DNA of 34,319 nucleotides from an uncultured Mollicutes bacterium (lineage in GTDB: Bacteria > Bacillota_I > Bacilli_A > RF39 > UBA660): assembly GCA_946500425.1 (NCBI GenBank), contig CAMMVQ010000013.1, positions 1-34,319 of the forward strand, in the 5' to 3' direction. The notes beneath the pieces were generated by a model that was not told the DNA's origin, did no database searches, and worked only from the letters and a program-made list of their open reading frames with translations. This document shows, piece after piece, positions 1-34,319 of this stretch. The first letter of the stretch is position 1, and the number at the start of each line of letters is the position of its first letter. A program made the translations under genes and the position numbers.

Positions 1-3
1 GGG

Positions 4-46
4 ATCTAATATAGTGATTAATAATAAAAAAATCACATAATTAGAT
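4..46. repeat. Imperfect inverted repeat at the window edge
   Basis: Outer arms ATCTAAT (4-10) and ATTAGAT (40-46) and inner arms GTGATT (14-19) and AATCAC (31-36) pair, separated by an unpaired ATA opposite ATA. It could be the terminator of a gene left of the window or an operator for the small ORF that starts at 59. There is no clear T-run, so the role is open. Confidence 0.4.
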
Positions 47-58
47 TATACGTGACTT

Positions 59-148
59 ATGCGAATTAAATTTGAAATAAAATTTACTTCAAAACTAATC
101 ATCATATTACTTATAATAGTAATCATAATGGTTATTATTTATAAATAA
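59..148 (+). CDS. Possible 29-residue hydrophobic membrane peptide
   Basis: An ATG at 59 opens 29 codons that end at TAA 146-148. The product has a basic start (M-R-I-K-F) and then an uninterrupted Ile/Leu/Val stretch that would make one membrane helix, ending Y-K. No convincing ribosome binding site precedes the ATG, which weakens the call. The ORF runs towards a minus-strand RNA unit (promoter 236-264, terminator 148-184), a convergent layout that resembles Fst/par-type type I toxin-antitoxin loci. No family match is recognised from the sequence. It may be chance, since AT-rich DNA often encodes short Ile/Leu-rich ORFs. Confidence 0.33.
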   Translation: MRIKFEIKFTSKLIIILLIIVIIMVIIYK

Positions 149-184
149 GAAAAACAGAGTTAGTTGTTAAAAACTAGCTCTGTT
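148..184 (-). terminator. Hairpin terminator, best oriented for the minus strand
   Basis: Arms 153-165 and 172-184 pair over 13 positions with one G-U and a 6-nt loop. On the minus strand the stem is followed by TTTTCTT. On the plus strand the tail is TTCTTC, so it may act in both directions less efficiently. Confidence 0.6.
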
Positions 185-230
185 CTTCAAACAAACAATT
201 GGAAAACAACTAGTTAAGTTGTCCTCTCTA
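148..230 (-). ncRNA. Candidate small (antisense) RNA of about 80 nt
   Basis: A good minus-strand promoter (236-264) would start a transcript near 229 that ends at the hairpin 148-184. A second small hairpin can form near its 5' end (ACAACT with AGTTGT). The transcript has no ORF with a plausible start. Its 3' hairpin is complementary to the 3' region of a transcript carrying the 59-148 ORF, as in convergent type I antitoxin RNAs. Function is inferred only from layout. Confidence 0.35.
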
Positions 231-235
231 AATAA

Positions 236-264
236 ATTATATCCAAAAATAAAGAAAATATCAA
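236..264 (-). promoter_or_regulatory. Sigma-A type promoter, minus strand
   Basis: TTGATA (264-259) and TATAAT (241-236) with a 17-bp spacer. It drives the candidate small RNA, since there is no other minus-strand gene nearby. Confidence 0.55.
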
Positions 265-305
265 TAACAATTAATATCATACTTTGTAAAGAAAGATATT
301 ATTTA

Positions 306-334
306 TTGTTAAAAAAAGGTAATTGTATTATAAT
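306..334 (+). promoter_or_regulatory. Promoter of the cdsA-rseP-fmt operon
   Basis: TTGTTA (306-311), 17-bp spacer, TATAAT (329-334). Transcription would start a few bases upstream of the cdsA ribosome binding site. Confidence 0.65.
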
Positions 335-356
335 AAAAATATAAGGATGTGAAAAT

Positions 357-1130
357 ATGAAAAAAAGGGTAATTAGTGCGATTGTGGCGCTTGCTATTTT
401 TATTCCCCTTGTAATTGTTGGTGGAATCTGGTTTAGAATTGCGGCATGTGTTGTTGCAGTACTTGGTATGAAGGAATTTTTGGAACTTCCGGGAAGTAAA
501 AATCGTCCTAAGTACGTTGACGTTGTCTTTTATGCGTTAATTATTTTGCTTACTTTTATTGACGAAAACAGAAACGTTTATTATTTTTTAGGAATGTTAA
601 TACCGATGCTTTTAGTAATTTATTGTAATGATAACAAAAAATATAACGCTGATGATGCATTTAAACTTGTTGGCATGCTTATTTTATTAGGAACTTTTTT
701 CCATGAGTTAGTAGCCATAAGAAATGATGATGTCATGATATTCATATATTTATTTTTAATAACGATATTAACCGATACGTACGCACACTTGGGTGGAACT
801 TTAATTGGAAAGCATAAATTAGCACCTAAAATTTCACCAAATAAGACATGGGAAGGAAGCGTTATAGGTGGTGTTTTTGGAACGCTTTGTGCGGCTACTT
901 TTTATTATGTTGGAATCGACTCAAACGTTAACGTGTTAATGCTTTTAGTAATCACATTATTTTTATCTTGCTTAGGACAGTTAGGAGACTTATTTTTTAG
1001 TGCGGTAAAAAGAAACCATGACATCAAGGATTTTTCAAACATAATGCCAGGACACGGCGGTGTTTTAGACCGGCTAGATAGTATTATTTTTGTTGTCATT
1101 GGATATATTTTATTATCTGGTATTATTTAG
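357..1130 (+). CDS. cdsA: Phosphatidate cytidylyltransferase
   Basis: Makes CDP-diacylglycerol from phosphatidic acid and CTP in the membrane, the branch point of phospholipid synthesis. The 257-residue product is almost entirely hydrophobic helices. Near the C-terminus it carries the CdsA signature: K-x-SPNKTWEG, then D-L-F-F-S-xx-KR, then PGHGGxxDRxDS, the loops that bind Mg-CTP. The start follows AAGGATG at suitable spacing, just after a consensus-like promoter, so this gene opens an operon here. In many Firmicutes cdsA follows uppS; that neighbour is not visible in this window. rseP follows after 8 bp. Confidence 0.95.
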   Translation: MKKRVISAIVALAIFIPLVIVGGIWFRIAACVVAVLGMKEFLELPGSKNRPKYVDVVFYALIILLTFIDENRNVYYFLGMLIPMLLVIYCNDNKKYNADDAFKLVGMLILLGTFFHELVAIRNDDVMIFIYLFLITILTDTYAHLGGTLIGKHKLAPKISPNKTWEGSVIGGVFGTLCAATFYYVGIDSNVNVLMLLVITLFLSCLGQLGDLFFSAVKRNHDIKDFSNIMPGHGGVLDRLDSIIFVVIGYILLSGII

Positions 1131-1138
1131 GAGGAACA

Positions 1139-2182
1139 ATGACTTTAATATATTTTATCTTAATACTTGGAATAATTGTTTTTATACATGAATTAGGCCA
1201 TTTTATCTGGGCTAAAAAGTCAGGGGTATATTGTTATGAGTTTTCACTTGGATTTGGTCCTAAACTTTTTTCGTTCAAAAGAAAAAACGATGAGACTTTG
1301 TATTGTTGGAGATTGATTCCCGTTGGTGGTTACGTTGCCATGGCAGGGGAAGAAGTAGATGATGACACGAACGTTCCAAAGGATAAGAAGATGTATAACA
1401 AACCTTGGAGAAACAAGATAATGATTGTTTTGGCAGGGGTTATAAATAATTTTATCTTAGGTTTCTTAGTTTTGTTTTTGATGGCATTTATTTATGGCTC
1501 TTATACTACCAGACCAGTTATTGGAACGGTAGTTGAAGACTCTTCTAGTGCTAAGGCTGGAATTAACGTTGGTGATAAGATAATTGCTATTAATGGTGAG
1601 AAAACAAGGACGTGGGATGATGTTACCTTAAAATTAACGCTAGCTAATAATGAAAAAACACAAGTTTTTACCGTTGAAACGGAAGAAGGGAAAACTAAAG
1701 AGGTTAAAGTAAAGCCAGAAAAAATAACTGATGAAGATGGAAACGTAAGCTATTCGTATGGTATTGCACTAGATTCAACAAGACATCATGGTTTTGTTAA
1801 CGCCATAAAATACGGAGTATCTAAGTTTGGATCAACCTTTAACTCGATGATTGTTACCATAAAAGCGTTAGTTACTGGTGAGGTAGGTTTAAACGCACTG
1901 TCAGGTCCGGTTGGTATATATTCGATTGTTGGAGAGCAAAGTAAGGCAGGACTGCAGGGCTTAATGTATTTATTGGCATATTTATCCATTAACGTTGGAT
2001 TCATTAACTTAATTCCTTTTCCGGCTTTTGATGGTTACCGTGCCCTTATCTTGGTGATTGAAAAGATAAGAGGAAAAAAGGTTAATGAACGAGTGGATGC
2101 AATCGTAAATCAAATTGGTTTATTCCTGCTTTTTGCACTAATGATTTATATAACAATAAAAGACGTTCTAAGACTTTTTTAG
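1139..2182 (+). CDS. rseP: Site-2 intramembrane metalloprotease RseP/RasP
   Basis: Zinc protease that cleaves membrane proteins within the bilayer; in Bacilli (RasP) it acts on anti-sigma factors and leftover signal peptides. Visible features are H17-E18-x-x-H21 in the first membrane helix, a PDZ domain in the middle (about residues 125-190, with S-S-A-K-A-G-I and G-D-K-I-I-A-I-N-G), and the C-terminal NLIPFPAFDG motif that gives the third zinc ligand. Length 347 is normal for a one-PDZ member. The ribosome binding site AGGAGG overlaps the end of cdsA, so the pair is probably translationally coupled. Confidence 0.94.
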   Translation: MTLIYFILILGIIVFIHELGHFIWAKKSGVYCYEFSLGFGPKLFSFKRKNDETLYCWRLIPVGGYVAMAGEEVDDDTNVPKDKKMYNKPWRNKIMIVLAGVINNFILGFLVLFLMAFIYGSYTTRPVIGTVVEDSSSAKAGINVGDKIIAINGEKTRTWDDVTLKLTLANNEKTQVFTVETEEGKTKEVKVKPEKITDEDGNVSYSYGIALDSTRHHGFVNAIKYGVSKFGSTFNSMIVTIKALVTGEVGLNALSGPVGIYSIVGEQSKAGLQGLMYLLAYLSINVGFINLIPFPAFDGYRALILVIEKIRGKKVNERVDAIVNQIGLFLLFALMIYITIKDVLRLF

Positions 2183-2210
2183 GACTTTTTTTAAAATATA
2201 GGAGGTTTAC

Positions 2211-3146
2211 ATGAAGGATTTAAAAGTTATTTTTATGGGAACGCCAGAATTTTGTGTTCCGATACTACGTTTTATAATTGAAAATTATAGCTGTCTAGCG
2301 GTCGTAACACAGCCTGACAAAGAAGTCGGAAGAAAGCATGAAATAGTGTATTCACCGGTAAAAAAAGAAGCATTAAGGCATGAAATTAAGGTTTTACAAC
2401 CAAATAAAATAAAAGAAGAATACGATGACATATTAGCACTAAATCCGGATATTATAATAACTTGTGCTTACGGTCAAATAATTCCTGAGGTGATTTTAAA
2501 CGCCCCTAAGTACGGATGTATAAACGTTCACGCATCTTTACTTCCAGAATTAAGAGGGGGAGCACCCATTCATAAAGCGATAATTTACGGTTTAAAAAAA
2601 ACCGGAATAACAATTATGTACATGGATAAGGGAATGGATACTGGTGATATGATATCAAAGGTTTCTGTACCAATAGAAGATAATGATACCGCGGAAAGTT
2701 TGCATGATAAGCTAATGAACGTATCAGTGCCATTATTAGAAAAAACAATACCAGAAATAGTTAAAGGTACCAACAAAAGAGAAAAACAAGATAATTCAAA
2801 AGCAACTTATGCCTATAACGTTTCAAGAGAGGAAGAACACGTTGATTTCAATAAAAATAGTAAAGAAATATATAACCAAATAAGAGGTCTTAACTCGTGG
2901 CCTGGAGCATATGCGGTGCTAGAGGAAAATAACGTTAAAATTTGGAGCTCAAAAATCAATGATAAAGTTTATGACGCTAAGCCTGGAACCATAATATCAG
3001 TTACTAAAGAAGGAATAGAAGTTGCAACTAAAGATGGTAGTATTTTGATTACTGAGCTACAAATGCCTGGTAAAAGGAAAGTGCTTGTTAGGGAATTTAT
3101 TAATGGAATTAAGAAGGAAGATTTCGTTGGAAAGGTGTTTTGTTAA
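2211..3146 (+). CDS. fmt: Methionyl-tRNA formyltransferase
   Basis: Formylates Met-tRNAfMet with 10-formyl-THF for translation start. The N-terminal Rossmann-like domain begins with V-I-F-M-G-T-P-E-F, continues with VTQPDK, and carries the formyltransferase signature HASLLPELRGGAPI around residues 109-122, including the catalytic Asn/His/Asp region (MDKGMDTGDM follows). The C-terminal OB-like tRNA-binding domain covers about residues 205-311. Length 311 is typical. AGGAGG precedes the ATG. The initiator tRNA it modifies is also in the window (31700-31776). The stop overlaps the start of the next gene. Confidence 0.95.
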   Translation: MKDLKVIFMGTPEFCVPILRFIIENYSCLAVVTQPDKEVGRKHEIVYSPVKKEALRHEIKVLQPNKIKEEYDDILALNPDIIITCAYGQIIPEVILNAPKYGCINVHASLLPELRGGAPIHKAIIYGLKKTGITIMYMDKGMDTGDMISKVSVPIEDNDTAESLHDKLMNVSVPLLEKTIPEIVKGTNKREKQDNSKATYAYNVSREEEHVDFNKNSKEIYNQIRGLNSWPGAYAVLEENNVKIWSSKINDKVYDAKPGTIISVTKEGIEVATKDGSILITELQMPGKRKVLVREFINGIKKEDFVGKVFC

Positions 3147-3661
3147 TGCAAGACGTAATATATGATTTTGAATTAAACTATTATTATGCTAAAGAGTATT
3201 TTAAAGCTCACGGAAACTGTTTAATCCCAAAAAGTTATAAAGTGCTTTTAAATGGAAAATACGTCAAAGTAGGTAAATGGTGTGTTTACATAAGAAAACT
3301 TCATGAAGAGGGACGACTTTCTTTGGACCAGATAAATTTATTAAAAGAAATTAACTTCGTGTTTAAAGCAGAAGAGTTTTTAGATAATTACGTTAGTGAA
3401 AAATGGATGAGAAAGTATAACTTTGCTAAAAAATATCACGATGAGCATGGTAACTTACTTATTCCAATAGATTATGTGGTAGTAGACGAACATAAAAACG
3501 TCATTAAATTAGGTGCTTGGCTTGAAAAATGTAGAAAAGATTATTTAGAAGGAGAACTTAATAAGGTTCAAATTAGTCTTTTAAATGGTATTGATATGCG
3601 GTGGGAAACGGTTCACTATGAGGATGATGCTAAAAGTGATATGAAAAACGTTAAAATTTAA
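3146..3661 (+). CDS. Stand-alone helicase-associated (HA) domain protein
   Basis: Two copies of an approximately 70-residue module, at about residues 5-75 and 86-155. Each has an aromatic-rich start (YYYAKEYFKAHG, then YNFAKKYHDEHG), N-x-L-I-P, then a G-K-W or G-A-W motif and an R-K-xx-x-E-G-xL-x-xx-Q-xx-L-L end. This is the pattern of the HA domain usually appended to SNF2/DEAD helicases, where it is thought to bind nucleic acid. No helicase part is present. The ATG at 3146 overlaps the fmt stop (TAATG) and lies behind GGAAAGGTG; a TTG two codons earlier is possible but less likely. The job is unknown. It is the last gene of the cdsA operon, whose terminator is interrupted by the IS element. 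Confidence 0.75.
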   Translation: MQDVIYDFELNYYYAKEYFKAHGNCLIPKSYKVLLNGKYVKVGKWCVYIRKLHEEGRLSLDQINLLKEINFVFKAEEFLDNYVSEKWMRKYNFAKKYHDEHGNLLIPIDYVVVDEHKNVIKLGAWLEKCRKDYLEGELNKVQISLLNGIDMRWETVHYEDDAKSDMKNVKI

Positions 3662-3743
3662 TTTATCGTCAAGGAACATTATATAATAAAAAATAACTAG
3701 AATTGAACTGAACCCCAAAAGTTGGACAGTTTATAAATAGTTT

Positions 3744-4688
3744 CTAATTAGAGGATTGTAGCCTGTAATTTACAGGAGACAGTCCTTTTAATTTTACTTT
3801 AATTCTATCATAATTATAATAATTAATATAGTCATCTATTGCTAGGATTAACTCATCTATATTTTTATATTTGTCTTCTTGGTCGTAAAACATTTCAGTT
3901 TTAAGAAGCCCAAAGAAATTTTCCATCATTCCATTATCCATACTATTTCCTTTTCTTGACATACTTTGTTTTATGCCTTTATTCTTTAATCTTTGTTGGT
4001 AAGATTGGTGTTGGTATTGCCATCCTTGATCTGAATGAAATATTAATCCTTCTAAATTTCTGTCATTAAATGCTTTATTAAGCATATCATTTATTTGTTC
4101 TAAATTAGGAGATTTAGAAGTATTATAGGATATTATTTCTCCATTAAATCCATCTAATATTGGTGATAAATATATCTTTTCTCCACGTAGATTAAATTCA
4201 GTTACATCCGTATACCATTTTTTGTTAGGTTTGTCTGCATTAAAATCTCGTTCAATTAAATTATCTGCGATTTTACCAACAGTTCCTTTATATGATGAAT
4301 ATTTTCTTTTATTTCTTTTCAATGGCTTTAAACCTAGTTTAAGCATTATTCTATAAACTTTCTTATGGTTAACGTTATATCCTTGATTTCTAAGTTCTAA
4401 TGTAATTCTACGATAACCATATCTTTCTTTATTATTAATAAATATTTCTTTTATTTTTTCTAATATTTCTTTATTTTTCTCATCTTTATCTGTTTTAGAT
4501 AAGGTATAATAATATACTGATTTAGCTAAACCTGATACTTGTAGAAGAATCATTAATGGGTATGTTAGCCGAAGTTCACTTACAACATTTACTTTTTCTT
4601 CTGTTGTTGATTCTTCCTTGCTTGAACAACGGCTCTCAATTTTTTTGAGTATTCTAGCTACGCTTTTAAATATAGGTTTTCTTTTTTT
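3744..4688 (-). CDS. IS3-family transposase OrfB (DDE integrase), made by -1 frameshifting
   Basis: Catalytic part of the transposase. It begins with an HTH-like IS3 OrfB region (Y-P-L-M-I-L-L-Q-V-S-G-L-A-K-S-V-Y-Y-Y), then the N-terminal integrase helices (KNKERYGYRRITLELR), then the rve domain with D in WYTDVTEF, D in FHSDQGWQ and E in DNGMMENFFG; 35 residues separate the last D and E, as expected. The frame is open back to the slippage site and lies -1 relative to orfA, so the product is probably the fused OrfAB. An internal ATG at 4553 could give OrfB alone, but it would lack the linker. Confidence 0.9.
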   Translation of the reverse strand, partial: KKRKPIFKSVARILKKIESRCSSKEESTTEEKVNVVSELRLTYPLMILLQVSGLAKSVYYYTLSKTDKDEKNKEILEKIKEIFINNKERYGYRRITLELRNQGYNVNHKKVYRIMLKLGLKPLKRNKRKYSSYKGTVGKIADNLIERDFNADKPNKKWYTDVTEFNLRGEKIYLSPILDGFNGEIISYNTSKSPNLEQINDMLNKAFNDRNLEGLIFHSDQGWQYQHQSYQQRLKNKGIKQSMSRKGNSMDNGMMENFFGLLKTEMFYDQEDKYKNIDELILAIDDYINYYNYDRIKVKLKGLSPVNYRLQSSN

Positions 4689-5098
4689 AATCTTTCATTT
4701 TCTTCTTCAATTGTTTCACTCTTTTTAGGTTTATCTTTTTTATTCATAGTCGGACTCCTTCCACGTTTTCGTTCAACTATATTATAACCCATATCATTAT
4801 ATTTTTTAATCCAATTTTGAAGCATACCTTGACTTAATAAACCTTCATCTATAGCCACAGAACAAGCAGATTCATTGTTTATTAAAACTCTATTAATAAT
4901 TCGTTCTTTCTCCTCTGAAGAAAAACTTCTATTTTTATTTGTTCGTAAAATATCATATCCATGCTTATCTATTAATCTAATTAAATATTTTATTACATCT
5001 TTTCTAACATTGTATTTTTTAGAAATATTAACAGCACTATTGCCTTGTTTTCTTTCATCATAGATATTTATTTTATCTTCATAACTTAATTTTGACAT
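4658..5098 (-). CDS. IS3-family OrfA (HTH DNA-binding) with slippage site
   Basis: 146 residues. Two helix-turn-helix regions are visible: residues about 4-45 (Y-E-D-K-I-N-I-Y-D-E-R-K-Q-G-N-S-A-xx-I-S-K-K-Y) and about 58-100 (FSSEEKERII to MLQNWIKKY), followed by a leucine-rich coiled coil (E-E-N-E-R-L-K-K-E-N-L-Y-L-K-A). It binds the IS ends. In frame TTA AAA AAA GAA at 4690-4679, seven A residues then G allow a -1 shift into orfB, the usual IS150-type control of transposase amount. The start is behind GAGG on the minus strand, close to the right inverted repeat. Confidence 0.88.
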   Translation of the reverse strand: MSKLSYEDKINIYDERKQGNSAVNISKKYNVRKDVIKYLIRLIDKHGYDILRTNKNRSFSSEEKERIINRVLINNESACSVAIDEGLLSQGMLQNWIKKYNDMGYNIVERKRGRSPTMNKKDKPKKSETIEEENERLKKENLYLKA

Positions 5099-5153
5099 AT
5101 AAAAACCTCGTTTCTATTTTGTCCAAGAAACGGGGTTCATATCAAATACTTAA

Positions 5154-5318
5154 CTAGTTATTTTTTTCTTTAAAACTATCACAAATTGTTTCTTTTTTAC
5201 GAGCACAATCAGGTTCGCAGTTGCAACTTACTTTAATTTCTTTTAAAGTGCAGCAGTTTTCGTTTGAATCGTTATACTCGCAAGACTCTACGTCGCATTT
5301 TATGCTGTTATTTTTCAT
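5154..5318 (-). CDS. DUF1540-type cysteine-rich small protein
   Basis: 54 residues with eight cysteines. It begins M-K-N-N-S-I-K-C-D-V-E-S-C-E-Y-N-D, continues with C-C-T-L-K-E-I-K-V, and ends with T-I-C-D-S-F. This matches the pattern of small DUF1540 proteins of Firmicutes (KC-x-V-x-x-C-x-Y-N ... C-x-A-x-x-I-x-V ... T-x-C-x-S-F), which probably bind metal; function unknown. AAAGGAA precedes the ATG. The stop codon TAG lies in the arm of the terminator hairpin whose loop took the IS, so the gene is intact but has lost its native terminator. It is divergent from rlmN. Confidence 0.7.
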   Translation of the reverse strand: MKNNSIKCDVESCEYNDSNENCCTLKEIKVSCNCEPDCARKKETICDSFKEKNN

Positions 5319-5411
5319 TTTATCAATTCCTTTCCTTATTATTTTTGCTAGTTTTTATAAATTTATTACCATAAATTATTTGGTTTACTTTTATTTGTTT
5401 ATTTTTTAAGG

Positions 5412-5417
5412 TATAAT
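5412..5417 (+). promoter_or_regulatory. -10 element of the rlmN operon
   Basis: TATAAT 24 bp before the rlmN start. The matching -35 is weak (T-rich, TTTTAT at 17 bp). The 5319-5440 gap is otherwise AT-rich and holds the divergent upstream regions of the DUF1540 gene and rlmN. Confidence 0.5.
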
Positions 5418-5440
5418 TATACTTAGATGAGGAGTTACTT

Positions 5441-6472
5441 ATGAAAAGTATTTATGATTTTTCTTTAAAAGAATTACAAAGCTATTTTGAATCGATTGGC
5501 GAAACTAAGTTTAGGGCAGGTCAAGTTTTTGACTGGCTATACGTAAAAAGAGTAAATAGTTTTGATGAGATGACTAATTTAAAGAAAGACTTAATAAAAT
5601 ATCTTAAAGAAAATTTTAGTTTTAAACGATTAGAAATGCTAAAAGTACAAAAAGATACTGACGTTAGAAAATACTTATTTAAACTATGGGATGGAAATAA
5701 AATCGAAGCCGTTTTGATGAAACATGATTACGGTAATAGTATCTGTGTTTCATCTCAGGTTGGATGTAACATGGGGTGTAAGTTTTGTGAGAGTGGCAGG
5801 CTAAAAAAAGTGAGAAACTTAGAAGCGTATGAGCTTGTTTTACAGCTTCTTATGGTTGAAGAAGACTTGAAAATGCGAATAAGTCACGTTGTTTTAATGG
5901 GAATTGGTGAACCGTTTGATAATTACGATAACGTTATGCGTTTTATAAGAATCATTAATGATCCAAAAGGAATTGACGTTGGAATAAGACACATTACGGT
6001 ATCAACTTGTGGCATAGTACCTAAGATAAAAGCGTTTGCTAATGAAAAAACCGGAGTTAACTTAGCGATTAGTCTTCATGCTCCAAACGATGAATTAAGA
6101 AGTAAAATAATGCCCATTAATAAGGTTTACAAAATAAAAGACATCATGAATGTTTTAAATGAGTACATCCAAAAAACAAACCGGAGAGTTACGTTTGAAT
6201 ACGTTTTACTAAAAGGGGTAAATGATTCTAAGGAATGTGCCGATGAGCTTTGTAAATTACTTAAGGGCATGAACTGTTATGTTAATTTAATTCCCTATAA
6301 TGAAACAAGTCATTTGGAGTATAAAACAAGTAGTAGAGTGACAATTATGGAATTTTATGATATATTAAAGAAGAATAAGATAAACGTAACGATAAGAAAA
6401 GAATTCGGAGCGAAAGTTTCCGCGGCTTGTGGTCAGTTACGAAGTGAACATACAATTGAAAGTGAGCGATAA
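5441..6472 (+). CDS. rlmN: Dual-specificity 23S rRNA/tRNA methyltransferase RlmN
   Basis: Radical-SAM enzyme that makes 2-methyladenosine at A2503 of 23S rRNA and A37 of some tRNAs. The Fe-S cluster motif is C109-x3-C113-x2-C116 (V-G-C-N-M-G-C-K-F-C-E-S-G). The N-terminal HhH-like region binds RNA. Near the C-terminus AACGQL carries the methyl-carrying cysteine (A-A-C-G-Q-L-R). GIGEPFDNYDN is the SAM-contact segment. Length 343 is normal. GAGGAG precedes the ATG. It heads a cluster with prpC, prkC, rsgA and rpe, as in many Bacilli and Clostridia. Confidence 0.95.
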   Translation: MKSIYDFSLKELQSYFESIGETKFRAGQVFDWLYVKRVNSFDEMTNLKKDLIKYLKENFSFKRLEMLKVQKDTDVRKYLFKLWDGNKIEAVLMKHDYGNSICVSSQVGCNMGCKFCESGRLKKVRNLEAYELVLQLLMVEEDLKMRISHVVLMGIGEPFDNYDNVMRFIRIINDPKGIDVGIRHITVSTCGIVPKIKAFANEKTGVNLAISLHAPNDELRSKIMPINKVYKIKDIMNVLNEYIQKTNRRVTFEYVLLKGVNDSKECADELCKLLKGMNCYVNLIPYNETSHLEYKTSSRVTIMEFYDILKKNKINVTIRKEFGAKVSAACGQLRSEHTIESER

Positions 6473-6473
6473 C

Positions 6474-7220
6474 ATGAATTCATATTATTTAACTGATACT
6501 GGAAAAGTAAGAACGCATAATGAAGATTCAGTAATGATTGTTAAAAACTTATCTGGTGAATATCTAATGGTTGTGGCGGACGGTATGGGAGGTCATAAAG
6601 CGGGTGAAGTTGCCTCATCAATCGTTGTTAAAGGCCTTACTGGTGAGTTTAAGGACATGCAAGAGGTAGGAGAAAAGCAAGAGGCCGTTAATTGGATAAG
6701 AGAAACCATAAGTAAACTCAATGACTCAATTTTTAAATACACCGATGAATTTCCGGAAAGTAAAGGGATGGGAACAACGGTTGTTTTGGCAATTATAACC
6801 AAAGATTACATTTTATTTGGAAACGTTGGAGATTCCTCAGGATTCGTAATGAAAAAAGGAAAATTATACAAAGTAACAAAGGATCATACCCTTGTAAACC
6901 TTTTGGTTGAAACTGGAGAACTTACTGCTGAAGAAGCACAAAACCATCCTAGAAAAAACGTTTTAATGAGAGCACTTGGGGCTAATAACCCGATTGACGT
7001 TGATATTTTTGACGTGGTTGACATGGATTATGATGCTATTTTGCTTTGTAGTGACGGATTAACTAACATGTTATCTAATGACCAAATAGAAAAAGTATTA
7101 GTTAGTGACCTATCGATGGAAGAGAAAGTTGTTAAACTTATTAAAAAGAGTAATTTAAGGGGCGGAACGGACAACGTATCAATCGCCTACCTACAAAAGG
7201 AAAGTGGTGAAATTAAATGA
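6474..7220 (+). CDS. prpC: PP2C-type protein phosphatase PrpC/Stp
   Basis: Metal-dependent Ser/Thr phosphatase that opposes the PASTA kinase encoded next. Motifs from the N-terminus are V-R-T-H-N-E-D-S, VADGMGGHKAGEVAS, GTT-x-V, F-G-N-V-G-D-S, T-K-D-H-T-L, LLCSDGLTNML and GGTDNVS, giving all the aspartates that bind the two Mn/Mg ions. The start at 6474 is one base past the rlmN stop. The frame is open further upstream into rlmN, but those residues do not fit the family. 248 residues is typical. The stop overlaps the prkC start (ATGA). Confidence 0.93.
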   Translation: MNSYYLTDTGKVRTHNEDSVMIVKNLSGEYLMVVADGMGGHKAGEVASSIVVKGLTGEFKDMQEVGEKQEAVNWIRETISKLNDSIFKYTDEFPESKGMGTTVVLAIITKDYILFGNVGDSSGFVMKKGKLYKVTKDHTLVNLLVETGELTAEEAQNHPRKNVLMRALGANNPIDVDIFDVVDMDYDAILLCSDGLTNMLSNDQIEKVLVSDLSMEEKVVKLIKKSNLRGGTDNVSIAYLQKESGEIK

Positions 7221-8968
7221 TCGTAAAAGGACAACGTATTAATGACCGTTACGAGATAGAAAAACTAATTGGTGAAGGTGGTATGGCTAACGTTTATTTA
7301 GCCCAAGATACCATTTTGGACCGTAAGGTTGCCGTTAAGGTTTTACGTGGTGATTTAGCAGGAGACGAAAAGTTCGTAAGACGTTTTCAAAGAGAAGCAT
7401 TAGCGGCTTCATCGCTTTCTCATCCTAACATCGTTGAAATATATGACGTTGGTGAAGACGAGGGAAACTTTTACATCGTAATGGAGTACATCGAGGGTAA
7501 AACGTTAAAACAGCTTATTAAAAAGCGGGGTGTTTTGACGCTTCCAGAAACGATAGACATCATGTTACAGCTTTTGGATGCTTTAGCACAAGCTCATGAC
7601 TCTTACATTATTCACCGTGATATTAAACCCCAAAACATAATGATAAAAGATAATGGCTTAGTAAAGATAACCGACTTTGGTATTGCCATGGCGTTAAATA
7701 GTGTTGAATTAACCCAGACCAACTCAGTTATGGGATCAGTACATTATTTACCGCCAGAGCAAGCGAGTGGCAAAGGTTCAACGATTAGAAGTGATATTTA
7801 CTCTTGCGGAATCTTAATGTTTGAAATGCTAACCGGTAAAATGCCATTTAAGGGTGATAGTGCGGTTGAAATAGCCTTAAAACACATGAAGGAGCCACTT
7901 CCTAACGTAAGAGAACTTAATCCGGTAGTTCCGCAATCAGTTGAAAACATCATCTTAAAAGCCGCTGCTAAAAATCCGAAAAACAGGTACCGTGACGTAA
8001 GAGAAATGGCTGAGGACATAAAAACGTGTCTTGATGAGTCAAGGGAAAACGAAGAAAAAATAAAGTTTAAATACCCGGAAAATGATTTTGGTGATACCAA
8101 GGCTGTAACGGTAATGAAGGAAGAAAAAAAAGAAGAACCAAAGGAAAAACCAGTAGCAAAGCAAATCACCGAAGATGAAAAAATAGAAAAGGGAAATAAG
8201 AAAAAAATGATTATTATTGGTTCTATAATCACTGTCTTTGTAGTAGCCATTTTATTTATAACGCTATTATTACCAAAGTTAACGGACGCTAAGGACGTGG
8301 AGGTTCCGGACGTTTACGGAATGGAAATATCAAAAGCGGAAGCCATGCTTAAAAAAGCCGGATTTCAAATAGAGTCAAAGAAAAAAGCTAGTGACGAAGT
8401 TGATGAAGATTTGGTAATAGAAACCGAACCTAGCAAAAATAGATATGCCAAGAAAGGAAGTAAGATTATAATTTATTATTCTTCCGGAAGTGAAAAGATT
8501 ACCATTGAAGATTATACCGGACAAAACGCGTACGAAGTAAAAGGAAAGTTAGACCTTTTAGGTATTAAAGCTACGATTGAAGAAAAAAGTGTTAATGATT
8601 CGGTTAAGTACGAGGGAAAAGAGCAACTTATAATTGACCAAAGCGTAAAAGAAGGAGAAAAACTTGCTTCTGGAAAATCGATAATTTTATATATTCCGAA
8701 GATAATTTCGGTATATCCAGACATGGTAACGGATGGTTGGACCTTAGAAAGAGCAACTGAGTTTTGCGAAAAATATGGTCTTACTTTAAAAGTTAATTAT
8801 CAAGAAAGAGCTGACGTAATGGAAAATCAGGTCTTAGCACAAGACCCAAAACCAGGTGAGGAGATTTACGAAAACGACACCCTTAAAATAGTTGTTTCTA
8901 AAGCTTCTACGACAACAACCACCACAACCCAAGCACCGGGTGAAGAAGAAAAAGTCGAAGGTGAATAA
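7217..8968 (+). CDS. prkC: PASTA-domain Ser/Thr protein kinase PrkC/StkP
   Basis: Membrane kinase that senses cell wall fragments or lipid II and phosphorylates cell wall and translation targets. The kinase domain covers about residues 10-270: G-E-G-G-M-A-N-V glycine loop, K41 in AVKVL, HRDIKPQN catalytic loop, DFGIA, and G-S-V-H-Y-L-P-P-E-Q in the activation segment. A Lys/Glu-rich juxtamembrane linker leads to one membrane helix at about 330-355. Three extracellular PASTA repeats follow (about 361-427, 430-497, 500-566), then a short Thr-run and acidic tail. Length 583 with three PASTA repeats is common. It overlaps prpC by 4 bp and rsgA by 1 bp (TAATG), so expression is coupled. Confidence 0.96.
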   Translation: MIVKGQRINDRYEIEKLIGEGGMANVYLAQDTILDRKVAVKVLRGDLAGDEKFVRRFQREALAASSLSHPNIVEIYDVGEDEGNFYIVMEYIEGKTLKQLIKKRGVLTLPETIDIMLQLLDALAQAHDSYIIHRDIKPQNIMIKDNGLVKITDFGIAMALNSVELTQTNSVMGSVHYLPPEQASGKGSTIRSDIYSCGILMFEMLTGKMPFKGDSAVEIALKHMKEPLPNVRELNPVVPQSVENIILKAAAKNPKNRYRDVREMAEDIKTCLDESRENEEKIKFKYPENDFGDTKAVTVMKEEKKEEPKEKPVAKQITEDEKIEKGNKKKMIIIGSIITVFVVAILFITLLLPKLTDAKDVEVPDVYGMEISKAEAMLKKAGFQIESKKKASDEVDEDLVIETEPSKNRYAKKGSKIIIYYSSGSEKITIEDYTGQNAYEVKGKLDLLGIKATIEEKSVNDSVKYEGKEQLIIDQSVKEGEKLASGKSIILYIPKIISVYPDMVTDGWTLERATEFCEKYGLTLKVNYQERADVMENQVLAQDPKPGEEIYENDTLKIVVSKASTTTTTTTQAPGEEEKVEGE

Positions 8969-9816
8969 TGGAAGGAAGAATAATAAAACTAATAAGTAAC
9001 CAGTGGACCGTTAGTGCGGGAGGAGAAAAAATAATTTGTTCATCAAAAGGAAGTTTTAGACATTTTAAAATATCCCCTATAGTAGGGGATATAGTTTTAG
9101 TTGATGAAAAGACAAACGTAATAAAAAAAGTTCTGCCAAGAAAAAATGAACTTATTAGACCGGTGATTGCCAACGTTGACCAAGCAATCGTGTTAACAAG
9201 CTGTAAAGAACCAGATTTTTCTAGTAACCTACTTGATAAAATGCTAGTTGTAATTGAATATAATAACATTAAACCAATTATTTGTTTTACTAAGTATGAT
9301 TTATTAAATGATGATGAAAAAATAAAAATAGACGAAATAATCGCCTACTATAAAAGTATTGGTTATGACGTTTTTATTAATTCAGAAGTTAATGATATTA
9401 AAAAAATTATAAATGGCAAAGTGAGCGTTTTAACCGGTCAAACTGGTGTTGGAAAATCCTCTCTTTTAAATAAAATAAAGGCTGAACTTAAGCTGCCAAC
9501 CGGTGAAATATCACGGGCTTTAGGACGCGGTAAACACACCACAAGGCACGTGGAATTGTTAGAGGTGGCTGGTGGTTTGGTTGCGGATACTCCTGGCTTT
9601 TCTTCACTTGATTTTAATGGTATGAACAAAAAAGATATCAGAGATAATTTTACTGAGTTTTACTTAAATTCCAATAAGTGTAAATATCAGGATTGTGCCC
9701 ACGTAAACGAAGATGGTTGTTTTATAAAAAAACTAGTTAACGAAGGAAAAATATTAGCTTCAAGGTACGAAAATTACAAGATTTTTATAAAAAGTCTGGA
9801 TGAAAGAAGATGGTAA
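8968..9816 (+). CDS. rsgA: Ribosome small subunit-dependent GTPase RsgA
   Basis: GTPase acting in the late maturation of the 30S subunit. It has an N-terminal OB fold (about residues 1-65), then a circularly permuted GTPase domain in which T-K-Y-D (G4) comes before the P-loop G-Q-T-G-V-G-K-S-S (G1), H-T-T-R-H-V (switch I) and D-T-P-G-F (G3). The C-terminal zinc domain has C-K-Y-x-D-C-x-H-x5-C. Length 282 is typical. In Bacilli it is often a substrate of the neighbouring PASTA kinase, which fits the gene order prpC-prkC-rsgA-rpe. Confidence 0.95.
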   Translation: MEGRIIKLISNQWTVSAGGEKIICSSKGSFRHFKISPIVGDIVLVDEKTNVIKKVLPRKNELIRPVIANVDQAIVLTSCKEPDFSSNLLDKMLVVIEYNNIKPIICFTKYDLLNDDEKIKIDEIIAYYKSIGYDVFINSEVNDIKKIINGKVSVLTGQTGVGKSSLLNKIKAELKLPTGEISRALGRGKHTTRHVELLEVAGGLVADTPGFSSLDFNGMNKKDIRDNFTEFYLNSNKCKYQDCAHVNEDGCFIKKLVNEGKILASRYENYKIFIKSLDERRW

Positions 9817-9817
9817 A

Positions 9818-10456
9818 ATGAAAGTTTCAATATCTGTTTTAGGTTGCTATGATAATTTAGAGGAATCAGTTAAAAAGGTAAATAATACTTCTGCTAATTA
9901 TTTACACGTTGACGTTATGGACGGAAAGTTTGTTTTAAATCGTAAATTTCCTTATGAAATAGTAGAAATAGTAAAAGAAATTAGCGTAAAACCATTAGAT
10001 GTTCATTTGATGGTAGAAAGTATTGACACCGTTAAAAAATATGCTGAGTTAAAGCCGGAAATCTTAACCTTTCACATAGAAATAATCAAAGATGATGAAA
10101 TTATTAATTACGTTAAAAGTTTAGGCATTAAAGTTGGATTAGCCATTAATCCAGAAACTAGTATTTCTAAAATAATGCCATACGTTAATTCGGTTGACCT
10201 TATATTATTTATGAGTGTTAATCCTGGATTAGGGGGTCAATCATTTAAGCCAGAAGTATTAGAAAAAGTAAAAGCTTTAAAGCCGTATTTAAAAGGTGAT
10301 GTTGTGATAAGTATTGATGGTGGTATAAACGATAAGAACGTTAAGGTGTGCAAAGAAGCTGGATGTGACATGGTAGTTTCTGGTTCGTTTGTTACTAATT
10401 CAGAAGATTATGAGGAAAAGATAAAAAAATTATCTATTGGTAAAAGAACTTGTTAA
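9818..10456 (+). CDS. rpe: Ribulose-phosphate 3-epimerase
   Basis: Interconverts ribulose 5-phosphate and xylulose 5-phosphate in the pentose phosphate pathway. TIM-barrel motifs are visible: HVDVMDGKFV (metal and catalytic Asp), D-V-H-L-M-V, M-S-V-N-P-G-L-G-G-Q-x-F phosphate loop and IDGGIN with the second catalytic Asp. The usual S-I-L-x-x-D near the start reads S-V-L-G-C-Y-D here. The ATG at 9818, 1 bp past the rsgA stop, gives 212 residues, the usual length; an upstream in-frame start inside rsgA would add non-conserved residues. The gene normally next in Firmicutes, a thiamine pyrophosphokinase, is not here. Confidence 0.93.
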   Translation: MKVSISVLGCYDNLEESVKKVNNTSANYLHVDVMDGKFVLNRKFPYEIVEIVKEISVKPLDVHLMVESIDTVKKYAELKPEILTFHIEIIKDDEIINYVKSLGIKVGLAINPETSISKIMPYVNSVDLILFMSVNPGLGGQSFKPEVLEKVKALKPYLKGDVVISIDGGINDKNVKVCKEAGCDMVVSGSFVTNSEDYEEKIKKLSIGKRTC

Positions 10457-10475
10457 AAGTAACTTTTACTTTTTT
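10455..10475 (+). terminator. AT-rich terminator after rpe
   Basis: AAAAGTAA (10455-10462), CTT loop, TTACTTTT (10466-10473), then T. The stem is weak but directly follows the rpe stop. Confidence 0.5.
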
Positions 10476-10522
10476 AATATTATGATATTATATATTTCAA
10501 AGGTTTTGTTAGGAGTATTATT

Positions 10523-11161
10523 ATGAAGTTTATAAGTAATGCGCAAATAAAAATGATAAAAGATTATGAGCAACCATTCATTGTAACTATGACTGGTTTC
10601 CCTGGAAGTGGGAAAACTCATATGTCAAGACAAATTTCTCGGCAACTCAAAATCTTTTTGTTAAGTAATGATTTTATTAGAAATTATTATACTAAAAACA
10701 TAAAAAGTAACATATCTGCGGACTCTTTAAAAACTAGGTTATTTGTAAAAAGAGTAAACGTTCAAAGGTTTTTAATTCTTTTAGAACATCGTAAATCCTT
10801 TGTATACGACGCTGGTTTAAGTTCTTTAGGAAGAATAAAAATAATGTCTATAGCTAGTAAAATTTTTAGATATAAACTAATTAAAGTTAAAATAAATTCA
10901 AATGATCATGATAATTTAATGAGACTATCAAAAAGAAAAATAGATTTTGATTTTAAAGACGAATTAATAATAGGCGATAACTCTAATTATTCTGGTAGCT
11001 TTTCAGAAGAAACGTATCAAGTTATAAAAGAGCGTAAACCAATTTTAATGACGGATGATTTTTTTGATTATAATTTAATTAATACGGGTAGTTTAAGTTA
11101 TTTTGACTCACAAATAAATGACACTATTGAAGATATTAAACTCAAGGTAAAGAAAAAATAG
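10523..11161 (+). CDS. P-loop kinase-like ATP-binding protein, unknown substrate
   Basis: 212 residues. A clear Walker A, G25-F-P-G-S-G-K-T32, follows a hydrophobic strand (F-I-V-T-M-T), as in small-molecule kinases and zeta-toxin/AAA_33-type proteins. L-L-S-N-D-F-I-R after the P-loop resembles the strand-2 Asp that binds a substrate in this group. V-Y-D-A-G at about 95-99 could be the strand before Walker B. No antitoxin-like partner is adjacent, so a toxin role is not indicated. It has its own upstream gap after the rpe terminator, with AGGAG before the ATG. The substrate cannot be named from the sequence. Confidence 0.6.
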   Translation: MKFISNAQIKMIKDYEQPFIVTMTGFPGSGKTHMSRQISRQLKIFLLSNDFIRNYYTKNIKSNISADSLKTRLFVKRVNVQRFLILLEHRKSFVYDAGLSSLGRIKIMSIASKIFRYKLIKVKINSNDHDNLMRLSKRKIDFDFKDELIIGDNSNYSGSFSEETYQVIKERKPILMTDDFFDYNLINTGSLSYFDSQINDTIEDIKLKVKKK

Positions 11162-11221
11162 CTAATTTGACTTTAGATGTTTTTTGTGGTAGAGTATGTG
11201 GACGAAAGAGGGGATTTTATT

Positions 11222-11842
11222 ATGAATAAAGAGAACTTGACAAAGGTTGTTAAAAGATTGGGGTGCGTTTTATTAGCGGGTACTTTTGTTGCAGCCATTC
11301 AGGTAAGTGCTAAAGAAAAAACTAATGAAACAGAAGAAAATGAAGAACATTATTCAGCTTCTGATGCTTTAGATGCATATAATTTACTAAAAGAAGACGG
11401 TGCCACAAATTACGATTATGATGAAGATGACCTAAAAGTAGGATGCTACGTAAAAGTAAGTGGAAGAGGAAATGAATCATCTGACGGGTCTGGTAAATTA
11501 GGATATGAATGGAAAAATAAAGACATGATGATTGTTGGGGTAAGGGAAAATGCTGAGTTTCCTTATGCTTGTGCAATAATTAGTGAAAATCCATCTTCTA
11601 AAGATACGATGGCTTGGTTTAAGGCAGAAAACTTAGGTTTTACTGTTAAAAATATAGAAAGCAGACTTTATGTTGGTGATGATAACAAGGTTCCAGTAGG
11701 TTATCAAAAAAGTGATGGCATCCCAGCGGGATATCAAGTAGATGGAGACTTTGCTACCAAAATAACTAGAGTTTGTCCTTATTATTCCGATGATTCAAAA
11801 GAAGAAATAGCAAAAACGTATAGAATTAGTTTGGAAAAGTAA
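11222..11842 (+). CDS. Secreted protein of unknown function
   Basis: 206 residues from the ATG at 11222, which follows GAGGGGA; an upstream in-frame ATG (11177) would put odd residues before the signal peptide. Residues 1-31 form a signal peptide: basic start (N-K-E-N-L-T-K-V-V-K-R), hydrophobic core, and a likely cleavage after V-S-A. An acidic region follows. Near the C-terminus G-Y-Q-K-S-D-G-I-P-A-G-Y-Q contains a short GYQ duplication. There is no lipobox or LPXTG, so it is probably released or loosely wall-bound. The family is not recognised. Confidence 0.6.
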   Translation: MNKENLTKVVKRLGCVLLAGTFVAAIQVSAKEKTNETEENEEHYSASDALDAYNLLKEDGATNYDYDEDDLKVGCYVKVSGRGNESSDGSGKLGYEWKNKDMMIVGVRENAEFPYACAIISENPSSKDTMAWFKAENLGFTVKNIESRLYVGDDNKVPVGYQKSDGIPAGYQVDGDFATKITRVCPYYSDDSKEEIAKTYRISLEK

Positions 11843-11911
11843 TAAAAAGCTTTACAAATAGTAAAATATACTGTATACTATATAATGAATTTTGATATAA
11901 AGGAAAGAAGA

Positions 11912-12025
11912 TTGTATTTATCTCACCCGATTGCTAATGGCAGTGGGTTAAACGCCAACTAAGGAAAAATTTATCAGTGGATAATAGCGTTTTTTGGGTG
12001 AATACAAATCGTATTCACTTTTTTT
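11912..12025 (+). promoter_or_regulatory. L20-type leader with attenuator before infC
   Basis: A terminator hairpin GTGAATAC (11998-12005) / GTATTCAC (12011-12018) followed by seven T lies just upstream of infC. Its 5' arm belongs to GGGTGAATACAA (11996-12007), which can pair instead with 11912-11928 (TTGTATT, 5-nt bulge, CACCC), forming a long-range antiterminator. This switch in front of infC-rpmI-rplT is the design of the Firmicutes L20 leader, in which L20 binds the leader RNA as a mimic of its 23S site and shuts off the operon. The pairing is read from the sequence; the L20 link is from known biology. Confidence 0.75.
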
Positions 12026-12040
12026 ATGGAGGTGCTTAAT

Positions 12041-12568
12041 ATAGCAAAAGAAAAAGATATGCCAATTAATGAGCAGATAAGAGCAAAACAAATGCTTGTA
12101 ATTGGTCCAAATGGTGAACAATTAGGTATTAAATCTAAGGATGAGGCGTTAACCCTTGCTTCATATGCTGGTTTTGACCTTGTACTTATTAATGATAAGG
12201 CAGAAAATCCGGTTTGTAAGTTAATGGATTATAATAAGTTTAAGTATGAAAAGAAAAAGAAACTAAAAGAATCACAAAAGAAGCAAAAAGAAAATAACGC
12301 TGAGATGAAGGAGTATCGTTTGTCTCCAAACATTGACGTTCATGATTTTAATACCAAACTTAACAACGCAAAAAAATACCTTGAAAAGGGTCATAAGATA
12401 AAACTTTCGATTCGTTTTCGTGGTCGTGAAATGCAGTTTACCGATAAGGGTAAGGAAGTTATGTTAAGGTTTGCTGATGAATTAAAGGAAGTAAGCACGT
12501 TAGAAAGTAATCCGGTTTTAGACGGAAGAAACATGATAGCGATGCTTAGTCCGGTAAAAAATAAGTAG
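12041..12568 (+). CDS. infC: Translation initiation factor IF-3, probable AUA start
   Basis: Binds the 30S subunit, blocks 50S joining and checks the start codon. The N-terminal domain is seen in P-I-N-E-Q-I-R-A-K and G-E-Q-L-G-I-K-S-K-D-E-A-L, then D-Y-x-K-F-K-Y-E-K-K-K-K linker, and the C-terminal domain with L-S-P-N-I-D-V-H-D-F-x-T-K and K-I-K-L-S-I-R-F-R-G-R-E. The only good ribosome binding site, GGAGGTG (12028-12034), lies 6 bases before ATA at 12041. An ATG at 12026 overlaps that site and has only the terminator T-run upstream. Rare start codons (AUU, AUA) are a hallmark of infC and allow IF-3 to repress itself. From 12041 the protein has 175 residues. Confidence 0.9.
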   Translation: MAKEKDMPINEQIRAKQMLVIGPNGEQLGIKSKDEALTLASYAGFDLVLINDKAENPVCKLMDYNKFKYEKKKKLKESQKKQKENNAEMKEYRLSPNIDVHDFNTKLNNAKKYLEKGHKIKLSIRFRGREMQFTDKGKEVMLRFADELKEVSTLESNPVLDGRNMIAMLSPVKNK

Positions 12569-12585
12569 TTACAGGGAGGAAAATT

Positions 12586-12789
12586 ATGGCAAAGAAAACA
12601 CAAAAGACACATAAAGGTACTAAGAAGGTTTTAAACGTTAGGCAAAGCGGTACCATTACGATTGGAAGACCAGGTTCAAGACACAATACTGGTACGAAAA
12701 ACGCTGCTTATAACAGGAAGAACAGAAAGGGTTCTACCTTAAGTAAGGCGGATACTAACAGGTTAAAAAGAATAATTGATACATTATAA
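12586..12789 (+). CDS. rpmI: 50S ribosomal protein L35
   Basis: Very basic 67-residue protein of the large subunit. It has the L35 pattern: M-A-K-K-T-Q-K-T-H-K-G-T-K-K at the start, R-P-G-S-R-H-N-T-G-T-K in the middle and S-K-A-D-x-x-R-L-K-R-I-I at the end. GGGAGGA precedes the ATG. Middle gene of infC-rpmI-rplT. Confidence 0.92.
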   Translation: MAKKTQKTHKGTKKVLNVRQSGTITIGRPGSRHNTGTKNAAYNRKNRKGSTLSKADTNRLKRIIDTL

Positions 12790-12815
12790 TTAGTAATTAA
12801 CAAGGAGGAATTTAA

Positions 12816-13385
12816 ATGGCAAGAGTAAAAAATGGTGCCGTTGTAAAGGCACGTCGTAAAAAGATATTAAAAGAAGCTAAAGGATACTTTGGAAGTAAAC
12901 ATAGATTATTTAAAACGGCTAAAGAACAAGTAATGCATTCATATGTTTATGCTTATAGGGATAGAAGACAAACAAAGCGTAACTTTAGAAAGTTATGGAT
13001 TGTTCGTATTAATGCTGCATGCCGTCAAAACGAAATTAGTTATTCAAGATTTATAAATGGTTTATCAAAGGCAGGTGTTACCGTTAACCGTAAAATGCTT
13101 GCGGAAATAGCAATTGATTCACCAAAAACATTTACTGATTTAGTTATCATTGCTAAAGATGCATTAAACGGAAAAATGCCCAAAGAAGCAAAAGCCGAGG
13201 TAAAAAAAGAAACCGTAAAGAAAACTGAAGAGAAAAAAGAAACAAAAAAAGCGCCAGCTAAAAAGGAAGAAAAAGAAGATATATCAAAATTAACCGTGGC
13301 AGAACTAAAAGCAATAGCTAAAGAAAAAGGAATTGAAGGATATACTTCTATGAAAAAAGCCGAATTATTAGAGAAACTAGCATAG
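12816..13385 (+). CDS. rplT: 50S ribosomal protein L20 with an extra C-terminal SAP/Rho-N-like domain
   Basis: Residues 1-119 are a complete L20: ARVKNG start, [16 protein letters not shown], then Y-A-Y-R-D-R-R-Q-x-K-R-x-F-R-x-L-W-I-x-R-I-N-A-A and ending in I-A-x-x-A-L. It binds 23S rRNA early in 50S assembly and, in Firmicutes, represses its own operon through the leader upstream. Unlike the usual L20 of about 118 residues this one has 189. A Lys/Glu/Ala linker (about 120-153) leads to a helix-extension-helix of about 35 residues starting [15 protein letters not shown] and ending [10 protein letters not shown], the pattern of Rho N-terminal/SAP-like nucleic acid-binding modules. AGGAGG precedes the ATG. 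Confidence 0.93.
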
Positions 13386-13396
13386 TTTCTTTTTTT
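13372..13396 (+). terminator. Terminator of infC-rpmI-rplT
   Basis: AGAAACTA (13372-13379), GCA loop, TAGTTTCT (13383-13390), T-run. It begins inside the last codons of rplT, and the TAG stop forms part of the stem. Confidence 0.85.
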
Positions 13397-13423
13397 GTTG
13401 TATAATTATTTTAGGTGAATGAT

Positions 13424-14365
13424 ATGAACACTTATTTAATTTATGGTAACGATTACGGATTAATTAAAAGAGAAATAGATAAAATAACAAAGGAGATAAC
13501 TGACGTTGTTAAGTATGATTTATTAGAAAGTAAGATAGATGATTTATTAGATGATGCTTCGTGTTTATCTTTGTTTGGTAGTAAAAAGGCTTTAATAGGA
13601 GAAAACGCCACGTTTTTAACGGGGGCTAAAGATAATTATATAAATCATGATTTAGAATACTTAAATAATTATTTGTTAGATGAAAACCATGAAAACATAG
13701 TCATAATAAGCGTTGTGACGGATAAGTTGGACGAACGAAAAAAAATCGTTAAAACTTTAAAGCAAAGGGCAAAAGTAATTCATAAGGACGTAATTGAACA
13801 AAAGGATTTACCTAAGTTTGTGATGAGGGAGTTTAAAGATGAAGGATACGTAATAGACTATAAAGATGCTTCTTATTTTGTCGATTTTGTTGGTAAAAAC
13901 GTGGATATATTATTAAGTGAAATAAAAAAAATGATAATTTTTAAGGATTCAGAAAAAAAGATAACCGTAAGTGATATTAATCAAATAAGTAGTAAATCCT
14001 TTAATGATAATATTTTTGATTTAAGTGATGCAATCATGAGAAAAGATTTTAAAAAGATATTTTCATGTTATGATGATTTGATGGTGATAAAAGAGGAACC
14101 AATAAAGATTATTTCTTTAATTGCGAGTCAGTTTACGTTAGTTTATCAAGTTAAATTATTATCAAAGAAAATAATAACTGATAAAGAGATTGCGGGTGTT
14201 TTAAAAGTTCATCCGTACCGGGTAAAACTTGCTTTGGCGACCAACTATAAATTAGATGATTTAAAAAACATGTTAAAGAAATTACATAACTTAGATTATA
14301 ACATTAAAAGTGGGCAGGAATTAGATAAAAAAACGGCTTTAGAAAATTTTTTGCTATCTTTATAA
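13424..14365 (+). CDS. holA: DNA polymerase III delta subunit
   Basis: Clamp-loader subunit that opens the sliding clamp. The start is MNTYLIYGNDYGLIKREI, matching HolA (Y-L-I-Y-G-x-D-x-x-L-I). The middle has L-F-G-S-K-K-A-L-I-G, then the AAA+ lid and helical collar (S-K-S-F-N-D-N-I-F-D-L-S-D-A-I and A-S-Q-F-T-L-V-Y-Q-V-K-L-L). Length 313 from the ATG at 13424, which follows AGGTGA; a GTG three codons upstream overlaps that ribosome site and is less likely. A TATAAT at 13401-13406 may give its own transcript with a very short leader. rpsT, often next to holA, is not here. Confidence 0.85.
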   Translation: MNTYLIYGNDYGLIKREIDKITKEITDVVKYDLLESKIDDLLDDASCLSLFGSKKALIGENATFLTGAKDNYINHDLEYLNNYLLDENHENIVIISVVTDKLDERKKIVKTLKQRAKVIHKDVIEQKDLPKFVMREFKDEGYVIDYKDASYFVDFVGKNVDILLSEIKKMIIFKDSEKKITVSDINQISSKSFNDNIFDLSDAIMRKDFKKIFSCYDDLMVIKEEPIKIISLIASQFTLVYQVKLLSKKIITDKEIAGVLKVHPYRVKLALATNYKLDDLKNMLKKLHNLDYNIKSGQELDKKTALENFLLSL

Positions 14366-14396
14366 TTTTAATGTTAAAATATTTAGGGAGGATATA

Positions 14397-14498
14397 ATGG
14401 ACGAATTAACTAGTAAAGAAAAGAAGTCAATGATAATCAAAATAGTAATAGGTTTTATTGCTTTGATAGTCATAATGATAATTGGATTATTAGTATAA
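14397..14498 (+). CDS. 33-residue single-span membrane peptide
   Basis: ATG at 14397 behind a strong GGGAGG with 7-nt spacing; stop at 14496-14498, directly followed by a terminator. The product starts M-D-E-L-T-S-K-E-K-K-S, polar and charged, then has about 20 Ile/Val/Leu/Gly residues that form one membrane helix. The ribosome site, spacing and terminator argue for a real gene. Function and family are not recognised. It may be cotranscribed with holA. Confidence 0.6.
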   Translation: MDELTSKEKKSMIIKIVIGFIALIVIMIIGLLV

Positions 14499-14527
14499 AA
14501 AGAAGAGTTTAAGAAACTCTTCTTTTT
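14497..14527. terminator. Bidirectional terminator between the small peptide gene and uppP
   Basis: AAAAGAAGAGTTT (14498-14510), AAG loop, AAACTCTTCTTTT (14514-14526), with A and T tails on both sides. It serves both convergent genes. Confidence 0.9.
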
Positions 14528-15338
14528 ATAAAAACAAAATAACTAAAATTCCAACTATTAAACAGTATAACGAAAAATATCCTAACCGTCCTTTTTTCAT
14601 TATGTTAATGAACCATTTAGCACTAAAGTAAGTAATTATCATACTGGTAATCATACCAAGAAAGTAGGGTAAAAATAATTCGCTGAAATTAGTTGTTTCA
14701 AAAAGGTCCTTGACTCCTAAAATCATGGTCGCAAAGCTTATTGGTAAATAAAGCATAAAAGAGTAATTAACCGCGGTTTCTCTTTTTAGGTTTCTGCTCA
14801 TTGCGCCAACGATGGTAGCGCCACTCCTTGAAATACCCGGAAATAAGGCTATAACTTGAAAAAAACCTATTATGACACTATCAATTATGGTTATTTGTCC
14901 CTTTTCTTTTTTGCCTTTTGCATCTTTTATAACGAATAATGCGCAAGCGGTTATTAAAAGTGCTATTCCAATTAGTTTTACGTTCCCAGATATGGCTTCT
15001 ATCTTGTCTTTTAAAAGAAGACCAATAATACCCGCCGGAATGGTTCCGATAACAATTAACCAAGCATAATTGTAATTTTCTTTATACATTTCTTTTTTGG
15101 TTTTAAAATATTTAAAAAAATCACTAATTATTTTAAATATTTCCTTTCTGTATAAAAATAATATCGCTAAAAAAGAGCCAAAATTAACTACTATTTCAAA
15201 GTTCATGTCATTTAACATGTCAAACTTAAATAGCCTTTTAAAAATTAATAAATGTCCACTTGAAGATATTGGGATTGGCTCGGTAAAACCTTGAATGGCA
15301 CCCAAAAAGATATACTGTAATATTTGTATTAAATTCAT
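14526..15338 (-). CDS. uppP: Undecaprenyl-diphosphatase UppP/BacA
   Basis: Integral membrane phosphatase that recycles undecaprenyl diphosphate for peptidoglycan and other wall polymers; extra copies give bacitracin resistance. Motifs: L-G-A-I-Q-G-F-T-E-P-I-P-I-S-S-S-G-H near the N-terminus and F-P-G-I-S-R-S-G-A-T in the middle, both catalytic. 270 residues with about eight membrane helices. The start follows GGGAG on the minus strand, and a promoter lies at 15383-15411. Its presence shows that the cell makes a wall. Confidence 0.95.
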   Translation of the reverse strand: MNLIQILQYIFLGAIQGFTEPIPISSSGHLLIFKRLFKFDMLNDMNFEIVVNFGSFLAILFLYRKEIFKIISDFFKYFKTKKEMYKENYNYAWLIVIGTIPAGIIGLLLKDKIEAISGNVKLIGIALLITACALFVIKDAKGKKEKGQITIIDSVIIGFFQVIALFPGISRSGATIVGAMSRNLKRETAVNYSFMLYLPISFATMILGVKDLFETTNFSELFLPYFLGMITSMIITYFSAKWFINIMKKGRLGYFSLYCLIVGILVILFL

Positions 15339-15382
15339 TTTTACACTCCCTTTACTAGAAATAAATTATGCTATCCTTGAAA

Positions 15383-15411
15383 ATTATATCATAATTTATT
15401 TATTATTGCAG
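15383..15411 (-). promoter_or_regulatory. Promoter of uppP, minus strand
   Basis: CTGCAA (15411-15406), 17-bp spacer, TATAAT (15388-15383). A 10-bp inverted repeat (15361-15370 with 15390-15399) overlaps the -10 and start region and could be an operator. The rest of 15412-15530 is plain AT-rich sequence with nothing further seen. Confidence 0.55.
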
Positions 15412-15539
15412 TTCTTAAAACCAATTAAATAAAATATTTTATCATTCCCACTTTATTATATTAAAAATAAAATTAATAATTAATATTAAATAAATACTAA
15501 AATCTTTTTTAAATAAATAATATTTATTAGGTGGAAAAA

Positions 15540-15761
15540 ATGCTTTTAAAGTTCTTTTTATTTATATGTGGTTTTGGACTCATGACGATAGGTTTTTCGA
15601 CAATGATATTATACATAAATTTATTTGGTTTTGGGTATAATCTTAAAGAGTACTTAGGATACATTATTAAGTTACCGGAATTTTATTATTTGATAATTGG
15701 GTTTATATTATTAAATATTTCGATAATGTCAAAAGGAGATAAAAATGAAAAACGTTTATGA
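15540..15761 (+). CDS. Small membrane protein, two predicted helices
   Basis: 73 residues from the ATG at 15540, behind AGGTGG. Two hydrophobic helices (about residues 3-27 and 45-64) are joined by a loop with aromatic residues, and the C-terminal tail is charged (K-G-D-K-N-E-K-R-L). The end overlaps the next gene by 17 bp, so the two are coupled. No family recognised. Confidence 0.6.
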   Translation: MLLKFFLFICGFGLMTIGFSTMILYINLFGFGYNLKEYLGYIIKLPEFYYLIIGFILLNISIMSKGDKNEKRL

Positions 15762-16380
15762 TGTTTTGTTAAATTTCAAAAAATATGCTTATGAGTTTTA
15801 CGAGTGGGATAGAGGCGATGATGTTAGCCACGTTAAGGTTATCCCATCTTTTAAGGTTGATGATAAAGTTTTAAATGATTTTCTAAAAACAAATTTTACC
15901 GTGAGTGATTCTTTTTTAAAAAAGATAGAAAATAAAACTGAAGTATTTAAAAATCGGGTGATAGTTAAAATTGAGTACGCGTGTATATTTTTTAATGATT
16001 ATGTTTCTTTAGCAGTGCAGTTTGATAAAGAAGGAAACGTTATTGGAAAAAGTAAAATGTTATTTGATGAGGCTGATGATGTTATTTCAAGCGGGTATGA
16101 TTTGTGTTTAACAAGCGTACCTTATAAAGTAAAAAACTCTTATAATAATGATAACTATACCAGAAAAGAACGGAATTTAATAATGATATTACAAAGATAT
16201 TTAGATATGATTTTTAATAAGAAAGAAGTAGATGAGATAAAATACATGTATTTTGAATGTTTTAACGCTGAGGAGCCAGACGTTGATAGGGCTTATAAAA
16301 CTTTAAAAGCTAACGTAATTAGTGGTAATTTTGATGTTATAAACAAGATTAAGGGATTGATAAAAGTTTTAAAAAAATAG
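15745..16380 (+). CDS. Conserved-looking protein of unknown function
   Basis: 211 residues behind AAAGGAGAT. Soluble, acidic. The start, M-K-N-V-Y-D-V-L-L-N-F then Y-E-F-Y-E-W-D-R-x-D-D and I-P-S-F-K-V, recalls DUF3603 (YjbA-like) proteins of Bacilli, whose start reads similarly around an H/F-E-W motif. The likeness is from memory of the pattern and is not verified. It overlaps the small membrane protein gene and ends 50 bp before a lipoprotein gene. Confidence 0.55.
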   Translation: MKNVYDVLLNFKKYAYEFYEWDRGDDVSHVKVIPSFKVDDKVLNDFLKTNFTVSDSFLKKIENKTEVFKNRVIVKIEYACIFFNDYVSLAVQFDKEGNVIGKSKMLFDEADDVISSGYDLCLTSVPYKVKNSYNNDNYTRKERNLIMILQRYLDMIFNKKEVDEIKYMYFECFNAEEPDVDRAYKTLKANVISGNFDVINKIKGLIKVLKK

Positions 16381-16430
16381 TATAAAATAATTTTTACATA
16401 CCAAATTAATATCAGAAGGAGGATGTAAAA

Positions 16431-16967
16431 ATGAGAAAAATATTACTTGCTTTATGTGCGCTTTTATTATTAGCAGGTTGTAGTTGTACGATGAACGAGG
16501 GTACTCCTGATGAAGCCGTTCAATCATTTTTTGAAAAATATCGTGCTAAAGATGATGACATAATCACACAACTTAAAGATACGATAGAAAATGAAGACTT
16601 AATGGATGAACAAAAAGAAAAGTATCAAGACCTTATGGAAAAACAGTATGACCAGTTTGCTTACGTTATAAAAGATACTAAAGAAGAAGATAACGAGGCT
16701 ACGGTTACCGTTGAATTAACCGTGTTAAACTATCGTAGTGCGGTTTTAAAAGCCGAAGAAGAGCTAAAGAATAATCCTGATAAATTTAACGATGAAGAAG
16801 GAAATTTCTCAGAAGAAAAATACATGGATTATAAAATTGATAAAATGAACGAAGTGACCGATACAACTACCCATACAATAGAGCTTTCTTTAACCAAGGA
16901 AAATGGTATGTGGAAGGTAAATCAATTGAGTAGTGATGATATTTCTAAATTACATGGATTGTATTAA
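16431..16967 (+). CDS. Lipoprotein with an NTF2/DUF4878-like domain
   Basis: 178 residues. Signal peptide M-R-K-I-L-L-A-L-C-A-L-L-L-L-A-G-C with lipobox L-L-A-G-C16-S at residues 13-17, so it is lipidated on Cys17 and anchored outside the membrane. The mature part starts with T-P-D-E-A-V-Q-S-F-F-E-K-Y and ends with M-W-K-V-N-Q-L, the pattern of DUF4878/NTF2-like lipoproteins (helix near the start, W-K-V strand near the end). AGGAGG precedes the ATG. Role unknown. Confidence 0.75.
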   Translation: MRKILLALCALLLLAGCSCTMNEGTPDEAVQSFFEKYRAKDDDIITQLKDTIENEDLMDEQKEKYQDLMEKQYDQFAYVIKDTKEEDNEATVTVELTVLNYRSAVLKAEEELKNNPDKFNDEEGNFSEEKYMDYKIDKMNEVTDTTTHTIELSLTKENGMWKVNQLSSDDISKLHGLY

Positions 16968-16970
16968 AGG

Positions 16971-16999
16971 ATTAAGAGCAAAATGTTCTTAATTTTTTT
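16971..16999 (+). terminator. Terminator after the lipoprotein gene
   Basis: ATTAAGAGC (16971-16979) pairs with GTTCTTAAT (16985-16993) with one G-U, followed by seven T. Confidence 0.85.
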
Positions 17000-17003
17000 A
17001 TAT

Positions 17004-17013
17004 ATGGTATAAT
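17004..17013 (+). promoter_or_regulatory. Extended -10 promoter of the 58-residue gene
   Basis: ATGGTATAAT: a TG one base before TATAAT (17008-17013) makes an extended -10, which fits the lack of a good -35 in the terminator upstream. Confidence 0.55.
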
Positions 17014-17043
17014 ATAATAAATCGATTAAGGGAGAGTTTTGAT

Positions 17044-17220
17044 ATGGCGAATAAAAAAGTTGTTCCAAATGCATTTGGTATGTCTTATGAAGAATTTCTT
17101 AAATTATATGAAGAAACAAACGGTTTTGAAGATGAACAATATTTTGATGCTGCATTAAAAGAATTTTGTGAAAAAAAAGAGGTTAAGTTAAAAGTAAAAA
17201 ATAAAAGAATAAAAAAATAA
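17044..17220 (+). CDS. 58-residue cytosolic protein of unknown function
   Basis: ATG at 17044 behind AAGGGAGAG, stop at 17218-17220. The product has a conserved-looking core (N-A-F-G-M-S-Y-E-E-F-L-K-L-Y-E-E) followed by an acidic helix (F-E-D-E-Q-Y-F-D-A-A-L-K-E-F) and a strongly basic tail ending K-R-I-K-K. Its own promoter and terminator (17235-17265) enclose it as a single-gene unit, which supports it as real. Family not recognised; the basic tail could contact nucleic acid. Confidence 0.65.
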   Translation: MANKKVVPNAFGMSYEEFLKLYEETNGFEDEQYFDAALKEFCEKKEVKLKVKNKRIKK

Positions 17221-17234
17221 GTTGAAAACTATTT

Positions 17235-17265
17235 ATGTAAAATAAATAATTTTACATATTTTTTT
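17235..17265 (+). terminator. Terminator after the 58-residue gene
   Basis: ATGTAAAAT (17235-17243), 5-nt loop, ATTTTACAT (17249-17257), then A and a T-run. Confidence 0.8.
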
Positions 17266-17275
17266 AATGAGTTAG

Positions 17276-17302
17276 TTAGCACTTACATCTTGACAGTGCT
17301 AG
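17276..17302 (+). promoter_or_regulatory. CIRCE operator (HrcA site) of htpG
   Basis: TTAGCACTT-N9-CAGTGCTAG, against the consensus TTAGCACTC-N9-GAGTGCTAA: 8 of 9 positions in the left arm, 7 of 9 in the right, exact spacing. It overlaps the -35 of the htpG promoter, so HrcA bound here would block polymerase. Confidence 0.85.
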
Positions 17303-17318
17303 AAAATGGTACTATAAT
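17290..17318 (+). promoter_or_regulatory. Consensus promoter of htpG
   Basis: TTGACA (17290-17295), 17-bp spacer, TATAAT (17313-17318): a perfect sigma-A promoter whose -35 lies inside CIRCE. A strong promoter held off by a repressor fits heat-shock control. Confidence 0.9.
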
Positions 17319-17349
17319 CATTTTAGAATGTATATGGGAGATGATTTAT

Positions 17350-19206
17350 ATGTCAAAAAGACAGTTTAAAGCTGAGTCTAAAAAATTACTAGATTTAATG
17401 GTTAACTCTATTTACACTAATAAAGAAATATTTTTAAGAGAGTTAATTTCAAACGCAAGTGATGCTTTAGATAAATTGTATTATGAATCTTTAACTAATA
17501 GAAAGCTAAAGGTTGATAAGAAGAAATTAGAAATAAAACTAGATGTTGACAAAGAAAAAAGATTACTTACCATAGAAGATAATGGTATTGGAATGGATAA
17601 AGATGAACTGGCAGAAAACTTAGGAACGATTGCTAAAAGCGGTTCTTTAGCGTTTAAGGAAGCACTAGAGAAAAAAGACAAAGTTAATATTATTGGTCAA
17701 TTTGGAGTTGGCTTTTACTCATCATTCATGGTGGCAGATAAAGTTACCGTAGAAAGTAAAAAAGCAGGAGAAGAAAAAGCCTATAAATGGACTTCTTCTG
17801 GAGCTGATGGGTATGACATTACAGACTGCGAAAAAGAAGCGTGTGGTACTAAAATAACCCTTCATGTAAAGGAAAATACTAAAGATGAAAACTATGATAA
17901 ATACCTAGAAGAATTTAGTATTATGAGCCTTGTTAAAAAGTACTCTGATTACGTAACTTATCCTATTACGATTTTTAATTATGATGAAGAGAAAAAGGAA
18001 AAAAGAAAATCAGACCCAATAAACAGCATGGTTCCTTTATGGAAGAAAAATAAAAACAAAATAAAAGAAGAAGATTATGATAATTTTTATCAAGAAAAAT
18101 TTTATGATTACACAAAACCTTTAAGGATAATTCACACCAAGGTAGAAGGATTAGTTAGTTACGATGCTTTAATGTTTATTCCAAGTAATCCACCATATGA
18201 TTTTTATACTAAAGAATATAAAAAAGGTTTAGAATTATATTCAAACGGCGTATTAATAATGGAACGTTGTGAAGACCTTCTTCCGGATTACTTAAACTTC
18301 GTAAAAGGTGTTGTTGATTCACCTGATTTATCGCTTAATATTTCAAGGGAAATGTTACAGCAAGATAGACAATTAAAGGTTATTGCAAAAAACATTGAAA
18401 AGAAAATCATAAAAGAACTAACTGACATGTTAGAAAACGAAAGAGAAAAATATGAAGGCTTCTTTAAGACTTTTGGTGTTAACATAAAATATGGCGTTTA
18501 TGATAATTATGGTGCTAAAAAAGATGAGTTAAAAGATTTAGTTATTTTCTATTCTTCAAAAGAAAAGAAAATGGTTACCTTAAAAGAATACGTATCAAGA
18601 ATGAAAGATGATGATACCATTTATTATGCATGCGGTGAGACCGTAGATAAAATAGATATGATGCCACAAGTAGAGTCTTTAAAAGAAAAGCAAAAAGAAG
18701 TGTTATACCTAACTGATTACGTTGATGAATTCGTCCTTAAGATGCTTGATAAATATGAAGATAAAAAGTTTGTTAACATCTCTTCAAATGATTTTGACTT
18801 ATCAAGTGAAGAAGAAAAAGAAACCTTAAAGAAAAAGAACGAAAACGCAAAAGACATGTTTGACTTTATGAAAAAAGAATTAGGTAATGAAGTATCACAA
18901 ATAAGGTTTACTAACAAACTAAAAAAACATCCATTATGTTTAACTAGCGAAGGAAACATAACGGTTGAAATGCAAAAGGTAATTAACGCTATGCCAACAG
19001 ATGAACACATTGATGCTAAGTTAGTACTTGAAATAAACGAAGACCATCCAATTGCTAAAAAAATAGAAGATTTATATAAAACTGATAAAGAAACACTTAA
19101 GAAATACACTAAAATACTTTATGATGAGGCAAGATTAATTGAAGGATTACCTGTTGAAAACCCAACTGAGTTAAGTAATTTAGTATGTGAGTTTCTATCT
19201 AAGTAA
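17350..19206 (+). CDS. htpG: Chaperone HtpG (Hsp90)
   Basis: ATP-dependent homodimeric chaperone. The ATG at 17350 follows GGGAG and gives 618 residues starting M-S-K-R-Q-F-K-A-E-S-K-K-L-L-D-L-M. The frame is open upstream through the promoter, which cannot be coding. N-terminal ATPase domain: NKEIFLRELISNASDA, E-D-N-G-I-G-M (nucleotide-binding Asp), GTIAKSG, GQFGVGFYS. Middle domain: W-K-K-N-K-N-K-I then L-N-I-S-R-E-M-L-Q with the catalytic Arg. C-terminal dimerisation domain from about residue 490. It stands alone under a CIRCE operator rather than a CtsR or class III site. Confidence 0.96.
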   Translation: MSKRQFKAESKKLLDLMVNSIYTNKEIFLRELISNASDALDKLYYESLTNRKLKVDKKKLEIKLDVDKEKRLLTIEDNGIGMDKDELAENLGTIAKSGSLAFKEALEKKDKVNIIGQFGVGFYSSFMVADKVTVESKKAGEEKAYKWTSSGADGYDITDCEKEACGTKITLHVKENTKDENYDKYLEEFSIMSLVKKYSDYVTYPITIFNYDEEKKEKRKSDPINSMVPLWKKNKNKIKEEDYDNFYQEKFYDYTKPLRIIHTKVEGLVSYDALMFIPSNPPYDFYTKEYKKGLELYSNGVLIMERCEDLLPDYLNFVKGVVDSPDLSLNISREMLQQDRQLKVIAKNIEKKIIKELTDMLENEREKYEGFFKTFGVNIKYGVYDNYGAKKDELKDLVIFYSSKEKKMVTLKEYVSRMKDDDTIYYACGETVDKIDMMPQVESLKEKQKEVLYLTDYVDEFVLKMLDKYEDKKFVNISSNDFDLSSEEEKETLKKKNENAKDMFDFMKKELGNEVSQIRFTNKLKKHPLCLTSEGNITVEMQKVINAMPTDEHIDAKLVLEINEDHPIAKKIEDLYKTDKETLKKYTKILYDEARLIEGLPVENPTELSNLVCEFLSK

Positions 19207-19223
19207 AAATATAATATATAAAT

Positions 19224-19254
19224 AAAAGAGTTCAAATTAATATGAACTCTTTTT
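19224..19254. terminator. Bidirectional terminator after htpG
   Basis: AAAAGAGTTCA (19224-19234) pairs with TGAACTCTTTT (19243-19253); T-tail on the plus strand and a T-rich tail on the minus strand. It can end htpG and the minus-strand mini-ORF transcript. Confidence 0.85.
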
Positions 19255-19256
19255 AG

Positions 19257-19277
19257 TTAGCCATCTGCCTCTTTCAT
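19257..19277 (-). CDS. Hexapeptide mini-ORF with a strong ribosome binding site
   Basis: On the minus strand AGGAGG (19289-19284) is followed after 6 bases by ATG and the codons for M-K-E-A-D-G, then TAA. TATAAT-like sequence lies a little upstream and the htpG terminator closes the unit 3 bases later. Site, spacing and terminator are ideal, yet the peptide has only six residues. It may be a real micro-ORF, a remnant of a gene start, or chance. Confidence 0.35.
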   Translation of the reverse strand: MKEADG

Positions 19278-19363
19278 TTTATTCCTCCTATTTATATTAT
19301 ATTAAGTTAACTTTTTCAATTAATTTTTGCCTAATTATGATATTATAAATATAAGGAGGTATT

Positions 19364-19834
19364 ATGATAGAACGTTTAAAAGATAAATACGTATTTTTTG
19401 ATGTGGATGGAACGTTAAGTGAATACCGGTTTAATGATAAGCTTTATGCTGGCTTAAAACCTGAACTAGGTTGTCAAACTTTAGAAAACTTTTTGTTCGG
19501 TGATTTATTTTTAAAAGCAAGACCACTTAAAACGATGCAGCAAGTTATAGAAAAACTTGATAAAGATAAAATATTTATATTAGGCACTATTGTTACTAAT
19601 AATGAAATAAATCAAAAGTATGTCTGGCTAAAAGAAAACTATCCAAACATAAAAAAAGAAAACGTAATTTTCATATCATCTACCATGTTAAAACCAGACG
19701 TTATAATAGAGTATTCTAAAAAACATAAAATTGATTTAAAAGATATGGTTTTTGTAGATGATAGATTAGACGTTTTAAGAAAAGCAGAAGAGATGGGAAT
19801 AACTGCATATCATCCAAGCTCATTTACTGAATAA
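19364..19834 (+). CDS. HAD-superfamily hydrolase-like protein
   Basis: 156 residues. Motif I is V-F-F-D13-V-D15-G-T-L-S near the N-terminus, with the nucleophile and acid-base Asp. Motif IV is M-V-F-V-D-D-R-L-D-V-L-R-K-A-E-E-M-G near the C-terminus; motif II is less clear (G-T-I-V-T). The cap is very short or missing, so it probably acts on a phosphorylated macromolecule or small nucleotide. AGGAGG precedes the ATG. Substrate unknown. Confidence 0.75.
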   Translation: MIERLKDKYVFFDVDGTLSEYRFNDKLYAGLKPELGCQTLENFLFGDLFLKARPLKTMQQVIEKLDKDKIFILGTIVTNNEINQKYVWLKENYPNIKKENVIFISSTMLKPDVIIEYSKKHKIDLKDMVFVDDRLDVLRKAEEMGITAYHPSSFTE

Positions 19835-19844
19835 AGGGTTAAAT

Positions 19845-19873
19845 TTGACTTTATGTATTTAATTTGTTAACAT
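19845..19873 (+). promoter_or_regulatory. Promoter of the transglutaminase-like gene
   Basis: TTGACT (19845-19850), 17-bp spacer, TAACAT (19868-19873). The expected start point (about 19879) lies within the left arm of the hairpin 19876-19892. Confidence 0.55.
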
Positions 19874-19875
19874 AT

Positions 19876-19897
19876 AGCTCCGAAAAGGAGCTTTTTT
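19876..19897 (+). terminator. Terminator of the HAD gene containing the next gene's ribosome binding site
   Basis: AGCTCC (19876-19881), GAAAA loop, GGAGCT (19887-19892), T-run. The right side holds AAGGAG (19885-19890), the only ribosome site for the ATG at 19901. Read-through RNA folds and hides it; RNA started at the local promoter lacks most of the left arm and leaves it free. Confidence 0.7.
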
Positions 19898-19900
19898 ATA

Positions 19901-21376
19901 ATGAAAATAGAACTTAATATTATGATTAGTAAAGATTCATCTTTGGGTGTTGGTTATAATTTAAACTCGCTTGATTTGTTTTTGTTTTCAGATTTACAAG
20001 AAACATATAAAAATTTGCTAAAGGAAGATAATCTTTTAAAACTACTAGAAAAAACAAGAAAAGAAGAGGAACGATTATATGGTGTTGCTCTAACGGAAAT
20101 TCAGGAAGATGCGAAACCATACCTACCTAAAGTAATAGGTGTTAGCGAAATATCAATTTTTGGGGATGAACAAAAGGAAACGAAAGAAAATTATGAAACA
20201 ATTAGAAGTTTTATTTTGAAAAATAAAGAACTAAAAAATAAAAAAGTAATTGTTGAACGACAACTTTTGCTAACTGATGTCCAAAAGATAGAAGATTTAT
20301 TTAATTATTTTAGTAATTTTGATAATGTTCACGTGACATTAAAGGGTGAATCTACGCCGGTTGATTTGAATAAATTAAGAAAAATAATAGAAAAGATAGA
20401 TGAAATAGTAATAAAGGTGAACAAAACAATGTTCAGTCCGTTTGAAAAGGCAATGTACGCTTATGATTTAGTCAGGGATAGAGTGTACAAAAAGTCTTCT
20501 AATGAGAATAACCCGGCAACCTCAAGAGAGCTTTCTTACGTTTTATTTGGAGAAGAAATTGTTTGTTTAGGATTTGCGAACATATACAATTGTGTTTTAC
20601 AAAAACTTGGAATAAAATCAAATGTTTGTTACTTAATGCCCAGTGCAGGAGCAAAAGAAGGACATGCAAGAAACATTATGTACGTAAATGATGATAAGTA
20701 TGACATAAAGGGGATATATTTTTCTGATACGACGTTTGACGCCAAAAGAAAAGATAATAATTTTTTACATAGTTATCGATATTTTTGCAAACCATATTCA
20801 TTTTTTAAAAATGAAAAATACGATGAAGATTATGGCTTGCTATTAGATGATTTTGAAGATTTAATTAATGAGTACATAGAAAAAGGCGCGCTTGGCATTT
20901 CTGCTTCGAACTTAAAACTGATAAGTAGTTACATAACGTTAATCAATCAATTATCGTTATTAGTAGATGGCAAAAGAATAATTGGTTTTCCAAATGCTTC
21001 GATAACTAAAAGAAAGTTCAAGGAGAAAATTAATAATTATCGCAAACTTTTTAGCAATCAAATTAGTGCGGAAAAATTCTTAAAAGCTTTGGAAGTGGTA
21101 AGAAAAGAAGAATACTTAAACAATCCGGAAAAGTATCCGTATGGTTATGAAGCGTTTTTTCTTGCAAGCTTAAACTCTTCTTTTAAATTTGATTATTTAA
21201 CCAAAGAGGAAAAATTATTGTTAGCAATTTTAGGAGAAGATTACCATTCTGATGAAAGTGTATCAAAAAAGTTTCAAGCTTATGTTGATAAGACGGACTG
21301 TGGTAGGGAAGCTGAACAAATAAAACTTGTTAAAGTACTTAGAGAAATAGAAAGTAAAAAAGAGGGCAAAAATTAA
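19901..21376 (+). CDS. Transglutaminase-like (papain-fold) protein
   Basis: 491 residues, no signal peptide. The core lies at about 180-285: F-E-K-A-M-Y-A-Y-D-L-V, E-E-I-V-C222-L-G-F-A-N-I-Y (cysteine), G-H255-A-R-N-I-M-Y (histidine), Y-F-S-D276-T-T-F-D (aspartate), the Cys-His-Asp order of microbial transglutaminase-core proteins, which are often proteases or amidases. The residues before and after the core are not recognised; the C-terminal 200 residues look helical. Similar cytosolic proteins are seen in gut Firmicutes, role unknown. It has its own promoter and terminator. Confidence 0.65.
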   Translation: MKIELNIMISKDSSLGVGYNLNSLDLFLFSDLQETYKNLLKEDNLLKLLEKTRKEEERLYGVALTEIQEDAKPYLPKVIGVSEISIFGDEQKETKENYETIRSFILKNKELKNKKVIVERQLLLTDVQKIEDLFNYFSNFDNVHVTLKGESTPVDLNKLRKIIEKIDEIVIKVNKTMFSPFEKAMYAYDLVRDRVYKKSSNENNPATSRELSYVLFGEEIVCLGFANIYNCVLQKLGIKSNVCYLMPSAGAKEGHARNIMYVNDDKYDIKGIYFSDTTFDAKRKDNNFLHSYRYFCKPYSFFKNEKYDEDYGLLLDDFEDLINEYIEKGALGISASNLKLISSYITLINQLSLLVDGKRIIGFPNASITKRKFKEKINNYRKLFSNQISAEKFLKALEVVRKEEYLNNPEKYPYGYEAFFLASLNSSFKFDYLTKEEKLLLAILGEDYHSDESVSKKFQAYVDKTDCGREAEQIKLVKVLREIESKKEGKN

Positions 21377-21394
21377 TATTTTTTGTCTTTTTTT
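21362..21394 (+). terminator. Terminator after the transglutaminase-like gene
   Basis: GGCAAAAA and TTTTTTGTC pair around a short AT loop, followed by seven T. It begins over the last codons of the gene. Confidence 0.65.
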
Positions 21395-21420
21395 CATAAA
21401 TTAATCTAGGTGATAGACGT

Positions 21421-22485
21421 TTGAAAAAATGTTTAATATTGTTTTTATTATTGTTTATTCCGTTTAAAATAAGCGCGTACTCTTTAGGAGAAAGTGCCGT
21501 TTTAATGGAAGAGGATACCAAAAGAGTACTCGTTTCCAAAAACATGAATAAAAAAATGCTTATTGCTTCAACAACGAAGATAATGACCGCGGTAATCGCG
21601 ATTGAATCAGGCAAGTTAAATAAAAACGTAGAAGTAACAGATAAGGTGTTAGAGGCTTACGGCTCCGCGATATACTTAAGTATTGGAGAAAAAATGAAAC
21701 TCGAAGACATGGTGTATGGCCTTATGATGCAAAGTGGCAATGATGCTGCTTTAATGATTGCGGACTTCTTGGGTGGTGAAGAAAAGTTCGTTCAAAAAAT
21801 GAACGAAAAAGCTAAAGAAATAGGGATGAAGAACACTACCTTTGCTAATCCTCACGGACTGGATGAAAAAACACAAAATTATTCTACCGCGTATGATATG
21901 GCACTATTAATGAGGTACGCAAATAGTTTGCCAGAATTTAAAAAGATTACTGGTACCAAAAAGCATACCGTTAAAACCGATGAAAAAACTTATGTTTGGT
22001 CAAATAAAAATAAATTATTATACACTTATAAATATACTACCGGAGGAAAAACTGGATATACTGATAAAGCACACCGTACTTTGGTTACGTCTGCTAGTAA
22101 AGATGGTTTGAATCTTATTGTGGTAACCCTTAACGATGGCAATGACTTTAAAAATCACCAAGAACTATATGAGTATGGATTTGATAATTATAGTATGAAA
22201 AAGGTATTTGATAAAGATAAGATGAACTTACCTAATAAAAATATTTATGCCGAAGATGACTTTTATTATCCTTTGACTAAGGAAGAAGAAAAGATGTTAA
22301 ACGCTGAGTACCAAATAAAAGAAAATGAAAGAGTTAAGACTAGGGAAGCGATTGGAAAGGCAACGATAAAGTTAGGAAGTAAAACCATTCATGAAGAACC
22401 ATTATATTTAAATAAAAAATCGCGTGACAATAATAATTCGGAAAAACAAAGCTTTTGGGATAAGATAAAAGCGTTTTTCTCATAA
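21421..22485 (+). CDS. dacF: D-alanyl-D-alanine carboxypeptidase (PBP5/DacF type)
   Basis: Trims the terminal D-Ala from peptidoglycan stem peptides outside the cell. Signal peptide K-K-C-L-I-L-F-L-L-L-F-I-P-F-K-I-S-A. Active-site motifs: S50-T-T-K53, S106-G-N108 and K211-T-G213. A C-terminal region (about 250-354) includes the beta-rich domain and an end rich in Lys/Phe (FWDKIKAFF) that could lie on the membrane as an amphipathic helix. The start is TTG at 21421, behind AGGTGAT; there is no in-frame ATG before the signal peptide. Symbol by family, paralogue not resolved. Confidence 0.9.
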   Translation: MKKCLILFLLLFIPFKISAYSLGESAVLMEEDTKRVLVSKNMNKKMLIASTTKIMTAVIAIESGKLNKNVEVTDKVLEAYGSAIYLSIGEKMKLEDMVYGLMMQSGNDAALMIADFLGGEEKFVQKMNEKAKEIGMKNTTFANPHGLDEKTQNYSTAYDMALLMRYANSLPEFKKITGTKKHTVKTDEKTYVWSNKNKLLYTYKYTTGGKTGYTDKAHRTLVTSASKDGLNLIVVTLNDGNDFKNHQELYEYGFDNYSMKKVFDKDKMNLPNKNIYAEDDFYYPLTKEEEKMLNAEYQIKENERVKTREAIGKATIKLGSKTIHEEPLYLNKKSRDNNNSEKQSFWDKIKAFFS

Positions 22486-22509
22486 AAATATATTTTTAAG
22501 CGGGTAATT

Positions 22510-22538
22510 AAATGGTTAAATTATGTTAACCATTTTTT
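22510..22538 (+). terminator. Terminator after the D,D-carboxypeptidase gene
   Basis: AAATGGTTAA (22510-22519), 6-nt loop, TTAACCATTT (22526-22535), then T. Confidence 0.88.
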
Positions 22539-22545
22539 GTTTAAC

Positions 22546-22574
22546 TTGACTATGGGACGTTAAGCGTATAAAAT
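22546..22574 (+). promoter_or_regulatory. Promoter of rny
   Basis: TTGACT (22546-22551), 17-bp spacer, TAAAAT (22569-22574), 50 bp upstream of the gene. Confidence 0.6.
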
Positions 22575-22623
22575 ATAAGTGTATAGTCAAAGTTAATTAT
22601 ACAAAAATATATGGAGGTAAGTA

Positions 22624-24177
22624 ATGGGAAACACACTTATTCCTGTTTTACTTCTAATAGTTGGATTACTTGTTGGAGCGGTAATAGTAATTATTATTAC
22701 GGCTTTAAAAAAGAAAAACGAGGAGCATAAAGCTTCAAATGTTATTGAAAAGGCTAAAAAAGAAGCTGAAAAATCAAAGAGAGACGCTCTTTTAGAAGCT
22801 AAAGAAGAAGCATATAAATTAAAGCTTGAAACAGATAAGGAAATTAAAGAAAAAAAGCAGGAGTTAAAGGAAACGGAAGAAAGGTTACTTCAAAGGGAAA
22901 GTAGCATAGACAGACGTGATGGTCTTCTTCAAAACCGGGAACAAATGCTTGATGAAAAAGAAAATGGAATTATCAAAAAACAAAAAGATATTCAAAAATT
23001 AGAAGAAAAAGCAGAGAACGTAATTAAAGAACAAATCGAAAAATTAGAAAAAATATCTGGTTTTTCAAAAAAGCAAGCAAAAGAAGAGATAATGAAGCAA
23101 GTTGAACTTTCAATGAGTGCTGAAATAGCTTCTTACATTAAAGAAAAAGAGGCGGAAGCCAAAATTGAGGTTGATAAAAAAGCTAAAAGCTTGCTTGTTG
23201 ATGCAATGCAAAAATACGCATCAGACGTAGCAAACGAACAAACCGTATCGGTGGTTAATTTGCCAAACGACGAAATGAAGGGTAGAATAATCGGACGTGA
23301 AGGAAGAAACATAAGAACGATTGAGGCTGTAACTGGCGTTGATTTAATCATTGATGACACTCCAGAAGCAATAGTTTTATCAAGTTTTGACCCTTTACGA
23401 AGGGAAATCGCAAAACAAACGATTGAAACTTTAATTAAGGACGGAAGAATTCATCCTTCTAGAATAGAAGAAGTATATGATAAAACTTGTAAAGAACTTA
23501 ACGTTAAAATTCGCGAGTATGGTGAAGAAGCGATGTTTGAACTTGGCATAACCAAGTTGGACCCAGAAATGGTTACGATTTTAGGAAAATTAAACTTTAG
23601 AACCAGTTATGGGCAAAACGCTTTAAGACACTCTAAAGAAGTGGCTCACTTAGCCGGAATTATGGCGTCTGAATTAGGAGAAAACGTGGCCCTTGCTAAA
23701 CGTGCTGGATTGCTTCATGACATAGGTAAGGCAATAGACTTTGAGGTTGAAGGAAGTCACGTTCAAATTGGTGCTGACCTAGCTAAAAAATATGGAGAGG
23801 ACGCGGTTGTCATAAACGCCATAGAATCACATCATGGTGATAAACCAGCAACTAGCGTTATATCAGTTTTGGTTGCGGCTGCCGATGCTCTTTCAGCAGC
23901 AAGGCCTGGTGCTAGAAATGACTCGTTAGAAAACTACGTTAAACGTCTAGAACAATTAGAAACCATCGCAAAGGACTTTGATGGGGTAGAAAAAGCTTAC
24001 GCAATGCAGGCTGGCCGTGAGTTAAGGGTCATCGTTGAACCGGAAAAGGTAGATGATTTAGGAAGCTACAAGACGGCAAGAGATATAAAAGACAGAATAG
24101 AAAAAGAAATGCAGTATCCTGGAACGGTAAAAGTAACCGTAATAAGAGAAACAAGAGCAACCGAAGAAGCGAAATGA
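22624..24177 (+). CDS. rny: Ribonuclease Y
   Basis: Membrane-anchored endoribonuclease that starts mRNA decay in Firmicutes. One N-terminal membrane helix (about 5-27), a long charged coiled coil (about 30-190), a KH domain with [10 protein letters not shown] (about 220-280) and an HD domain with R-H-S-K-E-V-A-H-L and the metal pair in L-L-H-D-I-G-K-A. Length 517 is standard. AGGAGG-like GGAGG precedes the ATG. The gene ends in TGA, which shows that TGA is a stop in this genome. Own promoter and terminator. Confidence 0.97.
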
Positions 24178-24190
24178 CGCTTCTTTTTTT
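24164..24190 (+). terminator. Terminator after rny
   Basis: GAAGCG (24166-24171), loop AAATGA (includes the stop), CGCTTC (24178-24183), then seven T. Confidence 0.88.
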
Positions 24191-24224
24191 AGCGTAAACA
24201 AGGGTAATTTAAGTACCAACACAA

Positions 24225-24253
24225 TTGAATAAATTTATTAGTTATGTTAAAAT
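24225..24253 (+). promoter_or_regulatory. Promoter of the large prepilin gene
   Basis: TTGAAT (24225-24230), 17-bp spacer, TAAAAT (24248-24253), 25 bp upstream of the AGGAGG site. Confidence 0.6.
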
Positions 24254-24291
24254 TAATGCATAATAAGGTGGTGCTTTTAGGAGGTGTGCTT

Positions 24292-26283
24292 TTGAAAAGA
24301 AAAGAAAAAAACAAAAGAGAGATATTTAGAATTAAGGGCAAAGGTTTTACTTTGGTTGAACTAATTATTACCATAGCTTTAATGCTTAGTATTTTAGTAA
24401 TCGCTATCGTTGCTTTTGTTAACATAAGTAATAAGAAAAAACAAGAAGCTTATGAGGAAGTAAAAGAACAAACTATTTTAGCCGCAGAACAATATTTTGA
24501 GACTTATCAATATTATCTTGAGAACGTAAGAGAAATTGGTGACTTTGCCCGCGTTAGCATAGGTCATTTAGTAGCGACTGATTATTTGAATAAAGTTACT
24601 GATCCAAGGGATGGTAAACCTCTTAATGATTGTGATTATGTTGAGGTGACAATTGATGAGAAAAACGGAAGATACGATTATAAGTACGTTGAAAATAAAG
24701 ATGATGATGTATGCGATACGGAAAATTATCTTATAATAAAAGAAAGCGGAGCGCCTGATATAGACGTTGAAATAACGAAGGCAACGAGACATGATTCTGG
24801 ATATTACGTTTCTGACACCGAAGTTACTGCCCACGTTAAAACCGGTGGAAATGGTGCGATTAAAACGGTTAAGTATTGTACTTCTAAAGGAATTTGTAAA
24901 GATGAGGTGACCTATTTAGACTCTCCTAGGAAAGGGACTGGTGGATATGATTATGATTATAAAGTTATTAACGGCTCTTTAAAAGACGGAAAAGAAGGTG
25001 TTGATGGAAATGGCGTTACAACTTATTTTAAGGTTACTAACGTGGCTAATAAAACCGTGATAGGTTCCATCGGATATTCAAAGGATACAGAACTTCCTAC
25101 TTGTGGTAGTAATAACGGAAAAGATAATTGGACTAATAAAGATTTTACTTTAAAACAATATTGCAAAGATAATACAAGTGGTTGTGATAGTAGTAAAAAA
25201 GATAAAAACGGTGTATATTTTGAAAAGAAAATTACGATTGGCGAGGGAAAAACGTTAACTAAAGATAGTGTAGAAATTAAGGACGTTGCCGGTCATAAAA
25301 ATACCTGTAACGTAAACGTATACGTTGATAAACAAAAACCAACTTGTAGTGTGAAGCCAAAAGAAAAACCAAATGGTGATAATAACTGGTACACCAAAAA
25401 TGTTAATCTTGATGTTACGATTAATTCAAACGACGTAAAGACTTGGAGCTGGAAAACAGATTCTGGATGGAGTAGTGGAAATTTAAACTATGAAACTCAA
25501 AAACCAGCTAATCAAACTGATTTGTTTGTTTCAGAGGAAGGAAAAGATAGAAAAGTGACGGTTACCGTGGTTGACCAAGCTGGAAATGAAGGGGCGTGTA
25601 GTACAAGTTTTAAAATAGATAAAACCGCACCTTCTTGTAAGGTCACAGCAACAGGGACTGAAGGAAAAACTGATCCTAACGGCGTATTATGGTATAGAAG
25701 TAAGGTTGTTTTAAAAGGAAGTTGTAGTGATGGTACTTCTGGTTGTGTTTCATCTTCGATTACTAATACGCTTGATAAGGAAGGAAGATATAGCAATACG
25801 TTAGCGGGAACGATTAAAGACAAGGCAGGTAACACCTCGTCATGTAACTATGGTACAACTATTGGTATAGACTGGACGCCACCAGTACTTAGAAATGCTA
25901 CGGTAAGTTGTGATGTTACCGAACATGGTAATAATACCAAGCAAAATAGAATCGTAATAACAGTAGATGATAATCTTAGTGGTTTACAAAGAGCACCTTT
26001 TACGTATGCTCATTCGGTGAGTGCTTGCGGTACTAATGGTTCCGGAGAATACGTTAGTAGCCAAACTGCTGGTGCGAATAAGTTTTGGCACGGATATGGC
26101 TGTAGTTCTAGTAAAAATGATGTTGTAACCATTAAGAAAATAACCGTGTATGATTACGCTGGAAACATAAAAGAATATAGTGGAAATCCTATAAGTTGCT
26201 CTTATAGTAATGGTGGTAGAAATTCATCAGGTTCATGTCCTTCAGGTAATCCGGAAGGAGCATGTACTTTAAATTTAAGATAA
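24292..26283 (+). CDS. Very large type IV prepilin-like protein with a repeated cysteine-rich ectodomain
   Basis: 663 residues from the TTG at 24292, which follows AGGAGGTG at 5-nt spacing; an upstream in-frame ATG (24244) overlaps the promoter. Residues 1-18 are a basic leader ending K-G-K-G, then F-T-L-V-E-L-I-I-T-I: the class III signal cut after Gly18, with Glu5 of the mature form and a hydrophobic helix of about 25 residues. The rest is extracellular. Several modules of about 80-100 residues begin with a Pro-x-Cys unit (LPTCGS, KPTCSV, APSCKV) and include C-xx-x-T-S-G-C and K-D-x-A-G-N/H-x-x-x-C, like Ig-like/adhesin repeats. Normal pseudopilins have 100-200 residues. No pilus ATPase, platform or prepilin peptidase gene lies in the window. 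Confidence 0.8.
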   Translation: MKRKEKNKREIFRIKGKGFTLVELIITIALMLSILVIAIVAFVNISNKKKQEAYEEVKEQTILAAEQYFETYQYYLENVREIGDFARVSIGHLVATDYLNKVTDPRDGKPLNDCDYVEVTIDEKNGRYDYKYVENKDDDVCDTENYLIIKESGAPDIDVEITKATRHDSGYYVSDTEVTAHVKTGGNGAIKTVKYCTSKGICKDEVTYLDSPRKGTGGYDYDYKVINGSLKDGKEGVDGNGVTTYFKVTNVANKTVIGSIGYSKDTELPTCGSNNGKDNWTNKDFTLKQYCKDNTSGCDSSKKDKNGVYFEKKITIGEGKTLTKDSVEIKDVAGHKNTCNVNVYVDKQKPTCSVKPKEKPNGDNNWYTKNVNLDVTINSNDVKTWSWKTDSGWSSGNLNYETQKPANQTDLFVSEEGKDRKVTVTVVDQAGNEGACSTSFKIDKTAPSCKVTATGTEGKTDPNGVLWYRSKVVLKGSCSDGTSGCVSSSITNTLDKEGRYSNTLAGTIKDKAGNTSSCNYGTTIGIDWTPPVLRNATVSCDVTEHGNNTKQNRIVITVDDNLSGLQRAPFTYAHSVSACGTNGSGEYVSSQTAGANKFWHGYGCSSSKNDVVTIKKITVYDYAGNIKEYSGNPISCSYSNGGRNSSGSCPSGNPEGACTLNLR

Positions 26284-26292
26284 AATCTTTAC

Positions 26293-26330
26293 AAAAGCAG
26301 TTAAAAAGAATTTATTTTAACTGCTTTTCA
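26293..26330 (+). terminator. Strong terminator after the prepilin gene
   Basis: 14-bp perfect stem: 26293-26306 with 26315-26328, loop of 8. Confidence 0.88.
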
Positions 26331-26353
26331 TATTATTTTATGGGTGGTCTATC

Positions 26354-27283
26354 ATGAAAAACATACTTGCTTACTACTATGGAATGCATCCTGATGAAGT
26401 ATCACATCAAAATGAAAAATACTTTTTTGATTACTTTGATTCAAGGTATGTTTTTGAACCTTTTAAAAGACCATTAAGTGACGTTGATTGTTTGTATAAA
26501 ATAAATCGTCAAATGATAAATAGAAACATTTTAGTTCATGAAATCATTCTAAACAAAGAAAATAAAATAATTACCTACGTTAATAACGTAGCTTACATTC
26601 TATTAGAAATATACGTTAATAAAAATGCAAGAATAACATTGGCAGAAGTATGCCATATTAATAATAATTCCATCTCGATAGAATGTGATAAAATCTTGGA
26701 TAGATTTGATTGGGTAACGTTGTGGGAAACAAAAAACGATTATTTTGAATCACAGATAAACGAAATAGGAAAAAAGTATCCAAATTTATGTGGCTATGCC
26801 AATTACTATATTGGACTTGCTGAAAATGCTATATCATACGTTAGAGAGGCAATAAAGCTTCCTGATCCAGCTCCCCAAAGTGTTTGTCACAAAAGAATAA
26901 ATAGTAACGCAACGTTATTTGAATTGTATCACCCGGTTAACTACGTATTTGATTACCGGGTAAGAGATATAGCTGAATATATTAAATCAGCTTTCTTTAA
27001 CGGCGAAAACGCATATTTACTAGTAGAAGAATACTTTCAAAATAATTATTTGAGCTATAAAGAAATTCTATTGTTTTATGGAAGGTTGTTATATCCGTCT
27101 TACTTTTTTGACCTTTATGATGACATAGTAAACAATGACTTACAAGAAAGCTTGGTAGAAAACGTGGTAACCAGAACTGATGAATACGAAGAATTCTTAT
27201 TTAACGTGTATGTATATCTATCTAAAATATATAATCGTTACATACCAGCCGTTGATTGGATAATAAAAAGAAGCTTCATTTAA
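26354..27283 (+). CDS. CotS/YutH-like kinase-fold protein, catalytic motif degenerate
   Basis: 309 residues. The overall run resembles the aminoglycoside-phosphotransferase-like spore coat proteins (CotS, YutH): a small N-terminal lobe (N-K-E-N-K-I-I-T-Y-V-N-N-V-A-Y-I-L-L-E), a helical C-lobe, and near residue 180 C-H-K-R-I-N-S-N where the family has H-x-D-x-x-x-x-N, then Y-V-F-D-Y-R-V-R-D-I-A-E-Y-I where I-D-x-D...D-L-A is expected. The catalytic Asp of H-x-D appears to be Arg, so it may not phosphorylate anything. No other sporulation gene is seen here. The assignment is a pattern judgement. It overlaps the convergent NifU-type gene by 4 bp at the stop codons. Confidence 0.5.
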   Translation: MKNILAYYYGMHPDEVSHQNEKYFFDYFDSRYVFEPFKRPLSDVDCLYKINRQMINRNILVHEIILNKENKIITYVNNVAYILLEIYVNKNARITLAEVCHINNNSISIECDKILDRFDWVTLWETKNDYFESQINEIGKKYPNLCGYANYYIGLAENAISYVREAIKLPDPAPQSVCHKRINSNATLFELYHPVNYVFDYRVRDIAEYIKSAFFNGENAYLLVEEYFQNNYLSYKEILLFYGRLLYPSYFFDLYDDIVNNDLQESLVENVVTRTDEYEEFLFNVYVYLSKIYNRYIPAVDWIIKRSFI

Positions 27284-27516
27284 GCTTCCGTAACATTTTC
27301 AACGGCGATAACTTCCGGAACTTCCGCAAGTAACAATTCTTCAACCGTATTTTGAATGGTCATGTCGGCAAACATGCACCCAGCACAAGCTCCGGTTAAT
27401 TTGACGTAACAAACACCATCTTCGAATTTGACAAACTCAACATCTCCGCCATCATTATTTAAAAAGGGTTTTATTTTATTTAAAACTTCAATTATTTTTG
27501 CTTCTGTTTCATTCAT
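27280..27516 (-). CDS. NifU-domain iron-sulfur scaffold protein (Nfu/YutI type)
   Basis: 78 residues from the ATG at 27516-27514, behind GGTGAT; upstream GTG/TTG codons are less likely. It consists only of the NifU C-terminal domain: F-L-N-N-D-G-G-D-V-E-F, then T-G-A-C44-A-G-C47-M-F-A with the Cys pair that holds a 4Fe-4S cluster between two subunits, and V-P-E-V near the end. It probably carries clusters to enzymes such as RlmN. In Bacilli the orthologue YutI lies close to yutH; the neighbouring degenerate YutH-like gene fits that arrangement. Confidence 0.9.
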   Translation of the reverse strand: MNETEAKIIEVLNKIKPFLNNDGGDVEFVKFEDGVCYVKLTGACAGCMFADMTIQNTVEELLLAEVPEVIAVENVTEA

Positions 27517-27567
27517 ATTTATCACCAAGTTAATTATACAGCACGTTATATTTAAAGTAAAGCTTGT

Positions 27568-27596
27568 TTGTAAACTAAGCGTTATTGTGCTATAAT
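27568..27596 (+). promoter_or_regulatory. Promoter of the S1-domain gene
   Basis: TTGTAA (27568-27573), 17-bp spacer, TATAAT (27591-27596) preceded by TGC (extended -10). The leader is very short, about 12 nt. Confidence 0.7.
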
Positions 27597-27614
27597 CAAT
27601 TTAGAGGTGTAATT

Positions 27615-27974
27615 ATGTATAATTATAAGAAAGGAGACGTTGTTAAGGCAAGAATAACGGCAATTGAAAACTACGGGGCTTTTGCAGCTATTGATGATGA
27701 ATATAGTGGTCTTATTCATATTTCTGAACTTACCGAAAGATTCGTTAGAAACATAACTGATTTTGTTGAAGTGGGGGACGTTATAAACGTTAAAATATTA
27801 GATACTTCGGGAAGAAAAAACCAATTAAGGCTTTCTGCTAAAGATGTTAACAAAAATTTATACAAGAATAAACACAGGAAAATAAAAGAGACAATCTTTG
27901 GTTTTTATCTCCTTAAAAATGCGTTACCTAATTGGATAGAAGAAAAAATGGAAGAGATTAACAAAAAATCGTAG
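27615..27974 (+). CDS. S1 RNA-binding protein (CvfD/YugI-like)
   Basis: 119 residues. One S1 domain covers residues 5-75: K-G-D-V-V-K-A-R-I-T-A-I-E-N-Y-G-A-F-A, G-L-I-H-I-S-E-L, V-G-D-V-I-N-V-K-I-L-D. A basic tail follows with N-A-L-P-N-W-I-E-E-K. This is the layout of general stress protein 13/YugI/CvfD, ribosome-associated regulators in Bacilli. The ATG at 27615 follows AGAGGTG; the frame is open upstream through the promoter, so earlier starts are ruled out. Confidence 0.85.
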   Translation: MYNYKKGDVVKARITAIENYGAFAAIDDEYSGLIHISELTERFVRNITDFVEVGDVINVKILDTSGRKNQLRLSAKDVNKNLYKNKHRKIKETIFGFYLLKNALPNWIEEKMEEINKKS

Positions 27975-27982
27975 AAACTTAC

Positions 27983-28011
27983 TTGACAATAATTAAAATA
28001 ATTGATATATT
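27983..28011 (+). promoter_or_regulatory. Promoter of the six-tRNA operon
   Basis: TTGACA (27983-27988), 17-bp spacer, TATATT (28006-28011), 24 bp before tRNA-Val. Confidence 0.8.
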
Positions 28012-28035
28012 TATATACGTTCTTACGTATATTAT

Positions 28036-28112
28036 GGACGCTTAGCTCAGTTGGTTAGAGCACCTGCCTTACAAGCAGGGGGTCATAGGTTCGAGTCCTA
28101 TAGCGTCCACCA
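28036..28112 (+). tRNA. tRNA-Val (UAC)
   Basis: 77 nt with encoded CCA. Acceptor GGACGCT/AGCGTCC; anticodon loop CTTACAA between CCTGC and GCAGG; T arm ATAGG-TTCGAGT-CCTAT. First gene of the operon. Confidence 0.97.
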
Positions 28113-28153
28113 TTTATGCCGAAATAGCTCAACTGGTAGAGCAACTGACTTGT

Positions 28154-28774
28154 GGGATAGAAACTTTAATGTTTTTTTGAACTATCTTGCACCTTGATTA
28201 GGAAACTAATTAAGTGGACGTCGCTAATTCGGGGAACCCTATAGCAAAGGAGATTTATGAATTGCTTAAATTGTTTTAGAGAAGTGCCTGATAATAAAAG
28301 GTATTGTAATAATTTATGTCAAAAAGAATTTGAACATAAACTTTACGTTATCAAATGGAAATTAGGCATTGAAAGCGGTTTAAGAGGTAAGTATCAACTT
28401 TCTAATCACATAAAGAAATACTTGTTTGATAAGTACAATAGTAGATGTGCTTTATGTGGTTGGTCTAAGGAGAATCCTTATACTGAAACAATTCCATTGG
28501 AGATAGAGCACATCGATGGTAACTATCTTAATAATGATGAGGAAAATCTCGTGTTGTTATGTCCAAATTGTCATTCTTTAACTTCTACTTATAAGGGAGC
28601 AAATAAAGGAAAAGGACGAAAGGATAGAAAACAATATAGTTTGTATGGCAATCCCGAGCTAGGTTTAATACCGAGTGTAGAGACTTTATACGATGGACCT
28701 AAGTCACAAAGATATGGTTAAGAGAAAGTCCAGACTACAAACACTTTTGTGGTAGTGAAAGCTATAGTAGTATG
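28154..28774 (+). mobile_element. Group I intron with an HNH endonuclease gene
   Basis: 621 nt, starting GGG after exon U28153 and ending in G28774, as group I introns do. P1 pairs exon and intron 28151-28160 with 28182-28191, with U28153 opposite G28189 (the U-G splice-site pair). A 9-bp hairpin with GAAA tetraloop lies at 28193-28214. P3: CGTCG (28219-28223) / CGATG (28691-28695). P4: TCGGG (28229-28233) / CCCGA (28653-28657). P7: GACTTT (28682-28687) / AAAGTC (28725-28730). P8: GACC (28696-28699) / GGTT (28716-28719). J8/7 is AAGAG. A P9 hairpin follows (CTAC...GTAG). The order P3-P4-P6-P7-P3-P8-P7 is that of a self-splicing group I core. The ORF sits in the P5 side loop. Confidence 0.93.
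28257..28721 (+). CDS. HNH homing endonuclease encoded in the tRNA-Thr intron
   Basis: 154 residues. An N-terminal zinc finger (C3, C6, C17, C21) is followed by the HNH domain: C64-x2-C67, then E-I-E-H85-I-D-G-N, N97 in E-E-N-L-V-L-L, and C102-P-N-C105-H106, with the four cysteines binding a structural zinc. Such enzymes cut the intron-less allele so that repair copies the intron in. AAAGGAG lies 4 bases before the ATG, so it can be translated from the precursor. Residues 133-154 are encoded by the P4-P8 core of the ribozyme and the TAA lies at the P8/J8-7 junction, so the tail sequence is dictated by the RNA fold and the catalytic part is residues 1-130. Confidence 0.92.
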   Translation: MNCLNCFREVPDNKRYCNNLCQKEFEHKLYVIKWKLGIESGLRGKYQLSNHIKKYLFDKYNSRCALCGWSKENPYTETIPLEIEHIDGNYLNNDEENLVLLCPNCHSLTSTYKGANKGKGRKDRKQYSLYGNPELGLIPSVETLYDGPKSQRYG

Positions 28775-28820
28775 AATCAGTAGGTTGCGGGTTCAAGTCC
28801 TGCTTTCGGCACCATAGTAC

Positions 28821-28904
28821 GGGGAGATAGCGAAGTGGTTAAACGCGGCAGACTGTAAATCTGTTCCTTCGGGTTCGGTGGTTCGAATCCACCTCTCCCC
28901 ACCA
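28821..28904 (+). tRNA. tRNA-Tyr (GUA)
   Basis: Class II tRNA with a long variable arm. Acceptor GGGGAGA/TCTCCCC, anticodon loop CTGTAAA, encoded CCA. Confidence 0.97.
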
Positions 28905-28912
28905 CTTAAGAT

Positions 28913-28987
28913 TGCCTCGTCGCCAAGTGGTAAGGCATCAGACTTTGACTCTGACATGCGCAAGTTCGAATCTTGCCGAGGCAACCA
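28913..28987 (+). tRNA. tRNA-Gln (UUG)
   Basis: Acceptor TGCCTCG/CGAGGCA, anticodon stem TCAGA/TCTGA with loop CTTTGAC, encoded CCA. Confidence 0.96.
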
Positions 28988-29001
28988 AATTTTTGTAGTA
29001 T

Positions 29002-29077
29002 GTCCTGTTAGCTCAGCAGGTAGAGCATTTGACTTTTAATCAAAGGGTCATGCGTTCGAATCGCATACAGGACACCA
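29002..29077 (+). tRNA. tRNA-Lys (UUU)
   Basis: Acceptor GTCCTGT/ACAGGAC, anticodon loop CTTTTAA between TTTGA and TCAAA, encoded CCA. Confidence 0.97.
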
Positions 29078-29079
29078 TT

Positions 29080-29168
29080 GCCCGAGTGGCGGAATTGGTA
29101 GACGCACAGGACTTAAAATCCTGCGAGATTTAACCCTCGTACCGGTTCAAGTCCGGTCTCGGGCACCA
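29080..29168 (+). tRNA. tRNA-Leu (UAA)
   Basis: Class II tRNA. Acceptor GCCCGAG/CTCGGGC, anticodon loop CTTAAAA, long variable arm, encoded CCA. This gene is uninterrupted, although tRNA-Leu(UAA) is the classical group I intron host in cyanobacteria. Confidence 0.97.
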
Positions 29169-29180
29169 CTTAGAAATTAG

Positions 29181-29205
29181 CTAACTATTAATAGTTAGTT
29201 TTTTT
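29181..29205 (+). terminator. Terminator of the tRNA operon
   Basis: CTAACTA (29181-29187), TTAA loop, TAGTTAG (29192-29198), then seven T. Confidence 0.88.
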
Positions 29206-29243
29206 AATACGTTATTTATAACAAAAATACGAGGTGATAAAAA

Positions 29244-29267
29244 ATGAAAATAATGATTAATAAGTAA
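29244..29267 (+). CDS. Seven-residue leader peptide upstream of the ABC-F gene
   Basis: GAGGTGAT (29231-29238) precedes ATG 29244, which opens M-K-I-M-I-N-K and stops at 29265-29267. The stop is immediately followed by the first arm of a hairpin pair that can switch access to the ABC-F ribosome site. Short leader peptides before ABC-F resistance genes commonly sense ribosome-targeting drugs. Confidence 0.6.
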   Translation: MKIMINK

Positions 29268-29310
29268 GGCATAAACTTTGATTATGCCAAATATTTTATA
29301 GGAGGCATAA
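29268..29310 (+). promoter_or_regulatory. Candidate translational attenuator of the ABC-F gene
   Basis: GGCATAA occurs at 29268-29274 and again at 29304-29310; TTATGCC (29282-29288) between them can pair with either. The second copy includes the end of AGGAGG (29300-29305), the ribosome site of the ABC-F start TTG at 29312. A ribosome at the leader stop would cover the first copy and so decide which hairpin forms. Confidence 0.6.
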
Positions 29311-29311
29311 C

Positions 29312-30829
29312 TTGATAAAAGTAAGGAATTTAAGTGTTACAATTGGAACAAGAGAAATTATCAAAGACTTAAACATCACTTTGAAAAAAGGTGATAAAAT
29401 GGCCATAATTGGTGAAGAGGGTAACGGTAAAAGTACGCTTATTAAAGCTATTTTAGGAATGTGTGATTATGCAAAAGTAACTGGTGAAATTAATTTTAAT
29501 GGTAGTAAGCCTGGTTATTTAAAACAGAATTTAGAAGAAGACGAATTAGAGAAAAGCACTTACGAATTTTTATTTAAAGACGATAGTGACTATTACGATA
29601 AAATTAAAAATTTTTATAAATGGTCTTTTGTGCTTGAAATTAGTGATGACTTGCTAGATAAAAAACTAAAGTATTTATCCGGTGGTGAAAAAATAAAGCT
29701 TAGCATTTTAAAACTACTTCTAAATGAATGTGATGTTTTATTCTTAGATGAACCATCAAACGACTTAGACATAGAAACATTAAAATGGTTGGAAAGTTTC
29801 ATTATAACGCAAACAATGCCCATCATTTATGTTTCCCACGACGAAGAGTTGTTATCAAACACTGCTAACATGATTCTTCATTTAGAGCAACTTAAACGTA
29901 AAAACGAGCCACGTAGCACGGTTGCTAAATTGTCTTATGAAGACTACGTTAAAAATAAAATATCTTCAATAAAAAAACAAAATCAAATATCAAACTTTGA
30001 AAAGAAGGAACACGAAAAGAAAAAAGAACGACTACTAAAAGTGATGCAAAAAGTGGAACATAAACAAAACACAATAACCAGAAAAGATCCGCATGGTGCA
30101 AGACTTTTAAAGAAAAAAATGCACGCTTTAAAATCTCAGGAAAAAAGGTTAGAAAAAGAAGAGGTAACTCAAAAAGCAGAATTTGAAGAAGGAATTAATT
30201 TTTTCTTTGAAGACGTTTTTATACCGAAAAACAAAAATATTTTATCAATGAACCTAGAAGAACTTAAAATAGCAAGTAAGACATTGGCTAAAAACGTTAA
30301 TTTAGAAGTAAAAGGAAAAGAACACGTTTGTATAACGGGAAGAAATGGAACGGGTAAAACTACGTTACTTCGATTTATTTATAATGACTTAAAATTCAAA
30401 GACGATATAAAAGTAGGCTATATGCCACAAAATTATAACGAAGTTTTAAATGAATATAATACGCCGGTTGAGTTTTTAGCTACCTCTGGGAAAAAAGAAG
30501 AAGTTACTTTAGCAATGACTTTTTTAGGAGAGATGAATTTTACCCATCAAGAAATGACCGGAAGTATAAGCGATTTAAGTGGTGGCTCACAAGCAAAATT
30601 ATTCATTGTTAAAATGATTATTGAAAAATGCAACGTTTTGTTACTAGATGAGCCAACAAGAAACCTAAGTCCGCTTTCTAACCCAACGTTAAGAAAGATG
30701 CTAAAAAAATTTAGTGGCACTATAATAAGCGTTTCTCACGATAGAAAGTACTTAAAAGAAGTAGCTGATACCATCTATGTTTTGTCGGATAAAGGTTTAA
30801 AAAAAATAGACAAAGAAACTATATTTTAA
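29312..30829 (+). CDS. ABC-F family ATPase, antibiotic-resistance-like
   Basis: 505 residues, two ATP-binding cassettes and no membrane helix, so a ribosome-acting ABC-F protein and not a transporter. Cassette 1: G-E-E-G-N-G-K-S-T (Walker A, about 34-42), LSGGEKIKLS, L-F-L-D-E-P-S-N-D-L-D. A long basic helical linker (about 195-290) is the ribosome-probing arm. Cassette 2: G-R-N-G-T-G-K-T-T, DLSGGSQAKL, L-L-L-D-E-P-T-R-N-L-S-P-L-S, a variant Walker B tail found in Lsa/Msr/Vga-type resistance proteins, which remove drugs from the ribosome. It starts with TTG at 29312 behind AGGAGG. The leader peptide supports drug-induced control. Housekeeping ABC-F is the alternative. Confidence 0.88.
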   Translation: MIKVRNLSVTIGTREIIKDLNITLKKGDKMAIIGEEGNGKSTLIKAILGMCDYAKVTGEINFNGSKPGYLKQNLEEDELEKSTYEFLFKDDSDYYDKIKNFYKWSFVLEISDDLLDKKLKYLSGGEKIKLSILKLLLNECDVLFLDEPSNDLDIETLKWLESFIITQTMPIIYVSHDEELLSNTANMILHLEQLKRKNEPRSTVAKLSYEDYVKNKISSIKKQNQISNFEKKEHEKKKERLLKVMQKVEHKQNTITRKDPHGARLLKKKMHALKSQEKRLEKEEVTQKAEFEEGINFFFEDVFIPKNKNILSMNLEELKIASKTLAKNVNLEVKGKEHVCITGRNGTGKTTLLRFIYNDLKFKDDIKVGYMPQNYNEVLNEYNTPVEFLATSGKKEEVTLAMTFLGEMNFTHQEMTGSISDLSGGSQAKLFIVKMIIEKCNVLLLDEPTRNLSPLSNPTLRKMLKKFSGTIISVSHDRKYLKEVADTIYVLSDKGLKKIDKETIF

Positions 30830-30837
30830 TACGTGAT

Positions 30838-30879
30838 TATAACAAAAACAAAGATGAAAAAACCTTTGTTTTTGTTATA
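30838..30879. terminator. Long hairpin after the ABC-F gene
   Basis: A 16-bp perfect stem, 30838-30853 with 30864-30879, loop of 10. It contains a T-run within the right arm and no long T tail after it. Probable terminator. Confidence 0.7.
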
Positions 30880-30939
30880 TATTAGACAAATGTTTTAATA
30901 ACTTTTAATTGAAATAATATTAAATTTTTAAATTTAAGT

Positions 30940-31105
30940 TTTATATTTAAAAGTAGAAAGTGAGGTGAATATTTGATACGAAACGTTAATGATTTCTTCC
31001 TCTTTAATGGTATTTTAGCTTTTAATAAAATTTAATAAAAAAAACACAATTATTTAATAATCATAATTTATACTTAAAATAGAAAGTGAGGTGATTGTTA
31101 TACGA
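30940..31105 (+). repeat. Direct repeat of about 40 bp containing a ribosome binding site
   Basis: Copies at about 30940-30981 and 31067-31105 share a TTTATAxTTAAAA block, TAGAAAGTGAGGTGA, and ATACGAA after a short gap. The second copy leads into the thioredoxin-like ORF; the first leads into a 20-codon ORF. It looks like a duplicated gene front. Confidence 0.6.
30973..31035 (+). CDS. Possible 20-residue ORF behind the first repeat copy
   Basis: TTG at 30973, 5 bases after GAGGTG, opens 20 codons (start M-I-R-N-V-N-D-F-F, end F-N-K-I) and stops at 31033-31035. It may be the broken front of a lost gene copy or a leader peptide. Nothing recognisable in it. Confidence 0.25.
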   Translation: MIRNVNDFFLFNGILAFNKI

Positions 31106-31332
31106 AGATAAAAATTATTGGACACAGGTGTAGTAATGGAATTAAATTAAGAAAAATGGTAGAAAGGGCTATAGAGTCATATGATGGCTCCGTAGAAATC
31201 GAATTAGAAGACAATAATAAAAAAATTAAAAACGTTCCCGGGTTAATGATAAATGGTAACCTTGTAAGTGAAGGAAAGGTATTAACCGTACGGGAGATAA
31301 CAAAATATATGAACCAATTGGTGAATTGTTAA
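31102..31332 (+). CDS. Thioredoxin-fold small redox-like protein with an ACG start and a lost cysteine
   Basis: 76 codons from ACG at 31102, placed at a normal distance after GAGGTGA, to TAA 31330-31332. The translation (x)-K-I-K-I-I-G-H-R-C-S-N-G ... V-P-G-L-M-I-N-G-N-L-V-S-E-G-K-V-L-T-V-R-E-I matches the family of small redox-active disulfide proteins (thioredoxin_3 type), where the usual start is M-K-I-K-V-L-G-x-G-C-x-x-C. The start codon is ACG where ATG is expected, and the second active-site Cys is Gly. The rest of the frame is intact. An internal ATG (31156) would remove the first strand and the cysteine. Either it uses ACG, or it is an early pseudogene. Confidence 0.55.
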   Translation, partial: TKIKIIGHRCSNGIKLRKMVERAIESYDGSVEIELEDNNKKIKNVPGLMINGNLVSEGKVLTVREITKYMNQLVNC

Positions 31333-31358
31333 TTATAGATTATTTATATTATTAGGTG

Positions 31359-31474
31359 AATGGAGCGTGAATGGTATGATGGTCAGTTTAAAAGCATTAA
31401 GAATACCTTAAACAGCTGAGTGACTGACGAAAGGGTACGTTCATTAACAGGTACGATGTGGTGCCTGTTTTTTA
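31359..31474 (+). ncRNA. Orphan structured RNA ending in a terminator
   Basis: Outer helix 31359-31368 with about 31437-31446 (AATGGAGCGT with ACGTTTCATT, two G-U). Inside, GTCAG (about 31382-31386) pairs with CTGAC and TTTAA with TTAAA, leaving an 11-nt one-sided bulge (CAGCTGAGTGA) and a 16-nt apical loop; GGTAT and ATACC offer an alternative or pseudoknot pairing. A terminator follows directly: AACAGGTAC / GTGCCTGTT and T-run (about 31447-31474). No gene follows before the next promoter, so it is not an obvious riboswitch. Class not recognised. Confidence 0.45.
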
Positions 31475-31491
31475 AATGGACTAAATTAATG

Positions 31492-31521
31492 TTGACAAAC
31501 AAAAAACAGGTGTGTTATAAT
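31492..31521 (+). promoter_or_regulatory. Promoter of tRNA-Ser/tRNA-fMet
   Basis: TTGACA, spacer of 17-18 bp, TATAAT (31516-31521). It follows the terminator of the structured RNA. Confidence 0.8.
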
Positions 31522-31578
31522 TTTAATGCTGTCGAAGTGTTATATGTTTTAATTATTTGCGTATAATATTTATGAAAC

Positions 31579-31671
31579 GGAGGAATACCCAAGTCTGGCT
31601 GAAGGGACCGGTCTTGAAAACCGGGAGGTCGGGTAACCGGCGCGGGGGTTCGAATCCCTCTTCCTCCGCCA
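31579..31671 (+). tRNA. tRNA-Ser (UGA)
   Basis: Class II tRNA with a long variable arm. Acceptor GGAGGAA/TTCCTCC, anticodon loop CTTGAAA between CCGGT and ACCGG, discriminator G, encoded CCA. Confidence 0.96.
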
Positions 31672-31699
31672 TTAAAAATTTTAATGATAGGTACTACAT

Positions 31700-31776
<77 letters not shown>

Positions 31777-31784
31777 AGAAAGTT

Positions 31785-31810
31785 ACGTTTACGAAAGTAG
31801 ACGTTTTTTT
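31785..31810 (+). terminator. Terminator after tRNA-fMet
   Basis: ACGTTTAC (31785-31792), GAAA tetraloop, GTAGACGT (31797-31804), then T-run. Confidence 0.85.
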
Positions 31811-31864
31811 AATTTATAAGTATTTTCTTTATTAAAAACGTCCATAATTAAAATGGGTGATAAC

Positions 31865-33358
31865 ATGAAGAAAAGTATTTGGCAAAAAGATAACAACATC
31901 AAGGAAGAAAAAGGTATAACCGAAAATTTAACGACCGACGTTTTAATAATTGGAGCAGGTATGACGGGCATTTCTCTAGCTTATAATTTAATTGATGGTA
32001 AAAATAATATAATTATGGTTGATGCCGGTAAAATAGCTGATGCTACAACCGCAAAAAGCACCGGGAAAGTAACTTATTTACAGGATTTAACTTATTATAA
32101 AATTTGCAACGTTTATGATTTTGATACGGCTAAACTATATTATGAATCTCAGAAAGAAGCCATTAGAATAATAAATAGAAACGTAAAAAATAACAAAATA
32201 GAATGTGATTTAAAAAAGTGTGAGATGGTAACGTTTACAAATGACGAGAAAGAAGTTCCAAAGTTTACCGTTGAAAAATTGATTCTTGACCGCTTAGGAG
32301 TTAAGTACTCAAACGTATCTAAAAACATTAAAAATAATGACGTAAAAGAATTAATATCGGTAAATGATGGTTACGTTTTTAATCCGGTTAAATATTTAAT
32401 TGGTTTGTATAAAAAAATAAGGTCCAGCTCAAACGTTGATGTCTACATGAATAGCAGGGTGCAGAAAGTTCAAAAAACAAAAGAAGGGTTTAAAGCTTAC
32501 GTAAACGGTTTTGAAATAAAGTGTAAAAAAATAGTTTTTGCTTGTCATTATCCTTTTTTTACGATTCCTGGTTTTATTCCGTTAAAAACGTACGTTGAAA
32601 AATCATATATCGCTGCATCAAAGGTAGAAAAAACATCTAACGTGGCAGCGATAACTAGTAACTATCCATACGTATCATTTAGATACCAGGAAAATAAAAA
32701 AGAAAAGTATTTTATTTACTTAAATAATTCCTCGAAGTTATGTAGCAAGTTAAACCATGAAAAAAACTATGAAGAATGTACTGATGAAATTAAGAAAATA
32801 ACTGGTACGTCTCCAACTTATAAATGGGAAAACATGGATTTATTAACCAATGATTACTTGCCACTTATTGGTAGGGTGTCTAAAGATGAAAAAAATGCTT
32901 TTATTGCTACCGGCTATAACACCTGGGGTATGACTGGTGGCACTATCGCGGGTAAGATAATAGCAGACTTAATAAATTCTAAAGATAATAAATACTTGGA
33001 AGTATTTAATCCATCAAGGAGTATGAATTTTAAAAAAGTACTTAATTTTACGAATAATACTTTGCTTTCAAACTTAAAGGCCTACGGATTTAATTTTATT
33101 AAGAAAAATCCGTCTTGGTATAAAAATCAAGCTTTTGTAACGAGGTATTGTGGGAAAAGAGTAGGTGTTTATTATGATGAAGAGGGAAAAGAACACGTCG
33201 TGTCAAACGTATGCCCGCATCTTAAGTGTTTCTTAACGTTTAATAAAGTTGATAAAACGTGGGATTGTCCTTGCCACGGCTCACGCTTTGACACCGAAGG
33301 TAACGTTGTGAAAGGGCCGAGTAGTTTTGATATAAAAATAGATGAAACTAAGCTTTAA
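31865..33358 (+). CDS. FAD-dependent oxidoreductase with a C-terminal Rieske domain
   Basis: 497 residues from the ATG at 31865, behind GGGTGA; an ATG four codons upstream overlaps this site. N-terminal DAO-type FAD fold: V-L-I-I-G30-A-G32-M-T-G35 and M-V-D-A-G-K-I-A-D-A-T-T-A-K-S-T-G-K. GRVSKDEKNAFIATGYNTWGMTGG is the second FAD contact region. The C-terminal Rieske 2Fe-2S domain has V-C-P-H-L-K-C and, 15 residues later, C-P-C-H-G-S-R-F, giving the two Cys and two His ligands. This domain pair is known from YhfW-like proteins of Bacilli; the substrate is unknown. It overlaps the convergent kinase gene by 11 bp. Confidence 0.9.
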   Translation: MKKSIWQKDNNIKEEKGITENLTTDVLIIGAGMTGISLAYNLIDGKNNIIMVDAGKIADATTAKSTGKVTYLQDLTYYKICNVYDFDTAKLYYESQKEAIRIINRNVKNNKIECDLKKCEMVTFTNDEKEVPKFTVEKLILDRLGVKYSNVSKNIKNNDVKELISVNDGYVFNPVKYLIGLYKKIRSSSNVDVYMNSRVQKVQKTKEGFKAYVNGFEIKCKKIVFACHYPFFTIPGFIPLKTYVEKSYIAASKVEKTSNVAAITSNYPYVSFRYQENKKEKYFIYLNNSSKLCSKLNHEKNYEECTDEIKKITGTSPTYKWENMDLLTNDYLPLIGRVSKDEKNAFIATGYNTWGMTGGTIAGKIIADLINSKDNKYLEVFNPSRSMNFKKVLNFTNNTLLSNLKAYGFNFIKKNPSWYKNQAFVTRYCGKRVGVYYDEEGKEHVVSNVCPHLKCFLTFNKVDKTWDCPCHGSRFDTEGNVVKGPSSFDIKIDETKL

Positions 33359-33371
33359 AGCTTTTTTCATC
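33341..33371. terminator. Bidirectional terminator between the Rieske and kinase genes
   Basis: GATGAAA (33341-33347) with TTTCATC (33365-33371) and the inner palindrome AAGCTT...AAGCTT. It overlaps the last codons and both stop codons of the convergent genes. Confidence 0.65.
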
Positions 33372-34073
33372 TATCGTATCAATCAAAAAGTCTTTTGTTG
33401 GATACTTTTGACACAAAAAGAAATGGGAACAAATTTTTCTTGAGCCAACACCTTCAAAAAATGATAAATTTCCACCTAAAATTTGCGCCCTTACGTTTTC
33501 TTCTGATATGTTATTAATTAATTCAAAAGTAAGCAAGTTAAAAAGAAAGATATCTAATTCCGGTCTTATTCCGTAAGTTTTTATAAATTCTTGAGCTAAA
33601 TCCCGGCATTCAGCTGGATTTGTTTTGAAATTTTTATAAGTACAATTATCAAAATCAATTATTTTAATTCTATTATTAGCAAACATGATGTTTGATGAGG
33701 AAATATCCGCGTGAATGATACCTTCTTTTTGCATGCTAATTATTGCTCTTTTAGCTTTTTTTAATATTTGTATTTTTTCTTCTGTTTCATAGGTATCAAT
33801 TTCTTCAATGTTTTTACCATTAATAACGTTAGTTAAATAAGCAACCTTTTTATTTTTCGTTGTTACCCAAAATAAAGGAGTTATTAACCCTGGATTATTA
33901 ACATTTGCTTCGATGGTGTTTAATTTTGCTTTTTTACCATTTAAAAAGTTTATGTTTGGAAATATTTTTAAGGCGTACTCCTTACCATCATAAAAGCATT
34001 TTAAAACTCTTCCGAAAGAACCATAAGATAATTCATCTAATATGTCTATATTTTTAATGTCAACTGTTTTCAT
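33348..34073 (-). CDS. Small Ser/Thr protein kinase-like protein
   Basis: 241 residues, one soluble kinase domain and nothing else. Glycine loop L-S-Y-G-S-F-G-R-V-L-K, K36 in YALKIF, catalytic loop H121-A-D123-I-S-S-S-N128, and D140-F-D in place of DFG. The H-A-D-I/L-x-x-x-N form is closer to Bud32/RIO-type and lipopolysaccharide-kinase-like families than to PrkC. The C-terminal lobe is short. There are no PASTA repeats or membrane helix, so it acts in the cytosol. Target unknown. The start ATG lacks a clear ribosome binding site. Confidence 0.75.
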   Translation of the reverse strand: MKTVDIKNIDILDELSYGSFGRVLKCFYDGKEYALKIFPNINFLNGKKAKLNTIEANVNNPGLITPLFWVTTKNKKVAYLTNVINGKNIEEIDTYETEEKIQILKKAKRAIISMQKEGIIHADISSSNIMFANNRIKIIDFDNCTYKNFKTNPAECRDLAQEFIKTYGIRPELDIFLFNLLTFELINNISEENVRAQILGGNLSFFEGVGSRKICSHFFLCQKYPTKDFLIDTIDEKSFKA

Positions 34074-34083
34074 AATGTTTAAT

Positions 34084-34111
34084 ATTTTAACATAAAATTA
34101 AAAAAAGTAAA
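34084..34111 (-). promoter_or_regulatory. Possible promoter of the kinase gene, minus strand
   Basis: TTTACT (34111-34106), 16-bp spacer, TAAAAT (34089-34084), 10 bp before the ATG. This gives a nearly leaderless mRNA, which fits the missing ribosome site. Confidence 0.42.
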
Positions 34112-34122
34112 CAAAAAATAGG

Positions 34123-34151
34123 TTGACAAAGACTTATAATAACTATATAAT
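34123..34151 (+). promoter_or_regulatory. Promoter of the tRNA-Asn genes
   Basis: TTGACA (34123-34128), 17-bp spacer, TATAAT (34146-34151): perfect consensus, divergent from the kinase gene. Confidence 0.9.
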
Positions 34152-34184
34152 TGATAATGTATTTTGAGATTGAATACAAATTGT

Positions 34185-34260
34185 GCTTCAATAGCTCAGT
34201 TGGTAGAGCATCCGGCTGTTAACCGGCAGGTCGTAGGTTCGAGTCCTACTTGAAGCGCCA
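34185..34260 (+). tRNA. tRNA-Asn (GUU), copy 1
   Basis: Acceptor GCTTCAA/TTGAAGC, anticodon loop CTGTTAA with CCGG/CCGG stem, T arm GTAGG-TTCGAGT-CCTAC, discriminator G, encoded CCA. Confidence 0.97.
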
Positions 34261-34265
34261 CTTTT

Positions 34266-34319
34266 GCTTCAATAGCTCAGTTGGTAGAGCATCCGGCTGT
34301 TAACCGGCAGGTCGTAGGT
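34266..34319 (+). tRNA. tRNA-Asn (GUU), copy 2, cut by the window end
   Basis: The first 54 nt are identical to copy 1, starting 5 bp after it (spacer CTTTT). The 3' part lies outside the window. Confidence 0.93.

Follow-up and report, generated by a model that had tools for sequence, protein, structure and literature searches.

A group I intron encoding an HNH protein in tRNA-Thr(UGU) of an uncultured Mollicutes bacterium, with relatives in gut Bacilli and phages

The split tRNA-Thr(UGU) gene and its insert

The window, by which we mean the whole stretch of 34,319 nucleotides that was analysed, carries a tRNA-Thr(UGU) gene in two parts, with a tRNA-Val gene before it and a tRNA-Tyr gene after it (Table 1). 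The gene was detected neither by ARAGORN with default settings nor by an Rfam tRNA scan of the window; with introns allowed, ARAGORN called it as tRNA-Thr (tgt) at 28118-28814 with an intron i(37,621). Exon 1 ends in CTTGT, exon 2 begins with AATCAG and ends with CCA, and the junction after joining reads CTTGTAATCAG. The joined exons equal an uninterrupted tRNA-Thr at the same cluster locus, over 76 of 76 bases, in 9 of 12 congeners. The exact empty site is found in these 12 genomes, where an intact tRNA-Thr lies in the cluster Val-Thr-Tyr-Gln-Lys-Leu. A congener, L138 (G016), has no tRNA-Tyr between tRNA-Thr and tRNA-Gln, owing to either a deletion or an assembly fault.

Table 1. Features of the split tRNA-Thr(UGU) locus (positions in the window)
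Feature	Position	Strand	Basis
tRNA-Val(UAC), heads the cluster Val-Thr-Tyr-Gln-Lys-Leu, within which congeners have the site	28036..28112	+	
5' exon of tRNA-Thr(UGU), from the 5' acceptor strand through anticodon U36	28118..28153	+	ARAGORN with introns; equals 5' part of congeners' intact tRNA-Thr
Group I intron, 621 nt, GGGATAG...GTATG, between 36 and 37, terminal G	28154..28774	+	Covariation; model R2; congeners' empty sites
P1, exon UGU + intron GGGAUAG (28151-28160) with CUAUCUUGCA (~28184-28193)	28151..28193	+	10 standard pairs
P2 hairpin CUUGAUUAG-GAAA-CUAAUUAAG, GAAA loop	28195..28216	+	Both-side changes in 9/9 pairs
5' strands of P3 (CGUCG), J3/4 (CUAAUU), P4 (CGGGG) and P5	28219..28245	+	Covariation, 23 relatives
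HNH endonuclease ORF, 154 aa (154 codons + stop), in the P5 loop	28257..28721	+	Pfam, PHROGs, 16-relative alignment
3' strands of P5 and P4; P6; P7 5' (GACUUU); P3 3' (CGAUG); P8; J8/7; P7 3' (AAAGUC)	28634..28731	+	Covariation, model R2
P9 region: outer stem ACUAC...GUAGU, GAAA-capped P9.2, terminal G	28732..28774	+	P9.2 both-side changes in 4/4 pairs
3' exon of tRNA-Thr(UGU), A37 to encoded CCA	28775..28814	+	ARAGORN with introns; congener comparison
tRNA-Tyr(GUA), uninterrupted in the window; sister intron in some related genomes	28821..28904	+	

The open reading frame within the insert is preceded, just 5' of its start, by a ribosome-binding-like AAAGGAG. Its product matches the Pfam HNH family at 24.0 bits, only just above the cut-off of 21.4, and phage HNH families (PHROGs) match it at 1.5e-18. 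Across 16 relatives, residues C64, C67, H85, N97, C102, C105 and H106 are invariant. The predicted structure is confident up to residue ~110, and a structure search of the PDB returned weak HNH-like matches only, none of them significant (best E 6.6e-3), while a plasmid search for relatives of the protein returned a single weak one. The 3' part of the frame (28640-28721) runs through P4-P8, one stretch being both coding and catalytic. Most relatives stop near NPELG; the longer tail in the window ends at a stop in J8/7 and apparently arose once the P6 loop had changed in length. The gene lies within the intron, both intron-bearing and empty alleles of tRNA-Thr exist, and the protein is most likely a homing endonuclease. 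The first-pass annotation had proposed two halves that join as a perfect tRNA-Thr, a 621-nt insert that follows U and ends in G at position 36/37, and an HNH gene inside it; the congeners' 76-nt genes bear out the first, the ARAGORN call and the sequence itself the second, and the Pfam match and the invariant residues the third.

Fold of the intron and covariance-model scores

The insert folds as a group I intron, and all of the pairings proposed at the outset (P1, P3, P4, P7, P8 and P9) are present. In 23 related introns, 93.5% of the cells of the named structure are paired, a share that drops to 36-41% once the 3' partners are shifted 1-3 columns. Both-side changes occur in 29 of its 49 pairs, and the cells that show them number 188, where shuffling predicts 64; none of 500 shuffles gave so high a count. 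P2, P3, P4, P6, P8 and P9 are backed by compensatory changes in these introns, with P3 being 100% paired and changed on both sides in 5/5 pairs, P6 in 4/5 and P8 in 4/6. For the pairings proposed at the outset, covariation therefore backs P3, P4, P8 and P9. P7 (GACUUU/AAAGUC) pairs in all copies; its invariance stems only from the pattern used to collect them, which fixed both of its strands. The U.G wobble at the 5' splice site in P1 is kept in every listed Thr and Tyr copy, and the P1 of L004 has A-U pairs at the places of the window's G.U pairs. The core sequence may resemble that of cyanobacterial tRNA-Leu introns (group IC3).

The Rfam group I model (Intron_gpI), by which the first-pass annotation had wished to see the intron confirmed, scored 16.4 bits on the window, under its cut-off of 50, probably because the ORF in the P5 loop splits the fold. 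On the window itself this check fell short; ORF-less relatives reached 41-63 bits, and an independent model, described below, matched the window. L080 (63.0 bits) and L024 (59.8 bits) are both over the cut-off, and the two ORF-less introns of L142 are under it, at 41.4 bits for Thr (E 9.7e-8) and 46.6 bits for Tyr (E 2.8e-9). Since Intron_gpI is uninformative on the window alone, we used models made from relatives. Model R2, built from 16 of them with the window left out, scored 103.7 bits on the window's 3' half (E 9e-27) and 20.6 bits on its 5' half.

Relatives in Bacilli, in tRNA-Tyr and in phages

The intron core pattern was found in 2 of 18 genomes of the genus, in 20 of 386 genomes of the family (14 of its 150 genera) and in 35 of 385 genomes in a second, overlapping family sample. 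A sample of the phylum, searched with model R1 under strict filters, gave matches in the window's family only (2/157 genomes). The named relatives are metagenome-assembled genomes (MAGs) that bear the labels Bacilli, Erysipelotrichaceae, Firmicutes or Mycoplasmatota, in keeping with the low-GC Gram-positive host of the first-pass annotation; the isolate names of several point to gut or rumen. Gut Bacilli MAGs (L002-L008) hold the same intron with its HNH gene at the same site. Most copies have an intact ORF; it is broken in L003, L008/G005, L092, L097 and L098, reduced to a relic in L095, and absent from L089, L091, L096, L104, L144, L148 and L151. Relatives with and without the intron at the same tRNA, which the first-pass annotation had suggested seeking, thus both exist, the congeners holding the empty site; intact, broken, relic, ORF-less and empty-site copies together form the pattern expected of a homing cycle. 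The tRNA-Thr intron of L009 (1125-1887) is ORF-less, and an intact HNH gene lies shortly downstream of the tRNA; around the start of this gene, the sequence is similar to that at the point of P5 insertion in phage copies. At some intron loci ARAGORN called Cys, Tyr, SeC or "Stop" tRNAs; these calls look misplaced, and the exons of L012 and L013, joined by hand, form tRNA-Thr.

The neighbouring tRNA-Tyr(GUA) holds a sister intron in several related genomes, inserted after the same UGU triplet. The insertion point is shifted to 35/36 there because the guide pairs with that same UGU. Within G357, and likewise within G438, the 3' core of the Thr intron equals that of the Tyr intron (0 differences), compared with ~20 differences between the two genomes, and the neighbouring introns have therefore been copied or converted locally. 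The tRNA-Tyr introns of L094 and L139 encode a protein of ~125 aa that is PD-(D/E)XK-like by eye. L011 has a similar PD-(D/E)XK-like gene, freestanding, downstream of tRNA genes that include an ORF-less Tyr intron.

Viral contigs carry the same kind of element in their own tRNA genes. Two IMG/VR contigs (L012 and L013) have the same intron with its HNH gene in tRNA-Thr(UGU), and the tRNA-Thr exons of a third viral contig, L042, nearly equal those of the gut Bacilli. In all, 67 viral contigs match the intron pattern, many of them in tRNA-Arg(UCU), Leu(UAA) or Asn(GUU); a 735-kb phage (L154) has its intron in tRNA-Leu(UAA). ORFs near three such introns include a phage-type DNA ligase, a dihydrofolate reductase and an exonuclease. 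These checked ORFs fit a phage origin, which is short of proof for every contig. When the ORF-less introns were compared by blastn with isolated phages, only core or exon matches came up and no full-length relative.

Among the IMG/VR contigs L024-L087 are many near-identical ORF-less introns of ~202 nt (for example L024:683-990) in a cyanophage-like tRNA-Arg(UCU), between U34 and C35, and Synechococcus phage (cyanophage) S-SZBM1 has the intronless allele of this tRNA. Just upstream of the intron-bearing tRNA-Arg of L024, positions 959-995 match the Rfam abiF RNA at 50.8 bits, and a similar hairpin recurs upstream of the same tRNA-Arg in other contigs. In the introns of L030, L031, L038 and L050, a PD-(D/E)XK-like endonuclease replaces the HNH protein and sits in the P6 loop, not in P5; a match to PF11645 was tested on L030 and L031. 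The host tRNA is tRNA-Asn(GUU) where resolved (L030 and L050).

Freestanding relatives of the HNH gene also occur directly at tRNA-Thr(UGU). Enterococcus phage iF6 (MT909815; L111:2380-2964) has an unannotated one 5' of this tRNA, encoding a 55% identical protein. It differs from the gene in the window in that there is no intron and the gene overlaps the tRNA, with its stop codon inside the tRNA 5' part. Another lies directly 5' of tRNA-Thr(UGU) in an Anaerolineae MAG. Such positions, in iF6, the Anaerolineae MAG and L009, suggest, without amounting to proof, that tRNA-Thr(UGU) is the target of this protein family.

Mobility, dependence on splicing and known introns

We consider it very probable that this group I intron, lying between U36 and A37 of tRNA-Thr(UGU), is mobile and is spliced out of the transcript, with the HNH protein driving its homing and phages as plausible carriers. 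The intron RNA would fold after transcription, with the guide GCA pairing to exon UGU and a U.G pair at the cut; a guanosine bound in P7 would then serve a cut after U36, and the joining of U36 to A37 would yield a normal, ACA-reading tRNA-Thr. The HNH protein made from the P5 loop would cut or nick intronless tRNA-Thr(UGU) genes, and repair after cleavage would copy the intron into them. Phages, which have the same intron in their own tRNA-Thr, may have been the carriers in such transfers.

The alternative that deserves most weight, although we think it rather unlikely, is that the intron splices while its HNH protein no longer homes or has another, maturase-like role, the element having spread by recombination of tRNA clusters. 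Intron presence clusters by genus, several copies with broken or missing ORFs keep intact introns and exons, and the identical 3' cores in G357 and G438 point to local copying by some route, all of which such a history would accommodate. On the other hand, the HNH motif and cysteines are intact and conserved in the window, and the freestanding relatives adjoin the same target gene. The existence of ORF-less copies also implies that the protein is not needed for splicing. Our preferred reading of an intron that homes can be extended, on balance but with clearly less assurance, to a single intron lineage that specializes on tRNA anticodon loops and passes between phage tRNA genes and chromosomes. 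Such a lineage would keep the UGU triplet while shifting its host site between Thr 36/37 and Tyr 35/36, and would use interchangeable HNH or PD-(D/E)XK endonucleases, which can also stand free beside the same tRNA target.

Whether the cell can do without splicing turns on the other threonine tRNAs. A scan of the genome found 32 other tRNAs, those for threonine having the anticodons CGU and GGU, and found no uninterrupted or other UGU gene in this 92%-complete MAG. Under standard wobble rules, neither the CGU nor the GGU tRNA-Thr should read ACA. This codon is in use, with 19 occurrences in 1496 codons of three large ORFs. Because the MAG is 92% complete, some room is left for a second UGU gene; the case for a single one is strong but not final. 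Congeners in which tRNA-Thr(UGU) was found have one match per genome. The first-pass annotation had made growth depend on splicing if this were the only UGU gene, a claim that these counts support, and growth probably does depend on the correct self-removal of a mobile element. That the split tRNA is instead a dead pseudogene, with ACA read by another tRNA that the incomplete assembly missed, appears highly improbable: both exons are unmutated and equal the intact genes of congeners, and covariation shows the intron fold to be under selection, in addition to the missing second gene and the use of ACA.

The genome is a metagenome assembly, and one could imagine a chimera in which a phage or other contig was joined into the tRNA cluster. 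An assembly artefact, which the first-pass annotation had named as a possible refutation, is nevertheless very unlikely, and a chimera of this kind hardly credible, since the same insert recurs at the same base position and cluster in many separately assembled genomes, congeners' sites are empty, and the boundaries obey group I splice rules. There is a negligible chance that the insert is a bulge-helix-bulge intron of the archaeal type or belongs to group II: archaeal tRNA introns likewise lie next to the anticodon (PMC8450103), but the size, the ORF, the P1-P9 group I fold with its covariation and the Intron_gpI matches in relatives all speak against it.

Mobile group I introns of tRNA genes are already known; new here, as far as the searched literature goes, are the host tRNAs and the hosts. 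Known tRNA group I introns lie in Leu, fMet, Ile and Arg genes, and the authors of tRNAscan-SE count 36 bacterial genomes with tRNA genes missed for this reason (PMC8450103). Examples include the tRNA-fMet introns of Synechocystis PCC 6803 and Gloeobacter and the tRNA-Leu(UAA) introns of cyanobacteria (PMC8450103, PMC5733544, PMC3984707). These share with ours the group I type and the place in the tRNA anticodon loop, whereas the intron described here lies in tRNA-Thr(UGU) at 36/37 in uncultured Bacilli, has its HNH gene in the P5 loop, and has sisters in tRNA-Tyr and in phage tRNAs. The tRNA-Ile(CAU) introns of Acidovorax, Burkholderia and Azoarcus (PMC8450103, PMC3984707) are likewise anticodon-loop insertions missed by tRNA finders; here the tRNA and the host group are different and an endonuclease gene is present. 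With lengths of 22-49 nt, the "group I introns" reported from tRNA-Arg, Gly and Lys of cyanobacteria (PMC5733544) seem too small to serve as precedents. Introns in phage protein genes (PMC3984707; Jug phages, PMC12363816) have the same association with HNH or PD-(D/E)XK endonucleases, and the window intron has relatives on phage contigs; however, the described phage introns are in protein genes and these relatives are in tRNA genes. According to a 2014 review, every phage intron seen up to then lay in a protein gene, despite the many tRNA genes of phages (PMC3984707), and our search of the open-licence full-text literature turned up no later account of introns in phage tRNAs. Nor did the open-licence literature that was searched mention the Thr and Tyr sites, Bacilli as hosts or the tRNA relatives in phages. 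The claim of a new host gene and site therefore holds insofar as the searched literature has no report of a tRNA-Thr host, and must be narrowed in that other genomes have the element too, members of its family occurring in phages and in the tRNA-Tyr of related genomes.

Several consequences follow for the biology of this family. Standard tRNA finders overlook such split genes, and a genome may therefore seem to have no tRNA-Thr(UGU) or tRNA-Tyr. Because one bacterial family shows every homing stage and phages have copies at the same site, the ways in which tRNA introns are gained, decay and are transferred by phages can be put to direct test. For various uncultured gut bacteria, an essential step of decoding would depend on a parasite's removal of itself.

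Follow-up and report, generated by a model that had tools for sequence, protein, structure and literature searches.

Core Creep as the Probable Origin of an HNH Endonuclease Tail in a tRNA-Thr(UGU) Group I Intron

Introduction

An open reading frame (ORF) for an HNH endonuclease in an uncultured Mollicutes bacterium continues through sequences that also look like the paired core of a group I ribozyme. This locus raises the question of why the frame extends so far: the tail could serve the protein, it could regulate splicing, or it could be RNA structure that happens to be translated. The window analyzed here is the whole 34,319-nt stretch of contig CAMMVQ010000013.1. Its features are collected in Table 1.

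Table 1. Features of the interrupted tRNA-Thr(UGU) gene, its intron and the intron-encoded ORF
Feature	Coordinates	Strand	Evidence
5' exon of tRNA-Thr(UGU), ending ..ACUUGU	28118..28153	+	Sequence; same exon pair in relatives
Group I intron, 621 nt, ending in omega-G 28774	28154..28774	+	P1-P8 by hand; covariation in 48 introns
P1, UGU|GGGAUAG (28151-28160) with CUAUCUUGCA (28182-28191), U.G at 5' splice site	28151..28191	+	Sequence
P3 5' strand, pairing with 28691-28695	28219..28223	+	Five pair types at one position
P4 5' strand, UCGGG	28229..28233	+	Pairing with 28653-28657, covariation
P5 5' strand, partner of codon 131	28238..28239	+	Covariation with codon 131
Shine-Dalgarno sequence of the ORF, AAAGGAG	28246..28252	+	Sequence
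Zinc-ribbon and HNH homing-type endonuclease ORF, 154 aa	28257..28721	+	PF01844, 24 bits against a cut-off of 21.4
P5 3' strand, codon 131 positions 1-2	28647..28648	+	Gly/Asp/Ala tracks P5 partner in 19/20 introns
P4 3' strand, codons 133-134	28653..28657	+	AAT CCC GAG in 15/15 intron ORFs, third positions unchanged
P6 (28658-28660/28674-28676) and P6a (28662-28664/28670-28672)	28658..28676	+	Compensatory changes; indels not divisible by 3
P7 5' strand, GACUUU, pairing with 28725-28730	28682..28687	+	Looser set: position 5 covaries
P3 3' strand	28691..28695	+	Covariation
P8 (28696-28699/28716-28719, inner 28703-28705/28711-28713)	28696..28719	+	Five pair types at outermost pair
3' exon of tRNA-Thr, with CCA	28775..28814	+	Sequence

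The Interrupted tRNA-Thr Gene

Positions 28118-28814 read as a tRNA-Thr(UGU) gene split by the intron after anticodon base 36. The gene is unannotated; it stands between tRNA-Val and tRNA-Tyr in a cluster of tRNA genes, in a genome of 1.2 Mb. Joining the exons at 28775 restores the 7-base anticodon loop CUUGUAA, and with the U.G pair at the 5' splice site and the terminal omega-G the exons rejoin in the sequence to a functional RNA, the spliced tRNA-Thr(UGU). A tRNA-His reading, based on GTG at the exon end, was rejected, as the exon junction reads UGU, which is Thr. Neither ARAGORN nor Rfam at its curated cut-off detected the intron or its tRNA.

The tRNA-Thr genes found in the genome (~92% complete) are CGU, GGU and a single UGU, which is the interrupted copy. 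Splicing is therefore probably required for this genome to read ACA. What is probably its sole ACA-decoding tRNA-Thr is missed by ARAGORN, and genomes of the same family may be scored without it.

The Ribozyme Core

The strands of P3, P4, P6, P6a, P7 and P8 all pair in the window, and P1 takes in the last exon bases UGU. P1 is retained with different bases in L003 and L011, as read by eye. The covariation set comprised 48 introns, 21 of them with an insert. The P3, P4, P6 and P8 outer pairs are retained in all or nearly all 48, except at the two end positions of P3, with as many as five pair types seen at a single position. Both the mean pairing and the number of double-change pairs in this set exceed those in all 500 shuffles. 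In the 21 ORF-bearing introns the helices are 100% paired save at helix-end positions, with double changes. P6a is paired in 21 of 21 of these; its pairing is lower in the pooled set owing to the deviating layout of one phage clade. The first search pattern fixed both strands of P7, and the covariation of P7 rests on the looser set, in which position 5, at the far end of the helix, and its partner change together (CTTT/AAAG, CTA/TAG, CTG/CAG). The RNA core is real, beyond chance, and it has the P3-P8 architecture with the P3/P7 pseudoknot of a group I intron, backed by covariation.

The Rfam model RF00028 gave a misplaced match of 16.4 of 50 bits, below the curated cut-off. The model probably fails on account of the 413-nt insert in L5, and the low score therefore says more about the model than about the intron. 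The intron appears to be an IC3-like bacterial tRNA intron, with the P2/P9 tetraloops and the guanosine-binding pair in P7 noted by eye only.

Homologous Introns

Roughly 20 homologous introns that carry this HNH ORF in L5, and over 100 ORF-less relatives, were recovered by protein and RNA-pattern searches. The former, from genomes and viral contigs, are almost all in tRNA-Thr; the latter are in tRNA-Thr, tRNA-Tyr and other genes and keep the same core. Of 386 genomes sampled from the family of the window, 20 matched the narrower pattern; the looser pattern matched 35 of 385 genomes of the order set. The closest relatives with titles are Bacilli, Erysipelotrichaceae and Mycoplasmatota metagenome-assembled genomes.

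In L019, L086, L087, L218 and L348, adjoining tRNA-Thr and tRNA-Tyr genes both have introns whose P6-P8 regions are the same or nearly so. The two sites share UGU at the 5' splice site, which suggests that the intron spread between neighboring tRNAs. Introns with the same core in the viral contigs L023, L042 and L054 have flanks that look protein-coding rather than like tRNA. Some phage tRNA introns that belong to this ribozyme family (L032:7444-7893, L033:6073-6564, L038:1020-1466, L047:238-675) carry PD-(D/E)XK (PF11645) ORFs in L6. These ORFs run in the same frame (CVETL..) through P7, P3 and P8, and in L033 beyond the P7 3' strand.

The HNH Protein

The ORF starts with a zinc ribbon, followed by an HNH domain that extends to about residue 128. 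The HNH motif and zinc cysteines score above the Pfam cut-off, and C64, C67, H85, C102, C105 and H106 are invariant across homologues. Divergence at the three codon positions of the ORF body is 0.24/0.20/0.43, indicating purifying selection on the protein.

For most free-standing relatives and those from named phages, the alignment reaches no further than about residue 116-133 (118-133 for named phages). The free-standing homologue in L008 ends in KKYSK, and other free-standing relatives have their C-termini close to this position. This homologue (L008:1713-2099) lies directly 3' of an ORF-less tRNA-Thr intron, an arrangement like collaborative homing or a donor/escape stage. In the AlphaFold model the first 100 residues have pLDDT of about 85-96, and residues 125-154, except 133, are below 50. 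A PDB sequence search with the profile gave no match. The functional protein is thus predicted, from the alignments and the model, to end at about residue 127-128.

It is likely that the HNH protein cuts the intronless tRNA allele and drives homing; the patchy distribution of the intron and the degenerate ORFs are indirect signs of this. In L007, L080 and L083, the HNH ORF is frameshifted or mostly deleted and the core is intact, which fits a homing cycle of gain, decay and loss. L007 is near the window; its frameshift is at codon 107 and it retains the full core.

Codons Shared with the Ribozyme

The initial annotation assigned codons 133-154 to the P4 3' strand, P6, P7 5' strand, P3 3' strand and P8, and placed the stop at the P8/J8-7 junction. 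Both assignments hold. Codon 133 (CCC, 28653-28655) begins the P4 3' strand, and the TAA at 28719-28721 starts on the final base of P8, the pair being G28696.U28719. The overlap begins earlier than codon 133, as codon 131 (28647-28649) holds the P5 3' strand.

The further claim that RNA pairing fixes the tail, which was to be checked in aligned homologous introns, is strongly supported by the covariation, the invariant codons 132-134 and the dependence of codon 131 on P5. Tail pairs are kept by compensatory changes irrespective of the amino acid. The P5 partner of the second base of codon 131 lies upstream of the ORF start. A C at this partner goes with Gly (8/8), a T with Asp (7/7) and a G with Ala (4/4). 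The only exception among the 20 introns is L029, whose ORF ends before codon 131. The amino acid at residue 131 is chosen by RNA pairing, as read from these alignments. Codons 132-134 show divergence of 0/0/0, and they are fixed although they include minority codons in the same ORFs: CCC accounts for 5 of 55 Pro codons and GAG for 20 of 119 Glu codons.

Position of the Stop Codon

The 3' extension varies in length among homologues. Relative to AATCCCGAG (P4 3'), stop positions span -9 to +69. Two or three introns stop before P4: L218 and L019 at -9, the ORF of L019 being broken, and L029 at -4. Most homologues stop in P6 (+15 to +18). Others stop at P6 3' or J6/7 (+24 to +27), and L001 (+57) and the window (+69) stop in P8. 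The far extension thus rests on few sequences, as these two are the only intact ORFs that reach P8. The P6 loop of the window, GGTTTAATACC, carries the frame past P6; relatives such as L002 have GGTTAATACC instead.

Homologues with an ORF ending before P4 3' had been named in the initial annotation as a refuting observation. Such ORFs are found in L029 and L218 with the RNA intact, and the overlap past P4 is therefore no required design. The corresponding frame stays open beyond P7 in 8 of the 28 ORF-less introns of tRNA-Thr/Tyr and in 3 of the 19 HNH-bearing ones. Since it is open in ORF-less introns, reading into P8 requires no special cause. In-frame stops in P6 were counted in 14 of 19 ORF-bearing and 14 of 28 ORF-less introns (Fisher p 0.14), or 9 of 12 and 9 of 22 when unique sequences were used (p 0.08); the sequences are not independent. 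The excess in ORF-bearing introns is suggestive only. If real, it would mean that some selection, and not drift alone, acts on the stop position.

Discussion

It is very probable that this locus is a product of core creep: an HNH gene sits in L5 of a mobile tRNA-Thr(UGU) intron, and its tail would be ribozyme RNA that happens to be translated up to the next stop. The gene would have been inserted in the L5 loop of a mobile, presumably self-splicing group I intron, whose HNH protein would cut the uninterrupted tRNA gene and lead to homing. Past about residue 127-128, the ribosome would read the P5 3' strand, the P4 3' strand, P6, P7, P3 and P8 as far as the first stop codon. The position of this codon would drift by indels and substitutions in the freely evolving P6 loop or just upstream. 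The extension also appears dispensable for the endonuclease by comparison of homologues, as free-standing relatives lack it and it has no predicted fold.

The alternative that the tail is a working part of the protein, such as a DNA- or RNA-binding extension or a maturase, with the RNA match secondary, is hardly credible. The ORF body is under protein selection and the tail of L001 is nearly identical to that of the window; nevertheless, free-standing homologues and many of the intron-borne ones lack the tail, no fold is predicted for it, and its residues change in step with RNA pairing. It is rather unlikely, too, that early stops in P6 are selected to keep ribosomes out of P7, the window being a mildly harmful read-through variant. 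The trend to P6 stops in ORF-bearing introns points this way but is not significant, and P6 loops are AT-rich, with stops common there even when no ORF is present.

Regulation is the remaining alternative: the extended frame would be selected because ribosomes hold the core open, keep an unspliced pool for the endonuclease and set the splicing rate. The geometry agrees with it, since the frame crosses the core and the ORF starts close after the P4 5' strand, 24 nt past it in the window and 7-9 nt past GGGGAA in L029/L011. So does the td precedent, in which translation reduces splicing (PMC2988022). Against it, the far overlap is unconserved, most homologues stopping in P6 and some before P4, an open frame past P7 is not commoner than among ORF-less introns, and the excised intron likewise carries the Shine-Dalgarno sequence and the ORF. 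This reading is considered very unlikely. Even less probable is a feedback loop in which endonuclease translation regulates maturation of the seemingly sole ACA-reading tRNA-Thr; there, ribosomes in the core would block splicing, and spliced tRNA would be needed to translate the ORF, which has an ACA at codon 78.

Under core creep, a ribosome in the tail would still be expected to unfold the core transiently, as in T4 td, and translation and splicing probably compete, as the initial annotation held, judging from the geometry and the td/I-TevI precedent. A ribosome anywhere from the start codon to the P4 3' strand would part the strands of P4, and an initiating ribosome sits close to the 5' strands of P4 and P5, so that the conflict is independent of the far overlap. 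Any such competition would have to be mild, since splicing is probably needed for ACA reading. The proposal that the endonuclease is supplied from unspliced precursor only was not borne out: since the intron contains the entire ORF together with its Shine-Dalgarno sequence, the excised form, too, could serve as mRNA. In predicted ensembles, the Shine-Dalgarno sequence is partly paired, with no strong hairpin, and its sequestration by P5 gave no clear signal.

The type of overlap is already known, and the intron in the window adds another example, from a family of tRNA-Thr/Tyr introns. The term core creep and a list of cases come from Edgell, Chalamcharla and Belfort (2011) (PMC3073962, Table 1); the process has been described for td/I-TevI and Synechococcus L1917 (PMC3073962, PMC1995217). 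As in the window, the I-TevI ORF starts in a peripheral loop and ends in the core, its 3' end forming part of P6a, P6.0 and P7 (PMC3073962, PMC2988022), and ribosome entry is expected to block folding. In T4 td, mutating the hairpin that restrains translation of I-TevI lowers splicing, and unspliced RNA builds up (PMC2988022; primary work by Gibb and Edgell, 2010). The td intron has a GIY-YIG ORF in P6 of an mRNA intron, a 20-nt overlap, and a ribosome-binding-site hairpin with a late promoter, whereas the window has an HNH ORF in L5 of a tRNA intron, an overlap of about 75 nt and no clear hairpin of this kind. In the Synechococcus L1917 rRNA intron the ORF runs through P6, P7, P3 and P8, as shown by Haugen et al. 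(2007) (PMC1995217). It continues through P7, P3 and P8 as in the window, but it encodes a LAGLIDADG protein, starts in P6, lies in an rRNA gene and stops in P9. Cyanobacterial tRNA introns, such as that of Synechocystis tRNA-fMet with a PD-(D/E)XK ORF, are likewise small anticodon-loop group I introns whose endonuclease overlaps paired elements (PMC3073962, Table 1), but the overlap is at P1/P2 and the host tRNA and endonuclease family differ. The free-standing HNH endonucleases of L008 and phage relatives, which occur next to introns or away from them, have a homologous zinc-ribbon/HNH protein that ends at about KKYS(K), without the ribozyme-coded tail. No earlier description of group I introns in bacterial tRNA-Thr, or of a tRNA-Thr/Tyr intron family, was found in the literature searched.

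The family forms an unusually clean natural series, in which one ORF at one insertion point in one ribozyme has stops from before P4 to P8; free-standing copies that lack the tail belong to it, and the ORF-less introns serve as controls. Two predictions of core creep, a variable extension and, by comparison, a dispensable tail, are borne out. At residue 131, where Gly, Asp or Ala occurs, RNA structure selects amino acids codon by codon. The family also supplies matched constructs for the splicing cost of a ribosome in P7/P8, in an apparently essential tRNA. The C-termini of intron-encoded nucleases are not to be taken as protein features.
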